Assembly: GCA_029563075.1 (NCBI GenBank)
Contig: JAKQTN010000055.1
Span: 1-61,072, forward strand
From: Pseudomonadota bacterium
GTDB taxonomy: Bacteria > Pseudomonadota > Gammaproteobacteria > Burkholderiales > Methylophilaceae
Reading direction: 5' to 3'
Length of the DNA stretch: 61,072 nt
Part shown: one piece after another, positions 1 through 61,072 of the stretch
Position numbering within the stretch: position 1 is the stretch's first letter
Layout of the letters: every line of letters begins with the position of its first letter
Notes under the pieces: model-generated
Database searches by the model: none
Seen by the model: the letters and a program-made list of their open reading frames with translations, nothing else
Told to the model about the DNA's origin: nothing
Made by a program: the position numbers and the translations under genes

Positions 1-21
1 TTAATTATTGGTCTGAAGTAG

Positions 22-963
22 CTAATATTTTCCGCCGGCATCTTTAATCAGCTTCACAATTTCCGGATTTCCTTTTTTTAGCGCATACACGTAAGCGGTC
101 AGGCCGTATTTATCGCGCGCCTTCACGTTGACCTTGTTTTCAAGTAGCAGTTTAACCATTTCCGCTGAATTGGTATCTACTGCTAAGTGCAGGATTGGCG
201 TGCCTTCTGAGTCTTCATGGTCGACGTCGGCGCCTTTTGCAATCAATGTTTTGGCAACTTTCACCTGTGCCTTTTTAACTGCCCAAGTCAATGCTGTCCA
301 GCGTGACTGGTCCTGCTCATCAACATTGGCCCCTTTGTCCAGCATATAGGCCACTGCAGGGGTGTGGCCTTCGCGGGCTGCGTACATCAGCGGTGTTGCG
401 CCAAGCCTGTCGTGTGCGTTGGGCTGCGCGCCCTGTGCCATCAAGGAGGTAATCGTTGGCACATCGCCACTTTTTGCGGCATACATCAATGCTGTTTTAC
501 CGTCATCGCTTTTCGCGTTCGCATCCATGCCGTGCTTAATCATCAAGTCTACAATTTCGTTGTAGCCGGAAGTGGCTGCCATGCCAAACGCACTCCAGCC
601 ACTGTCATCGCGAATTTTTGGGTCTGCGCCTTTTTCCAGAAGCACCTTTGCCGTCGCTACGTGATTTTTCTTGGCAGCGAACATCAGTGCAGTCCAGCCG
701 CCTTTATCTTTGGCATTGACATCCGCACCTTTATTGATGAGCGCCGCGGCTACTTCCGCACGGTCTTTACGCGCCGCATACATCAGCGCGGTGATGCCGT
801 CCGCATCTTTGGTGTTCGCGTTGACGCCGCTTTCCAGCATGGCTTTTACCGTAGCCAAATCTCCTTTAGACGACGCTGTAAGCAGGTAGGGAATGTCCTC
901 TGCAAAGCTTGTTGTGCTTGCTAGGAATAAACACAAACCAAGAAATACGATAAATTTTTTCAA
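22..963 (-). CDS. Exported ankyrin-repeat protein
   Basis: The 313-residue product begins with a signal peptide (MKK, hydrophobic core, ending near TSFAED), so it should be periplasmic. The rest is a run of about eight 33-residue ankyrin repeats, each with the typical G-x-TALMYAA and LL-x-KGADVNA pattern (for example GITALMYAARKDR and GWTALMFAAKKNH). Ankyrin arrays bind proteins; no catalytic domain is attached and the partner is unknown. It lies 1 bp downstream of sucD on the same strand and could be co-transcribed with sucCD. A second, shorter exported ankyrin protein lies at 10367..10852. The fold is certain, the function is not. Confidence 0.9.
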   Translation of the reverse strand: MKKFIVFLGLCLFLASTTSFAEDIPYLLTASSKGDLATVKAMLESGVNANTKDADGITALMYAARKDRAEVAAALINKGADVNAKDKGGWTALMFAAKKNHVATAKVLLEKGADPKIRDDSGWSAFGMAATSGYNEIVDLMIKHGMDANAKSDDGKTALMYAAKSGDVPTITSLMAQGAQPNAHDRLGATPLMYAAREGHTPAVAYMLDKGANVDEQDQSRWTALTWAVKKAQVKVAKTLIAKGADVDHEDSEGTPILHLAVDTNSAEMVKLLLENKVNVKARDKYGLTAYVYALKKGNPEIVKLIKDAGGKY

Positions 964-964
964 T

Positions 965-1846
965 CTATTTACCTTTATTTTTCATTGCTTGCAACACCGC
1001 CTCGCCCAAACCAGCCGGCGATGTAGCTACCACACAGCCAGCATTTTCAAGCGCTTTGATTTTATCTTCGGCACGACCGGATCCGCCCGAGATAATCGCC
1101 CCCGCATGTCCCATACGCTTGCCTTTTGGCGCGGTCAAACCGGCAATATAGGCTGCAACAGGCTTGGTGACGTGATGTTTAATAAAATCCGCTGCGGCTT
1201 CTTCATCAGAGCCGCCGATTTCACCCACCATAATCATTGCCTCAGTTTCAGGATCGGCCTCGAACATGGTCAGGCATTCAATAAAATTCAAGCCTTTAAT
1301 CGGGTCGCCGCCAATACCCACGCAGGTGGTTTGACCCAAACCCAGCGCAGTCGTTTGATGCACTGCCTCATAAGTGAGCGTGCCGGAGCGCGACACCACG
1401 CCCACCTTGCCGCGCAGGTGAATGCTGCCCGGCATGATGCCGATCTTGCATTCATTCGGCGTGATAATACCTGGGCAATTAGGGCCGATTAATTTAGCGC
1501 CATTGGCTTTAAGAGATGCTTTCACATTCAGCATATCTAATACCGGAATGCCCTCTGTAATGCACACGATCAACTCAATACCTGCATCAGCTGCTTCCAA
1601 AATGGAATCTGCTGCATATGCTGGCGGCACGTAAATCACACTGGCATTGGCCTGCGTTTCGCGCACAGCCTCGCGCATGGTGTTAAATACGGGCAAATTC
1701 AAGTGTAACTGGCCACCTTTGCCAGGCGTGACGCCGCCCACCATCTGCGTGCCATAAGCCAGTGCCTGCTCGGAGTGAAACGTACCTTGCTTTCCGGTAA
1801 AGCCCTGGCAAAGCACTTTGGTATTTTTGTTCACTAAAATGCTCAT
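965..1846 (-). CDS. sucD: Succinyl-CoA synthetase alpha subunit
   Basis: The 293-residue protein is the CoA-binding, phosphohistidine-carrying subunit of succinate-CoA ligase (TCA cycle, cytoplasm). It starts [26 protein letters not shown], almost as in E. coli SucD. It keeps the CoA loop (FTGKQGT), the [11 protein letters not shown] segment and the [11 protein letters not shown] motif with the phosphorylated histidine. Its start overlaps the end of sucC by 4 bp (ATGA), which indicates translational coupling. Malate thiokinase alpha (MtkB) of serine-cycle methylotrophs is a close paralogue. The near-E. coli sequence and the absence of serine-cycle neighbours favour SucD. Confidence 0.95.
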
Positions 1847-3006
1847 GCTGCCACCGCCTTTACCGCTTGCTTGGCAGCGTCTGTCAGGTTTTCTGCCGAA
1901 ATAATATTTAATCCACTCTCGCGTAACATTTGTTTGCCTAATTCAACGTTTGTGCCTTCCAAACGGACGACAACGGGGATGGTCATGCCGACTTCTTTTA
2001 CTGCGGTAATAATTCCGGTGGCGATAATGTCGCAGCGCATGATGCCGCCAAAAATATTGACTAGAATGGCTTTTACATTGCTATCCGCAAGGATGATTTT
2101 GAAAGCTTTGGATACGGTTTCCGCTGTCGCGCCACCGCCTACATCCAGGAAATTGGCCGGCATGCCGCCATGTAGTTTGATCAGATCCATGGTTGCCATG
2201 GCAAGCCCGGCACCATTGACCATGCAGCCGATATTGCCGTTAAGCGCGATATAATTGAGCCCTGCCTCGTGCGCGATAGCTTCTTTGGCGTCTTCCTGGC
2301 TCCAGTCGCGCTGTTCGGAGAGTGATTTCTGGCGATACAGCGCGTTGTCATCCACGCTCATTTTGCAGTCGAGCGCGACTAGCTTGCCATCGGTTGTGAC
2401 GATGAGCGGGTTAATTTCCAGCAGGCTTAAATCATTCTCTTTGAAGAGTTTGTACAAGCCTTTTAGTAGCCTAGTAAAAGCAGCTATTTGCTCGCTGCTT
2501 AACCCTAATTGAAAAGCTAAATTACGTGCCTGAAAATCCACCAAGCCATTGAGCGGATCGCACACTTCCTGCAGGATTTTATCGGGCTGTGTCGCCGCGA
2601 TTTCTTCAATATCCATGCCGCCTGCGGAGGAGGCCACAACTACAACACGCTCCAGGCTTCTATCTACCAACATCGATAAATACAATTCGCGCGCAATCGG
2701 CAGCGTTTCCTCGACGAGTACCTGACTCACCATTTGCCCATCGGGGGCATTCTGGTAAGTAATTAGATGTTTGCCAAGCAGGGTTTTTGCTGTCGCTTCA
2801 ACCTCGGCGGCAGATTTGACGAGTTTTACACCACCCGCTTTACCGCGGCCGCCTGCGTGGATTTGCGCTTTGACCACATAAGCGTTCGATTGGATAGCAT
2901 TGGCTGCATTTACAGCTGCAGCAGCATCGCCAGCAACCGCACCAATAGGAGTTGGCAGGCCATATTGTTTTAATAAAAGTTTGGCTTGATATTCATGAAG
3001 ATTCAT
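1843..3006 (-). CDS. sucC: Succinyl-CoA synthetase beta subunit
   Basis: The 387-residue ATP-grasp subunit provides the nucleotide and succinate sites of succinate-CoA ligase. It starts [20 protein letters not shown], contains the [16 protein letters not shown] loop and ends with the family-typical [13 protein letters not shown] block. Length matches E. coli SucC (388). It is the first gene of the sucC-sucD pair (4 bp overlap). No sucAB or other TCA genes are visible here, so the pair stands alone, unlike the E. coli sdh-suc cluster. Confidence 0.95.
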
Positions 3007-3027
3007 TTTAGGCTGATTCAGTTTTTA

Positions 3028-3057
3028 ATTTTAATTGCAGATGATATTTTCGCGCAA
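3028..3057 (-). promoter_or_regulatory. Possible sigma-70 promoter of sucCD
   Basis: On the minus strand TTGCGC (3057-3052) and TAAAAT (3033-3028) are separated by 18 bp, with the -10 ending 21 bp before the sucC ATG. The -35 match is only partial. Confidence 0.3.
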
Positions 3058-3078
3058 AAGCCGAGTTGAAGCTAGTAA

Positions 3079-3119
3079 AAAAGCCATGCCTGGACTTAAT
3101 GTAATTCGGCATGGCTTTT
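3079..3119 (-). terminator. Rho-independent terminator of the cytochrome gene
   Basis: A perfect 12-bp inverted repeat (AAAAGCCATGCC / GGCATGGCTTTT) with a 17-nt loop. Read on the minus strand it follows the stop of the 3148..3918 gene and runs into a T-tract. The A/T flanks on both sides mean it could work in either direction. Confidence 0.75.
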
Positions 3120-3147
3120 CTTTATTCGTTATTAATCAGCTAGGTTG

Positions 3148-3918
3148 CTATAAATCAGATTCCCAGGCGTTGCCATATACTTTGCCATTACGCGACAGAA
3201 TAAACATCTGGTACATGCTCACCACCCACATATACGCCGAAGCTGCGCTGTAGCCGATGCCGCCGATGATGGTAAGCCAAGCGAAACTGGGGCTGAGTTT
3301 AGTCAGCCACCATGAGAATACGTCCATAATCAAAAAGCCGAACGGGAATGCAATCACTAGAATTTTCAGCTTTTTTGGTACGTTTACTGCAAAGCTGAAA
3401 ATAAAGCCTACAAAAAAGAAAATAAAAGCGATGCCGAATAAATGGATATGCGACACCCTGGTCAGCCCTTCAACCGTTGCGCCTTCATTGAGAGCGGCAG
3501 CTTTTTTGACTTCCTCAAACTTGGTGAAATCGGGAATGCCAGGAATTTGGCTGTGACACATGACGCAGTATTGCGCGAATACCGCTTTGTAATGCGGCTC
3601 CCATTCCGATTCCGGCGAGCCGTTCTGTGCCCATTTGACGATGTCCTGGCGCACTTCAAGCGGCGCTTTATCTTTCATGGAACCATTGAGCTTGCTCGCC
3701 AGTTTGCTGCCGCTACGGTCGCCATAATAGCTGTAGACAATGTCATCTATCGAAAGCCCGGTTTTGCCGTCAGCCAGGCCGTGCGTGAGCATGATTTGCA
3801 GCCCGGCCATACATAAGCCCAAGCCTATCACAAGCAGATAGCCCGCAAAAAGTGCCTTGATAGCTGCAGGCATGTTGGGCAGATTCAGCCAGGCCAGATT
3901 TGGAGGAGCGGGTTTCAT
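3148..3918 (-). CDS. Membrane-anchored monohaem cytochrome c-like protein
   Basis: The 256-residue protein has one N-terminal membrane segment (about residues 21-45), then a soluble domain of about 110 residues with a single c-haem site CVMCH (118-122). Three hydrophobic segments follow (about 160-180, 186-205, 213-240). The N-terminal segment and haem placement suggest a periplasmic haem domain carried on a four-helix membrane anchor, with HIHLFGIAF as a possible extra haem or quinone ligand region. It should take part in respiratory electron transfer; donor and acceptor are unknown. It is monocistronic, with its own terminator, and divergent from serB. I cannot assign it to a named oxidoreductase. 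Confidence 0.75.
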   Translation of the reverse strand: MKPAPPNLAWLNLPNMPAAIKALFAGYLLVIGLGLCMAGLQIMLTHGLADGKTGLSIDDIVYSYYGDRSGSKLASKLNGSMKDKAPLEVRQDIVKWAQNGSPESEWEPHYKAVFAQYCVMCHSQIPGIPDFTKFEEVKKAAALNEGATVEGLTRVSHIHLFGIAFIFFFVGFIFSFAVNVPKKLKILVIAFPFGFLIMDVFSWWLTKLSPSFAWLTIIGGIGYSAASAYMWVVSMYQMFILSRNGKVYGNAWESDL

Positions 3919-3998
3919 GGTGCGCTTTCTAAATAGGAGTTAAAAAATCATATCATCCAAGCGTCAATTAACAAAGACACTACGTGGTAGGGCGCCAC

Positions 3999-4007
3999 TG
4001 TTATAAT
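3999..4007 (+). promoter_or_regulatory. Extended -10 promoter of serB
   Basis: TGTTATAAT, a consensus extended -10 element (TGnTATAAT), ends 30 bp before the chosen serB ATG. No good -35 is present, as expected for an extended -10 promoter. Its position supports the downstream ATG rather than one at 3984. Confidence 0.55.
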
Positions 4008-4037
4008 GCCATTTTTCTCATTCTTTCGGGTTATTTC

Positions 4038-4877
4038 ATGCGTTTAGTTGTTCAAGGCCGCGCGATTACCGTCGCGCATCTCACCCACATTCACCGTTTA
4101 ATTGGCGGCAGCACACAGTTTATGCAGATTGCTGAACATGCCTATTATTTGCCAACTAACGAGACCGACATTGAAGCTGTGCGTGCCTTTTGTGCCGAGC
4201 AGCAGATTGACTGCGCCTTTGTGCCGGATAACCAGCGTTTGAACCGTTATGGACTGTGTGTGATGGACATGGACTCGACGCTGATCAATATCGAGTGCAT
4301 CGATGAAATCGCCGCTATGATGGGCATCAAACCCGAAATTTCCAAAATTACCGAAGCCGCCATGCGCGGCGAACTGGACTTTGCAGCCAGCCTGAGAAAG
4401 CGTGTGACTTTATTGAAAGGGCTGGATGAATCAGCCTTGCAGCGCGTGATTGACGAACGCCTGCAAGCCAATCCGGGCGCACATGAATGGATTGCTGCCT
4501 GCAAAGCTAACAATATCAAAACCATGGTGGTGTCTGGCGGTTTCACCATGTTTGCCAATCACGTCAAAGCTTTGCTTGGCCTGGATTATGCGGTATCGAA
4601 TACTTTTGAGATTGTTGACGGAAAACTCACCGGCCATATTCTGGGCGACATCGTGGATGCAGATAGAAAAGCGCAGGAATTGCTGAAGCTGCGCGATCAA
4701 TTAGGTCTGAAGCCGGAACAAACCATCGGTATCGGCGATGGCGCGAACGACCTCAAGATGATGTCAGCCGCCGGAGTGGGTGTGGCTTACCATGCAAAAC
4801 CCATTGTGCAGCAACAGGCGACTTATGCGCTGAATCACACCGGGTTAGACGGTGTGATAAATTTGTTCACCGCTTAA
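4038..4877 (+). CDS. serB: Phosphoserine phosphatase
   Basis: A HAD-superfamily phosphatase that makes L-serine from O-phosphoserine, the last step of the phosphorylated serine pathway. The 279-residue form starts MRLVVQG. The open frame extends to 3984, but that extension would contain the promoter and has no homology-like character. The nucleophile motif DMDST is at residues 77-81, VSGGF is the second HAD motif, and GDGANDLKMM is the magnesium-binding motif near the C terminus. A short N-terminal part precedes the catalytic domain. Its 3' end overlaps the convergent ferritin-like gene by 4 bp. Confidence 0.93.
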   Translation: MRLVVQGRAITVAHLTHIHRLIGGSTQFMQIAEHAYYLPTNETDIEAVRAFCAEQQIDCAFVPDNQRLNRYGLCVMDMDSTLINIECIDEIAAMMGIKPEISKITEAAMRGELDFAASLRKRVTLLKGLDESALQRVIDERLQANPGAHEWIAACKANNIKTMVVSGGFTMFANHVKALLGLDYAVSNTFEIVDGKLTGHILGDIVDADRKAQELLKLRDQLGLKPEQTIGIGDGANDLKMMSAAGVGVAYHAKPIVQQQATYALNHTGLDGVINLFTA

Positions 4878-5665
4878 ATCAACAACGCCAATTCTGCATC
4901 GCTGAAACCCGCTTTACGCCTTGCTTCCAGGTTGAATGGCCTGCGCAGTTTGGGCGCATTGTATTGTTTGGCCAAGTTGTCATAAGTGGCAATCGGTTCC
5001 AGCACGCGCTTTTCGCACAGCCAGTTAAACCAGTGGTTGCCTATCGCCACGTGTCCAATTTCATCGCGCAGAATAATGTCGAGAATATTGGCGGCTTTGG
5101 TATCGCCTATCTGCGCCAGTTTGTTGCGTAACGGCGGGGAGGCATCCAAGCCGCGCGCTTCCATGGTGCGCGGCACTAAAGCCATGCGAGCAAGTACGTC
5201 ACTAGCAGTTTTGTCCGCCATTTCCCATAAGCTGTTGTGGCCAGTAAAATCACCGTAAGCGTAGCCCATGGTTTGCAGGTGCGTGTTGAGCAGGCTGAAA
5301 TGATAGGCTTCTTCAGCCGCCACTTTAAGCCAGTCTTGGTAATAGCTTTCCGGCATTCCATTAAAGCGCCAGATCGCATCCAGTGCCAGATTGATCGCAT
5401 TAAACTCAATATGCGCAAGCGCGTGGATTAAGGCAGCGCGGCCTTCCTCTGTGCGCATGGAACGTTTCCCTACTTCGAGCGGAGAGACCAATTCTGGCTT
5501 AACGGGGCGGCCGGGAATCGGTAAAGCTGATGTTAACTCGACTGCAGCGTTAAGGCGGATATCGCCCGCTTGCCAAGACTGATACAGCGCAGCAACACCA
5601 GCAGCTTTCTGGTCAGCACCACTCTCAGCTAGCCAGGCTAACGCACTTTGACGTAGTTCTTTCAA
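4874..5665 (-). CDS. DUF455 ferritin-like protein
   Basis: This 263-residue cytoplasmic protein belongs to the DUF455 family of ferritin-like four-helix proteins, common in Betaproteobacteria. The expected carboxylate/histidine metal ligands are visible: HIEFNA (85-90), EEAYHF (118-123) and RDEIGHVAIG (200-209), the E-x-x-H spacing of a di-iron site. The family's reaction is not established. It lies 15 bp upstream of nothing but the end of the lipoprotein gene at 5680 and ends tail-to-tail with serB. The di-iron assignment is inferred from the motif pattern. Confidence 0.85.
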   Translation of the reverse strand: MKELRQSALAWLAESGADQKAAGVAALYQSWQAGDIRLNAAVELTSALPIPGRPVKPELVSPLEVGKRSMRTEEGRAALIHALAHIEFNAINLALDAIWRFNGMPESYYQDWLKVAAEEAYHFSLLNTHLQTMGYAYGDFTGHNSLWEMADKTASDVLARMALVPRTMEARGLDASPPLRNKLAQIGDTKAANILDIILRDEIGHVAIGNHWFNWLCEKRVLEPIATYDNLAKQYNAPKLRRPFNLEARRKAGFSDAELALLI

Positions 5666-5679
5666 TTATTCTGAATCAA

Positions 5680-6552
5680 TTACTTGAGCGGTATAAAGTC
5701 CAGCTCGCCAGCGTACATGTCGGGCACCATTAAATAGGCTTCATCTTTGGTAATAGCAATATCCGCAGCCGATTGATATCCACTTTTTAACAGTGTGACT
5801 TCGCCCTTGGTATTAATGCTAAACACTTTGCCATTTTTCCAGTCACTTACGTACATGGTGCCATTAGAGTGGTGAACTACGCCATCGCCACCGCCAAAAC
5901 CCTCGGCGATGTCTGTCAAAGCTTGTGTTTGCTGGTTAAGGCTATATAGCACACCAGAAGTAAAATCGACATAAATCAACACGTTACCAGTGTCATCCGC
6001 CAGCAAGCCATTGGGCGCCATTACCCGCGCGTCCTGCTTGCCGTCTATGAGCAATTTCACTTCCCCTCGCGGGTTAATTTTATAAATCGCCCCACCCTTG
6101 CCGGTTTTCATCACATCGCCACTATCGCTGACGTATAAATTGCCTTGCGGGTCGGCTTCCAGATCGTTCAGAAACTGCGGCATGGCGGGAAATGCCTCGG
6201 CTGGCACAAACACACCTACTTTGCCCTCTGGCGTAATTTTCATGATTTTGTTTTTATCTGCTACATACAGGTTTTCGCCGATCATCGCCAAGCCTTTCGG
6301 GTCATCTAAGCCGCTGGCATAAATTGAAGCCTTGCCGTTTTTATCAATCATGCTAATCCGGCCGTCACCATCTTTGTCAAATTTGTTAATTTCAGAAATG
6401 AAAATACGGCCATCTTTGGCTTGCACTACCGATTCCGGCGTTTTCAGGCCTGTGATTTTTCCTCCGGCAGAAAGCTGATCGCTGGGGTTCTGCACACAGC
6501 CTGCACTCGTCGCGGCCAAAGTGGCGATTGCTAATATAATTATTTTTCTCAT
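5680..6552 (-). CDS. NHL/SMP-30-type beta-propeller lipoprotein
   Basis: The 290-residue product has a lipoprotein signal peptide ending TSAGC, with Cys19 as the lipidated residue. The mature part is a six-bladed beta-propeller of the SMP-30/gluconolactonase/NHL type: repeated G-x-I/V-Y blades such as GLAMIGENLYVADKNKIMKI and NDLEADPQGNLYVSDSG. An acidic DKDGDGRIS segment near residue 60 resembles an EF-hand calcium loop. It may be a sugar-lactone hydrolase or a non-catalytic binding propeller. It is read in the direction of the DUF455 gene, 14 bp away, and may be co-transcribed with it. Confidence 0.8.
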   Translation of the reverse strand: MRKIIILAIATLAATSAGCVQNPSDQLSAGGKITGLKTPESVVQAKDGRIFISEINKFDKDGDGRISMIDKNGKASIYASGLDDPKGLAMIGENLYVADKNKIMKITPEGKVGVFVPAEAFPAMPQFLNDLEADPQGNLYVSDSGDVMKTGKGGAIYKINPRGEVKLLIDGKQDARVMAPNGLLADDTGNVLIYVDFTSGVLYSLNQQTQALTDIAEGFGGGDGVVHHSNGTMYVSDWKNGKVFSINTKGEVTLLKSGYQSAADIAITKDEAYLMVPDMYAGELDFIPLK

Positions 6553-6774
6553 GAACTCTGATTCCTTTAGCGGGATTTAGTAATAAAATTTTGCAGCAGG
6601 CAAATTATCTAGGCTATTGCAAATCGATTTTGTGTTATCCAAACTGGCTTTATTCACGGTAGGTAATATTACTTGGTTTGTGTATTATTAGCAACAAAGG
6701 AGATATATTAAGCAATGTAATGAATAGGCAAGCGACAAGTGTTTTTACATTTCATACATCCTAAAAAGACACCA

Positions 6775-7368
6775 TTAAAATGACATTGCCCGGATTTTTG
6801 GCGTGGGAAGCAGGGTGACCATGCTACATGGAGTGTCTGTGCTACCTGTAAGGGTAGGGGTGTTAATGATGGCTTGCAGGGTCTGATCTGTTTTCATTTT
6901 TCCTATAGCATTCTGCATGGCAACGTCATAAGCATCATGTACACGTTTGCTATTTTGTATGTCGAGATAACCATGTACTTTCGATTCCCCCACATATTCG
7001 CCTACTAATTTACCCACACCAGAGTAAACCTTTGCACTAATTGTGCCATAGTAAATCAGCGATTGAGGGTTATAGAACATGCGAGGCTGAATCCACACCA
7101 AGGTTTTTCCTGATTGATTGCCTTCACACATGCTTACATTGCCATATTCTTTTTCTAACCTTTCTTTCGCGACCTTTTCTACGACAGGGCCTTGTGCAAA
7201 CCAGTAATCATAGTAAAAATGCCAGAGCTTGATCTGGTTCGTATATTCCTGAGGATTGATATAAATCAGCATGTTAGGTTTGCTGGTATCTTCAGCCTGT
7301 GCATGATTGATCGAAATCAATAAAGTTATTGCTAAACATGTCATCCGTATCAATTTCTCAACTCTCAT
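6775..7368 (-). CDS. Exported protein of unknown function
   Basis: A 197-residue product with a signal peptide (cleavage near NHAQA-ED). The start is supported by an AAGGAG box 6 bp upstream. The mature protein is rich in aromatic residues (LWHFYYDYWFAQGP) and ends with a short tail containing one cysteine; a second cysteine sits mid-protein (VSMCEGN), so a periplasmic disulfide is possible. It lies 41 bp after the sorbosone-dehydrogenase-like gene on the same strand. I recognise no family. The 222 bp downstream to 6553 hold no gene I can support. Confidence 0.7.
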   Translation of the reverse strand: MRVEKLIRMTCLAITLLISINHAQAEDTSKPNMLIYINPQEYTNQIKLWHFYYDYWFAQGPVVEKVAKERLEKEYGNVSMCEGNQSGKTLVWIQPRMFYNPQSLIYYGTISAKVYSGVGKLVGEYVGESKVHGYLDIQNSKRVHDAYDVAMQNAIGKMKTDQTLQAIINTPTLTGSTDTPCSMVTLLPTPKIRAMSF

Positions 7369-7409
7369 GTTAATCTCCTTCGGTTTTTTATTTAGAGACT
7401 CAATTGCTG

Positions 7410-8636
7410 CTAATTAGATGTATAACTAATCCGGTAGATATAGCCTGCGCGGTCATCCGATACGTATAATGCGCCATCGGGGCCGGCAATCACATCCACA
7501 GGCCGACCCCATGCTCGGTTATTATCGAGCCAGCCGGTGGCGAAATCAACTACTTCGACAGGATTTTCGCCCTTAAATTTCACGCGCACCAGTTTGTAGC
7601 CGCTTAATTGATCACGATTCCACGAGCCATGCAGTGCGACAATCGCATCGCTTTTATATTCGGCGGGAAAATTGGATTTGTCCAGGAAGGTCACGCCTAT
7701 CGGTGTGGAATGCGAGGTGAATGTGATGGCGGGCGGTGTGCTGTTTTTGCAGAAATTATCCGGGCCGGCAAAATTCGGGTCTTCCGTCATTTCTTTTATG
7801 TTGTCGGGTTTGCCCCAGCAGTGCGGCCAGCCATAATGTTTGCCCCGCTCTATTTTGTTAAGGTGTTCAGGCGGAAGCTCATCATTCACTTTACCGCCTT
7901 TTTTGTCAGAACGCATATCCGAGCCATTATTGGTAGCGAACATGCTGCCCGTTTTCGGGTGCCAGGCAAAGCCCTGGCTGTTGCGCAAACCGCGCGCCCA
8001 TGTCGGGTTTGCAGCGTGCCGACCAACTGTTTCCAGACCGCCTGCAGGCTTGCCCTCCAGCGTATAACGCAAAATCGTCGCCCGCAGCGGGTCGTCCTCT
8101 AAACATACATTGCAGCTGGAGCCGACGTTGATATACAGATAATTATCCGGCCCGACTTTAATGGTTTTGAGCGTATGCCCGCCGCTGGGCAGGTTTTTAA
8201 TCAAGGGTTTAGGTGTAGACCAGACGCCATTTTTCTGCGTGAGCTTTACCACGCTATCTTGGTTCGCCACCAGTAAATCATTCCCTACAAAAGCCAACCC
8301 ATTGGGCGCATTGAGCTTATCAGAAACCAGAACAGGTGCCTCGGAGAGCCCGTCCCTATTGGCATCTGACAGCATGAGCACCTGATTGCTTTTGCCGAGG
8401 GAGACAAACAGATTGCCTGATTGATCGAATGCCAGCATGCGCGGGCCAGCGAAATATTCGGCACCGGCTCCGTTGAGTTTGGCAAACACGGTGACTTCGA
8501 ACCCTGCTGGCAGCGCAAGGTTAAGCGCTGCCGGCGGCTTTGCAACGTCAGCAACTTGTGTGCAGCCTATGCCAGGTAGGCCGCATAGGCCCATGGTAAG
8601 AATAATGCCAAGTTTTGAAATAATCGTTTTGGACAT
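7410..8636 (-). CDS. PQQ-dependent sugar (sorbosone/glucose) dehydrogenase-like protein
   Basis: The 408-residue exported beta-propeller belongs to the soluble PQQ glucose/sorbosone dehydrogenase family. The signal peptide ends near Cys25 (GIGC), a borderline lipobox. Family blocks are visible: GHTLKTIKVGPDNYLYINVGSSCNVC, WARGLRNSQGFAWHP, KHYGWPHCWG and ADGALYVSDDRAG-type C-terminal blades. Members oxidise aldoses with PQQ in the periplasm; the true substrate is unknown. The extra cysteines (SSCNVC) suggest a disulfide. It follows fccB by 14 bp, so it is probably the third gene of a transcript fccA-fccB-this. Confidence 0.85.
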   Translation of the reverse strand: MSKTIISKLGIILTMGLCGLPGIGCTQVADVAKPPAALNLALPAGFEVTVFAKLNGAGAEYFAGPRMLAFDQSGNLFVSLGKSNQVLMLSDANRDGLSEAPVLVSDKLNAPNGLAFVGNDLLVANQDSVVKLTQKNGVWSTPKPLIKNLPSGGHTLKTIKVGPDNYLYINVGSSCNVCLEDDPLRATILRYTLEGKPAGGLETVGRHAANPTWARGLRNSQGFAWHPKTGSMFATNNGSDMRSDKKGGKVNDELPPEHLNKIERGKHYGWPHCWGKPDNIKEMTEDPNFAGPDNFCKNSTPPAITFTSHSTPIGVTFLDKSNFPAEYKSDAIVALHGSWNRDQLSGYKLVRVKFKGENPVEVVDFATGWLDNNRAWGRPVDVIAGPDGALYVSDDRAGYIYRISYTSN

Positions 8637-8650
8637 GTGATCAGCGAAGA

Positions 8651-9934
8651 TTAAGTGAGCACGTCCGACCAGATATTGGCTGCCCAGGCGTTAGCGTATT
8701 GTCCTTCCTGTTCGGAAGGGTTCGCAGAAACCCCGCCGCCTTCAGCGGCGACCATGATTCTCTTGGTTTCGTCATAGCGGTATACATTGGCCACATGCAT
8801 GGCTTGCCGGTCATCCACATAGCTATAGCAGGTATTGGCAAACACCGGAGCGGCGTCTGGCATCTGCCCGCTCATGAGCGCCACGATGGCGTTAGCGCAA
8901 ACTCTGGCCTGGCTGGTAGCCATATGTGCGGATTTTGGCAGGGCGGCGGAAACGCTGTCGCCAATCACGTGCACATTCGGCGCTAGTCTGGATTCGTAAG
9001 TTAAAAAATCCACTTCGCACCAGCGTTTGTCGATATTGTTGAGGCCGGCCATTTGTGCAGGCTTTCCGGCGCGTTGCGGCGGAATAATATTGAGCACATT
9101 GGCGGTGACCGCTTCAAAATCGGTCTTCACCGATTTAGTTGTGATATCGACTTCAACTACCACATTGTTCGGGCGGTAATCAATCATGCCTGCGTACATT
9201 TCAGCCCATACTTTGGTGAACAAGCCTTTTTTAGAAACGATTTCCTGGTTGGCATCCAGCACGATAATTTTGCTGTTGGGTTTGCTGGCTTTAAAATAAC
9301 TTGCCACCTGGCACACCCGCTCATAAGGCCCTGGCGGGCAGCGGTATGGCGCTTTGGGCACATTCATGACAAATACGCCGCCGTCTGGCATAGATTCCAA
9401 CTGTTGGCGCAAGTTGACGGTTTGCCAGCCGGCTTTCCATGCATGCGGCACTTGCTGCTGCGCTTCTGCGGATTGCAAATTTGGTAAGGTGTCGTAGATA
9501 AAATCAATTCCCGGCGCGATGATCAGGCGGTCATACGCCATCTCGCCACGTTTCGTGCTTACCTTTTTGGCGGCGACGTCAATCGCAGTGACTTCATCCT
9601 GCACCCATTTTACGCCATGATTTTTTTTGATTAAATCATAGCCAAAAGTGAGGTCATGAATTTTCTTGCTGCCGCCCAGCACCAGATTGCTGAGTGGACA
9701 CGATACGAACTGATCCGATTTTTCAATCACAACCACTTCAATATTACCCAGGCTCCACATGCGGATATATTTAGCCGCAGTGGTGCCGGCATAGCCGCCG
9801 CCAATCACGACGATACGCCCCAGCGGCGGTTTGCTGGCGCGCGAAAAGCTGCTTGGACTTAGCAGCAGCATACCTGCAGCACCGGCCGCTTTAATGAACG
9901 CGCGGCGGCTAACTTCCAGGAAATCAGTCTGCAT
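8651..9934 (-). CDS. fccB: Flavocytochrome c sulfide dehydrogenase, flavoprotein subunit
   Basis: The 427-residue FAD protein oxidises sulfide in the periplasm and passes electrons to its cytochrome partner. A Tat signal is present (SRRAFIKAAGAAG, residues 9-21). The FAD-binding GGGYAG is at 45-50. Cys79 in VSCPLSNL matches the cysteine that binds FAD covalently in this family. The block YRCPPGPYERVCQ and the C-terminal NTCYSYVDD complete the signature, including cysteines expected at the redox disulfide. Its start overlaps fccA by 11 bp. Flavoproteins of this family can also act as SoxF; the cytochrome pairing favours Fcc. Confidence 0.9.
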   Translation of the reverse strand: MQTDFLEVSRRAFIKAAGAAGMLLLSPSSFSRASKPPLGRIVVIGGGYAGTTAAKYIRMWSLGNIEVVVIEKSDQFVSCPLSNLVLGGSKKIHDLTFGYDLIKKNHGVKWVQDEVTAIDVAAKKVSTKRGEMAYDRLIIAPGIDFIYDTLPNLQSAEAQQQVPHAWKAGWQTVNLRQQLESMPDGGVFVMNVPKAPYRCPPGPYERVCQVASYFKASKPNSKIIVLDANQEIVSKKGLFTKVWAEMYAGMIDYRPNNVVVEVDITTKSVKTDFEAVTANVLNIIPPQRAGKPAQMAGLNNIDKRWCEVDFLTYESRLAPNVHVIGDSVSAALPKSAHMATSQARVCANAIVALMSGQMPDAAPVFANTCYSYVDDRQAMHVANVYRYDETKRIMVAAEGGGVSANPSEQEGQYANAWAANIWSDVLT

Positions 9935-10292
9935 GATTTGCCTTTAATAATTGGGGTTTGGGGTTAATATTCTCAGCACGTTTTTGCAGCGAAAAATAGA
10001 CCGCAAGCTGATTGATTTCTTCCGGATCGAGCCCTTTGGCATGATGATGCATGACCGTAGCAGGGCGAGAGCCATTTCTGAAGCCTTGCATTTGGGTAAT
10101 GAAGTAACCTGATTCCAAGCCCGCAAGTGTCGGGGTTGCGTTAGCACTATTGCCAAGCGTGCCGTGGCAAGCCGCACAGGAAGCGGCGAGCGTTCGTATG
10201 TGGGTGCCTGAAAAAACAAAAACCTCAGCAGCACTCGCTTCTGAGGTTGTGAGTATGTGTACCAATAACCAGAAAGTGAATCGTGATCGCAT
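9924..10292 (-). CDS. fccA: Flavocytochrome c, monohaem cytochrome subunit
   Basis: A 122-residue exported class I cytochrome c with one haem site, CAACH at residues 39-43, and a probable distal ligand Met in TVMHHHAKG or nearby. The order cytochrome-then-FCSD flavoprotein with an 11-bp overlap identifies it as the FccA-type partner. It carries only one haem, as in Chlorobium-type enzymes, whereas the Chromatium subunit has two. ATG at 10292 is preferred; a GTG at 10301 would add three residues. The start codon lies in an inverted repeat. Confidence 0.82.
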   Translation of the reverse strand: MRSRFTFWLLVHILTTSEASAAEVFVFSGTHIRTLAASCAACHGTLGNSANATPTLAGLESGYFITQMQGFRNGSRPATVMHHHAKGLDPEEINQLAVYFSLQKRAENINPKPQLLKANHAD

Positions 10293-10319
10293 GGTGTTCA
10301 CTTGATATTAAAACACCAT
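10291..10319. promoter_or_regulatory. Inverted repeat over the fccA start codon
   Basis: ATGGTGTT (10291-10298) and AACACCAT (10312-10319) form an 8-bp inverted repeat with a 13-nt gap. In the fccA mRNA the AUG would fall in the 3' arm of a hairpin. It could be a DNA operator or a translation-limiting hairpin; neither is proven. Confidence 0.4.
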
Positions 10320-10366
10320 TCTAAATGTTTTTGCCAAGTAGTTGGCAATTCAACCTACATAATTTA

Positions 10367-10852
10367 TCAGAAGCATCTTTCTTCTTTGCAGCCGTCATCT
10401 TTTACACCAAGGCTTGATAGAAACTCAACCATATGGGTGTTGCCCTCTTCGCGGAAATAGCGAATAAGAGAAACATCGCCTTTGAGTTTCACGTTGACAT
10501 CCGCACCATTGCTAGCTAGAAATTTTGCCATTTCTTCTTGCCCATTAAGCGCTGCCAACATAAATGCCGTATGAATCGCGACAGGATGAACATAATTGAT
10601 ATCAGCGCCTTTGCTTAGCAGGAATTTTACAGTTGGAATATCGCCTTTATTGGCTGCCATTTGCAATGGCGACCAACCAAAGATTTTTTCATTAACTATT
10701 TTTGGCTCAGCTTTCACATATTTTTCTACAATTTTCAGCTTGCCTTCTGTCAGCGCGTCGCTAAACTCAAGCGATTCATCATCGGTGAGTGCGGTACTAT
10801 TTAATGAAAAACTCAACGCTAATGCGGCAAATATTATTTTTAACATATTCAT
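10367..10852 (-). CDS. Small exported ankyrin-repeat protein
   Basis: A 161-residue protein with a signal peptide (MNMLKIIFAALALSFSLNSTA) and about three to four ankyrin repeats (FGWSPLQMAANKGDIPTVKFLLSKGADINYV; TAFMLAALNGQEEMAKFLASNGADVNV). It ends with a cysteine pair (DGCKEERCF). An AAGGAA box lies 9 bp upstream of the ATG. It sits between purL and fccA on the same strand. Function unknown; protein binding in the periplasm is inferred. Confidence 0.85.
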   Translation of the reverse strand: MNMLKIIFAALALSFSLNSTALTDDESLEFSDALTEGKLKIVEKYVKAEPKIVNEKIFGWSPLQMAANKGDIPTVKFLLSKGADINYVHPVAIHTAFMLAALNGQEEMAKFLASNGADVNVKLKGDVSLIRYFREEGNTHMVEFLSSLGVKDDGCKEERCF

Positions 10853-10884
10853 ACTGCTTTTTTCCTTATTCTAATGATTACCAG

Positions 10885-13800
10885 TTAGGCGATATATTTT
10901 CTTGCATTACGGAACATCCGCATCCAGGGTGCATCTTCAAGCCAGTCATCGGGATGCCAGGAATGCTGTGCTGCTCTGAATACCCGTTCAGGATGTGGCA
11001 TCATAATACTAAAACGCCCATCTGTGGTGGTTAGTCCGGTAATTCCCTGCGGCGATCCGTTCGGATTAAACGGATAGATTTCAGTTGGCGTTGACGCATG
11101 GTCAATAAAACGCATCGTTACCAGCTTTTTATCCAGCGCGTGATTGACAGCATTTTCACCGGAAAATTCCGCAAATCCTTCGCCATGCGCAACGGCAATC
11201 GGCATGCGGCTTCCAGCCATGCCCTTAAAGAACAGCGAAGGTGATTCCAGCACTTCCACCATCGCAAAACGCGCCTCGAACTGCTCGGATTTGTTGCGTA
11301 CAAAGTGTGGCCAGTGCTCGCTGCCAGGGATGATCGAGTGTAAATTGCTCATCATTTGGCAGCCATTGCACACCCCGAGGGCGAACGAATCGCTGCGGTT
11401 GAAGAAGGCGCTGAATTCGTCCCGCGCGCGGCCGTTGAATAAAATGGATTTCGCCCAGCCTTCGCCTGCGCCCAGCACGTCGCCGTATGAAAAGCCGCCG
11501 CAGGCTACAAAGCCAGCAAAGTCTTTAAGCGACGCGCGGCCGGAGATGATGTCGCTCATATGCACGTCAAAAGCGGCAAAGCCCGCGCGGTCAAATGCAG
11601 CAGCCATCTCCACCTGGCCGTTCACGCCTTGTTCGCGCAGGATGGCCATGCGCGGGCGTGATTTGTTGAGGTAAGGCGCAGCGATATTTTCATTGATGTC
11701 AAAGGTCGTATGCACATGCAAGCCAGTATCAGCTTCGTCCAGAATACGGTCATATTCCTGCTGGGCGCAGGCAGGGTTATCGCGCAGGCTTTGCATGCGG
11801 TAGGTGGTTTCTGACCACATGCGGTGCAAATTGATGCGGCTATCGCTGAATATTGTTTTACCGTGCTGCGTAATCTGGATTTGAGCGTTGTTGTTCACGG
11901 TGCCAATGTAATGTGCGCAGCCGGCAAGCAGTTGATTCAATGTATTCAGAATCTCATCGGCCTGCGAGGCGCGTACTTGCAGCACCGCCCCAAGTTCCTC
12001 GTTAAACAGCGCTGCTACGCTATCGCCAGAAAGCCCGTCGATATTGGCTTGCAGGCCGCAATGCCCTGCAAACGCCATTTCGCACAAGGTGACAAGCAAG
12101 CCGCCGTCGCTACGGTCGTGGTAGGCCAGAATTTTGTTGTCGCTATTCAGTCGTTGAACGGCTGCAAAAAACGCTTTGAGCTGTTCAGGGCTGTCGACAT
12201 CCGGCGCATCATTGCCAAGCTGGCTATACACTTGCGCCAGGCTGCTACCGCCCATGCGGTTTTTGCCATTGCCAAGATCAATTAAGATGAGCTTGGTTTC
12301 GCCCATGTCCGTACGCAACTGCGGCGTGAGGGTTTTGCGCGTATCCGGCGTATTGGCAAAAGCGGTCACCACCAGTGAAATCGGCGAAGTGACTGCTTTA
12401 TCCTGATTGTTTTCCTGCCAAACCGTCTTCATGCTCATGGAGTCTTTGCCGACCGGAATGCTGATGCCAAGTTGCGGGCACAATTCCATGCCTACGGCCT
12501 TGACCGTGGCAAACAATGCGGCATCTTCGCCGGCATGCCCCGCAGGCGCCATCCAGTTGGCAGAGAGTTTTAAGTTGCCAATATCGTCAATCAGGCTGGC
12601 AGCAATGTTGGTGATGGCCTCGCCAATCGCCATGCGGCCGGAGGCTGGTGCGTCAATCAATGCGAGCGGCGCTTTTTCGCCAATGGCAAACGCTTCGCCG
12701 ATGTTGGTTTCAAAGCCTGCCAGCGTTACCGCCACATCGCTCACGGGCACTTGCCAAGGGCCGACCATCTGGTCGCGTGCGATAAGGCCGGTCACGGTGC
12801 GGTCGCCAATGGTAATCAGGAATGTTTTATCCGCCACGCCGGGCAGGCGTAATACACGCGTTGCAGCGTCTTTAATATCAATCTTGCCAGTATCAAAAGC
12901 AGCTAGTTTCCTGCTGATGCTTTTTACGTCGCGCGTCATTTTAGGCGGTTTGCCAAGCAAGACGGACAAATCCATATCCACAGGTTTGTTGTTAAAGTGG
13001 CTGTCCGCGACGGTTAAATGGCGCTCTTCGGTGGCATGGCCTACAACCGCAAACGGGCAGCGCTCACGCGCGCAAATGGCTTCAAATAGCGGCAGATTTT
13101 CTTGCGCCACTGCCATCACATAACGTTCCTGCGCCTCGTTACTCCAGAGCTCGCGTGGCGACATGCCGGGTTCCTCGTTGTGCACATTACGCAGCTGAAA
13201 AATCGCGCCGACTTTAGCGTCGTTTACCAATTCTGGAAAGGCATTGGAAATGCCGCCCGCGCCCACATCATGGATGCTCAAAATCGGGTTTTTATCGCCT
13301 AACTGCCAGCAGCGGTCAATCACTTCCTGCGCACGGCGTTGCAGTTCTGGATTGCCGCGCTGCACCGAATCAAAGTCCAGATTTTCCGTGTTGCTGCCGG
13401 TGTCCATGCTGGATGCGGCGCCGCCGCCCAGGCCAATCAGCATGGCAGGGCCGCCGAGTTGAATGAGCGCCGCACCGGCCGGAATCGGGTTCTTTTTTGA
13501 ATGCGATGCTGAGATATTGCCGACCCCGCCTGCCAGCATGATTGGCTTATGATAACCGCGCACTTCTGGCTGGCCGTTCTGGCCATAGGTTTCCAGTTCA
13601 AAAGTACGGAAGTAGCCGGCGATATTGGGGCGCCCAAACTCGTTGTTATAGGCTGCGCCACCCAGAGGGCCATCGACCATGATTTGCAAAGGTGATGCGA
13701 TGCGGCCCGGTTTTCCGTAGGGTTTTTCCCATGGTTGGGCAAAGTCAGGAATATTCAGGTTGGATACGGAAAATCCGGTTAACCCCGCTTTGGGTTTGGA

Positions 13801-14790
13801 ACCGCTGCCAGTTGCGCCTTCATCGCGGATCTCGCCGCCCGCACCAGTCGCCGCGCCGGCAAAAGGGGAAATGGCAGTGGGATGGTTATGCGTTTCCACC
13901 TTCATCAGGTAGTGCATGTTTTCTTCTGTAAAGCCGTATTCACCATCTTTTGGGTAAAAACGCCTGGTTTTTTGGCCTGCAACAATCGAGGCATTGTCGG
14001 CATAAGCGACCACCGTGCTGCCCGGGTTGAGCTTGTGCGTGTTGCGGATCATGCCGAACAATGAGTTGTCCTGTACCTCGCCGTCAATTACCCAGTCTGC
14101 ATTGAAAATCTTGTGGCGGCAATGTTCCGAGTTGGCTTGCGCGAACATCATCAGTTCGACGTCGGTGGGGTTGCGACCGATTTTTGTAAAATTTTCGAAT
14201 AGATAATCCACTTCATCAGGCGAAAGCGCCAGCCCCATGTCGCTATTGGCCTTATTCAGCGCGGTTTTGCCGCCCTGCAGAATATCCACCGAGCTAAGCG
14301 GTGCGGGCTCTGCGCTGTGATGCAGCTTTTGTGCGTCATTGAGTTGGCCGACGACGGTTTCGGTCATGCGGTCGTGAATCTGTGTATTTAGAGCAGTTTT
14401 TTCGGCATCGTTCAGCGGCTTGCCATCATTGGTCGTGACATAGTATGCAATGCCGCGCTCAAGCCGTAAAAGATTAGTCAGGCCACAGTTCTTAGCAATG
14501 TCCGTCGCGCGTGAAGCCCAGGGTGAAATCGTGCCAATGCGTGGAATGACCAGAAACAATTCGCCGGCGGGCGCTTCGGTGTTGGACTTCGGACCGTAGG
14601 TGAGAATCTGTTCAAGCGTGTGCTGCTGGCTTTCAGAAAGCGCTGATTCGCCAAACGCAAAGTGCATAAACTCTGCGTAAATATGTTTGATGTTGGGGGC
14701 GGATTTCTTTAAGGTGGCGTACAGTTTATCAAGACGAAACTGCGATAAAGCAGGGCTGCCGCGAAGGCTTAAAAATTGGGTGCTTGGCAT
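10885..14790 (-). CDS. purL: Phosphoribosylformylglycinamidine synthase
   Basis: The 1301-residue large-type PurL catalyses the ATP- and glutamine-dependent conversion of FGAR to FGAM in purine synthesis. Order: N-terminal PurS-like part, linker, two AIRS-like synthase halves ([14 protein letters not shown]...[31 protein letters not shown]) and a C-terminal class I glutaminase with the nucleophile Cys in GVCNGCQMM and the PHPERVFR histidine/glutamate pair. Length agrees with E. coli PurL (1295). No other pur gene is nearby. Confidence 0.98.
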
Positions 14791-14878
14791 GGATGGTATG
14801 AAGGCTAAAATTTAGTGTATTTAAGCCATATTTTAACAGAAAGCCTGCTGGAGCTTATTAAATTTTACAGGCTAAAAT

Positions 14879-16669
14879 TTACATGCCCAGTGCTCTTGCG
14901 CCTTGGTAGAAAATAAAGCTCACCAGCCATGCCAGTCCTAGCGACCAAACAATCGATAGCCACATGAATCTGCTGCTTTTTGACTCGCTTTTTAACGTGG
15001 CGATGGTGGATAAGCAAGGTGTGTAGATGAGCGTGAACAGCATAAAGCTCATGCCCTGTACCCAATCGATGTTGATTGCGATTTGCTGGCTAAGCGCATC
15101 TCCTTGCAGGCCGTAAATCACCGCGAGCGAGCCGATGACAATCTCTTTGGCCACGAAGCCGAATATCAACGCAATCGCCAGCTGCGAATCAATGCCGATC
15201 GGGTTGAGAATTGGTGCAAACAGCGTGCCGATTTGCCCGGCCAGCGTGCCGCTGCTGGCGGGCGGCACGTCGGTAGGAAAGTGCGTAAGCGCCCAAACCA
15301 GCACCACACCGATTACAATAAATTTAGTGGCACGATTCAGAAAATACTTGACCTCTTGCCAGCCGCGCAGCCATATCTGGCGCGGGGTAGGGAAGCGGTA
15401 AGGCGGCAGCTCCAGGATAAATGGCTCGCTGCTTTTGTATTGGTTCTTAAACAAAACGGCGGTTAGGAATATGGTGGCAAAACTTGCCATGTAAAGCGCA
15501 AACATGATGTAAGGCGCTTGTTTTGCAGTAAATAGCGTGGCAATCAAAAACAAGAACACCTGCAGCCTTGCCGAGCACAGTGAAAGCGGAATAACCAGCA
15601 TGGTTAACAAGCGCATCGGACGGCTGCGCATCACACGTGTGCCCATGAGTGCGGGCACATTGCAGCCGAATCCCATTAGCATCATGACAAAGCCGCGGCC
15701 ATCGAGGCCGATTTTGGCCATGAAGGCATCCATCAGAAAAGCGGCGCGCGATAAATAGCCGCTGTCCTCGACCATGCTCATCACCAGAAAGAACAATACG
15801 ATAATCGGCACGAATGCCGCTACAGTGCTAATGCCGTTAAAAATGCCATCCAGCAGCAAGCCGTTGAGCCAGCTCGGCAGGGCGGACAGCAGCGGATCGA
15901 GAACGCTGGAACGGAGCAGGGCGAGCAGCCATGCCATGCCGTCCTGCAGCGGCTTGCCGGCAGTGAAAATAAACTGGAACAGCAAAAACATGGCCGCAAA
16001 AAAAATCGGCAAACCAAACCACGGGTGCAGCAGCACTTTGTCAATGTTGTCGGTGGTTTTATCGGCAAGCTGGGTAGGCATTTGCACGGTTTTTTTAACA
16101 ATATCGAGCATGTCCTGCTCAATCTGGACGTCGGCTTCAAGCAGGGATGCGATGGTTTGTGACGAAACGCGGTTGGGTTTTTCTTCCATTTGCCTGGCCG
16201 CCACCTGTAGTGCCTGTGGACAGCCATCGCCATATTTGGCGCTGATCAGCATGACTGGCAGGCCAAGCTGCCTGGACATGGCTTCGGCATCAATGCTGAT
16301 GCCCGCACGTTTGGCTTCATCCTGCATGTTGAGCAGCAAAATGGCGGGCAGTCCAAGGTTTTTAAGCTGCAAGGCCAGCGATAACTGGCGGTCGATCTGT
16401 GAGCTGTTGAGCACAATAATAGCCAAATCCACCGGGTTGCTGCTCAGGAAATGGCGCACTACCTGTTCGTCATCCGAAAAGCCGTGCAAATCGTACAAGC
16501 CGGGCAAATCAACCAGTTCGGCAATATGGCCGCCGATTAGGATCTTGGCGCTCATTAAATCTACCGTGATGCCTGGCCAGTTGCCGACGCGTGCCGAGGC
16601 GCCGCTCAGGCGGTTGAACAGGGTGGATTTGCCCGTGTTGGGCATGCCAAGCAGAGCGATACGTTTCAT
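14879..16669 (-). CDS. feoB: Ferrous iron transporter FeoB (short form)
   Basis: A 596-residue inner-membrane Fe(II) transporter. The N-terminal G domain shows G1 GMPNTGKS, switch/G2 threonine in NWPGITVD, G3 DLPG, G4 NMQD and G5 SAKYG. The C-terminal membrane part contains the two Gate blocks (GFGCNVPALMGTRVM and CSARLQVFLF). It is clearly shorter than E. coli FeoB (773), with a reduced spacer and C-terminal region; this short type is common in Betaproteobacteria. It lies 21 bp after feoA. No feoC follows. Confidence 0.95.
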   Translation of the reverse strand: MKRIALLGMPNTGKSTLFNRLSGASARVGNWPGITVDLMSAKILIGGHIAELVDLPGLYDLHGFSDDEQVVRHFLSSNPVDLAIIVLNSSQIDRQLSLALQLKNLGLPAILLLNMQDEAKRAGISIDAEAMSRQLGLPVMLISAKYGDGCPQALQVAARQMEEKPNRVSSQTIASLLEADVQIEQDMLDIVKKTVQMPTQLADKTTDNIDKVLLHPWFGLPIFFAAMFLLFQFIFTAGKPLQDGMAWLLALLRSSVLDPLLSALPSWLNGLLLDGIFNGISTVAAFVPIIVLFFLVMSMVEDSGYLSRAAFLMDAFMAKIGLDGRGFVMMLMGFGCNVPALMGTRVMRSRPMRLLTMLVIPLSLCSARLQVFLFLIATLFTAKQAPYIMFALYMASFATIFLTAVLFKNQYKSSEPFILELPPYRFPTPRQIWLRGWQEVKYFLNRATKFIVIGVVLVWALTHFPTDVPPASSGTLAGQIGTLFAPILNPIGIDSQLAIALIFGFVAKEIVIGSLAVIYGLQGDALSQQIAINIDWVQGMSFMLFTLIYTPCLSTIATLKSESKSSRFMWLSIVWSLGLAWLVSFIFYQGARALGM

Positions 16670-16690
16670 GGTGAGGCGTTTGGCTGCAAC

Positions 16691-16918
16691 CTAGGCAGCG
16701 TTGAGTTGAATGCGTTGTGCTTCGACGCCGCGTAAAATGATGTCTGTTGCGCCAATCCGCACATGTAGCGGACCATTAAAGCTGGCGCGGCGAATCAGCT
16801 CTATTTTTTTGCCAATTCTAAACCCCATGGCGTTCAGGCGCTGGTGTAGCGCTTGTTCAGCGTGTATCGCTTGAATGACGCCGTGCTCACCAGGGTTTAA
16901 ATTGCTTAAAATAGTCAT
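16691..16918 (-). CDS. feoA: FeoA family iron transport accessory protein
   Basis: A 75-residue SH3-fold cytoplasmic protein that supports FeoB. The pattern LNPGEHGVIQAIH, LNAMGFRIGKKIELIRRA, PLHVRIGATDIILRG matches FeoA throughout. It heads the feoA-feoB operon, and a Fur-like site lies 21 bp upstream of its ATG. Confidence 0.93.
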   Translation of the reverse strand: MTILSNLNPGEHGVIQAIHAEQALHQRLNAMGFRIGKKIELIRRASFNGPLHVRIGATDIILRGVEAQRIQLNAA

Positions 16919-16939
16919 GTGGTTATGAGTAATCTAAAT

Positions 16940-16959
16940 GATAATGGTTCTTAATTATC
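16940..16959. promoter_or_regulatory. Putative Fur box upstream of feoAB
   Basis: GATAATGGTTCTTAATTATC is an imperfect palindrome whose outer GATAAT/ATTATC halves match the Fur consensus, with one extra central base. It lies just upstream of feoA, so iron repression is expected. Confidence 0.6.
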
Positions 16960-16990
16960 ACATAATCTGATAAAAAGTCAATGTACAAAC

Positions 16991-17012
16991 AAAAAAGCCT
17001 GCAAAAGCAGGC
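16991..17012 (-). terminator. Rho-independent terminator of the PpiC gene
   Basis: GCCTGC (16997-17002), a 4-nt AAAA loop and GCAGGC (17007-17012); on the minus strand the hairpin is followed by six T. It lies 36 bp past the stop of the 17048..17860 gene. Confidence 0.85.
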
Positions 17013-17047
17013 CTATTTGTTAGCTAATGTTAAATTTTAGATGACGA

Positions 17048-17860
17048 CTATTTTTTATCGGTAATTCCAGGTACGTCGATTTTGGCTTTTGCTTTTAAAT
17101 CCAGCATCATTTTTTCGAGTTTGCGTTGTTGCAGGGTGCGCTCTAAGCCGTCTTTGACTTTGTCATACGGAGGCACTTGGGTGGCGCGGGTGTCTACCAG
17201 TTTAATGACATGCCAGCCAAATTGGGTTTGTACCGGCGTAGTAGAAACTTCACCTTTTTTCAGGCTAGTGACTGCGTCGCTGAATGGTTTAACCATGCCG
17301 GCCGGAGAGAACCAGCCTAAATCACCGCCTTTTTCTTTAGAGCCTGGGTCAAGCGATTTTTCTTTCGCGATTTTTGCAAAATCACTGCCTTTTTTTACCT
17401 GTGCCAAAATGTCATTGGCTTCAGCTTCGGTTTTTACCAGAATATGGCGTGCGCTGTATTCTTTATCGCCCAGTTCCTTTTTGTATTGTTCGTAAGCGGC
17501 TTTTTTGTCAGCATCAGTTACCGGATTTTTCTTCATAAAATCTTGGAGAAAAACATTCACTAATAATTTACGCTGCGCAAGTTCTTCATTCGTTTTGTAA
17601 TCCGGCAATTTGTCAATGCCTTGTTTTTGCGCCTCTTGATAGGCAAGCTCGGAGCCAATAAGCTCATTAATAATAGCAATTTTCATGTTCTCGCTAGGCT
17701 TCTGTCCGCGTGCTTGTGCATCCTTCATAATGTAATCCACCCACGATTGTTTAATGGCCTTGCCATTCACTGTGGCTGCTGCGTCTGCAGCATATAATGC
17801 CGGCGTGAAAGTTAAAGTGGAAAATGCTGCTAAGGTTATGAATAATTGGTTGATTTTCAT
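17048..17860 (-). CDS. Periplasmic parvulin-type peptidyl-prolyl isomerase
   Basis: The 270-residue protein has a signal peptide (cleavage near LYAADA), an N-terminal SurA-like helical chaperone part and a parvulin domain at about residues 135-230. That domain has the family blocks YSARHILVKTEAEAND, SLDPGSKEKGGDLGWFSPAGMVKPF and VQTQFGWHVIKLVD. It folds outer-membrane and periplasmic proteins. It is the last gene of a conserved betaproteobacterial set yciB-yciI-bolA-ppiC. PrsA or PpiD-like naming is possible; it lacks the membrane anchor of PpiD. Confidence 0.93.
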   Translation of the reverse strand: MKINQLFITLAAFSTLTFTPALYAADAAATVNGKAIKQSWVDYIMKDAQARGQKPSENMKIAIINELIGSELAYQEAQKQGIDKLPDYKTNEELAQRKLLVNVFLQDFMKKNPVTDADKKAAYEQYKKELGDKEYSARHILVKTEAEANDILAQVKKGSDFAKIAKEKSLDPGSKEKGGDLGWFSPAGMVKPFSDAVTSLKKGEVSTTPVQTQFGWHVIKLVDTRATQVPPYDKVKDGLERTLQQRKLEKMMLDLKAKAKIDVPGITDKK

Positions 17861-17906
17861 TAGAAATCCTTGAAATTAAAAATTTAATCCTGATTAAGTT
17901 TATACG

Positions 17907-18170
17907 TTAGATGGAATCGTCTGGCGAAATTGCAAGTATGCTTATAGCATGAATTTGTTGCGGGATTAAGTCAGCAAGTGCTTGATAAATTAAACGATGT
18001 CGCATTACCTGCGATTTTTGCGAAAAATGAGAGCTTACTATTTTTATGCTGAAATGTCCACCACCAGCATTGCCTTTGTGGTCTGCGTGCAGGGCGCTAT
18101 CATCTTGTATCTCAAGGCTTATCGGGTTTAATGCGGCCAGCCTTGCTGTTATGGTTTCAGTCAAATTCAT
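17907..18170 (-). CDS. bolA: BolA family protein
   Basis: An 87-residue BolA-fold protein, a partner of monothiol glutaredoxins in iron-sulfur handling and a stress-linked regulator. The C-terminal block MRHRLIYQALADLIPQQIHAISI matches the family, and the GGGHFSIKIVSSHF strand pair is typical. It lies 7 bp after yciI and 46 bp before ppiC. Confidence 0.9.
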   Translation of the reverse strand: MNLTETITARLAALNPISLEIQDDSALHADHKGNAGGGHFSIKIVSSHFSQKSQVMRHRLIYQALADLIPQQIHAISILAISPDDSI

Positions 18171-18177
18171 GCTGTGC

Positions 18178-18477
18178 TTAGGGCAGCGTTTTGCGAAAAG
18201 GTTTCACAACTACGTTTGCATATACCCCCGCGCTGACAAACGGGTCGGCCTCCGCCCAGCTTTTTGCAGCTTGCAAATCCGAAAATTCGGCCACAATCAG
18301 ACTGCCGCTAAAGCCCGCTGGACCTGGATCTGCGCTATCAATGGCGGGGAAAGGCCCAGCCAGTAATAACTTGCCCTGGTTTTGCAGTTCTGTAAGCCGC
18401 GCCAGATGTGCTGGCCTGGCATTCATGCGCTTTTCAAGGCTGTTTGGAGCATCTTCTGCAATGATGGCGTACCACAT
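18178..18477 (-). CDS. yciI: YciI family protein
   Basis: A 99-residue dimeric alpha-beta barrel protein starting [25 protein letters not shown], as in E. coli YciI. The conserved His/Asp residues ([20 protein letters not shown]) are present. Biological reaction unknown. The frame is open up to 18531, but that would overlap yciB, and the internal ATG matches the family N terminus. Confidence 0.9.
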
Positions 18478-18514
18478 TAGATAGGCTCCATAAATTCTGA
18501 ATGTTGAAAGGCGT

Positions 18515-19060
18515 TCACTTTTTATCCTCATCCGGATCGATCAAATAGTTTTTCAAAAGTAAGGTTTGTGCAATGACAAACACAAACATCATGCCGGTAA
18601 CGCCAAACAGTTTGAAATTCACCCAGGTGTCCAGGCTGTAATTAAACGCGATGTATAAATTCAGAAAACCCAGCAATACTAAAAAAATCACCCAGGCCAG
18701 ATTAAGTTTGTGCCAAATTTTCACAGGCGGGTTGAGCATTTTCCCCATCATTTGACGAATGAAATTTTTCTTAAAAAACAGGTCAGAAATCAACAGAATC
18801 GCCGCTAAAAGCCAGTAAAGCACAGTCGGCTTCCACATAATATAGGTTTTGTCGTGTAGCAGCAGGGTAATGCCGCCCAGCACGCTGATAATGGCGCCGT
18901 TTACCAGCAACATTTTTTCTATTTTGCCGTGACGGATTTTGCTGTAAATAATCTGCGCGATCGTGGCGATAATGGCGATGGCCGTTGCAAAGAAAATACC
19001 GTAGAGCTTGAAGCTTACAAAAAATAAAATGACAGGAAATAGATCAAATAAAAATTTCAT
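18515..19060 (-). CDS. yciB: Inner-membrane septation protein A
   Basis: A 181-residue protein with five hydrophobic segments. It begins [23 protein letters not shown], the signature start of YciB/IspZ, and contains [18 protein letters not shown] and [20 protein letters not shown]. It acts in cell-envelope or septum integrity. It heads the yciB-yciI-bolA-ppiC block, divergent from the PHP gene at 19184. Confidence 0.93.
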
Positions 19061-19183
19061 GTGGCCCTGGTTGAAAGTGTTGGACGGGATACTGAAAGCG
19101 CAACTATCAGTAAAGACGGTATTTTGCTATGATTTGGCTATTAATGCAAAACAGTAATTGCAAAACGTTGATGGTTTAATTTT

Positions 19184-20035
19184 ATGGCGGCACAGATCGA
19201 TCTACATTGTCACTCCACGATTTCTGATGGGCTTTTGTCACCAGAAGATCTGGTCGCCCACGCAGCCAAAAGCGGCGTCAAAGTATTGGCGTTGACAGAC
19301 CATGATGACGTAAGCGGCCTGAAAGCCGCGCGGGAAGCGGCTCCCCGGCATGGCATCCAATTTGTGAACGGTGTGGAAATTTCAGTGACCTGGAAAAGGC
19401 GCACTTTGCATATCGTGGGTCTGAAGATAGATTCCGAAAACATAGCCTTAAGAAATGCACTGGATAGGGTGCGCATCGGGCGCGACGAGCGTGCACAGGA
19501 AATGGCTGCAGGATTAGCCAAAGTGGGTATTGCGGGCGCGTACGAAGGCGCAAAAGCAATCGCCAATCAAAGCATCCTGACGCGCAGCCACTTCGCACAG
19601 TTTCTGGTGCAAAATGGCCATGTTAAAGATGTTAAATCGGTGTTCAAAAAATATCTGGTCAAGGGCAAACCCGGCTTTGTCGATCATCAGTGGATGAGTC
19701 TGGAAGAAGCGGTCGGCCTGATTCGTGCCAGCGGTGGCAGTGCGGTGGTTGCACATCCAGGACGCTATGACCTGGGCACCATCAACATGCTGCTGCTGAT
19801 GCACGAATTTAGAAGCTATGGCGGCGCGGCGATCGAGGTGGTGACTGGCAGCCATACGCCGCCGCAATACCAGCAGTTTGCTAAAATGGCGCACCGTTTC
19901 AGCCTCAAGTCTTCAATTGGCTCGGATTATCACGGGCCAGGTTTATCTTACATGGCGATGGGTTGCGTGCCCGAACTGCCGGTGAGTTGTGTGCCGGTGT
20001 GGGATGACTGGCCAGAGGCCCAGTATCTCGATTAA
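19184..20035 (+). CDS. PHP-domain phosphoesterase (YciV/RNase AM family)
   Basis: The 283-residue PHP protein shows metal-binding motifs I-IV: DLHCHSTISDG (6-16), LTDHDDVSG (38-46), VVAHPGRY and IGSDYHGPG. This is the YciV/TrpH family; the E. coli member acts as a 5'-3' exonuclease and on 3',5'-bisnucleotides. Its stop codon is immediately followed by the ATG of the YciO-like gene, as in other Proteobacteria where yciV and yciO are neighbours. Confidence 0.9.
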   Translation: MAAQIDLHCHSTISDGLLSPEDLVAHAAKSGVKVLALTDHDDVSGLKAAREAAPRHGIQFVNGVEISVTWKRRTLHIVGLKIDSENIALRNALDRVRIGRDERAQEMAAGLAKVGIAGAYEGAKAIANQSILTRSHFAQFLVQNGHVKDVKSVFKKYLVKGKPGFVDHQWMSLEEAVGLIRASGGSAVVAHPGRYDLGTINMLLLMHEFRSYGGAAIEVVTGSHTPPQYQQFAKMAHRFSLKSSIGSDYHGPGLSYMAMGCVPELPVSCVPVWDDWPEAQYLD

Positions 20036-20659
20036 ATGGCACAATACTTTGTCATTAATGCCGAAAACCCTCAAGCGCGGTTGATTAAACATGCGGTTGA
20101 GATTTTGCGCGAGGGCGGCGTGATTGCTTACCCGACGGATTCCAGCTACGCCCTAGGCTGCATGCTGGGGTTTAAGGATGCGCAAGACAGAATCCGCCGG
20201 ATTCGTCACTTGGGTGACGACCACTTGTTTACGCTGGTGTGCAGCAACTTAAGTGAGCTAAGTGTTTATACACAAGTGGATAATATTCAATTTCGGCTGC
20301 TCAAGGCCAATACGCCGGGTGCATATACCTTTATCTTGAAAGCCACGCGCGAGGTGCCGCGCCGTTTACAGCATCCCAAGCGTAGTGCGGTGGGTATTCG
20401 CGTACCTGGCCACGCCGTAGTGCAAGCCTTATTGGAAGCGCTAGGCGAGCCGTTGTTAAGCATGACCCTGCAATTGCCTGGCGATGACGAACCGCTGAAC
20501 GAAGCCTGGGAAATCCGCGAAAGGCTAGAGCACCAAGTGGATCTGGTGATTGATTCGGCCACTAGCCATGCGGGCCCGACAACAGTGATTGATTTAACCG
20601 CCAGTGCGCCAGTGCTTATTCGCCAAGGCGCCGGCGATGCCGCGCCATTCGGGCTTTAA
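20036..20659 (+). CDS. Sua5/YciO/YrdC family protein (YciO type)
   Basis: The 207-residue YrdC-fold protein has the nucleotide/RNA-binding blocks GGVIAYPTDSSYALGC, GAYTFILKATREVPRRL and KRSAVGIRVPGH. It lacks the extra C-terminal Sua5 domain. YrdC proteins make threonylcarbamoyl-AMP for tRNA t6A; YciO members are related with a less certain role. It is fused head-to-tail with the PHP gene (TAA directly followed by ATG). Confidence 0.88.
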   Translation: MAQYFVINAENPQARLIKHAVEILREGGVIAYPTDSSYALGCMLGFKDAQDRIRRIRHLGDDHLFTLVCSNLSELSVYTQVDNIQFRLLKANTPGAYTFILKATREVPRRLQHPKRSAVGIRVPGHAVVQALLEALGEPLLSMTLQLPGDDEPLNEAWEIRERLEHQVDLVIDSATSHAGPTTVIDLTASAPVLIRQGAGDAAPFGL

Positions 20660-20691
20660 TTGTTTTAGAAGAAACTTAAAGAAAGAAAAGC

Positions 20692-21330
20692 ATGGAACTC
20701 AACGTCATACAAAAAATTTGCGTTTACGCATTGCCGATCTTGTTTGCGATCACCGTGCATGAGGCGGCGCATGGCTATGTGGCGAAATATTTTGGTGATT
20801 TAACCGCCGATCGTATGGGGCGCATCAGTCTGAATCCGCTTAAGCATATCGACCCGTTCGGCACGATTTTATTGCCCGCGCTCACAGTGATGCTGGGGGG
20901 GATTTTATTCGGCTGGGCCAAGCCGGTACCCGTTAATTTTGCCAATTTGCGTAACCCTAAAAAAGACATGTTGTGGGTGGCAGCCGCAGGCCCTGCGGCT
21001 AATTTCGTGATGGCGATTTTTTGGGCATTGATGATCAAGCTTTCTATTGACATGCCTGAAACGATTGCTTATCCACTTGCATTGATGGGCAATGCAGGCG
21101 TTACGATTAACATCGTGCTGATGGTGCTTAACCTGTTGCCGTTGCCGCCACTGGATGGTGGTCGCATCGCGGTGAGCTTGCTGCCGCATGATCTGGCGCA
21201 GCCTTTTGCGCAGATCGAGCGCTATGGCTTCATTATTCTGATTGCGCTGTTGTTTACTGGGGTATTAGGTAAAATTCTGATGCCGGTGATTGGTTTGGTT
21301 AACAGTTTGATATTTGGCTTACTTGGCTAG
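20692..21330 (+). CDS. Site-2 protease family membrane metalloprotease
   Basis: A 212-residue polytopic M50-type peptidase. The zinc motif HEAAH is at residues 23-27 in the first hydrophobic segment, and the third ligand lies in LPLPPLDGGRI near residue 150. It has about five to six membrane segments and no PDZ domain, so it is the small stand-alone type. Substrate unknown. It sits 32 bp after the YciO-like gene and 47 bp before trpS. Confidence 0.9.
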   Translation: MELNVIQKICVYALPILFAITVHEAAHGYVAKYFGDLTADRMGRISLNPLKHIDPFGTILLPALTVMLGGILFGWAKPVPVNFANLRNPKKDMLWVAAAGPAANFVMAIFWALMIKLSIDMPETIAYPLALMGNAGVTINIVLMVLNLLPLPPLDGGRIAVSLLPHDLAQPFAQIERYGFIILIALLFTGVLGKILMPVIGLVNSLIFGLLG

Positions 21331-21339
21331 GCTTGTTTG

Positions 21340-21345
21340 TATAAT
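21340..21345 (+). promoter_or_regulatory. -10 element before trpS
   Basis: A perfect TATAAT lies 32 bp before the trpS ATG. The best -35 candidates (TTACTT at 15 bp, TTGGCT at 20 bp) have poor spacing. Confidence 0.35.
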
Positions 21346-21377
21346 AATTACATATTTAATTAAGGTTTTCTTATTAC

Positions 21378-22580
21378 ATGGCTATAGAACGCGTTTTATC
21401 GGGCATGCGCCCCACAGGCAGCCTGCATCTTGGACATTACAATGGCGTGCTTAAAAACTGGATACGTCTGCAGCACGAACATGAGTGTTTCTTTTTTGTA
21501 GCCGACTGGCATGCACTGACGACGCATTACGATACGCCGGAAATTATCGAAGAATCCGTGTGGGAGATGGTGATTGACTGGCTGGCTGCGGGTGTTGACC
21601 CCGCGAGCGCCACAATTTTCATTCAATCGCGCGTGCCGGAACACGCAGAATTGCATACGTTGCTTTCCATGATTACGCCACTAAGCTGGCTGGAGCGTGT
21701 GCCCACTTACAAAGACCAGCAGGAAAAGCTCAGCAGCAAAGATTTATCCACCTATGGCTTTTTAGGTTACCCCTTGTTGCAAAGCGCGGACATTCTCATC
21801 TACAGAGCCACGCAAGTGCCGGTGGGCGAAGACCAGATCCCGCATATTGAATTCACGCGTGAAATTGCCCGCCGCTTTAACCATATTTACGGCAAAGAAA
21901 AAGGCTTTGAGGAAAAAGCCGAAGCAGCGATTAAAAAACTGGGCAACAAACGCGGCGCGCTGTATGAAGAAATGCGCAATGCCTACCAGCAAAGCGGTGA
22001 TGAAGAAGCACTGGAAGCCGCGCGTGCCATGATCGAAGAGCAGCAAGGCATGAGCATGGGCGACAAAGAGCGTTTGCTGGGCTACCTGGAAGGTGGCGGC
22101 AAGATTATTCTGGTCGAGCCGGATTACAAACTTACGCCTGCCTCAAAAATGCCGGGCCTGGACGGGCAGAAAATGTCCAAGTCTTACAACAACACCATTT
22201 CATTGCGTGAAAATCCAGACGCAATCGCCAAAAAAATCAAAACCATGCCGACTGACCCTGCACGAATTCGCCGTACTGACCCGGGGGACCCAGCCAAATG
22301 TCCGGTATGGCAATTGCATGAAATCTATTCAGATAAGACGACGCAAGGCTGGGTGCAAATGGGCTGCAAAGGCGCAACCATTGGCTGCATAGAATGTAAG
22401 CAACCGGTGATTGATGGTGTGCTGAAAGAACTCAAGCCGATTCAGGAACGCGCTGCGCAATATGCCGAAGACCCTACCTTGGTGAAAAACATCGTGGCCG
22501 AAGGCTGTGAAAAAGCTCGCAAACTTGCGCGCGAGACGATGCGAGATGTAAGAGATGCGATGGGGTTAAACTATGGGTAA
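21378..22580 (+). CDS. trpS: Tryptophanyl-tRNA synthetase
   Basis: The 400-residue class I synthetase charges tRNA-Trp. It contains the HIGH-type motif HLGH (17-20) and KMSKS (in GLDGQKMSKSYN). It is about 65 residues longer than the E. coli enzyme (334). The extra length includes a cysteine-containing segment near the C-terminal half (WVQMGCKGATIGCIECKQP), which resembles the anticodon-side insert of longer betaproteobacterial TrpRS; the three cysteines there could bind a metal or cluster. Confidence 0.96.
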   Translation: MAIERVLSGMRPTGSLHLGHYNGVLKNWIRLQHEHECFFFVADWHALTTHYDTPEIIEESVWEMVIDWLAAGVDPASATIFIQSRVPEHAELHTLLSMITPLSWLERVPTYKDQQEKLSSKDLSTYGFLGYPLLQSADILIYRATQVPVGEDQIPHIEFTREIARRFNHIYGKEKGFEEKAEAAIKKLGNKRGALYEEMRNAYQQSGDEEALEAARAMIEEQQGMSMGDKERLLGYLEGGGKIILVEPDYKLTPASKMPGLDGQKMSKSYNNTISLRENPDAIAKKIKTMPTDPARIRRTDPGDPAKCPVWQLHEIYSDKTTQGWVQMGCKGATIGCIECKQPVIDGVLKELKPIQERAAQYAEDPTLVKNIVAEGCEKARKLARETMRDVRDAMGLNYG

Positions 22581-22974
22581 AATTCCAAAGTGGGTAATTA
22601 AGGCCTTCTTTGGTTTAGTGTTTGCAGCATTCTTTTTTCTCGCTGGTAGCTTGTACCAATGGTTAGATATATGGTTTAGAAAACCAGTTGAAGTGACAAT
22701 TACTAACGATTCCGGTCAAGATATTAAATCGCTCAACCTTGCTTATACTGGATATTTAACAAGTGGCGTAATAAATATCAAGCCGCCCAGTAAGAACCAG
22801 TCCGTACTTGTTAAGTATTATCAGTCTGGTGAAGGAAGCTTCTCAATTGAAGCAACATTAGAAAATGGAAAGATTTTAAGAGGTAAAGAAGGGTATGTAG
22901 AAGCGGGATATTCTATAGATAAAACAATAACTTCCGAAGAGATTAAAGGCGAAATTGGCTCGTTAGGTTATTAG
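22573..22974 (+). CDS. Small membrane-anchored protein, unknown function
   Basis: The 133-residue product has one N-terminal hydrophobic segment (about residues 8-28) and a beta-rich extracytoplasmic part (VEVTITNDSGQDIKSLNLAYTG). It overlaps the end of trpS by 8 bp. Codon use is markedly more AT-rich than in trpS or scpA, and a REP-like hairpin follows it, which suggests a recently gained gene. I recognise no family. Confidence 0.65.
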   Translation: MGKIPKWVIKAFFGLVFAAFFFLAGSLYQWLDIWFRKPVEVTITNDSGQDIKSLNLAYTGYLTSGVINIKPPSKNQSVLVKYYQSGEGSFSIEATLENGKILRGKEGYVEAGYSIDKTITSEEIKGEIGSLGY

Positions 22975-22984
22975 TAAAGCCAAG

Positions 22985-23013
22985 TAGGGCGGGCAACTTG
23001 TTGCCCACGCGGC
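22985..23013. repeat. REP-like palindrome
   Basis: TAGGGCGGGCAACTTGTTGC begins a palindrome with GGGCAA (22991-22996), a 4-nt loop and TTGCCC (23001-23006), flanked by GC-rich bases. This GGGCAA/TTGCCC type of short intergenic palindrome is common as a dispersed repeat. It could also end transcription of the preceding gene, but no T-tract follows. Confidence 0.45.
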
Positions 23014-23137
23014 AATGAAATAAAAATCCATTTAATTGGATAAAAGTATCGAATAATATATGCCCTGCAAGCCAATATCCATGAGGGTTACAGGGCAGGT
23101 GTTTTAAATAATCAAAACGTATCAATAGGAAGTAGAT

Positions 23138-23920
23138 TTGCTGTTAACCACATCAGAAATCAAAATCAAAGGCGAGCTTTTATCAGAGCTGCCGCAAGAT
23201 TTATACATTCCACCAGATGCGCTGGAGGTGTACTTAGAGGCGTTCGAAGGCCCGCTCGATTTGCTGCTCTACCTCATCCGCAAGCACAATCTGGATATTC
23301 TCGACATTCCCATGGCGGAATTAACCGCGCAATACATGGTGTATGTGGAGAAAATGAAAGTGATTAAGCTGGAACTGGCGGCGGATTATCTGCTGATGTC
23401 GGCGATGTTGATTGAGATTAAATCGCGCATGCTGCTGCCAAAACCTGCCGAAATTGCCGAAGAGGATGACCCGCGTGCCGAACTGGTGCGCCGGTTGATG
23501 GAATACGAAGCCATTAAACTTGCTGCACAGCGTTTAGATGAAATGCCTAAGGTAGGTGAAGAGATTGCCGTTGCTGCTGCGTATTATCAGCACATCAGCG
23601 AAATCAAACCGCCCGAAGTGAGTCTGGATGAATTGGTCGAGGCTTGGCGCAATGTGCTGAAGCGCGCTAAACTCAATTCGCATCACAAAATCGGCAAGGC
23701 AGAGCTCTCGGTGCGCGAGCATATGAGCCAGATTCTGCGGCGTTTGAAGGCTGACGGTATGGTAGAGTTTTCACAGCTTTTTGATATGGCGAGTGAAGGT
23801 TTAGCGAAACTTGTGGTGAATTTTCTGGCGATTCTGGAACTGGCGAAAGAAGGACTGATTCGCATCACGCAGCAACAAGCATTCTCGCCGATTTATCTGC
23901 AAGCGAATGCTAGTGAGTGA
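23138..23920 (+). CDS. scpA: Segregation and condensation protein A
   Basis: The 260-residue kleisin subunit of the SMC-ScpAB condensin complex. The signature EAFEGPLDLLLYLIRKHNLDILDIPMAELT (residues 31-60) is unmistakable. The start is a TTG with AGGAAG five bases upstream; no ATG lies before the conserved block. The C-terminal winged helix (MVEFSQLFDMASEGLAKLVVNFLAILELAKEGLI) binds SMC. It overlaps scpB by 4 bp (GTGA). Confidence 0.95.
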   Translation: MLLTTSEIKIKGELLSELPQDLYIPPDALEVYLEAFEGPLDLLLYLIRKHNLDILDIPMAELTAQYMVYVEKMKVIKLELAADYLLMSAMLIEIKSRMLLPKPAEIAEEDDPRAELVRRLMEYEAIKLAAQRLDEMPKVGEEIAVAAAYYQHISEIKPPEVSLDELVEAWRNVLKRAKLNSHHKIGKAELSVREHMSQILRRLKADGMVEFSQLFDMASEGLAKLVVNFLAILELAKEGLIRITQQQAFSPIYLQANASE

Positions 23921-24474
23921 GTATGAAAGAACCCGACAACATCACCGAAATGAAACAAGTCTTAGAAGCGGCACTGCTTACTGCAGGACAGCCGTTGAGC
24001 TTGGATGACATGCTGAAGCTGTTTGCAGGGCGCATGGAGCGTACGACGCTGCGCATGCTGCTGGATGAGTTAAAGCAGGATTGGGCAGAAAAAACGCTGG
24101 AACTGGTGCAAGTGGCGACGGGTTATCGCTTTCAAGCCAGGCAGCAATTCAGCGAATTTATTACACGCTTGAACCCTGAGCGGCAGCCAAAATACTCACG
24201 CGCGGTGATGGAGACGCTTGCGATTATCGCCTATCGCCAGCCAGTGACGCGTGGGGATATCGAGCAAATCCGCGGTGTGGCAGTGAACCCGAACGTGATG
24301 CGCCAATTGCAGGAACGCGACTGGATTGACGTGGTTGGCCAGCGCGAAGTGCCTGGCCGACCTTCGCTTTACGCAACTACGAAACATTTTTTAGATGACC
24401 TCAATTTGCGCTCTTTAAGCGAGTTGCCGCCGATGGATGATTTTGCCCAGAGTGAAATCCCGCTAGATAATTAA
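23917..24474 (+). CDS. scpB: Segregation and condensation protein B
   Basis: The 185-residue winged-helix subunit of the SMC-ScpAB complex. Family blocks LEAALLTAGQPLSLDDMLKLF and AVMETLAIIAYRQPVTRGDIEQIRGVAVNPNVMRQL are present. The GTG at 23917 overlaps the scpA stop; an ATG at 23923 is the alternative. It is followed by rluB after 53 bp, the common scpA-scpB-rluB order. Confidence 0.95.
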   Translation: MSMKEPDNITEMKQVLEAALLTAGQPLSLDDMLKLFAGRMERTTLRMLLDELKQDWAEKTLELVQVATGYRFQARQQFSEFITRLNPERQPKYSRAVMETLAIIAYRQPVTRGDIEQIRGVAVNPNVMRQLQERDWIDVVGQREVPGRPSLYATTKHFLDDLNLRSLSELPPMDDFAQSEIPLDN

Positions 24475-24527
24475 AAGTTTATCTGTAACTGCTGTAAAAT
24501 CACTGCTTTAGCTATTCAAAGTTCAAT

Positions 24528-25649
24528 ATGGCACGTCCATTTAAACAACAGCGCGACCCGCAGGCAATTCCACGCCGCCCCAAAACTAACTTCACCAAGT
24601 TAGAAACCGACCCAAACGCGCCGCCAGAACCTACACAGCGCTTGCACAAGCTGTTGGCGCTAGCTGGCTTGGGCTCGCGCCGCGATATGGAAGAACTGAT
24701 TGCCAGCGGCCGCATTACCATTAACGGTGAAACCGCCAAAGTGGGCGCGGCTGTGACGCAGCATGATGTGGTGCGGCTGGATAGCCGCCCATTGCGTTTG
24801 CCGTTTGAGGCTGAGCTGCCGCAAGTGCTGATTTACCATAAGCCGGAAGGCGAGATCGTCAGCCAGGACGACCCAGAAGGCCGCGCCAGCGTATTCGACA
24901 AACTGCCGCGCATCAAGCAGGGCAAGTGGATCGCCATTGGCCGGCTGGACATGAATACCAGTGGCTTGCTGATATTCACCAACTCGGGTGAATTGGCCAA
25001 CCGTTTTATGCACCCTAGATATGAAGTAGAGCGCGAATACGCGGTGCGTATTTTTGGTGAATTGACCGAAGGCCAAATGCTGCAACTGACGCAAGGTATT
25101 GAGCTGGAAGACGGCCCTGCCAGCTTTGACAGCATTCGCCCGCAGGGTGGAGAGGGGGCCAATCACTGGTATCAGGTGATTCTGCGTGAAGGCCGTAACC
25201 GCGAGGTGCGCAGGCTGTTTGAGGCATTTCAGTTGCCCGTGAGCCGTTTGATGCGTGTGCGTTTTGGCCCGGTGAATCTGCCGCCTCGCGTTAAACGCGG
25301 GCAAATGCTTAAGCTGGAGCAAAAGCAAGTGGTGGAGTTGCTGGAATGGGCTGGCTTGCCAGTGCCTAAAACGCCGATGAAACAGCTCTCGCAACGCGAG
25401 AAAGATAAGGCCACTGCGGTATTTATGCCAAAAGTGCGCAAGCAACGCGGCAGCGTGTTAGACAAAGCACCGAGAGAAAACAGCACGGCTGCAAGCTGCA
25501 CCGGTATTGGTTTGCAGGGAATCGATAAACCAAAAAAACACGTGCCCAAAAAACCAGTCAACCGTCGCATACGCGGTGACGCGACGAGCGCGCCCCAAGT
25601 AAAAAATAGGCCGCAAAAAAAGAGCGATAACAACCGCGGCCGCGGCTGA
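24528..25649 (+). CDS. rluB: 23S rRNA pseudouridine(2605) synthase
   Basis: The 373-residue protein has an N-terminal S4 RNA-binding domain (RLHKLLALAGLGSRRDMEELIASGRITING) and a RsuA/RluB-type synthase core. The catalytic aspartate is in IGRLDMNTSGLLIFT. Another family block is REGRNREVRRLFEA. The last roughly 85 residues are a basic, low-complexity tail (KKHVPKKPVNRRIRG; KNRPQKKSDNNRGRG), probably disordered and RNA-binding. It ends 1 bp from the convergent lipoprotein gene. RluB rather than RluE or RsuA is inferred from scpAB context and tail. Confidence 0.92.
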   Translation: MARPFKQQRDPQAIPRRPKTNFTKLETDPNAPPEPTQRLHKLLALAGLGSRRDMEELIASGRITINGETAKVGAAVTQHDVVRLDSRPLRLPFEAELPQVLIYHKPEGEIVSQDDPEGRASVFDKLPRIKQGKWIAIGRLDMNTSGLLIFTNSGELANRFMHPRYEVEREYAVRIFGELTEGQMLQLTQGIELEDGPASFDSIRPQGGEGANHWYQVILREGRNREVRRLFEAFQLPVSRLMRVRFGPVNLPPRVKRGQMLKLEQKQVVELLEWAGLPVPKTPMKQLSQREKDKATAVFMPKVRKQRGSVLDKAPRENSTAASCTGIGLQGIDKPKKHVPKKPVNRRIRGDATSAPQVKNRPQKKSDNNRGRG

Positions 25650-25650
25650 T

Positions 25651-25869
25651 TTATTTGCAGACGAATTCGCAATTCGGCCCGCTGCGCCCAACCGAGCTGC
25701 CATCCGCGCACTGCTTGGCATCATGCGTACACACGATTTGGTCTGGCGGTGTAGAGGGCTTTTCAACCTGATCAGGCGGACCGATGCGTCTTGGCGGGTT
25801 GCTGTTTTCCGGTTTGCTGCAAGCCAGCATAAACAGCATGGTGATTAGGACGAGTGCTGATTTTTGCAT
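25651..25869 (-). CDS. Small cysteine-rich lipoprotein
   Basis: A 72-residue product with a lipobox LACS (Cys17 expected to be lipidated), a proline-rich spacer, and a C-terminal CTHDAKQCADGSSVGRSGPNCEFVCK segment with four cysteines. This C-x-Q-x-C-DGS-VGR-GPNCEF pattern recurs in small bacterial exported proteins and resembles a Kazal-like disulfide core. Function unknown. It follows prmB by 1 bp, so it is probably transcribed with the dapE-prmB set. Confidence 0.7.
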   Translation of the reverse strand: MQKSALVLITMLFMLACSKPENSNPPRRIGPPDQVEKPSTPPDQIVCTHDAKQCADGSSVGRSGPNCEFVCK

Positions 25870-25870
25870 T

Positions 25871-28241
<2,371 letters not shown>

Positions 28242-28272
28242 AAGGGCACCTCCATAAATTCACTCTTTGGGC

Positions 28273-28356
28273 GCATTACTGCGTTGCGCGGTACTCGCAA
28301 TCTCGCTGTATACCCCATACTATCTCGATTTCTGTGTTCCGTGCGCCTTGTACTGC
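28273..28356. repeat. Long imperfect palindrome, probable interspersed repeat
   Basis: Two arms of about 40 bp flank a short centre (ACCCCATAC region, about 28312-28320). The left arm starting GCATTACTGCGTTGCGCGGT aligns imperfectly with the reverse complement of the right arm, which starts GCAGTACAAGGCGCACGGAA. It sits in the 216-bp gap between yffB and the GGDEF-EAL gene. A 14-bp perfect palindrome AGCAGCGCGCTGCT lies further right (about 28420). No coding function is evident. Confidence 0.5.
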
Positions 28357-28457
28357 ATCCCAAATTCTGCATTTATAGACATGCCCGTAAGATTTAAGAT
28401 TAATCAATCATTCTAACAGCAGCGCGCTGCTTATGCAGCCGTTATGCAGATTTACAT

Positions 28458-29909
28458 CTATGCTTCCTGATAATCAGATACTACGGAAGGACCTGTCGCC
28501 TCGAAATGGATTTCAAGCTGCTTAAACTGCATGAATAATTGATCCTCAGAAACGGGTTCAGAGAACAGATAGCCCTGCAAGTGATTGCAGCCGAGCTCTG
28601 TGAGTAAATCCAGTTGCGCCTCGGTTTCCACCCCCTCGGCCACCACATTTAAATTCAGCGCATGCGCCAGTCGAATCACCGCATCAATTAAGGCTTTGGA
28701 GGCTTTGTCCTGGTCTATTTTTGAAATGAATATTCTATCCAGCTTGAGTTCGTCCACTTCCAGATTTTGCAGGTAAGTGAGCGTAAATGGATGCAAGCCA
28801 AAATCATCCAGCGCGATTTTGATGTTGGCGGCTTTGAATTTGGCAAGCAGGAGCCTGAATTGCGCCTCGTTTTTAATCGCGGCGGTTTCTTTGATTTCAA
28901 ATGTCAGGTTTTGCGTAGGCACGTCGTACTGATTGAGCCATTTGACGGTTTCTTCTACCAGAAATGTATTGCGAAACTGCTGGCGCGACAGGTTTACCGA
29001 AAGATTCAAATCAATGCCCTGGACTTTTGCACGGCAGATGGCGCGGCAGGCTTCTTCTATCACCCAACCGTTAATTTGGTTGATGAATCCGAAATGTTCT
29101 GCAACAGGGATGAACTCCCTCGGCAGGATAATCCCTTTTGTCGGGTGATTCCAGCGGATGAGCGCTTCCGCCCCTACCAGCAGTCGCGTTTTGCTGTCTA
29201 CTTTAGGCTGGAACGCTAGGGAAAATTGATTATTTTCGATCGCGGCAAGTAAATCATACTGCATCTCCAGCAGGCTGTCCGTCTCGGATTCGATTTCACT
29301 ATCAAAAAATTTGAATTGATTCCTGCCATCCTCTTTTGCCTTGTACATGGCAGCATCGGCGTTGATCATCAGCTTTTCGATGTCGCCATCGTAAGGGTAG
29401 AGGGCAATGCCGATGGAGCAGGACATTTCGATCTGGTGGCGGTCGATTAAAAACGGTTCTCTGAACGAGCTGATGATGCGCTCAACGATGGGCGTGATGT
29501 CTTCTTTGGATTTGATCTCTTCAAACAATACGACAAATTCATCGCCGCCCAGGCGTGCCACCGAGTCGCAGCCTCGAACCGCAGCCTGCAAGCGTCGCGC
29601 AACAGAAATTAATATGATGTCACCCACATGGTGACCAAAATTGTCGTTAATCGGTTTGAAGTGGTCCAGGTCGATATAGGCCAGGGCGATGGTATTGCCG
29701 GCGCGCGTACAGCGCTTTGCGGCTGCCTCCAACTGGTATTGAAAAGCATGCCGGTTAGGAAGCTTGGTGAGAGCGTCTTTATAGCCGATGTGGCCAATAT
29801 CAATATGAGCTTGTCTGCTTGAAATTCCCGCCCTGAAAGCAACCAGAATTGCGGAGCCAAGCGCCAGCAGCGAAAGGAGTATCAGCCAAATATCGTAACT
29901 TGTTGTCAT
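28458..29909 (-). CDS. Membrane GGDEF-EAL cyclic-di-GMP protein
   Basis: A 483-residue protein with one N-terminal membrane segment (about 8-27) followed directly by a GGDEF domain and an EAL domain, with no other sensor. GGDEF is intact at 121-125, and an I-site RGCD is at 112-115, so cyclase activity with product inhibition is likely. In the EAL domain the metal and catalytic motifs EALIRW, VNLSRQQF, DDFG, LKLD, EGVE and QGYLFS are present. Loop 6 reads DDFGLHPFTL instead of the usual DDFGTGYSSL, which may reduce hydrolysis. The net activity cannot be told from sequence. Confidence 0.92.
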   Translation of the reverse strand: MTTSYDIWLILLSLLALGSAILVAFRAGISSRQAHIDIGHIGYKDALTKLPNRHAFQYQLEAAAKRCTRAGNTIALAYIDLDHFKPINDNFGHHVGDIILISVARRLQAAVRGCDSVARLGGDEFVVLFEEIKSKEDITPIVERIISSFREPFLIDRHQIEMSCSIGIALYPYDGDIEKLMINADAAMYKAKEDGRNQFKFFDSEIESETDSLLEMQYDLLAAIENNQFSLAFQPKVDSKTRLLVGAEALIRWNHPTKGIILPREFIPVAEHFGFINQINGWVIEEACRAICRAKVQGIDLNLSVNLSRQQFRNTFLVEETVKWLNQYDVPTQNLTFEIKETAAIKNEAQFRLLLAKFKAANIKIALDDFGLHPFTLTYLQNLEVDELKLDRIFISKIDQDKASKALIDAVIRLAHALNLNVVAEGVETEAQLDLLTELGCNHLQGYLFSEPVSEDQLFMQFKQLEIHFEATGPSVVSDYQEA

Positions 29910-29994
29910 GATTCAGAAATAAACCGCTTTTTAGTTTTATTGAACTATGCACAGCAATTAGCGTGCCAAAGAGGTGATGGGCAAGGCTGAATGT

Positions 29995-30037
29995 AAAAAA
30001 ACCATATAGCTGGCGCGGCGCGCCGGCTATATGGTTT
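29995..30037 (-). terminator. Rho-independent terminator of dapD
   Basis: A very stable hairpin: an 18-bp stem (left arm 29999-30016 beginning AACCATATAGC, right arm 30020-30037) with one G-T pair and a 3-nt GGC loop. On the minus strand it is followed by a run of T. It lies 96 bp past the dapD stop. Confidence 0.85.
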
Positions 30038-30132
30038 GAGGTGAGGTGCAGCTAATGATAGGTCTATTTGTCGATATTAAACGTATGTTTTGTTGATGGA
30101 TTATGCCAAATGTCGAAATAGTGGCAGTTTGG

Positions 30133-30960
30133 TTAAATGCCTCTTAGCAGCTCATTAATGCCGACTTTACCTAAGGTTTTTGCATCCACCTTTTTGACGA
30201 TGACCGCGCAATACAGACTGTAGCTGCCGTCTTTGGAAGGCAGGTTGCCGGACACGACTACAGAGCCAGCGGGTATGCGGCCATAAAATACTTCGCCAGT
30301 TTCGCGGTCGTAAATTTTGGTGCTTTGGCCGATATACACGCCCATCGAAATCACGCAATTGTCTTCGACCACAACACCTTCAACCACTTCCGAGCGCGCG
30401 CCGATAAAGCAGTTGTCACCGATAATGGTTGGGCCGGCCTGAATAGGCTCCAGCACGCCGCCAATGCCTACGCCGCCGCTTAAATGCACGTTCTTGCCGA
30501 TCTGCGCGCAAGAGCCGACAGTCGCCCAGGTGTCAATCATGGTACCTTCGCCCACATAAGCGCCGATGTTGACATAAGAAGGTAGAAGCACCGCATTTTT
30601 GCCGATGAACGAGCCGCGGCGCACCATGGCATTGGGCACCACGCGGAAGCCGCCGGCTTTGAAGTCTTCTTCGGTGTAATTGGCGAATTTTGGTGGCACT
30701 TTGTCAAAATACTGTGTGCAGCCGCCATCCATTAATACATTGTCTTCCAAGCGGAATGACAACAGCACGGCCTTTTTCAGCCATTGATGCGTTTCCCATT
30801 GCTGGCTGTCACCGATGCGGGAAGCCACGCGCAGCTTGCCGGCATCCAAGTCAGCCAAAATGGAGCTGACTGCTGACTTGATTTCTGCAGAGGCGTTGCC
30901 TGGGTTGATATTGGCGCGGTCTTCAAATGCCGCCTCGATAATGCTTTGACGTGGATCCAT
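30133..30960 (-). CDS. dapD: Tetrahydrodipicolinate N-succinyltransferase
   Basis: The 275-residue left-handed beta-helix acyltransferase makes N-succinyl-2-amino-6-ketopimelate in the succinylase branch of lysine/DAP synthesis; DapE (26773..27897) acts two steps later. Hexapeptide-repeat rungs are clear ([42 protein letters not shown]). Length agrees with E. coli DapD (274). It is separated from the dapE cluster by the GGDEF-EAL gene and has its own strong terminator. Confidence 0.97.
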
Positions 30961-31021
30961 GTGGCTCTCGAATTGTATAGTTAAACGAAAAACCGTTATT
31001 TTAACCTATATCTGGCGATAG

Positions 31022-31055
31022 CCAAAAATAAAGCGCGTTGCGATTGGCAACGCGC
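31022..31055 (-). terminator. Rho-independent terminator of the M48 lipoprotein gene
   Basis: GCGCGTTGC (31033-31041) pairs perfectly with GCAACGCGC (31047-31055) across a 5-nt loop. On the minus strand the hairpin is followed by a T-rich stretch. It lies 23 bp after the gene's stop. Confidence 0.8.
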
Positions 31056-31077
31056 CTGTAAAGAGAAAAAGATTGAA

Positions 31078-31893
31078 TTATTTGGCTTTTTTGGCAGCTT
31101 CGTAGAGTGGGCGCACTTTCGGTGTTAATGCCTTCAAATCGGCAATCCTGTTTTCGCTTGCCGGGTGGGTGCTCAAGAACTCAGGTGGCGCGCCTTTGCT
31201 ATTGGCGGTCATTTTTTGCCATAAAGTTACCGCGGCATCCGGGTTGTAGCCGGCGCGTGCGGCAAGCTCCAAGCCCATTTTATCAGCCTCGCGCTCCTGC
31301 TCGCGGCCGTTTGGCAGCGCAAAGAATAATTGCGAACCCATGCCCGCTGCCTGCACTGCCGCTCCGCCTGCGGAACCGGTGACTAAAGAGGCAAGCGCCT
31401 GCAAGCCAAATTGCTGCACATAGGCTTGCGACATGCGTTCGCGGCCATGCTCGCGCAGTGCATGCGCAATTTCATGGCCAATCACCGCACCCAGTTCGTC
31501 ATCGGTGGCATGCAGCTTATCCATCATGCCGGAATACACCATGATTTTGCCGCCCGGCATGCAGTAGGCGTTAAGCTGGTCGTTTTTTTCCACGTTGACT
31601 TCCCAGTTCCATTTGGTGGCATCGGGGCGGAACACGCCCACTTGCGCAATCAGTCTGTTGGATATTCCGCGCACGCGCTCCAACTGGGCTTTGTCCGCGT
31701 TCAGCGTTTTTTTGGTTTCTGCCTCTTTGAGTGTTTGCGAGTAGGCTTGTGCCGACATTTTATCTACCGAGCCAGAAGGCAGCAGCATAAACTGTGAGCG
31801 GTGGACGCCGGAAACACTGTCTTTGGTGGTGGTTGCACAGCCGCTAAGCTGCAAAGCGGCAACAGTAAACATAGCAAGGCAAAGTTTTTTCAT
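31078..31893 (-). CDS. M48 family metalloprotease lipoprotein
   Basis: The 271-residue protein has a lipobox LSGC (Cys19). The zinc motif HEIAH is at 140-144, and the third ligand glutamate lies in REQEREADKMG. It resembles LoiP/YggG and other periplasmic M48 proteases that handle outer-membrane protein quality control. The AYCMPGGKIMVYSGMMD block before the active site is typical. The cell also has the membrane M48 enzyme HtpX (36763..37638). Confidence 0.92.
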   Translation of the reverse strand: MKKLCLAMFTVAALQLSGCATTTKDSVSGVHRSQFMLLPSGSVDKMSAQAYSQTLKEAETKKTLNADKAQLERVRGISNRLIAQVGVFRPDATKWNWEVNVEKNDQLNAYCMPGGKIMVYSGMMDKLHATDDELGAVIGHEIAHALREHGRERMSQAYVQQFGLQALASLVTGSAGGAAVQAAGMGSQLFFALPNGREQEREADKMGLELAARAGYNPDAAVTLWQKMTANSKGAPPEFLSTHPASENRIADLKALTPKVRPLYEAAKKAK

Positions 31894-31966
31894 ATGAATC
31901 CCTTAAAACTTAAAATACTGGGCTAATTTAACGCATGATATGTAAAAAGGTTGAATCTGGCTGTTT

Positions 31967-33850
31967 TTAAATCATGAGTTGCGAACCCAATTCGACCACG
32001 CGATTGGGCGGTAGTTTGAATTGATTGGTAATGGTTTCTGCGCTGCGGAATAATCCGATAAAGATTTTTTTGCGCCAGAAGGCCATGCCGGACTTATGAC
32101 TGGCGATTAAAATTTCTTTGCCAACAAAGTAAGAAGTGTCCATGGCATCGAACTCAAGGCCGTATTTACTGCATAAGGTTAAATCGTGCGGCAAATCGGG
32201 CTCATCTTTAAAGCCATAGCGCACGGTGACGCGATAGAATTGATAAGGCAGCGCCTCAACGCTGACGCGTTCTTCGAGGTTGGTATGTGGAAAATCTAAA
32301 AAGCGCACCGTCAAAATAACCACTTTTTCGTGCAGCACTTTATTGTGCTTCAAGTTATGCAACATGGCGTGTGGCACGCCTTCCGGGTTGGGCGTCATGA
32401 ATAATGCGGTGCCAGGCACGCGTGGCGGCGGGTGGGCGCCGATTGCTTCAATAAATGGTTCAATTGCCATGGCTTCAGATTTCAGGCGGGTGTATACCAT
32501 AGACCGGCCGTTTTTCCATGTCAGCATGAGCGTGAAAATGCAGATGCCGATTAACAACGGCACCCAGCCGCCATCCGGTATTTTGAGTACATTTGCGCTG
32601 AAAAATGCTAAATCAATGGTTAAAAACAAGACAATAAGCAAACCGGTTTTTAGTTTGCCCCAGCGCCAGATTTCGACAAACACAATAGAAGCCAGCAAGG
32701 TGGTGATGACCATGTCGCCTGTCACCGCAATGCCATAAGCCGCTGCCAAATTACCCGAACTGCCGAAGCTGATTACCAGCAACATCACCGCCAGCATTAG
32801 GCCCCAATTGATGCGCGGCATATACACTTGGCCTTGTGTGCTTTCAGACGTATGCTGTATGTGCATGCGTGGTAGATAGCCTAATTGCAGTGCCTGGCGT
32901 GAAACTGAAAATGCGCCGGTGATAACGGCTTGCGAGGCAATGACCGTGGCTATGGTCGCAAGCCCGATCAGTGGGAATAGCGCCCATTCCGGCGCCAGCA
33001 AGTAAAACGGGTTTTTAACAGCAGAGGCATCATGTAAAATCAGCGCGCCCTGCCCAAAGTAATTAAGCAGCAGCGCTGGCAACACAAACCCAAACCATGC
33101 CAGGCGAATAGGGAAACGCCCGAAATGCCCCATATCTGCGTACAGGGCTTCTGCGCCGGTTACCGCCAGTACTACTGCGCCGAGGGCGATAAACGCAAGT
33201 TTGGGCTGCTCTATAAAGAACTCAAGCGCATAAAAAGGGTTGAGTGCATGCAATATGCTAGCATCATGCGCAATGTTGATTGCGCCAAGCGCGCCCAGCG
33301 TGCCAAACCACAACAGCATGACGGGGCCGAAAAACCTTCCTACCACCTCGGTGCCCTTGCTTTGTGCCCAGAACAGACCAAATAACACCACCAGGGTGAT
33401 CGGCACAATCGCCTGGTGCAGATGCGGCGCGGCCACTTCCAGCCCTTCGATTGCAGAAAGCACAGAAATTGCGGGGGTAATCATGCCGTCCGCATAAAAC
33501 ATGCATGCGCCCAGGATGCCCAGCAGCATGATATAGCGCTGTTTTTTGCGGTTGCCTTCAGTATTGCGGCTGGCGAGCGCCAGTAGAGCCATAATGCCGC
33601 CCTCGCCGCTGTTATCGGCACGCATGATAAACGCGACATACTTCACCGAAACGATGAGCACCAGCGCCCAGGTAATCAGCGACAGAATACCGTAAACATG
33701 GCCAGCAGTAAGCGACAGCGGGTGTGGCCCAACCGAAAAAACCTCTTTCATGGTGTATAAAGGGCTGGTGCCGATATCGCCAAACACCACGCCCAGTGCG
33801 GCAAGCGCCAAGGGGGCTGTGCGAGATTTGTGAGGGTTATTGTTATCCAT
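31967..33850 (-). CDS. kup: Low-affinity potassium uptake protein Kup
   Basis: A 627-residue K+/H+ symporter of the KUP/HAK/KT family: twelve hydrophobic segments, then a cytoplasmic tail of about 180 residues. Signature blocks are ALGVVFGDIGTSPLYTMKEVF, GEGGIMALLALASR, ADGMITPAISVLSAIEGL and GAEALYADMGHFGR. Length agrees with E. coli Kup (622). The 203 bp upstream carry two ATCAATTAA direct repeats (about 33886 and 33900) and no gene. Confidence 0.96.
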   Translation of the reverse strand: MDNNNPHKSRTAPLALAALGVVFGDIGTSPLYTMKEVFSVGPHPLSLTAGHVYGILSLITWALVLIVSVKYVAFIMRADNSGEGGIMALLALASRNTEGNRKKQRYIMLLGILGACMFYADGMITPAISVLSAIEGLEVAAPHLHQAIVPITLVVLFGLFWAQSKGTEVVGRFFGPVMLLWFGTLGALGAINIAHDASILHALNPFYALEFFIEQPKLAFIALGAVVLAVTGAEALYADMGHFGRFPIRLAWFGFVLPALLLNYFGQGALILHDASAVKNPFYLLAPEWALFPLIGLATIATVIASQAVITGAFSVSRQALQLGYLPRMHIQHTSESTQGQVYMPRINWGLMLAVMLLVISFGSSGNLAAAYGIAVTGDMVITTLLASIVFVEIWRWGKLKTGLLIVLFLTIDLAFFSANVLKIPDGGWVPLLIGICIFTLMLTWKNGRSMVYTRLKSEAMAIEPFIEAIGAHPPPRVPGTALFMTPNPEGVPHAMLHNLKHNKVLHEKVVILTVRFLDFPHTNLEERVSVEALPYQFYRVTVRYGFKDEPDLPHDLTLCSKYGLEFDAMDTSYFVGKEILIASHKSGMAFWRKKIFIGLFRSAETITNQFKLPPNRVVELGSQLMI

Positions 33851-34053
33851 TGATAAGAGCGCTTAAGCGAACCGCTATTATCAATCAATTAACCATGATT
33901 AATCAATTAAAAATGGCAAACCAATAACTCTTTGATGTTTTTAATTTGAACTAGATTCCATTGAGTGCTTGCCTGGCACCTAGAGTGAGGCTGTTGCCGT
34001 ATAACAACCCCTCCAATGGCAACGTCAGTAAACAGCGTGATTGCTTTCTATTT

Positions 34054-35031
34054 TCATTTATTTTTGACCAATGTTTTTTTATTGCGGCTGGCAATCAGGC
34101 TCAGTAGCATGCTGGTGCCAAGTATGGCAACCACTACGCCCAAAGAAACTGCCACCGGAATCTTGAACCAGTCTACAATCAGCATTTTTGTACCCACAAA
34201 CATCAGCACCACGGCTAGACCAAACTTGAGCAGATGGAATCGATCAGCCATATCTGCCAGCAAAAAGTACAATGCGCGCAAGCCAAGAATGGCAAATATA
34301 TTGGAAGTAAACACGATAAACGGATCGCTGGTGATCGCAAAAATAGCCGGAATACTGTCCAGGGCGAAGATGACATCAGAGAACTCGACCAGCACCAACA
34401 CCAGAAACATTGGCGTGAACCAGCGGACACCTTTTTCATAGATCCAGAATTTTTCACCGTGATAGTTATCAGTAATGCGCACATGATTACGCAGCCATTT
34501 CAGCAGCGGGTTTTTGGCCAGATTCGGTTCGTGATCAGCAAAAATAAACATCTTAATGCCGGTGATCAGCAAAAATGCGCCAAAAATATACAGTACCCAG
34601 TGAAACTGCGCAATCAGCCAGGCACCCAGCAATATCATCAGCGCGCGCAGTACAATCGCCCCAATCACGCCGTATAACAGCACGCGCTTCTGGTATTCAA
34701 TCGGTACGGCAAAGTACGAAAACAGCATGACAAAGACAAAAATGTTATCCATGGCCAGGGTTTTTTCCAGCAGGTAGCCTGTCAGGTACTCCATCGCCCT
34801 GGCATCAGCCGCCTCTCGTCCTACGGTGTGATCCAACCAGCCCCACAAGGCGCCGCCAAACAGCATGGCCATGGTAAACCAGACCAGGGACCAGACAAGT
34901 GCTTCACGCGCGCCGACTTTGTGCGCACCTTTACGTCCCAGGGCGAACATGTCTATGGCCAGCATGGCGACTACAAACACGCCAAAGCCCACCCACATCC
35001 ACCAGGTTCCTATTGATTGCAACTCGCCCAT
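34054..35031 (-). CDS. TerC family integral membrane protein (Alx-like)
   Basis: The 325-residue TerC protein has about nine hydrophobic segments with the family's acidic membrane residues (ALDMIFVF-like LAMDNIFVFVMLFSYFAVP and EFSDVIFALDSIPAIFAITSDPFIVFTSNIFAILGLRALYF). E. coli Alx and related proteins export manganese. It is read in the same direction as the perM-like gene 55 bp upstream. No yybP-ykoY manganese riboswitch fits in that short gap. Confidence 0.9.
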   Translation of the reverse strand: MGELQSIGTWWMWVGFGVFVVAMLAIDMFALGRKGAHKVGAREALVWSLVWFTMAMLFGGALWGWLDHTVGREAADARAMEYLTGYLLEKTLAMDNIFVFVMLFSYFAVPIEYQKRVLLYGVIGAIVLRALMILLGAWLIAQFHWVLYIFGAFLLITGIKMFIFADHEPNLAKNPLLKWLRNHVRITDNYHGEKFWIYEKGVRWFTPMFLVLVLVEFSDVIFALDSIPAIFAITSDPFIVFTSNIFAILGLRALYFLLADMADRFHLLKFGLAVVLMFVGTKMLIVDWFKIPVAVSLGVVVAILGTSMLLSLIASRNKKTLVKNK

Positions 35032-35086
35032 TACTTTCTCTTCCCTTAATTTGTCATTGTTATATTATTTATATCTTACTTAAGAT

Positions 35087-36151
35087 TTAATCTGCCGTTA
35101 TTTCTTCTTCCAAATGCGCCGCCCATTCCCGCCATACCGCCCAGGCAACAGCCAGTACAATCGGGCCAACGAACAGGCCGACCAGCCCAAAAGCCAGCAG
35201 GCCGCCCAGCACCCCAAACAGTACCAGCAGGAAGGGTATCGGGCTGACGCTGCTGATAAATAGTGGACGCAGCACGTTATCCAGTTGGCTTACTACTGCC
35301 GCACCCCAAATCCAGACACCAATGGCCGCACCAGTTTCGCCTTGAAGCAGTAGCCAGAGCCCGGCAACACCCCATGCCACAGGCGTGCCAAATGGAATCA
35401 GCGCCAAAACCGCAGTCAGCACACCGAACATCACTGGCGACGCCAGCCCGGCAACCCAATAACCCAACCCTGCGGCAATGCCTTGCACTACGGCAGTAAG
35501 CAGAATGCCGTAAACCACAGCGCGTGTGGTGGTACCAGCCGCATGCAGATAGTCGTGCACCTGAGGACCGATAAATCGCGCCAGCACATGGCGTAACTCG
35601 TGGACGATGCGCGCACCGTCGCGGTAGAAAAAAAACAGAATTACCACGACAAATATCAGTTTAATTAGATTTCTGCCGACTCCGCCGGCCAGCATGGCGA
35701 CTTCATTCACATGTGCGGCAAGCCATGCTTTTGCTGCGGCAGAAATTCCTTGCGGGTTAGCAGCAAGATGTGCCTGCTGCTGCATCAGCCAGTCACCCAG
35801 CCATGGCAGGTCGTGTAATGTTTCAGGTACAGGCGGAGGCGCTGCCAGAAATGCCTGGAGCGCAGGATAAACTCTGCTGATTTCCTGCTGCGCCAGCCAA
35901 GCCAGCCAAAGCAAAGGCAGAAACAGCGTAAATGCTGCCAGTGCCGTCGTCAGACTAGCCGCCAACGCATCGCGCCCGCCACACCAGCGGCGAACATGAT
36001 GAGCCACAGGCCAGGAAGCATAAGCCAACACACCTGCCCAAGCGATAGGGACCAGAAATGGCGTCACCACCATAAAGGCAAGCAACGCCAAACCGAACAA
36101 AGCCATCCACGGAACGATGCGGCGACTAAAGGGGCTGTAGTCTTTCAACAC
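35087..36151 (-). CDS. AI-2E family transporter (PerM/YdiK-like)
   Basis: A 354-residue membrane protein with about seven to eight hydrophobic segments and the family C-terminal blocks ALIPFGTPVAWGVAGLWLLLQGETGAAIGVWIWGAAVVSQLDNVLRPLFI and FGLVGLFVGPIVLAV. Members are called AI-2 exporters, but most have unknown substrates. The start is a GTG placed directly after the TAA of the upstream yqhA-like gene, so the two are translationally coupled. Confidence 0.88.
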   Translation of the reverse strand: MLKDYSPFSRRIVPWMALFGLALLAFMVVTPFLVPIAWAGVLAYASWPVAHHVRRWCGGRDALAASLTTALAAFTLFLPLLWLAWLAQQEISRVYPALQAFLAAPPPVPETLHDLPWLGDWLMQQQAHLAANPQGISAAAKAWLAAHVNEVAMLAGGVGRNLIKLIFVVVILFFFYRDGARIVHELRHVLARFIGPQVHDYLHAAGTTTRAVVYGILLTAVVQGIAAGLGYWVAGLASPVMFGVLTAVLALIPFGTPVAWGVAGLWLLLQGETGAAIGVWIWGAAVVSQLDNVLRPLFISSVSPIPFLLVLFGVLGGLLAFGLVGLFVGPIVLAVAWAVWREWAAHLEEEITAD

Positions 36152-36691
36152 TTATTTACCTGGAGTGCTGTGGCTGCCAGCAGCAATTCTGTCCATTAGC
36201 GCAAACATCACACCTGAAAAAACCAGTGTTAAATGAATACCGATCAGCCAGGCTAATTGATTATTGCCATTTGGTCCTGCTAGCACTTCTTTCACATTGA
36301 TGAAATATTTGAGAAGCTCAATGCCGGAAATGGCGACGATAGAGCCGATCAGCTTAAGTTTTAAATCAGAAAATCCAACATGCCCCATCCAGTCCGGGCG
36401 GTCTTCATTGTCACCAGTATCGATTTTGGAGACAAAGTTTTCATAACCCGCAAAAATAATAATCAGCAACAAATTCGCCACAAGTGTAATGTCAACTAAA
36501 GTAAGAATCCCCAGCAAGGCGGCACCGCCTTCACCCTCAAACACTATAGGCAACAGCGCAATAAACGCTTTTGAGAACTTGACCAATAACAACGCAACTC
36601 CAGCGACCAAGCCAATATAGAACGGCACTAGTAGCCAGCGACTGGCAAACATAAAGTGTTCCAGGGAGAGCTCAACACGTTTCATTTTCAT
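36152..36691 (-). CDS. yqhA: YqhA family membrane protein (UPF0114)
   Basis: A 179-residue protein with four hydrophobic segments starting RVELSLEHFMFASRWLLVPFYIGLV, the YqhA signature, with GYENFVSKID and HVGFSDLKLKLIGSIVAISGIELLKYFIN. Function unknown. Start at the first ATG; a second in-frame ATG lies two codons later. It heads yqhA-perM-like-terC. Confidence 0.88.
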   Translation of the reverse strand: MKMKRVELSLEHFMFASRWLLVPFYIGLVAGVALLLVKFSKAFIALLPIVFEGEGGAALLGILTLVDITLVANLLLIIIFAGYENFVSKIDTGDNEDRPDWMGHVGFSDLKLKLIGSIVAISGIELLKYFINVKEVLAGPNGNNQLAWLIGIHLTLVFSGVMFALMDRIAAGSHSTPGK

Positions 36692-36762
36692 TCATTTTTT
36701 CTTTCATGGAGGTTGTTTAACATTATAGGTTACACAGTGCCGTGGTTTGTTGTGCCTATATC

Positions 36763-37638
36763 TTACAATGCTTTAAGTGCGTCAATACGTTCATCCAGGC
36801 CCGGGTGGCTGGAAAATAAGCGCTTTAAGCCGCCAGCGCCGCCACCGGCAATACCAAAAGCAGCCATTTGTTTAGGTAATGCGGAAGGCTCATGCTGTGC
36901 TTGCAAACGCTGCAGCGCAGCAATCATCTTCTGCCTTCCAGCTAGTTTGGCAGCACCTGCATCAGCACGGAATTCGCGTTGGCGTGAGAACCACATGACA
37001 ATGATGGAGGCCAATACACCAAGAATCAGCTCAGCCACAATCATCGTGACGAAGAAAGCCGGCCCGGTACCGCGTTCAGTCTTGAATATAATTTTATCCA
37101 CTGTGTAGCCGATCACGCGTGACAAGAACATGACGAAGGTATTCACCACGCCCTGAATCAAGGTCAGCGTCACCATGTCGCCGTTGGCAATGTGCGACAC
37201 CTCATGCGCCAACACTGCCTCGGCTTCATCTTTGCTCATGGCGTTGAGCAAGCCGGTAGAAACCGCCACCAGCGAACTGTTCTTGGTCATGCCGGTAGCA
37301 AAGGCGTTGACTTCAGGCGAATCGAACACCGCCACTTCCGGCATTTTGATGCCGACCGACTGCGCCTGACGCCTCACGGTATCCACCAGCCAGATTTCAG
37401 ACTGCGTGCGCGGCTGCTCAATCACCACTGCGCCGGACATGCGTTTGGCCGTCCATTTGGAAATAGCGAGCGAGATAAAAGCACCGCCAAAGCCCATAAT
37501 GGCAGCAAACACCAGCAGATTGCCAAGATCAAGACCTTGCTCGTTGAGATAAGGCTCCACACCCAGTATGCGCATGGTGACGGAAAGCACCAGCACAATC
37601 GCAAGATTGGTAGCAAGAAAATAAATGATACGTTTCAT
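36763..37638 (-). CDS. htpX: Membrane protease HtpX
   Basis: A 291-residue M48 inner-membrane metalloprotease that degrades damaged membrane proteins under heat or envelope stress. It starts [16 protein letters not shown], with [10 protein letters not shown] as the zinc motif and [18 protein letters not shown] carrying the third ligand. GGAG lies 7 bp before this ATG; the frame is open four codons further up. Length agrees with E. coli HtpX (293). Confidence 0.96.
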
Positions 37639-37739
37639 TACAAACTCCATAAAAAGTTTTTTGAGCTAAGGAAATAACTATCGGACAGCTCAGACCGAAG
37701 TCAGTGAAAATGTAAATCTTGTTATTTTACAATTTCTGG

Positions 37740-38069
37740 CTATAAGAATGCAGGGTCGTGAGAATGCTCCCGTAAACGTTCTAGTCGCCTAGCTAGCGTC
37801 CGCTTGCAGCGATCACTGGCACGGTCAATCGCAACATAAAGATCAGCTTCTGTATCTTCGATAACGATGTTGTTTTGCCCAGCCAAAGCAAGATCAATCT
37901 GACAGCACTTATCGACTCCGCCGCGTGGGCCGTTGATGTCAGACAATCGAACCCGCGCACTCATGATATGGCCATCATTGCGATCAAGTGCGAATTGCAT
38001 ACGTCGTGTGGTATAGCTGCGTAAACTATCCGTAAGAGCAAACCCATTGGTTTGAATTTTAAACTGCAT
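37740..38069 (-). CDS. Ribosome hibernation factor HPF/RaiA-like
   Basis: A 109-residue single-domain HPF/YfiA fold protein (MQFKIQTNGFALTDSLRSYTTRRMQFAL, later DLYVAIDRASDRCKRTLARRL). It binds the 30S subunit and stalls translation in stress or stationary phase. AGGAGGAG lies just before this ATG, which rules out the open extension to 38102. It lacks the C-terminal dimerisation domain of long HPF. It is probably not the rpoN-linked copy, since no rpoN is near, and so may be a second paralogue. Confidence 0.85.
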   Translation of the reverse strand: MQFKIQTNGFALTDSLRSYTTRRMQFALDRNDGHIMSARVRLSDINGPRGGVDKCCQIDLALAGQNNIVIEDTEADLYVAIDRASDRCKRTLARRLERLREHSHDPAFL

Positions 38070-38104
38070 CTTCTCCTCCTTGGAGTGTGAATGAATTTGC
38101 ATTT

Positions 38105-38134
38105 AAAAAAGCTGAGCTTTATGGCTCAGCTTTT
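38105..38134. terminator. Bidirectional-looking terminator
   Basis: AAAAGCTGAGC (38107-38117) and GCTCAGCTTTT (38124-38134) form an 11-bp stem with a 6-nt loop and A/T tails on both sides. On the minus strand it ends the 38149..38466 gene. Confidence 0.75.
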
Positions 38135-38148
38135 CAAACTGGTACAAC

Positions 38149-38466
38149 TTACTTCTGGTTGGCTGTAGCTGCAGGACGACCTTCTGCCTCAGGCTGTGCT
38201 GCTTGTGAATCTTCAACAGCTTTATCTGTGGCTGCACCTTGGCTTTTAATCATTTCCGCCTTTGGTGACTGCACTGAATGTTTTTTATGTGAAGTCTCCA
38301 CCGCTGGACGATCTTCTGATTGAGGGTTTGCTTTTTTCGCAGCATCAATTTCCTCATGCGTCTGTTTTTGCTGTTGATCTATTACATCCTTTTTCATCGG
38401 CTCGGCTACAACTGATAGCGAGGCGGTTAATATAATTGTTGCTAATCCATACTGTAGTGTTTTCAT
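38149..38466 (-). CDS. Small exported low-complexity protein
   Basis: A 105-residue product with a signal peptide (MKTLQYGLATIILTASLSVVAEP). The mature part is rich in K, E, Q, A, P and S and looks disordered. Two similar segments, NPQSEDRPAVETS and AAQPEAEGRPAATAN, suggest an internal repeat. An AAGGAG box lies just upstream. No family recognised. It lies in the stress-gene region between hpf and nhaR. Confidence 0.65.
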   Translation of the reverse strand: MKTLQYGLATIILTASLSVVAEPMKKDVIDQQQKQTHEEIDAAKKANPQSEDRPAVETSHKKHSVQSPKAEMIKSQGAATDKAVEDSQAAQPEAEGRPAATANQK

Positions 38467-38629
38467 TTCAAACTCCTTTTGATTCTGATAAAAATATTAG
38501 TTACACATTTACATTTCATAACATACTTATTCAACACGCTTTCATTTTCGTAGTCCTCCATAAACTAGACATATAGATTGTCAAGCGAATGCCTCAATGC
38601 ATTTTCCTGATTCTATTTAGGTCTTTTGC

Positions 38630-38821
38630 TTAGGCTTTCATGTTTGACAAGCTTCTAATCAATAACTTGATTTTGTTTTCTGAGCCAGATTTTCTGTTGA
38701 GAATTCTGTTCAATTTGTCTGGTGTCGGCAATATTCCAAGCCGAATTGCAAATTGCAACTGCCTTGCTGAATAGCCGCGCAATTCTTCTATTAATGCATC
38801 ATTTTTGACTTTAAGATCCAT
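38630..38821 (-). CDS. Small protein of unknown function, divergent from nhaR
   Basis: The 63-residue product starts MDLKVKNDALIEELRGYSARQLQFAI. An AAGGAG box lies 8 bp before this ATG, so the open extension to 38881 is not used. It is basic at the C terminus and predicted helical. The GYSARQLQFAI segment is loosely like the RSYTTRRMQFAL segment of the HPF-like protein encoded at 37740, which may be a relic of shared ancestry. It is transcribed away from nhaR, across a palindromic operator. Confidence 0.6.
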   Translation of the reverse strand: MDLKVKNDALIEELRGYSARQLQFAIRLGILPTPDKLNRILNRKSGSENKIKLLIRSLSNMKA

Positions 38822-38861
38822 TATTTTCTCCTTGCAATTAAGCATGGAACGAACTTTACGC

Positions 38862-38909
38862 TTAGAATATACTTCTAACAATAATGTTAAAATTGAATAA
38901 TACTTCTAA
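38862..38909. promoter_or_regulatory. Putative LysR-type operator pair between the 63-aa gene and nhaR
   Basis: TTAGAA-TATAC-TTCTAA (38862-38878) is a perfect 6-5-6 palindrome of the T-N11-A type bound by LysR regulators. A degenerate second site, TTGAAT-AATAC-TTCTAA, lies at 38893-38909. The shared ATACTTCTAA halves are 31 bp apart, three helical turns. NhaR itself is the natural candidate binder. Confidence 0.6.
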
Positions 38910-38941
38910 TTTTTAGATGTATTTTGATAAAGTGTGGACGT

Positions 38942-39856
38942 GTGAAAAACTTAAATTTCAATCACTTAAGATATTTTTGGATGGTAGGAAAAACTGGTAG
39001 TATTGCCCGGGCGAGTGAACAGCTCTATTTATCTCCCCAATCAATAAGTGTGCAGTTGGGTGATTTGGAGAACAGTCTTGGTGTTCAGCTTTTTCGCAAG
39101 GCAGGTCGTGGTCTTGAGTTGACTGATATGGGACGCAGAATTTTTAGCTATGCTGATGAGATATTTGCGCTTGGCGCCGAATTACTCGATGTTGCACAAC
39201 ATCAGCAGGTTAAAAGAAGCACTCCATTTCGGATAGGCATTTCAGATTCAGTGCCTAAATCACTTGCTTATCGGTCATTAGAGCCAGTTTTACATTTAGA
39301 AGATTCTATTCGACTAATTTGTAGAGAAGGAAAGTTGGCAAGTCTGCTCTCAGAAATGTCGGTAAACCAGCTCGATCTGGTGATTGCCGATCGACCTATG
39401 CCTGCCAGTCTCAATGTCCGCGCGCATAACCATTTGTTAGGCGAAAGCAAGCTGGCAATTTTTGCTGCCAAAAGTCTGATAGAAGCTTATATTGAAGGTA
39501 ATCAAAATGTGCATTTTCCTTTCAATCTGAATGGCGCACCTTTTTTATTGCCGGGCGAAGATTTCACCTTCCAGAAAAAACTGATTGCATGGTTTGAATC
39601 AAAAAAAGTCTATCCTCACATTGTTGGCGAGTTTGATGATAGTGCTCTAGTTAAGTCTTTTGGCCAGGCCGGCGCAGGTTTCTTTGTGGGGCCAATGGCC
39701 ATTGCAGATTACATCTGTCGTCAGTATGAGGTGGAAAAAGTGGGCCAGGTAGATACCGTTGTTGAGCAGCTTTATGCAATTACAACCGAACGCCGTCTAA
39801 CGCATCCCGCAGTCATTGCAATCGTGCAAGCGACTTCTAAAATATTTTCTGCTTAA
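38942..39856 (+). CDS. nhaR: LysR family transcriptional activator NhaR
   Basis: A 304-residue LysR regulator. The N terminus NFNHLRYFWMVGKTGSIARASEQLYLSPQSISVQLGDLE is a winged helix-turn-helix very close to E. coli NhaR, and the effector domain keeps AFGQAG and EFDDSALVKSF matching NhaR EFDDAALMKAF. E. coli NhaR responds to sodium and activates nhaA. No nhaA is in this window. The start used is GTG 38942; a TTG at 38924 is possible. Confidence 0.85.
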   Translation: MKNLNFNHLRYFWMVGKTGSIARASEQLYLSPQSISVQLGDLENSLGVQLFRKAGRGLELTDMGRRIFSYADEIFALGAELLDVAQHQQVKRSTPFRIGISDSVPKSLAYRSLEPVLHLEDSIRLICREGKLASLLSEMSVNQLDLVIADRPMPASLNVRAHNHLLGESKLAIFAAKSLIEAYIEGNQNVHFPFNLNGAPFLLPGEDFTFQKKLIAWFESKKVYPHIVGEFDDSALVKSFGQAGAGFFVGPMAIADYICRQYEVEKVGQVDTVVEQLYAITTERRLTHPAVIAIVQATSKIFSA

Positions 39857-39881
39857 CGGATTGCAACATTCACTTCATACC

Positions 39882-41060
39882 CTATATGCCAAATACTGTT
39901 TTAAGTCGGGAACGCACTGCGGAAACCTGCCGCATTGCCGGTGCTTCAATTGCGCGATATGTGAAAGTGGCTGCCATTAAGATCAGCATCGCCACCACAT
40001 AGATAATTGTCCAGTAATCCGTAGCTGATAGGGTTTTTAACTGCTCAAATCCTACAGCATATTTAAATACACAAAACAATATCACCCCATGTAATAAATA
40101 AATCCCATAACTGATCTCGCCCAAATAACGCGTGGCTTTGCTTGACAAAAATCCAAACAGGTTATTGCCACAGGCAATAATGAGGAAAGCAATTGATAAA
40201 CACAACGCCGGTATTCTGGTTGGTTGCTGGTAAAGATGTCCGGAGTAATGCCATGCCTGCCAAAAAACAAGGGTGATCGCAACCACAGAAAAAGCAGGAT
40301 GTGCCAGAAGCAGTTTGATTCTACCAAATCGAAAAATCATTGCTGTCAGAATGCCCGCTAAAAAAGCAACCGGAAAAAATAAACCCTGCATATTGACAAT
40401 AAACAGCGATACCAAAGCGACACTCGCTACTAAATAAAGTAGTGGAACACGTATTTTCAATACTAATGCCAGTAATGGTAATGATAGATAAAAGAGCCAT
40501 TCATAAACTAAAGTCCATTGAACATGTGAGGTGATTATCGGAGTTTGATCATAGCCATTGAGAACCGGTTCGCCAAAAACAGTAAAAGTTAGCCATCTGG
40601 CAATGCCTGTCAGAAACCCTCCCCAAGTTACCTGAAGCTGGAAATTTGACTCGATTAAGACCAGAAATATCATGAGTATCATGACAGTAAGGTATAAAGG
40701 CGTCAGTCTGAGCGCACGTGATACAAAGAGCCTTGTCCAGTCAACGCCCTTGTCGCGTTCATTGATGAGCTTTGACATAAACAGGAAGCCCGTAATCATG
40801 AAAAACATATATACGCCACTTTTACCAAGCTGGTTGAAAGGCCCTATTCCTGGGGTTTCAAATGCACCGGTATTAATATAATTGTGCCAGACGCCTGCAT
40901 GGCATAAAAACACGCCAAATGCCAAGACTCCCCGCAAGCCGTCTAGCGGTGATTGTCTATGTATGTCCGAAGGCACACCAAAGACTTTTACCAAAAAATG
41001 ACTGGCTAAGAGCGTAGTGAAAAAAACAGCCAATGGAAATATTACGCTATAAGGGGTCAT
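39882..41060 (-). CDS. Acyltransferase 3 family membrane protein
   Basis: A 392-residue protein of the OafA/YrhL acyltransferase-3 family, with about ten membrane segments. The catalytic-type histidine is in LDGLRGVLAFGVFLCHAG, and the conserved arginine block is SRALRLTPLYL. It would O-acetylate a surface sugar or lipid; no polysaccharide genes are nearby to name the acceptor. It converges on nhaR. AT content is above that of the housekeeping genes around it. Confidence 0.9.
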   Translation of the reverse strand: MTPYSVIFPLAVFFTTLLASHFLVKVFGVPSDIHRQSPLDGLRGVLAFGVFLCHAGVWHNYINTGAFETPGIGPFNQLGKSGVYMFFMITGFLFMSKLINERDKGVDWTRLFVSRALRLTPLYLTVMILMIFLVLIESNFQLQVTWGGFLTGIARWLTFTVFGEPVLNGYDQTPIITSHVQWTLVYEWLFYLSLPLLALVLKIRVPLLYLVASVALVSLFIVNMQGLFFPVAFLAGILTAMIFRFGRIKLLLAHPAFSVVAITLVFWQAWHYSGHLYQQPTRIPALCLSIAFLIIACGNNLFGFLSSKATRYLGEISYGIYLLHGVILFCVFKYAVGFEQLKTLSATDYWTIIYVVAMLILMAATFTYRAIEAPAMRQVSAVRSRLKTVFGI

Positions 41061-41393
41061 ACATGCATCCTCAAACAGTATTTGGTAATGATTGGCTGCA
41101 AATCAAGCCAATCAAGCCGTGGTTTATTATTAGTATTTGGCAGCTATCTTGAATTTAAAGTCTAAATGACCCGTTTGTATGAGTGCTGTATGATTATATG
41201 GGTAAGCTATGTTGATATGGTTACAATGAATCGGTTTAAGTTTACATGGGTGTCAGATAGTTTAACATAGTCCATTAGCGCTAGTGATTCGCCTGCTGTC
41301 ACTACTTGGGTTTCTCGCGCAAATCTATATAATGTTATGACGTACAAACTAGGATGTTGCAAAATACGGTAAGTTCAGTAATAACAGAGTTGT
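41061..41393. other. Non-coding interval
   Basis: This 333-bp AT-rich gap lies upstream of the acyltransferase gene and downstream of xseA. I see no gene, RNA or strong hairpin in it. It presumably holds the acyltransferase promoter. Confidence 0.5.
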
Positions 41394-42638
41394 TTATTTC
41401 TCGATAAGTTTGATTTCAGCCCCTGCTTGACCCTCAGCAAAACGGATTTGCACCATATCAGTCAGCTTAATTTGACTGGTTGATCGCACGACTTCGCCTT
41501 TTTCTGTTTGTACCAGCGCGTAGCCGCGCGCCAGCACAGCCTGCGGATTAAGTTGTTCGACACTGTTTTTTAATCGCAGCAAATGCTGTTGATGCGCTTG
41601 TAGCTGTTGCTGCATGGCTAAAGCGAATCGATTTTGTAGTTGTTTTAGCTGATTCGCCTTGTTTTCCAATTGTTGCAGCGGTGAAACCAGCCTGCGCGCT
41701 AAAAAATCCAGCTTCTGGGCGAGTTGGTTGATTGAAAATTCGATTTGTCTGGTCAATTTATTGTGCAGGCTGGCGAGCTGGTTTTTCAGGCTGCTCACAT
41801 CCATGCAAGCCAGTTCGGCTGCCGCGGTGGGCGTGGCGGCGCGCATATCCGCCACAAAATCACAAATGGTAAAATCGGTTTCGTGGCCAATACCACTGAT
41901 AGTGGGAATCGTACAATCGGAAATCGCGCGTGCGACGATTTCTTCGTTGAATTGCCATAAGTCTTCCATACTGCCACCGCCGCGGCAGATAATCAGCGTA
42001 TCGACTTCTGCGCGCTGGTTGGCGGTGTTGATGGCTTTGGCGATGGTTTCTGCGGCGCCTTTGCCTTGTACGGGCGTGGGGTAGATGATGACGTTGACCC
42101 CTGGATTGCGGCGCTTGAGTGTCGTCAGCACATCACGTAACGCTGCGGCATCAGGCGAAGTGACGATGCCGATGGTATTTGGGTGCTTTGGAATGGTGTG
42201 CTTGGAAGCCGCATCAAATAAGCCTTCCATGGCAAGCTTGTTTTTAAGTTTTTCAAATGCCTCAAACAATGCGCCCAAGCCGGCTTTTTGAATGAATTCG
42301 ACGGTAAGCTGAAAATCACCCCGCGCTTCGTACAGCGTGGCCGTGCAGCGCGCCTCGATTTTATCGCCTTCGCGCGGTATAAAATTGACGTAACTATTAC
42401 GGCCTTTAAACATCACGCATTTGACTTGCGCGGTTTGGTCTTTTAGCGAGAAATACCAATGCCCGCTGGCGGCGCGGGTAAAGTTGGAAACCTCGCCCGA
42501 CACCCAGAACAACGGAAAGCTCATCTCCAGCACTTCGCGTGCCAAACGATTGAGCTCAGACACTGTCAATATGTGTCCTGGGACTAAATTTGAGCTACTT
42601 AAATTTACGGGTATTTCTGCCAAAGTGTGCTCGTCCAA
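41394..42638 (-). CDS. xseA: Exodeoxyribonuclease VII large subunit
   Basis: The 414-residue nuclease subunit starts with an OB-fold (VSGEVSNFTRAASGHWYFSLKDQTAQVKCVMFKG) and carries the catalytic domain with GIVTSPDAAALRDVL, CRGGGSMEDLWQFNEE and SGIGHETDFTICDFVADMRAATPTAAAEL, then a long coiled coil. Somewhat shorter than E. coli XseA (456). Divergent from dsbB. Confidence 0.95.
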   Translation of the reverse strand: MDEHTLAEIPVNLSSSNLVPGHILTVSELNRLAREVLEMSFPLFWVSGEVSNFTRAASGHWYFSLKDQTAQVKCVMFKGRNSYVNFIPREGDKIEARCTATLYEARGDFQLTVEFIQKAGLGALFEAFEKLKNKLAMEGLFDAASKHTIPKHPNTIGIVTSPDAAALRDVLTTLKRRNPGVNVIIYPTPVQGKGAAETIAKAINTANQRAEVDTLIICRGGGSMEDLWQFNEEIVARAISDCTIPTISGIGHETDFTICDFVADMRAATPTAAAELACMDVSSLKNQLASLHNKLTRQIEFSINQLAQKLDFLARRLVSPLQQLENKANQLKQLQNRFALAMQQQLQAHQQHLLRLKNSVEQLNPQAVLARGYALVQTEKGEVVRSTSQIKLTDMVQIRFAEGQAGAEIKLIEK

Positions 42639-42689
42639 TAAGTTATCTAGGTTAAAATGGTTTTTTAAGATTATATTGTAAAGATTACT

Positions 42690-43193
42690 ATGCCAATTAA
42701 AATTCTAGGCAAACTTCTCTCCGGTCGCAGTGGTTATATCATCGGCTTTGTGGCCTGTTTTGGCCTGGTGGGTTTGGCGTTGTGGATTCAAACGCGCTAT
42801 AACCTGGAGCCATGCCCGTTGTGCATCTCGCAGCGCATTATTTTTATGTCGCTGGGCGCATTGTTTTTGCTGGCAGCCATTTTTAACAATTACCCTAGAT
42901 TCTTCGCGACCTTGCAAGTGCTCACCGCGCTGGGCGGCGCCGGCGTGGCGATTCGCCACTGGTGGATACAGGCGCACCATGAAAGCATGGTTGCGGATTG
43001 CGGTGTCGGCTTCGATTATATGTTCGAGAATTTTCCGTTAAAAAAGGCGTTTACTCTAATCTTTCGCGGCACGGGCGACTGCGCGCTGATCGACTGGACA
43101 TTTTTGGGGTTGACGCTGCCGCAACTGGGCTTGATCGCATTTATCGGCTTCGGTGTGTATGCCGTTTATCTTGCAAAAATAAATACGAAATAA
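42690..43193 (+). CDS. dsbB: Disulfide bond formation protein B
   Basis: A 167-residue inner-membrane protein with four membrane segments that reoxidises DsbA and passes electrons to quinone. Its two cysteine pairs are visible: C42-PL-C45 in EPCPLCISQR and C104...C131 in the second periplasmic loop. It lies 9 bp before cysM. Confidence 0.92.
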   Translation: MPIKILGKLLSGRSGYIIGFVACFGLVGLALWIQTRYNLEPCPLCISQRIIFMSLGALFLLAAIFNNYPRFFATLQVLTALGGAGVAIRHWWIQAHHESMVADCGVGFDYMFENFPLKKAFTLIFRGTGDCALIDWTFLGLTLPQLGLIAFIGFGVYAVYLAKINTK

Positions 43194-43202
43194 AGTAAAA
43201 AT

Positions 43203-44093
43203 ATGAATTATAAAACTTTAGATAATTTCGTCGGTAACACGCCGCTGGTTAAGCTACAACGCATGGCAGGCAACACCAGCAACACGATTTTGCTGAAGCT
43301 TGAAGGCAACAATCCGGCCGGCTCGGTGAAAGATCGTCCCGCGTATAGCATGATTACGCGCGCTGAAGCGCGTGGCGACATCAAGCCAGGCGATACCTTA
43401 ATTGAGGCGACCAGCGGCAACACAGGCATCGCGCTGGCGATGGTGGCCGCCATGCGCGGCTACAAAATGCTGCTGGTGATGCCGGAAAATCAAAGCGTAG
43501 AGCGTCGCCAGAGCATGAAGGCTTATGGGGCAGAGTTTGTGCTGACGCCAAAAGAGGGCAGCATGGAACTCGCCCGTGACGTGGCGCTTAAGCTGCAAGC
43601 CGAAGGCGAGGGCATTGTGCTGGACCAGTTTGGCAATAGCGACAACCCGCTTGCGCATTACGAGGGTACGGGGCCGGAAATCTGGCGCGATACCGCAGGA
43701 AAAATTACGCATTTTGTTTCCAGCATGGGTACCACTGGCACGATTATGGGTGTTTCACGCTACTTAAAAGAACAAAACCCCAACATTAAAATCATTGGCG
43801 TACAGCCCGAGGAGGGCAGCCAGATTCCCGGTATTCGCAAATGGCCAGTTGAATATTTACCCAAGATTTACGATGCAAAACGCGTGGATGAGCTGCGCTA
43901 CGTAAACCAGAAAAACGCCGAAGACATGACCAGAAAACTGGCCACAGAAGAAGGCATATTCGCCGGCATCTCCAGCGGCGGTGCACTTTACACGGCGCTT
44001 CAGCTTTCGAAAGAGGTTGAAAACGCAGTGATTGTAAGTATTGTCTGTGATCGTGGGGACCGGTATCTTTCCACAGGTGTATTCCCGGCCTGA
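43203..44093 (+). CDS. cysM: Cysteine synthase B
   Basis: The 296-residue PLP enzyme makes cysteine from O-acetylserine and sulfide or thiosulfate. The PLP lysine is in NPAGSVKDRPAYSMI, and the phosphate loop is SSMGTTGTIMG. It resembles E. coli CysM (303) along its length, including QPEEGSQIPGIRKWP and CDRGDRYLSTGVF at the end, rather than CysK. The ydbH-like gene starts one base after its stop. Confidence 0.95.
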   Translation: MNYKTLDNFVGNTPLVKLQRMAGNTSNTILLKLEGNNPAGSVKDRPAYSMITRAEARGDIKPGDTLIEATSGNTGIALAMVAAMRGYKMLLVMPENQSVERRQSMKAYGAEFVLTPKEGSMELARDVALKLQAEGEGIVLDQFGNSDNPLAHYEGTGPEIWRDTAGKITHFVSSMGTTGTIMGVSRYLKEQNPNIKIIGVQPEEGSQIPGIRKWPVEYLPKIYDAKRVDELRYVNQKNAEDMTRKLATEEGIFAGISSGGALYTALQLSKEVENAVIVSIVCDRGDRYLSTGVFPA

Positions 44094-44094
44094 T

Positions 44095-45888
44095 ATGCCC
44101 CCCTCTGCACGCAATGCTCTGTTTGCCTTGCTTGCCATTATTGCTGTGCCCGCGTACGCTATTTCCAGCATCCACATCAGCGTGGGCGAGGTGGATGCGC
44201 CCGCAGGACAGCTGAAAAACGCCAGATTTCAGGTGGATCTAAAAGGCGCTGAACCTACGCTTAAACTGAGCGCCGAGCTTAAACCCGGCAATGAAAAAAC
44301 CTTTACTGCCTTTAACCTGAATTGCGGCACGTTTCTAAATACCCGCATTGGCGAGCTGGATTGCCTGAACGGCGTGTTTGCCGCGAAGCAAATCAATGTA
44401 CCGCTGACAGCACACTTCAAGAGCTATCCCGGTGATTTTTCAGTCAATATCGATTTCATGCAAGCAAGTTTCAGCGATGCAACCGGCATCCATGCAGGCG
44501 AAAAACTTACCGGAAAAGTCATTCTCGCCGCCAGGAAACAAGCCGATGTCTGGCACTGGAGCGGCGTGTTTAACTGGACCGATGGCGAACTGTATTGGCA
44601 GCCGTTTTATTTTGGCAAAGCGGGCAACAGCTTTGCCATCGGCGGCACATTTAAGGCGCCAATGCTGCAAATTCGAGAGGCAAATCTGTTGGTGAACGAA
44701 GTGGGCAGCATGTCTGCCAGCGCGCATATTAATACCCAGACCAAAAAAGTGGAAGATGTAAAAGTGGTGGCCAAGGAGGTGGATTTTGCAGGCTTGTACA
44801 GCCTGGTGCTGAAGCCGATGGTGGAAAAATCAGCATTCGGCAATTTGAAAGTAAGTGGCAAAGCCGACTGGCAGTTTGAGATGAAAAATCTGCAGCCAAC
44901 CAGTTTTGAGCTGAATTTAAAAAATGCACATGTTGAGGATTTAAAAGGCAAGTTTGAACTGAACGACATCAATGCGCATATCCCGTGGGATTACGATGTG
45001 CCGCAAACTGTGGAGCTGTCTTATTCTCAAGGACACGTGCTTAACATGCCGCTCGGCAATACGCGCTTGCAGGCAGAGCTTAACCGCTATTCGGTTACCG
45101 CGCCCAGCCTGGTGTTGCCGGTGCTGGATGGCGCGTTGAAGTTCGAGGATGTTTCTGCGGCCTACCTGAATCAACAGTGGTTCTGGCACTTAAAAATGCA
45201 GTTGCAGCCGATCAGCATGAACCAGTTCAGCCAAACGCTGGGCTGGCCAGAAATGCAAGGCAAGGTCGATGGCCAGGTACCGCTGATTACTTACGCCAAC
45301 AAGCAGCTGAGTATGGATGGCGCGATGCAGTTTAATATGTTTAACGGCAGCGTGCGCATGTATGATCTGCGCATTGATGATCCGCTTGGTACGGTACCGC
45401 GCCTCTACGCCAATCTGGAGATGCGCGATATTGATTTGGGCGATTTGACGCGTACATTCAACTTTGGCGCGATTGAAGGCAAACTGGAAGGCGATGTGAA
45501 AGATTTGCGGCTGGAAAGCTGGAAACCGGTGCACATGGACGCCATAATTCAAACCGCAGATGGTAAGCACCGTAAAAAAGTCTCGCAGCGCGCGGTAGAA
45601 AATATTACCGCATTGGGCGGCGAGGGTACGGCGGCGGCCTTGCAGCGCACATTTTTGCGGTTTTTTAAAGAATTCAACTACGAAAAAATCGGTTTAAGCT
45701 GTCAATTGCGGCAAGATGTGTGCAAAATGGGTGGTGTGGAGTCAACGCCCACCGGGTATGTCATCGTTAAAGGCAAAGGCGTTCCCACTGTCACCGTGAA
45801 CGGCTACACCGAATACGTGAGTTTGACAGATTTGTTGGCGCGGATTAAACGCATTACCGACAGCAATAGCAAGATGATCGTGAAGTAG
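44095..45888 (+). CDS. ydbH: YdbH-like AsmA-type envelope protein
   Basis: A 597-residue protein with an N-terminal signal or anchor (MPPSARNALFALLAIIAVPAYA) and a long beta-rich body of repeated hydrophobic groove strands. YdbH, TamB and YhdP form inter-membrane bridges that move phospholipids to the outer membrane. The assignment rests on context, since ynbE-like and ydbL-like genes follow, and on the C-terminal part (FKEFNYEKIGLSCQLRQDVCKMGG). It is much shorter than E. coli YdbH, about 880 residues. The in-frame upstream start at 44041 lies inside cysM and would destroy the signal peptide. Confidence 0.85.
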   Translation: MPPSARNALFALLAIIAVPAYAISSIHISVGEVDAPAGQLKNARFQVDLKGAEPTLKLSAELKPGNEKTFTAFNLNCGTFLNTRIGELDCLNGVFAAKQINVPLTAHFKSYPGDFSVNIDFMQASFSDATGIHAGEKLTGKVILAARKQADVWHWSGVFNWTDGELYWQPFYFGKAGNSFAIGGTFKAPMLQIREANLLVNEVGSMSASAHINTQTKKVEDVKVVAKEVDFAGLYSLVLKPMVEKSAFGNLKVSGKADWQFEMKNLQPTSFELNLKNAHVEDLKGKFELNDINAHIPWDYDVPQTVELSYSQGHVLNMPLGNTRLQAELNRYSVTAPSLVLPVLDGALKFEDVSAAYLNQQWFWHLKMQLQPISMNQFSQTLGWPEMQGKVDGQVPLITYANKQLSMDGAMQFNMFNGSVRMYDLRIDDPLGTVPRLYANLEMRDIDLGDLTRTFNFGAIEGKLEGDVKDLRLESWKPVHMDAIIQTADGKHRKKVSQRAVENITALGGEGTAAALQRTFLRFFKEFNYEKIGLSCQLRQDVCKMGGVESTPTGYVIVKGKGVPTVTVNGYTEYVSLTDLLARIKRITDSNSKMIVK

Positions 45889-45922
45889 AAACTGCAAAGT
45901 TAAAGTGAGTAAAAAGGATTAA

Positions 45923-46120
45923 ATGATGAACAAAAACATATGGTTACTGATCGCTGTGGCGGGGTTGTCAGCTTGTGTCACCATTAATATTTACTTCCCC
46001 GCAGCGGCGGCAGAAAAAGCGGCGGACAAGATTATTGAAGAGGTGTGGCAGCTGAAAAATGGCGAAACTCAGCCTGAAAGCGCGCCAGAAGCCAAGCCTG
46101 GCGAAACGCCTGCGAAGTAG
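45923..46120 (+). CDS. ynbE: YnbE family lipoprotein
   Basis: A 65-residue outer-membrane lipoprotein with lipobox LSAC (Cys18), followed by VTINIYFPAAAAEKAADKIIEEVW, the YnbE signature. In E. coli, YnbE forms the outer-membrane end of the YdbH bridge. The C-terminal tail (QPESAPEAKPGETPAK) is low complexity. It lies 34 bp after ydbH and 13 bp before ydbL. Confidence 0.9.
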   Translation: MMNKNIWLLIAVAGLSACVTINIYFPAAAAEKAADKIIEEVWQLKNGETQPESAPEAKPGETPAK

Positions 46121-46133
46121 AACGGGGAAAAAT

Positions 46134-46562
46134 ATGAAAAAAATACTATTAGGTTTTGCGATGATAGCCAGCCTGTTCATGGCCACCGGGTCAAGTTTTG
46201 TGCAAGCAGCGGCGGCAGATTTAGAGATCAACACGCCTGCCATCACCGCCATTAAAAACAGCATGCAGGCGCGTCATCCTCAGATATTGCCTCACTACAA
46301 CAGCGGCGCGGTGGGGCTCACCAAAGATGGCCTCATTGCGGTGCGTGATGCAACGGCGGTACCGCTGAAGGACCGTGGCGGCATCAATAGCCTGGTATCC
46401 GCCGAAAATGCAGACCGCAACAAACTGTACAAAGAAATTGCCACCGCCAACGGCCACCCGGAGTGGGAAGGCGAAGTGCGCCAGACCTTTGCCGGGCGAT
46501 GGGTGGATAAAGCGCAAAGCGGCTGGTGGTATCAAGGCGCGAGTGGCTGGGTGAAAAAATAG
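46134..46562 (+). CDS. ydbL: YdbL family protein (DUF1318)
   Basis: A 142-residue exported protein with a signal peptide. Family blocks are AITAIKNSMQARHPQILPHYNSGAVGLTKDGLIAVRD and NRNKLYKEIATANGHPEWEGEVRQTFAGRWVDKAQSGWWYQ. In E. coli, YdbL assists correct YdbH-YnbE assembly. Start ATG 46134 is preceded by CGGGGAA; the frame is open further up inside ynbE but lacks a signal there. A terminator follows. Confidence 0.92.
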   Translation: MKKILLGFAMIASLFMATGSSFVQAAAADLEINTPAITAIKNSMQARHPQILPHYNSGAVGLTKDGLIAVRDATAVPLKDRGGINSLVSAENADRNKLYKEIATANGHPEWEGEVRQTFAGRWVDKAQSGWWYQGASGWVKK

Positions 46563-46591
46563 TTAAAAAATAGTAAAAATAGCAATAGCTT

Positions 46592-46622
46592 CAAGGCTGC
46601 TTAGGCAGCCTTGATTTTTTTG
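46592..46622 (+). terminator. Rho-independent terminator of the cysM-ydbH-ynbE-ydbL transcript
   Basis: CAAGGCTGC, loop TTAG and GCAGCCTTG form a perfect 9-bp stem followed by a seven-T run. It ends just before the exonuclease gene. Confidence 0.93.
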
Positions 46623-46637
46623 GTGTATGCTTTCAGT

Positions 46638-47414
46638 ATGACTCCAACTCTTGTATTCGACATCGAAACCATCCCAGACACCACTGGTCTGCGCGCCTTG
46701 CTGGATGTGCCTCCCGAGGCTACGGATGAAGACATAGCCAACATCGCTTTTCATCAGCGCCGCCAGCATAATGGCAGTGATTTTTTGCCATTGCAGCAGC
46801 ACCGTATCTGCGCGATTTCGTGCGCCTTGCGCGAGGGAAACAACTTCAAGGTGTGGAGCCTGGGCGACGTAAATTCGTCTGAAGCAGAGATTATTCAGCG
46901 CTTTTTTGACGGCATAGAGAAATACACGCCGCAAATCATCTCGTGGAATGGCGGCGGGTTTGACCTGCCCGTGCTGCATTACCGTGCCATGATAAACAAG
47001 GTAGTCGCCCCGCGCTACTGGGATATGGGCGAGGATGACAAAGAATTCAAATGGAACAATTACATCAGCCGTTACCACACGCGCCATCTCGACTTAATGG
47101 ATTTGCTCGCGATTTTTCAGCCGCGCGCCAATGCGCCGCTGGATGAAATCGCCCAGCTGTGCGGCTTTCCGGGCAAGCTGGGCATGGATGGCAGCAAGGT
47201 GTGGGATGCCTATAAAAATGGTGAGATCGAGGCGATCCGCAATTACTGCGAGACCGATGTGGCGAATACGCATCTGGTGTTTCTGCGCTTTCAGCTCATG
47301 CGCGGGCATCTCACGCCAGCGGCTTACGAGGCCGAGATTAAGCTGGTGCGCGATACATTAAGCGGTTATTCAGGCACGCATTGGAGCGAGTTTTTAGCGG
47401 CCTGGAAAATGTAG
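46638..47414 (+). CDS. PolB-like 3'-5' exonuclease
   Basis: The 258-residue stand-alone DEDD exonuclease of the DNA polymerase B-like type starts MTPTLVFDIETIPD, with the first metal motif at residues 8-10. ExoII is SWNGGGFDLPVLHYRA and ExoIII lies in YCETDVANTHLVFLRF. It probably trims DNA in repair; the exact role is unknown. The frame is open to 46611, but that part overlaps the terminator. Its stop lies at the edge of a REP-like repeat. Confidence 0.85.
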   Translation: MTPTLVFDIETIPDTTGLRALLDVPPEATDEDIANIAFHQRRQHNGSDFLPLQQHRICAISCALREGNNFKVWSLGDVNSSEAEIIQRFFDGIEKYTPQIISWNGGGFDLPVLHYRAMINKVVAPRYWDMGEDDKEFKWNNYISRYHTRHLDLMDLLAIFQPRANAPLDEIAQLCGFPGKLGMDGSKVWDAYKNGEIEAIRNYCETDVANTHLVFLRFQLMRGHLTPAAYEAEIKLVRDTLSGYSGTHWSEFLAAWKM

Positions 47415-47465
47415 GAGCGAATTTATTCGCGAAGATATTTGTATCAGTCGTGGATAATTCGCTCC
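47411..47465. repeat. REP-type palindromic element
   Basis: GTAGGAGCGAATTTATTCGC followed by GAA is the form of the GTAGGAGCGnnTT REP sequences common in Pseudomonas and relatives. GGAGCGAAT (47414-47422) repeats inverted as ATTCGCTCC (47457-47465), and GCGAAT/ATTCGC form a small inner hairpin. It fills the gap between the exonuclease and rlmD. Confidence 0.7.
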
Positions 47466-47512
47466 GGCATAATGCGTTAAAATCTCACCTTTTTTGAATT
47501 ACGGGTATTTTC

Positions 47513-48862
47513 ATGGCACGACGCTCCAGAAGCCGCAATCAAGCGCCAATCATTCCAGAAATCAAGCATGCAACTGTCGAGTCGCTAGACCAAGAAGGGC
47601 GCGGGGTGGCGCATGTGGACGGTAAAACTATTTTTATTGATGGTGCGCTGCCTAATGAAAAAGTCACTTTTCAATCGCATCACATCAAAGGCAGCTATGA
47701 AATCGCCAACGTGGTGGAAGTGCTTAAGCAATCGAATCAGCGCGTCAAGCCAAAATGTCCGCACTTTGGTTTGTGTGGTGGCTGCAAATTGCAGCATCTG
47801 GATTTTGCCGCGCAAGTCGCAGCCAAACAGCGTTTGCTTGAAAATGACTTGAAGCATATCGGCAAAGTGAAACCGGAAAATATGCTGCCGCCACTGTATG
47901 GCCCAACCTGGGGTTATCGCCACAAGGCGCGTTTGAGCGTGAAATATGTCGAGAAAAAGCAGCGCGTGCTGGTGGGGTTTAACGAGAAAGCCACGCGCTT
48001 TGTATCGGATATGAATAGTTGCGAGGTATTGGTGCCTGCAGTTTCGGCTTTGATTGCGCCGCTGCAAACATTGATTTTGCAATTGGGCTTGCGAGACAAG
48101 ATTCCGCAAATCGAGCTGGCCGTAGGTGAGAGTCAAGTAATTGTGCTGATTTTCCGCATCATGGATGCGTTGAATGCTAATGACGAAATCTTGCTGAAAG
48201 CCTTTGCGGATCGCCACAGCGTACAAATCTGGACGCAAACTAAAGGCCCGGACACGATAAAACCTTATTGGCCAGAAGCCGCACCAATATTGGCTTACAG
48301 CCTGCCGGAATTTGGGTTGAATTATCCATTTAAGCCGAATGAGTTCACGCAGGTGAACCCGCAAATCAACCAGGTAATGGTGCGCCGCGCAATGCAGTTA
48401 TTAGCCCCGCAAGCGGGCGAAACTATAGCCGATTTCTTTTGCGGCATTGGCAACTTCACGTTGCCCATTGCCCGTAGCGGCGCATCTGTGCTGGGCTTGG
48501 AAGGTTTGGCGAATTTAGTGGATAGAGCCAACGAAAGTGCGACTTTGAACAAAATCAATAACGTAAAATTTGGCGTAGCCGATTTGTTCAAAATGACGCC
48601 AGAGCGTTTAGCGGAGCTTGGGAAGTTTGATAAATGGTTAGTTGATCCGCCGCGCGATGGGGCATTTGAGCTGGTGAAAGCGGTTACACCTGACACCGCA
48701 CCTAGTTGTATCGTCTATGTATCATGTAACCCGGCCACGCTGGCGCGCGACGCTGGCGTGCTGGTGAATGAAAAAGGGTATACCCTAAGCGCGGCAGGCG
48801 TGATTAATATGTTCCCGCACACCGCGCATGTGGAGTCCATCGCACTGTTCCGGAAAAACTAG
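47513..48862 (+). CDS. rlmD: 23S rRNA m5U1939 methyltransferase
   Basis: The 449-residue RumA-type enzyme has an N-terminal TRAM domain, an iron-sulfur site (Cys82, Cys88, Cys91 in [11 protein letters not shown], and a cysteine in MNSCEVLVP) and a Rossmann core with [23 protein letters not shown] and the catalytic Cys in [13 protein letters not shown]. coli RlmD is 433 residues. It converges with doxX. Confidence 0.95.
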
Positions 48863-48871
48863 CCTTGCCTG

Positions 48872-49276
48872 TTACCCTTGTCTGGTTCCGAAGAAATTAG
48901 TTTGTTTTCTCCTGTTGTCCACACAGTAGGCCGTTTTGCCGCCCACTGCCAGCAGCAGCAGACCGCCGGCCATGGCGATGTCTTTCAGGAACATGATCAT
49001 CTGCATTTTGTCAGCAAAATTGGCGTGGAACAAAGCGGCAGCGAGTACTGAAAAACCCGCCAGCGCGAATGCGGCTAACCTTGTCTTGTAGCCTACCGCG
49101 AGTGCCAATCCGCCTAGCACTTCCAGAGCAATGGTTGGCCAAAGCAGAATGCCCGGCACGCCCATCGACTGCATGTAACCGGCCGTTCCTGCAGGATCCT
49201 GAATCTTGCCGATGCCAGCCAGAATAAAAATTAGTGCCAGCATTACACGCCCCAGTAGTTGAATCACGCCAGTCAT
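48872..49276 (-). CDS. DoxX family membrane protein
   Basis: A 134-residue protein with four hydrophobic segments and the DoxX pattern (RVMLALIFILAGIGKIQDPAGTAGYMQSMGVPG; LALAVGYKTRLAAFALAGFSVLAAALFH). Members are linked to thiol or quinone stress; the reaction is unknown. GGGAGAG precedes the ATG, and the promoter carries a perfect palindrome. Confidence 0.9.
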   Translation of the reverse strand: MTGVIQLLGRVMLALIFILAGIGKIQDPAGTAGYMQSMGVPGILLWPTIALEVLGGLALAVGYKTRLAAFALAGFSVLAAALFHANFADKMQMIMFLKDIAMAGGLLLLAVGGKTAYCVDNRRKQTNFFGTRQG

Positions 49277-49301
49277 CGCACTCTCCCTTAGTTAAATGTA
49301 T

Positions 49302-49319
49302 GTCACTAAATATAGTGAC
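49302..49319. promoter_or_regulatory. Palindromic operator on the doxX promoter
   Basis: GTCACTA-AATA-TAGTGAC is a perfect 7-4-7 palindrome that covers the -10 box of the doxX promoter and lies 50 bp before the peptide-binding-protein gene. It fits a dimeric repressor site of the MarR/HxlR size class; the protein is not identifiable here. Confidence 0.6.
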
Positions 49320-49336
49320 CATAATAAACTTATCAA
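49309..49336 (-). promoter_or_regulatory. Sigma-70 promoter of doxX
   Basis: On the minus strand TTGATA (49336-49331), a 16-bp spacer and TATATT (49314-49309), 33 bp before the doxX ATG. The -10 lies inside the palindrome. Confidence 0.6.
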
Positions 49337-49369
49337 ATCCAGGCCGCAATCCTGTGTAAAATTACGCCC

Positions 49370-50842
49370 ATGCTAAAAAAATCCTTGCTGATGATGTGCG
49401 TGTTACTGCTTGCTGCGTGCGGTAAACCGTCACCAGAAGTTTCAGAGATTCATTTCGCCATTGCCCAAGCGCCACTTAACCTCGACCCGCGCTACGCCAC
49501 CGATGCGGCATCGGAGCGCGTGAACCGGCTGATTTATCAGCCTTTGGTGGATTTTGATGCTGCCTCAAACCCCGCACCAGCATTGGCTTCCTGGCATGCT
49601 GTACATGACAGGGAATACCGGTTTGTTTTAAATAAAAATCGCGCGTTATTTCATCACCAGACACAGCTCACCGCGCAGGACGTGAAAGCAACCTATGATT
49701 CGCTGATGCGTCTGAAAGACTCGCCGCATGTAGCGGAGTTTGCCAATATTTCAACTATTAATGCGCCGGATGAAAACACGGTGGAGTTTCATCTGAAGCA
49801 AGCAGATAAGCACTTTCCCGCCAAACTCATTATCGGCATACTGCCAAAAGGCCTGATTGAAAAAGAGCACGATTTTTCACACAATCCCGTGGGGAATGGC
49901 CCATTAAAATTTGTGGGCTGGCAAAACAAGCTCACATTGGAAAGAATCAGCGACAAGCAAAGAATTGCTTTGCAAGAGGTCAAAGATCCGACCGTGCGCG
50001 TACTCAAACTAATGCGTGGCGAGGCGGATTTGATTCAGGGCGATTTGCCGCCCGAGCTGGTGAAATACCTGGAAACCAAACCGGAAATCAGCCTCAAGAC
50101 TAGCATTGGCGCTAATTTTTCATATCTCGGCTTGAATATGCAAGACCCTGTCTTGCGGAATCTGAAGGTCAGACAGGCCATTGCTTATGCGATTGACCGG
50201 CAAGCAATCATCGAAAAAGTGATGGTTCGTAACACAAGAGTCGCGGGCGCGATTTTGCCGCCCGAGCATTGGGCCGGAAACGCGAATTTAACGCCTTATG
50301 ATTACAACCCAGGACATGCTAGGCAATTATTGCAAGAGGCCGGTGTTAAGCTGCCGTTTAAATTGGTCTATAAAACGTCTACCGATGCGCAGCGCGTGCG
50401 CTTTGCCACCATCCTGCAAGCGCAGATGCGGCCTGCTGGTATTGATCTGGAGATTAGCAGCCTCGACTGGGGCACGTTTTTTGAGGATGTGAAACAGGGC
50501 AATTTTCAGCTGTTCGGATTGACCTGGGTAGGCATCAAAACGCCGGAAATCTATGCCAAGGCGTTTGGCTCGCATAACTTTCCACCCAACGGTTTCAACC
50601 GGGGACGCTATACTGATGTTGAGCTGGATAAATTGCTCACCAAAGAAGATTGGCCTGCCGCTACGCAACGCATCCACGCGCAGTTGCCGTATATTCCGCT
50701 GTGGTACGAAGGCCAGTTTGCTGCCATGAAAAAAAATATCAGTAATTATTCACCCAAACCTGACGGCAATTGGGATGATTTAACAACAATTGCCAGGTTG
50801 GCAACAAAAAGCTCGGCTACAATAAGCAACCATGCGTATTGA
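49370..50842 (+). CDS. Peptide ABC transporter substrate-binding lipoprotein
   Basis: The 490-residue family 5 binding protein (OppA/DppA/MppA class) has a lipobox LAAC (Cys17). It has HFAIAQAPLNLDPRYATDAASERVNRLIYQPLV at the N terminus and RQAIAYAIDRQAIIEKVMVRNTRVAGAILPPEHW in the middle. It captures peptides in the periplasm for the permeases at 51320 and 52228. The transpeptidase-fold gene overlaps its 3' end by 11 bp. Murein peptide as ligand is an inference from context. Confidence 0.92.
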   Translation: MLKKSLLMMCVLLLAACGKPSPEVSEIHFAIAQAPLNLDPRYATDAASERVNRLIYQPLVDFDAASNPAPALASWHAVHDREYRFVLNKNRALFHHQTQLTAQDVKATYDSLMRLKDSPHVAEFANISTINAPDENTVEFHLKQADKHFPAKLIIGILPKGLIEKEHDFSHNPVGNGPLKFVGWQNKLTLERISDKQRIALQEVKDPTVRVLKLMRGEADLIQGDLPPELVKYLETKPEISLKTSIGANFSYLGLNMQDPVLRNLKVRQAIAYAIDRQAIIEKVMVRNTRVAGAILPPEHWAGNANLTPYDYNPGHARQLLQEAGVKLPFKLVYKTSTDAQRVRFATILQAQMRPAGIDLEISSLDWGTFFEDVKQGNFQLFGLTWVGIKTPEIYAKAFGSHNFPPNGFNRGRYTDVELDKLLTKEDWPAATQRIHAQLPYIPLWYEGQFAAMKKNISNYSPKPDGNWDDLTTIARLATKSSATISNHAY

Positions 50843-51314
50843 AATTTCCATTCAACAACAAACGCTCACGCTGTTTGACGATTTTGGCGGCGTGAAAGCC
50901 AGATACAGCATTTCCACCGCGGCTAACGGCGTGGGCTGCGAGAAAGACAGCGGCTGCACGCCACTTGGTGAGCACATCATTCGCGCGAAAATTGGAGCGG
51001 GTGCTGTGCCTAATACCGTGTTTGTGGGGCGCCGGGCGACAGGCGAAATCTGCACGCCAGCATTGATGGCGGCGTTTCCAGACCGTGACTGGATTTTGAC
51101 GCGGATTTTGTGGCTATCAGGCAAAGAGGTCGGCAAAAACCGCTTGGGTAATGTGGATACCATGCAGCGTTATATTTACATTCATGGCGTACCCGATAGT
51201 ATGGAAATGGGAAAAATAGGTTCGCACGGTTGTGTGCGTATGCGCAACAGCGATGTGATTGAGTTGTTTGATTTGATTGATGCAGGCATTCCTGTTGTTA
51301 TTCACAATGATTAA
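50832..51314 (+). CDS. L,D-transpeptidase-fold (YkuD) protein without signal peptide
   Basis: The 160-residue protein is a single YkuD domain with the catalytic signature HG (118-119) and SHGCVRM (131-137), nucleophile Cys134. Such enzymes cross-link or trim peptidoglycan peptides in the periplasm. This one begins directly with the domain (MRIEISIQQQTLTLFDDFGG), and no in-frame upstream start exists, so it should be cytoplasmic unless exported otherwise. It sits between the binding protein (11-bp overlap) and the permease gene (5-bp gap), so it is firmly in that operon. Confidence 0.88.
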   Translation: MRIEISIQQQTLTLFDDFGGVKARYSISTAANGVGCEKDSGCTPLGEHIIRAKIGAGAVPNTVFVGRRATGEICTPALMAAFPDRDWILTRILWLSGKEVGKNRLGNVDTMQRYIYIHGVPDSMEMGKIGSHGCVRMRNSDVIELFDLIDAGIPVVIHND

Positions 51315-51319
51315 ACGAA

Positions 51320-52231
51320 ATGTTTAGACGTACAGCTGGTTTTTTCACCGTCATCTTCGGTGTGCTGCTGCTCACTTTTTTGCTGATTCACCTGGTGCCG
51401 GGCGACCCGGTCGAGGTGATGCTGGGCGAATCGGCCAGCACAGCAGACCGTGAGCAATTACGCACTGATTTGGGTTTGAACCAACCGCTGGTTCAACAAT
51501 TCGGGCATTATCTGGGCAAACTCGCCCACGGCGATTTAGGACAATCCATTCATACCAAAACGCCGATTATCGAACTCATTAAAACGCGTTACCCGGCTAC
51601 GGTTAAACTTGCGGTTTTATCACTCATTATTGGTTTGGCGATTGGTATCCCGCTGGGTATTTATGCTGCACTTAAAGCTAATCATTGGCAGGATTTTTTG
51701 GTAACGATAGTTTCCGTGCGATTTTCTGCCATGCCTGCATTCTGGCTGGGACCAATGCTGATGCTGGTGTTTGCCGTATGGTTGGGCTGGCTGCCGGTAA
51801 GCGGCATGGAGTCTCACGCTTCCATTATTCTGCCTGCCTTGACTTTAGGTTTTGGTTTAAGTGCCATTCTCACTCGCATGACGCGTACTTCGATGCTGGA
51901 GGTGCTGAATGAGGACTTCATCCGCACTGCGCGCGCCAAGGGTTTAAGCGAAAACATAGTGATTTTTCGTCATGCCTTGCGCGCAGCATTGCTGCCAATC
52001 ATCACCGTCGTCGGCTTGCAGATGGGCAGTTTGCTGGCCGGCACCGTGATTACCGAAACGATTTTCAGCTGGGACGGCATCGGGCGTTTGTTGGTCGAAA
52101 GCATCGAGAAACGTGATTACCCAGTGACGCAGGCCTGTGTGCTGGTAGTGGCGCTAAGCTATGTGGTTGTTAATTTTTTAACTGACCTGCTGTATTCAAA
52201 ATTAGACCCTCGCGTGAGGTTTGGCGCATGA
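51320..52231 (+). CDS. Peptide ABC transporter permease (DppB-like)
   Basis: A 303-residue inner-membrane permease with six membrane segments. It has the DppB/OppB N-terminal block HLVPGDPVEVMLGESAS and the ATPase-contact EAA loop (NEDFIRTARAKGLSENIVIFRHALRAALLPII). It overlaps the partner permease by 4 bp (ATGA). Confidence 0.95.
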   Translation: MFRRTAGFFTVIFGVLLLTFLLIHLVPGDPVEVMLGESASTADREQLRTDLGLNQPLVQQFGHYLGKLAHGDLGQSIHTKTPIIELIKTRYPATVKLAVLSLIIGLAIGIPLGIYAALKANHWQDFLVTIVSVRFSAMPAFWLGPMLMLVFAVWLGWLPVSGMESHASIILPALTLGFGLSAILTRMTRTSMLEVLNEDFIRTARAKGLSENIVIFRHALRAALLPIITVVGLQMGSLLAGTVITETIFSWDGIGRLLVESIEKRDYPVTQACVLVVALSYVVVNFLTDLLYSKLDPRVRFGA

Positions 52232-53055
52232 ACCGCTGGCTAAAATACCTGCCTTCCGGCCTGCTGCTATTCTGGTTGCTTGCAGTGCTGATTGGGCGCA
52301 TGCTGGATATTGCGGGAATAGGCTTGCAGGGCAATGCCATAGATTTGGGCGCCATTCTTGCAACCCCAAGTTCGTATCACTGGTTTGGCGCGGATGATTT
52401 AGGTCGCGATATTCTGGCGCGTACTTTACGCGGCGTGGAGATTTCATTCGTAGTAGCGGTGATCGTGACGCTGGTGACGATGAGCGTGGGCGTGCTGGTT
52501 GGCCTGCTGGCGGGCTTTTATGGCGGAAAGATCGACCGGCTGTTGATGCAGATCACCGATATATTTCTGGCTTTCCCGGGTATTTTGCTGGCGATTGCGT
52601 TCGCTGCTGTGTTAGGGCCTGGAATGGTGAATTTGATGATTGCGCTAAGCATCACGGGCTGGGTGAGTTATGCACGCCTTACACGCGGCCAGACGCTGGC
52701 TTTGCGCAACCGCCAGCACGTGATTGCGGCAGAATCGCTCGGTGCCAGCGTGCCGCGGCTGCTCATTAAACATATTCTGCCGTTGCTGGGCTCGATATTA
52801 ATTGTCGAGGCAACCTACAGTTTAGCGAGTATCATGATCGCCGAGGCGAGCCTGTCGTTTCTGGGTTTGGGTATACAGGCGCCCAACGCCTCATGGGGCG
52901 CCATGTTGCGCGACGGGGTGCGCTACATGCTGGTAGCGCCGCATTACGTGCTGATTGTGGGCTTGAGCCTGATGAGCCTGATTCTGGCAATCAACCTGCT
53001 TGGTGACCAGTTGCGTGATAAATTAGACGTTAATTCATCTATCAATCAGCACTGA
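52228..53055 (+). CDS. Peptide ABC transporter permease (DppC-like)
   Basis: The 275-residue second permease has the DppC pattern HWFGADDLGRDILARTLRGVEISF, the EAA loop IAAESLGASVPRLLIKHILPLLGSIL and EASLSFLGLGIQAPNASWGAML. No dppD/dppF ATPase gene follows; a repeat and a methyltransferase gene come next, so the ATPase must be encoded elsewhere. Confidence 0.95.
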   Translation: MNRWLKYLPSGLLLFWLLAVLIGRMLDIAGIGLQGNAIDLGAILATPSSYHWFGADDLGRDILARTLRGVEISFVVAVIVTLVTMSVGVLVGLLAGFYGGKIDRLLMQITDIFLAFPGILLAIAFAAVLGPGMVNLMIALSITGWVSYARLTRGQTLALRNRQHVIAAESLGASVPRLLIKHILPLLGSILIVEATYSLASIMIAEASLSFLGLGIQAPNASWGAMLRDGVRYMLVAPHYVLIVGLSLMSLILAINLLGDQLRDKLDVNSSINQH

Positions 53056-53125
53056 CGGTGTTGGCTCACCTTGCCGTACAATGCGTACTGTCTTCGGCTC
53101 ACCGCCTTGCCATTGCCGATTGGTA
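53055..53125. repeat. Imperfect palindrome, probable interspersed repeat
   Basis: Centred on GTAC-AATGC-GTAC (about 53086-53098), with flanks GGTGTTGGCTCACCTTGCC and TGTCTTCGGCTCACCGCCTTG that pair imperfectly. It fills most of the 95-bp gap after dppC. It shares a CGCCTTG end and general design with the palindrome at 28273-28356. Confidence 0.45.
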
Positions 53126-53150
53126 GAAGAATTTAAACATAAGGAATAAT

Positions 53151-54269
53151 TTGAAAAGTCAAAATGTAATATCGTGGTCAGAAAAAAATAAAACCGTAGA
53201 AGCCACCTGGCAATCCGAAGCAGATAATCCACCCCCTAAAAGTGTGGTGGTTGTGGATGATACGATGAAGGCCGATGCTGCTTATAAACTGGCTTGCGAG
53301 GGCACAGGCTTGCTGTATCGCGGTGATTTTCAAAATGCAAAGCAATTGCTGCAGGCGATTACACGGCGCGTGGACCGCAAGCCGATTAAACCAGCTAGCA
53401 ATATGACCGAGGCTTTTCATCAGCATCGCGCCAGGCAGATTCAGCGCGCCAATATCACCAATAAGATTTTGATCGAATTGCAGCACGGCAAATGTGATTT
53501 GCGTCGTGCACCTGATGTAAAACAAGCAGTGGCTGAAGCTATCGGTGACAAAGTTCCTGCGAAAATGGTGCTGTCGTTACGGGAGCTGTTGGGTATGATC
53601 GGCGCACATGAATGGCGCAAAAAAGGCGTGTTTATCGATGCGCTGCAAGCCAATATCCATGCGCACTTTGGCGTGTATTCCCCGGTGCGCGGCGAATACC
53701 TGGAATTGATTAACAACGCGCCTCTGGCCAATATCAAAACCGCGTTTGACATTGGCACGGGCACGGGTGTGGTCGCGGCGATTCTGGTGAATCGCGGCGT
53801 TAAACAGGTGGTGGCAACGGACAATAATCCGCGCGCGTTGCAATGCGCTACTGAAAATATTCAAGCATTAGGCCTAACGCAGTATATCGAGATTGTTGAG
53901 GCGGATTTATTTCCAACAGGCAAAAAAGCGGACTTGATTGTCTGCAACCCGCCATGGCTGCCCGCCAAGGCCAATGCGCCGATTGAGCATGCGATTTACG
54001 ATCCGAATAGCCAAATGCTGAAAAATTTTTTGAATGGTGTTAAAGCGCACCTGAATGAAGGTGGTGAAGTGTGGCTGATACTTTCAGACTTGGCTGAGCA
54101 TTTGGGGTTGCGCTCACGCGAAGAACTGAATAAATGGATTGCCAATGCGGGGTTGAGCGTGATTGAAAAGCTGGATATTCAGCCAAAACATGCCAAAGCC
54201 AGCGACCAGTCAGATCCGTTATATTTAGCTCGTTCAAAAGAAATCACATCGCTTTATAGATTAAAATAA
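53151..54269 (+). CDS. Class I SAM-dependent methyltransferase (PrmC/HemK-like motif)
   Basis: The 372-residue protein has an N-terminal helical part (about 1-180) and a Rossmann methyltransferase core with FDIGTGTGVVAAILV (motif I), VATDNNPRALQCA and IVCNPPWLPAK. The NPPW catalytic motif marks amide- or amine-N methylation, as in glutamine N5- or RNA/DNA adenine enzymes. Target unknown. The start is TTG 53151 with AAGGAA just upstream. It precedes nagZ by 25 bp. Confidence 0.85.
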   Translation: MKSQNVISWSEKNKTVEATWQSEADNPPPKSVVVVDDTMKADAAYKLACEGTGLLYRGDFQNAKQLLQAITRRVDRKPIKPASNMTEAFHQHRARQIQRANITNKILIELQHGKCDLRRAPDVKQAVAEAIGDKVPAKMVLSLRELLGMIGAHEWRKKGVFIDALQANIHAHFGVYSPVRGEYLELINNAPLANIKTAFDIGTGTGVVAAILVNRGVKQVVATDNNPRALQCATENIQALGLTQYIEIVEADLFPTGKKADLIVCNPPWLPAKANAPIEHAIYDPNSQMLKNFLNGVKAHLNEGGEVWLILSDLAEHLGLRSREELNKWIANAGLSVIEKLDIQPKHAKASDQSDPLYLARSKEITSLYRLK

Positions 54270-54294
54270 ACACAACAATTGTTAGAGAAATAGC

Positions 54295-55341
54295 ATGAGT
54301 TTAGGCCCGGTTATGTTAGATGTTGTCGGCAAAGAATTGACTGCCGATGACGTAAGAAGGTTGAAACACCCGCTGGTAGGCGGTGTGATTTTATTTGCGC
54401 GCAACTTTGAAAGCTGCGCGCAACTGAAGGCGCTGACAGCCAGTATCCATGCGGTTAGACAGCCGCCCTTGCTGATCGCGGTGGATCATGAAGGCGGCCG
54501 TGTGCAGCGCTTTCGCGAAGGTTTTACCAAAATCCCGCCCATGCGCGAGTTCGGTAAAATCTGGGATAAAAATCCTAAAAAAGCGCGTGAGTTGGCAGTA
54601 GAAGCAGGCTGGATTCTGGCGGCAGAATTGCGCGCGCATGGCGTGGATTTTAGCTTTACGCCGGTGCTGGATATGGATTACGGCGATAGTCTGGTGATTG
54701 GTGACCGCGCGTTTCACCGCAACCCACAAGCCATTAATGAGCTTGCGTTTAGCTTGATGCAAGGCCTTAAAAAAGGCGGCATGGCGGCGGTAGGCAAGCA
54801 TTTTCCGGGGCATGGTTTCGTGGTGGCCGATTCGCACGTGAGTATTCCGATTGACGAGCGCGAGTTCGACCAGATTGCGCAGAATGACATGCAGCCGTTT
54901 CGGAAAATGATTGATGAAGGCTTGGCAGCAATTATGCCGGCGCACGTGATTTACCCCAAAGTGGATGACAAGCCCGCAGGCTTTTCGAACAAGTGGCTGC
55001 AAAAAGTGCTACGCGAACGTCTGGGTTTTAATGGCGTGATTTTCAGTGACGATTTAAGCATGGAGGGCGCAACGGTGGGTGGCGATGTGACTACACGCAG
55101 CTTGGCTGCGCTCAATGCAGGCTGCGATATGGTGCTGTTGTGCAATCGCCCCGATCTGGCGGACGAATTGCTGGAGAATTTAACATGGAAAATGCCTGCA
55201 CAGAGCATCGCCAGACTGGCGCGCATGCATGGCGCACATCACCCGAAAAACATGGACCATCTGCATGAAAGCGGTGAGTTTTTGGCAGCGGTGCATCGGG
55301 TTGGCATGGTTGGGAAATCGGAAGCGGATTTGTTTGCCTGA
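54295..55341 (+). CDS. nagZ: Beta-N-acetylhexosaminidase NagZ
   Basis: A 348-residue cytoplasmic family 3 glycosidase that removes GlcNAc from anhydro-muropeptides in peptidoglycan recycling. It starts [38 protein letters not shown]. The catalytic loop is [19 protein letters not shown] (His and Asp), and the nucleophile Asp is in SDDLSMEGA. Length agrees with E. coli NagZ (341). With the peptide importer upstream it points to a wall-recycling neighbourhood. Confidence 0.96.
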
Positions 55342-55364
55342 ACGAGCCGGTATCCGCATTTGCA

Positions 55365-55393
55365 TTGACCAAACGTACTGGCGCGCGTAAAAT
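55365..55393 (+). promoter_or_regulatory. Sigma-70 promoter of tpiA
   Basis: TTGACC, a 17-bp spacer and TAAAAT, with the -10 ending 25 bp before the tpiA ATG. The spacer and flank contain GGCGCG/CGCGCC inverted halves. Confidence 0.65.
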
Positions 55394-55418
55394 TCGCGCC
55401 AATTCTTAAGGCGCTTCA

Positions 55419-56207
55419 ATGGCTCAACAGGCTTCTCAAAAAAACGCAAAAAAAATAGTTGTTGCGAACTGGAAAATGCATGGCAACCTCAAGCAGAATG
55501 AGGTCATGCTGACAGATTTTATCGCAACGCTTTCAGGCCTGAAACATACCCAAGTCGTTGTTTGCGCGCCGTATCCTTATCTTGCGCAGTTGCAGATCTT
55601 ATTGCAGCATACCCCCATCGCCTGGGGCGCGCAAAATGTCGCCAAAAATGAAGAAGGCCCATTTACAGGTGAAGTCAGTGCGGCGATGTTGCGCGATTTC
55701 GGCTGTGCTTACGTGATTATTGGCCACTCCGAGCGCAGCACCGCGTATTGCGAATCTGACGAAAATATTGCACAAAAATTTATGGTGGCCAAAAAGCACG
55801 GCCTTACGCCGATTTTGTGTGTAGGTGAAACGCTGATTGAGCGCGAGGCGGGTGTTATGGAGATGGTGGTAGGCAAGCAATTAGATACCATTATCAACAT
55901 GTATGGCGCCGAGGTTTTTGCCGATAGCGTGATTTCGTATGAACCAATCTGGGCGATTGGCACCGGCCTGGCAGCCACGCCGGCACAGGCGCAAGCCATG
56001 CATAAGTTCATTCGCGGCAAAATCTCAAGTCTGAATGCAGGCGCTGCAGATCGGTTAAAAATCCTCTATGGGGGCAGCGTAAACCCGCAAAATGCGGTAC
56101 AATTATTTGTTGTGCCGAATATTGATGGCGGGCTGATTGGCAAGTGTTCACTCAATGCGCAAGCGTTTGAAGAGATCTGCCTTGCGGCTGATGAATCAGC
56201 GCAATAA
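55419..56207 (+). CDS. tpiA: Triose-phosphate isomerase
   Basis: A 262-residue TIM barrel. The catalytic residues are Lys in VVANWKMHGN, His in IIGHSERS and Glu in ISYEPIWAIGTG; LYGGSVNPQN is the phosphate loop. Length is close to E. coli (255), with a short N-terminal extension (MAQQASQKNAKK). It is followed by secG after 92 bp. Confidence 0.97.
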   Translation: MAQQASQKNAKKIVVANWKMHGNLKQNEVMLTDFIATLSGLKHTQVVVCAPYPYLAQLQILLQHTPIAWGAQNVAKNEEGPFTGEVSAAMLRDFGCAYVIIGHSERSTAYCESDENIAQKFMVAKKHGLTPILCVGETLIEREAGVMEMVVGKQLDTIINMYGAEVFADSVISYEPIWAIGTGLAATPAQAQAMHKFIRGKISSLNAGAADRLKILYGGSVNPQNAVQLFVVPNIDGGLIGKCSLNAQAFEEICLAADESAQ

Positions 56208-56299
56208 TAAAGTCGGAATTACAGAATTCATCATAGTTAAAATATTATGATCAATAATAATATTTCAGCTAATTAATATTTTTGAAAGATTTAAGTTAG

Positions 56300-56665
56300 A
56301 TGGAAAATTTAGTAACAATTATTCATGTGCTGGCTGCGGCCGGCGTGATTGGCCTGGTGCTGTTGCAGCACGGCAAGGGCGCAGATATGGGTGCGGCGTT
56401 TGGCAGCGGCGCCTCCGGCAGCCTGTTCGGCGTGAGCGGCTCATCCAATTTCATGAGCAAAGCTACCGCAATCTGCGTCACGATCTTTTTTGCAACAAGC
56501 TTAACGCTGGCTTATATGGCAAGCCATCGTGCGGGCAATGGCAGTGTGGTGAAGGTGCAGGAGGTTAAATCGGAAGCGGCTAAGGCAACAGAAGCTAAGC
56601 CTGCAGAAACTAAACCAGCAGATGCTGCGCCGGCTGGCAATGTTGCGAAAGATATTCCTAACTGA
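56300..56665 (+). CDS. secG: Protein translocase subunit SecG
   Basis: A 121-residue two-helix membrane subunit of SecYEG, with helices at about 5-22 and 55-75 separated by GKGADMGAAFGSGASGSLFGVSGSSNF. The C-terminal tail is low complexity (EAKPAETKPADAAPAG). The tpiA-secG-tRNA-Leu-nuo order is typical of Betaproteobacteria. Confidence 0.96.
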   Translation: MENLVTIIHVLAAAGVIGLVLLQHGKGADMGAAFGSGASGSLFGVSGSSNFMSKATAICVTIFFATSLTLAYMASHRAGNGSVVKVQEVKSEAAKATEAKPAETKPADAAPAGNVAKDIPN

Positions 56666-56688
56666 TTTTTAGGCAGACCTGATAAACA

Positions 56689-56773
56689 GCCGTCGTGGTG
56701 GAATTGGTAGACACGCTATCTTGAGGGGGTAGTGACGAAAGTCGTGCGAGTTCGAGTCTCGCCGACGGCACCA
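56689..56773 (+). tRNA. tRNA-Leu (anticodon GAG)
   Basis: An 85-nt class II tRNA. The acceptor stem GCCGTCG pairs with CGACGGC, the anticodon loop TTGAGGG gives GAG at 56723-56725, a long variable arm follows, and the T loop is TTCGAGT. CCA is encoded (56771-56773). It reads CUC and CUU leucine codons. Confidence 0.97.
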
Positions 56774-56934
56774 AAGTTAAGCAAGGTTAGTTTAAAACTT
56801 AAAGTGTTGAATTAAGCATTTATTCCAGTGGTGATTGAAATAACTGCGTAGTAAAAGTCATGTAAAAATTAAATGATAACTGTCGATAGTTTTTATTGAT
56901 TTCTGTTTTTGGTCATTAAGTTTGGGGCTAGCGA

Positions 56935-57291
56935 GTGCTAGAAAATTATTTTCCGATATTGTTGTTCATTCTCGTAGGCCTGGCGGTCGGTGTCGGTCCG
57001 CTTGTGCTGGGCAAGCTCGTATCTCCCAGCAAGCCGGATTCTGAAAAAAATTCCCCCTATGAATGCGGTTTCGAGGCGTTTGAAGATGCGCGTATGAAGT
57101 TTGATGTGCGTTATTATCTGGTGGCCATCCTGTTTATTCTGTTCGATCTGGAAATCGCGTTTTTATTCCCGTGGGCGGTGGTGCTGAAAGAAATAGGCCT
57201 GGCAGGCTTTCTGGCGATGATGCTGTTCTTGTTTGTGCTTGTTGTAGGGTTTATCTACGAATGGGTGAAGGGCGCGCTCGAGTGGGATTGA
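56935..57291 (+). CDS. nuoA: NADH-quinone oxidoreductase subunit A
   Basis: A 118-residue membrane subunit of complex I with three helices and the conserved [33 protein letters not shown] loop. The start is GTG with GGGG upstream. First gene of the nuo operon; the 161 bp before it, after the tRNA, hold no gene. Confidence 0.96.
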
Positions 57292-57292
57292 T

Positions 57293-57769
57293 ATGAGTTT
57301 AGAAGGCGTCCTGGAAAAAGGCTTTGTCACCACCACGCTGGATACGGTGATTAATTACACACGTACCGGCTCCATGTGGCCGATGACGTTCGGCCTGGCC
57401 TGCTGTGCGGTAGAGATGATGCATGCGGGTGCTTCGCGCTACGATCTGGATCGCTTCGGTATCGTGTTTCGCCCAAGTCCGCGCCAGTCCGATGTGATGA
57501 TTGTGGCAGGTACGCTTGTCAACAAAATGGCACCAGCTTTGCGCAAAGTTTACGATCAAATGGCGGAACCACGCTGGGTGATTTCGATGGGTTCGTGTGC
57601 CAATGGCGGTGGTTACTATCACTATTCCTACGCGGTGGTGCGTGGATGCGATCGCATCGTGCCGGTGGATGTGTATGTGCCAGGATGCCCGCCGACTGCA
57701 GAGGCCTTGCTGTATGGCATTATTCAATTGCAGAAAAAAATCAGGCGCACCAATACCATTGCACGCTAA
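57293..57769 (+). CDS. nuoB: NADH-quinone oxidoreductase subunit B
   Basis: The 158-residue subunit binds iron-sulfur cluster N2. Ligands are the tandem cysteines in [11 protein letters not shown], the Cys in MGSCANGG and the Cys in [11 protein letters not shown]. It starts 1 bp after the nuoA stop. Confidence 0.97.
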
Positions 57770-57784
57770 CCCATAATAAAAACC

Positions 57785-58378
57785 ATGTCCGCTAAACTAG
57801 ATCATTTATCCGCACAGCTTAAATTGGCTTTAAGCGGCTATATTACAAAGCACACGGTTGCTTTGGGTGAAATTACCATCGAATGCAAGGCAGAGCATTT
57901 CATCGAGGTATGCGCCAAGGTGCGTGACCATGCCGAGCTTAAGTTTGAGCAGCTGATTGATTTATGCGGTGTCGATTATGCTGATTACAAAGATGGCACA
58001 TGGGAAGGCGCGCGTTATGCCGTAGTGCTACATTTGCTTTCAGTCAGTTTGAATCAGCGTGTACGGTTGCGTGCGTTTGCACAGGATGACGATTTTCCTG
58101 TGTTGCCAACCTTGGTTGATATGTGGCCTGTTGCAAATTGGTATGAGCGAGAGGCCTTTGATTTATTTGGCATTATGTTTGAAAACCATCCTGATTTGCG
58201 CCGCATATTGACGGATTATGGTTTTGTCGGTCATCCGTTCCGTAAAGATTTCCCCATGATAGGTAACGTTGAAATGCGTTACGACCCCGAGCAACAGCGT
58301 GTGATTTATCAGCCGGTTTCGATTGAACTGCGCAATAACGTGCCGCGCGTGATTCGAGATGAAGGTGCACATGGCTGA
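57785..58378 (+). CDS. nuoC: NADH-quinone oxidoreductase subunit C
   Basis: The 197-residue peripheral-arm subunit (30-kDa family) has [39 protein letters not shown]. It is a separate gene here, not the NuoCD fusion of E. coli. Its stop lies in ATGGCTGA, the start of a duplicated nuoD 5' end. Confidence 0.96.
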
Positions 58379-58403
58379 GATTAGAAACTATACGATGAAT
58401 TTT
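58371..58403 (+). repeat. Duplicated nuoD 5' end, copy 1
   Basis: A 33-bp segment that matches 58519-58551 at 31 of 33 positions (differences: first base A versus G, and T versus C at position 30). The copies are 148 bp apart. Copy 1 retains the ancestral-looking ATG and ribosome-binding site. Confidence 0.9.
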
Positions 58404-58526
58404 AGCTTCGGCCATTCGATGCAAAATCAATCGAACTTAACTTGCTGGCGCAAGTTAGCCTGCACTGAAATTCATCATAAACGCTTTTCAAAGCAAGATT
58501 TCTCGAAAGTTAACTATAGTGGCTGA
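58371..58526 (+). CDS. Possible 51-codon bridging ORF made from a duplicated nuoD start
   Basis: The ATG at 58371 overlaps the nuoC stop and has GAAGG eight bases upstream. The first eleven codons ([11 protein letters not shown]) equal those of NuoD. The frame then runs through unrelated sequence (one CWRKLAC segment) and stops at TGA 58524-58526, inside the real nuoD start GTGGCTGA. A ribosome could pass from nuoC to this ORF to nuoD by overlap coupling. Whether the peptide matters is unknown. Confidence 0.4.
58394..58476 (+). other. Predicted three-way-junction structure in the nuoC-nuoD insert
   Basis: The outer stem is GATGAATTTTAG (58394-58405) with CTGAAATTCATC (58465-58476), 12 bp with one G-T pair. 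It encloses hairpin TTCGAT/ATCGAA (58415-58420, 58430-58435) and hairpin TAACTTGC-TGGC-GCAAGTTA (58438-58457). It could be an mRNA structure or a structured mobile DNA. No known RNA family is recognised. Confidence 0.5.
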
Positions 58527-58551
58527 GATTAGAAACTATACGATGAACTTT
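58519..58551 (+). repeat. Duplicated nuoD 5' end, copy 2
   Basis: This copy forms the actual start of nuoD. It begins with GTG instead of ATG, and no clear Shine-Dalgarno sequence precedes it. Confidence 0.9.
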
Positions 58552-59772
58552 GGCCCGCAGCATCCGGCTGCACATGGCGTGCTGCGCCTGGTGCTGGAGC
58601 TGGATGGGGAAGTGATTCAGCGTGCTGATCCACATATTGGCTTATTGCATCGCGCGACTGAAAAGCTGGCGGAAAATCGTACTTACCTGCAATCAGTGCC
58701 TTACATGGATCGCCTCGATTACGTCTCGATGATGGCAAACGAGCATGCCTATGTGATGGCGATTGAAAAGATGCTGGGCTTGGACGTGCCAGTCCGCGCG
58801 CAGTACATTCGCGTGATGTTTGACGAGATTACGCGCGTGCTGAACCATTTGCTCTGGTTAGGCGCGCATGCGCTGGATGTGGGCGCGATGACGGTGTTTT
58901 TATATGCTTTCCGCGAGCGCGAAGATTTGTTTGATGTGTATGAAGCGGTTTCTGGCGCGCGCATGCACGCGGCGTATTACCGTCCAGGCGGCGTATATCG
59001 CGATTTGCCCAACCAAATGCCACAGCATGAAACCACTAAATTTAGAAGTGCGAAAGAAATCAGCAAGCTCAATGAAAATCGCCAGGGTTCGGTGCTGGAT
59101 TTTATCGAAGACTTCACCAACCGTTTTCCTAAGTATGTGGATGAATATGAAACCTTGCTCACGGATAACCGTATCTGGAAGCAGCGTACGGTGGGCATCG
59201 GCGTGGTGTCGCCTGAACGTGCATTGGCACTGGGCATGACCGGACCGATGCTGCGCGGTTCTGGCGTGGAATGGGATTTGCGTAAAAAACAGCCCTACGA
59301 AGTGTATGCTGATTTGGATTTTGACATTCCAGTGGGTGTGAATGGCGACTGTTACGACCGTTATCTGGTGCGCATGGAAGAATTCAGGCAATCTAATCGT
59401 ATTATCAAGCAATGTGTGGATTGGCTGCGCAAAAACCCGGGCCCGGTAATTACGGCGGACAACAAAGTGGCGCCGCCTGACCGCGAGAGTATGAAAACCA
59501 ATATGGAAGACATGATTCACCACTTTAAATTGTTTACCGAAGGTTTCCATGTACCAGCAGGTGAGGCCTATGCGGCGGTGGAGCATCCCAAAGGCGAGTT
59601 TGGCATTTACATGATTTCAGATGGCGCCAATAAGCCATATCGCTTGAAAATACGTGCGCCAGGTTTCCCGCATTTGGCAGCGTTGGATGAGATGACCAAA
59701 GGGCACATGATTGCCGACCTGGTAGCGATTATTGGTACGCAGGATATAGTCTTTGGCGAGATAGATAGATAG
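58519..59772 (+). CDS. nuoD: NADH-quinone oxidoreductase subunit D
   Basis: The 417-residue 49-kDa subunit helps form the quinone site: [49 protein letters not shown] and the C-terminal [17 protein letters not shown] are all present. The start is the GTG of the second copy of a duplicated 5' end. nuoE follows after 4 bp. Confidence 0.97.
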
Positions 59773-59776
59773 AAGC

Positions 59777-60250
59777 ATGTTAAGTAAAGAAGCTATACAA
59801 AAAATCGACTACGAGCTCACAAAATACCCCGCTGATCAGCGCCAGGCGGCGGTGATGTCTGCCTTGCGCATTGTGCAGACTGAGCGCGGCTGGTTGTCAC
59901 AGGAATGTATCAGTGAAGTGGCTGAATACTTGCGCATGCCTGAAATTGCGGCGATGGAAGTGGCGACGTTTTACAATATGTATGATCTGGAGCCGGTCGG
60001 TAAATATAAGCTTACGGTTTGCACCAACATTTCGTGCATGCTGCGCGACAGCGATGCCATTGTGAAACATCTGCAAACCAAGCTGGGTGTAGGGTTTGAT
60101 GAGGTCACGGCTGATGGTAAATTCTGCCTGAAAGAAGGCGAGTGCATGGGCGCATGCAGCGGTGCGCCACTTATGACGGTGAATAATCACACCATGCATG
60201 AAAACTTAACGCCTGAAAGCGTGGATGAGATTCTTGAGGGCTTGAAATAA
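59777..60250 (+). CDS. nuoE: NADH-quinone oxidoreductase subunit E
   Basis: The 157-residue subunit holds the [2Fe-2S] cluster N1a with ligands in CTNISCML and in the [15 protein letters not shown] segment. The N terminus has the family block [24 protein letters not shown]. Its TAA overlaps the nuoF ATG by one base. Confidence 0.96.
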
Positions 60251-61072
60251 TGGCTACCAAGACTGTTCAATCTAAAGCAAACAAGCCTGCGAAGGCTGAT
60301 TTAAAGGGCCAAACGCTGGTCACTTTGCGTACTTTAACCGAGAAAAATCCAGCTTCGCTTGAGGCATACGAGAAGCTGGGTGGCTATTCACAACTCAAAA
60401 GAATCGTTACCGAAAAAGTAAAAGCGGTTGATATCATCAGCCAGGTGAAGGTGTCTGGCCTGCGCGGACGTGGCGGTGCGGGTTTTCCGACCGGGCTTAA
60501 ATGGAGTTTTATGCCGCGCTATTTCGATGGCACCAAGTACCTGGTCTGCAATACCGATGAAGGCGAGCCGGGTACCTTTAAAGACCGCGATATTCTGCGC
60601 TACAACCCGCATCAGATCATTGAAGGCATGGCAATTGCAGCTTATACGCTGGGTGCACGCGTGGGTTACAACTACATTCATGGCGAAATCTGGCAGGATT
60701 ACGAGATTTTTGAGGCGGCCTTACACGAAGCCAAGGCAGCTGGCTATTTAGGCCAGAATTTATTCGGCACTAACTTTAGCTTTGATTTATACGCCGTGCA
60801 TGGCTACGGCGCTTATATTTGCGGTGAAGAAACCGCGCTGATTGAGTCTATCGAAGGCAAAAAAGGCCAGCCGCGCTTTAAACCGCCGTTCCCTGCTAGT
60901 TACGGCGTTTTTGGCAAGCCAACCAATGTGAATAACACGGAAAGTTATGCCAGCATTCCGTGGATATTACAGCATGGTGGCCAGGCGTTTGCAGAGCTAG
61001 GTGTACCTAACTCAGGCGGCAGCAAGATATTTTCAGTCTCAGGTCATGTAGAAAAACCAGGTAATTATGAAG
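60250..61072 (+). CDS. nuoF: NADH-quinone oxidoreductase subunit F (cut by window end)
   Basis: The first 274 codons of the NADH- and FMN-binding subunit. [16 protein letters not shown] is the NADH glycine loop, [15 protein letters not shown] binds FMN, and [15 protein letters not shown] is conserved. The [4Fe-4S] N3 ligands lie beyond the window. It starts in TAATG with nuoE. An N-terminal extension of about 25 basic, Ala/Lys-rich residues precedes the conserved part. Confidence 0.95.

Follow-up and report, generated by a model that had tools for sequence, protein, structure and literature searches.

Integrative elements that restore the end of a gene at their attachment site carry an integrase gene and measure kilobases in length. 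Integron attC sites are folded single-strand sites with an imperfect stem, a variable loop, and RYYYAAC and GTTRRRY boxes. Mobile ORFs with replacement C-termini have been described in fungal mitochondria – in Glomus atp6, atp9, cox2 and nad3 and in Allomyces atp6 – and in the part of the article that treats them, displaced native ends match relatives at 91–98%, inserted ends are diverged, and a horizontal origin is inferred (PMC3630166). The YPAL/RU-2 repeat is described, in the available part of its report, as a MITE-like sequence of 168 bp with target duplications of 3–26 bp (PMC2229807). The feature analysed here, at the junction of nuoC and nuoD, is probably a copy of a very small mobile element of the Burkholderiales that has no ORF of its own and carries a substitute gene end.

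The window, the whole stretch of 61,072 nucleotides of Methylophilaceae DNA that was analysed, was originally predicted to have the 5’ end of nuoD duplicated around an insert, and this duplication was found. A 33-bp nuoD 5’ end occurs twice, as an upstream copy, X’ (ATGGCTGAG...), and a downstream copy, X (GTGGCTGAG...), with 31 of 33 bases identical and an offset of 148 bp (Table 1); a repeat search of 57700–59500 gave a 35-nt pair with 94% identity as the longest direct repeat. The upstream copy holds the native place of the gene, as had been proposed, with the nuoC stop falling within it (GGC TGA over ATG GCT GAG), and the full-length nuoD of 417 amino acids starts at the downstream GTG. 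The intervening DNA had been described as unlike nuo, and it is not nuo coding sequence. It includes a conserved hairpin element, here called E. An inverted repeat (58391–58405 / 58465–58479) forms a strong palindrome whose left arm is nuoD sequence, and a frame runs uninterrupted from X’ across E to a stop that overlaps the nuoD start. Of 200 shuffles of the 181-nt region, 199 have a less stable RNA fold than the native sequence (z-score −2.76). Two codons distinguish X from X’, one of them the start codon. Compared with the nuoD ends of 21 relatives that lack E, X’ is at least as close as X for 20 of the 21, a contrast that rests on two sites.

Table 1. Features of the nuoC–nuoD junction in the window.
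Feature	Position	Strand	Basis
nuoC; stop overlaps displaced nuoD start	57785–58378	+	ORF list; name from the original prediction, synteny and homology
X’, displaced upstream copy of nuoD 5’ end, ATG start	58371–58403	+	Sequence comparison
Candidate leader frame, 51 codons and stop, from X’ through E to nuoD start (TGGCTGA)	58371–58526	+	ORF reading
E, conserved hairpin element	58400–58470	+	Covariance model, 64.5 bits; structure counts
Stems of E: outer; GGC / GCC; inner	58400–58405 / 58465–58470; 58410–58412 / 58458–58460; 58438–58445 / 58450–58457	+	
Inverted nuoD tip (TTCATCATA), lengthens palindrome to 15 nt	58471–58479	+	Inverted-repeat pair; family-wide statistic
Spacer 5’ of functional start	58480–58518	+	Sequence differs among nuoD cases read
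Proposed inserted unit, 148 bp, after TTTT to end of X	58404–58551	+	Analogy with folE2 filled/empty pair
X, functional nuoD 5’ end, GTG start	58519–58551	+	Sequence comparison; ORF
nuoD, 417 aa	58519–59772	+	ORF

The same junction was read in 29 relatives, the loci returned from a search of 60. Twenty-two of these have nuoD directly at the nuoC stop, with no insert, which bears out the expected usual arrangement. Four (G036, G028, G022, and G050 of another family) carry a related insert, which sits at the identical base of nuoD and is accompanied by the same duplication. The insert is also present in G106, G206, G208 and G210, as two tandem units in G206. Since related insertions occur at one nuoD base in several independent assemblies, an assembly artefact is unlikely.

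E is a dispersed, structure-conserved repeat family of the Burkholderiales. Its core is TTTTAGYTHCGGC–(optional hairpin)–TTAAC–stem-loop–GTTAGCCTNCACTGAAA. Occurrences of a 16-base E tag, with at most one mismatch, number 107 in 63 of 187 genomes of the family, against 26 for the backwards tag. A structure of 17 pairs, specified by us, is kept in 92.4% of cells across 29 aligned copies, with 33 cells changed on both sides (11.4 in shuffles); weaker measures are 7 pairs changed on both sides (4.7 in shuffles) and 18 further pair types (17.6 in shuffles). Comparison of the insert with its own genome and family, which had been suggested along with the original prediction, found eight matches to a covariance model of E in the window’s own genome; at E-values ≤0.01 the model matched 86 of the 187 genomes in the family and 100 of the 300 from the order. 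At a stricter E-value of ≤1e-4, a class sample of 274 genomes had no match in the 273 besides the window’s own. An exact pattern scan of genome contigs found at least 117 stretches, and the 80 titles among the matches listed were betaproteobacterial or only broadly named. The exact pattern had no match in viral contigs, and phage cargo was set aside as an explanation. Nor is E a known structured RNA by Rfam: with E-values up to 10, 58000–59000 had no match in the insert, and the one match (SNORD99, 58076–58138, E-value 2.6) was below the cut-off. What had been seen as an insertion into the nuo operon with a long nuoD duplication is thus both of those things, but it is not a one-off event: its hairpin family is found at this nuoD base in other genera and at the ends of many further genes.

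Among 87 copies of E found by pattern, the 83 with enough flank were analysed. The order along E is X’, TTTT, E, GAAA with the inverted X tip, spacer, X, TTTT, gene body. Direct repeats flush with the TTTT and scoring at least 34 were found in 33 of the 83 copies (24 of 63 without the tandem cases) and in 9 of 2000 mismatched pairs, which were random draws from the 83 elements and retain some orthologues; that the clear flush duplicate is limited to these 33 copies is a counter-weight to the mobile-element reading. The controls of an earlier duplicate search, on the loci of the window’s genome and the tandem loci, likewise include orthologous loci. In 40 of the 83 copies, the ten bases after E together with AAA are the reverse complement of the downstream tip with its TTT (at most three mismatches in 13; 1.8 expected), while the same test against the upstream tip gave 12 of 83 (ca. 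1 expected). The base that follows the TTTT of X is C in 27 of 35 cases; the search pattern and the flush requirement partly impose the T-run, but not the C. Flanking repeats are gene ends, often diverged, and the T-run alone is common to the sites when these are examined for identical target repeats. In 26 non-tandem cases the unit, measured from the TTTT of E through X, is 88–168 bp long.

Both sets of loci together gave 95 distinct scored duplicate pairs, 81 of which could be assigned a gene. Fifty-eight are at the 3’ ends of genes, with E antisense, and 23 are at 5’ ends, with E sense. From recognition of their sequences, we take the 5’-end loci to include nuoD, selD, a thiolase, a CobW-type GTPase and a glutathionylspermidine synthase, and those at 3’ ends presumably include folE2, dps, ftsW, accB, an aminotransferase, argF and tkt, as well as typA, dapD, norD, ccmE and others. 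Six E copies were read in the window’s own genome; two have a gene-end duplicate (nuoD and ftsW) and four do not. ftsW units were found in 6 of 19 genomes read (G031, G203, G000, G009, G010 and G092), one of which is the window’s own, and the other 13 are without; in G000, G009 and G010 the units share a sequence after the ftsW stop that by eye resembles the start of murG.

Filled and empty sites could be compared at folE2, where units of 134–137 bp are found in 7 of 22 genomes of the genus of G113. The folE2 bodies of G108 and G109 are 97% identical, and G109 has no unit there. With 134 bp removed, G108 folE2 matches the empty site of G109 at 214 of 226 positions. The X’ of G108 is 98% identical to the folE2 end of G109, while its X is 72% identical to its own X’ and 97% identical to the X of the G113 unit, although G108 and G113 share 83% identity in the gene body – nearly identical units in genes that differ by 17%. 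The junctions are sharp: until the junction the gene body tracks G109 rather than G113, and beyond it X’ likewise tracks G109. Because X’ is like G109 and X is like the G113 unit, the folE2 units insert precisely, carrying a foreign gene end. This decisive evidence is from one pair at one locus, and the other filled folE2 genomes are less clear. A second type of unit is common to G107, G124 and G127, with X 93–95% identical in bodies that are 81–84% identical; the X’ of G127 is 88% identical to the nearest empty relative and 92% to the G108 unit. The X’ of G113 is at best 87% identical to any native folE2 end, X and X’ of G119 are 93% alike, and the X’ of G125 is too degraded for comparison.

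The folE2 result also bears on the target duplication that had been proposed as the origin of the repeat. In an explanation of that kind, close to the original prediction, the hairpin repeat entered nuoD and the adjoining target was duplicated in place, with vertical inheritance and unequal crossing-over accounting for everything later; it may take the form of a long target duplication, or of fold-back template switching that also makes the inverted tip. The 31/33 identity of X and X’ in the window is what would be expected from such an event, as are the tandem units with nearly identical gene ends (G206 nuoD, G056 folE2, G100 argF), the inverted tip would be an expected remnant of fold-back synthesis, and this may be the route by which a unit first arises at a new gene. 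However, the second folE2 end in G108 is foreign and was carried in, and most differences between X and X’ are synonymous, also at loci where X’ is not translated, a pattern that a decaying local copy does not produce. Target duplication thus fails at folE2, and as a general account the local event is unlikely; the window’s own copy could have originated locally. By analogy with folE2, the X of the window would be a foreign gene end; its differences from X’ are in two codons, too few for a foreign origin to be demonstrable there.

The synonymous pattern is seen in the mismatches between X and X’ at first, second and third codon positions, which number 85, 29 and 243 at 3’ ends and 37, 14 and 65 at 5’ ends, totals that include apparently wrong frames (e.g. 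L129, L141, L189, L207, L231 and L233). Since X’ lies beyond the stop at 3’ ends, coding selection on X’ cannot explain the third-position bias. To judge from these sequences, the divergence of X and X’ must predate their meeting and date from when each was a separate functional gene end.

Such a meeting could also be passive, if insertions cross species solely by homologous recombination of imported DNA and E is inert. Units common to different species are consistent with this, as is the failure to find an enzyme. However, no donor-like tract is found on either side of the G108 unit, the mismatches between X and X’ begin right at the junction, and the structure of E is conserved at many unrelated genes. 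Ordinary recombination tracts are expected to end variably inside X’, so that X and X’ would be alike near E. In the 55 pairs with less than 93% identity, the mismatch fraction is 0.13–0.25 over the first 30 scored bases, with no drop towards E; we read this as probable site-specific insertion. Homologous-recombination tracts were rejected on these grounds, and passive spread is improbable, well behind the local event.

Fifteen nuoD insertions have both copies of the gene end; L136, an E adjacent to nuoD with no recognised X’, was excluded, and the series is neither random nor independent, with several loci from one genus. Across it, 45 codons differ between X’ and X, 44 of them synonymously. 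L143 (G224) has one non-synonymous change in X’ and a left flank that does not resemble nuoC. E is 47–71 nt long at nuoD, with a length of 2 mod 3 in 15 of 15 (16 of 55 at 3’-end loci), and the frame of X’ is open through E in all 15, spanning 39–51 codons. Its end falls in the range from 24 nt upstream to 8 nt downstream of the start of X, and in 14 of 15 is no more than 15 nt away from it. In 8 of 15, including the window, the leader stop and the nuoD start overlap, mirroring the nuoC stop at the native junction. The open leader frame, continued across E as far as the new start, suggests selection for coupling, and we infer from these frames that nuoC–nuoD translational coupling is maintained via a short leader peptide. 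The least probable of the explanations – that the insert is retained as a regulatory leader, for nuoD coupling or attenuation, and that its mobility is incidental – accommodates the open frame, the E length of 2 mod 3 and the stable RNA fold at nuoD, but not the antisense orientation of E at 58 of the 81 called gene ends, by which the fold does not serve one mRNA role, nor the 22 of 29 relatives without a nuoD insert, nor the lack of an overlapping Rfam family; a leader role fits better as a secondary adaptation.

For the mobile element carrying a substitute gene end, which we prefer, a mechanism can be proposed. The unit (148 bp at nuoD in the window, 134–137 bp at folE2) would consist of E, the inverted tip, the spacer and the substitute gene end. 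Its site of entry would be a T-run, in most cases with a C after it, close to either terminus of a conserved gene, and entry there would be precise. The gene would be rebuilt because the unit terminates in its own version of that gene end, with the native X’ displaced outwards and orphaned. At 134–148 bp, the unit is without an ORF large enough for an enzyme, and at nuoD the 51-codon leader is the sole frame that runs through it. With no ORF, a conserved fold and E in either orientation, the unit may be moved by a putative enzyme acting in trans, via an intermediate that is either folded single-stranded DNA or a small circle. As E can be sense or antisense to its host gene, it is most probably as DNA that the fold acts. 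In a circle, the X tip and the inverted tip would extend the stem of E into a long hairpin with the gene end as its loop, resembling the substrate of a single-strand recombinase. A fold-back template switch at insertion could yield the inverted tip and the first duplicate at a new gene. At nuoD, the displaced start, which overlaps the nuoC stop, would open the leader frame through E to the new start and so maintain coupling.

A mobilising enzyme or an autonomous relative was not found among the ORFs of E loci, in a search for far copies, or in a search for Y1 transposases. At three loci E copies lie ca. 1.3–3.4 kb apart; their ORFs look unrelated, judged by eye and not by a family search. For 45 elements without a clear near duplicate, the DNA up to 5 kb on each side was scanned for a distant copy of the left end, with one match (L209, score 42).

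By comparison with the described systems, E would work most like the fungal ORFs with replacement C-termini, and it does not appear to belong to any of the systems compared. As in the fungal case, so far as the relevant part of PMC3630166 describes it, a carried, diverged end rebuilds the gene, the displaced end matches relatives (98% at folE2), and the protein ends are nearly unchanged; the fungal mobile ORFs there encode a LAGLIDADG or GIY-YIG endonuclease, involve C-termini and are mitochondrial. The E unit, in contrast, is ca. 0.14 kb with a conserved hairpin, no endonuclease ORF was found in the units of 134–148 bp, and gene 5’ ends are used too. The combination of a diverged inserted end and a native-like displaced end was found at one locus (folE2, G108 relative to G109 and G113). 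Integrative elements are similar in that they carry a gene end that rebuilds the target; the E unit has no integrase ORF and is far shorter. Like attC, E would be a folded single-strand site, but its outer ends, read by eye against the consensus, have neither RYYYAAC nor GTTRRRY (the R’’ and R’ boxes), and on this reading by eye identity with attC is not supported. E is similar to the REP elements of REP/RAYT systems, as the available part of PMC3733652 presents them, in being a short, dispersed palindrome that is often 3’ of genes; it differs in that E units carry gene ends. No GTAG or CGTC tag was seen by eye at the hairpin foot in 29 aligned copies. Y1 transposase is absent from 6 of 13 E-bearing genomes searched, including the window’s own, and is thus not required, and a REP/RAYT system was rejected; the transposase is found in 3 of 15 genomes without E matches. 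YPAL/RU-2, from what is available of PMC2229807, shares with E a length of less than 200 bp, a lack of coding sequence, internal inverted repeats and a position adjoining a duplicated target, but the duplicate at E is a homologous, diverged gene end of ca. 33–80 bp that restores the gene. In the open-access literature, a scope that does not establish its absence from print, no description of such an element was found, and two longer strings of E sequence did not occur there among the matches listed.

A broader proposal, for and against which we are evenly balanced, is that these units represent a new class of bacterial element: a non-coding hairpin of ca. 0.14 kb that homes, throughout the Burkholderiales, to fixed sites at the ends of many housekeeping genes, is moved by a recombinase acting in trans on folded single-stranded DNA, spares its host through the replacement gene end that it brings, and transfers short coding segments between species. 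If so, bacteria, rather than fungal mitochondria, would have a homing-like element that replaces gene ends and is reduced to a hairpin without coding sequence, and it would account for synonymous shuffling at the ends of nuoD, ftsW, folE2, dps, argF and tkt, among other core genes. Gene ends shuffled in this way can mislead gene trees and annotation. The question of which enzyme moves the hairpin precisely to the T-run at the end of a given gene becomes testable, and the nuoD series suggests how an operon absorbs an insertion, by the leader frame staying open.

Several other arrangements of E and of hairpins at this junction were observed. Tandem arrays of two to five near-identical units, spaced ca. 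74–145 bp apart, are found at L154 (G056 folE2), L161 (G100 argF), L157 (G214), L162 (G205) and L040 (G206 nuoD), and such arrays indicate that units can amplify in place. Two E loci of the window’s genome, L149 (C12 near 189403) and L151 (C38 near 14376), have flanks in common and no gene-end duplicate, so E occurs in another repeated context as well. Short-unit forms at what is apparently one gene end (L174, L179 and L190) have an inverted tip that makes a near-perfect, small-loop hairpin with the gene tip. Three of the 29 relatives (G026, G025 and G034; loci L015, L017, L027, and L027 on the minus strand) have a different hairpin repeat between nuoC and nuoD, and this junction seems to be an insertion hot spot. 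The second repeat contains GTACTGTC and CGCCTTGTC, only ca. 8 bp of the nuoD start is repeated with it, and in a quick scan of the loci analysed its pattern had two matches without a long duplicate.
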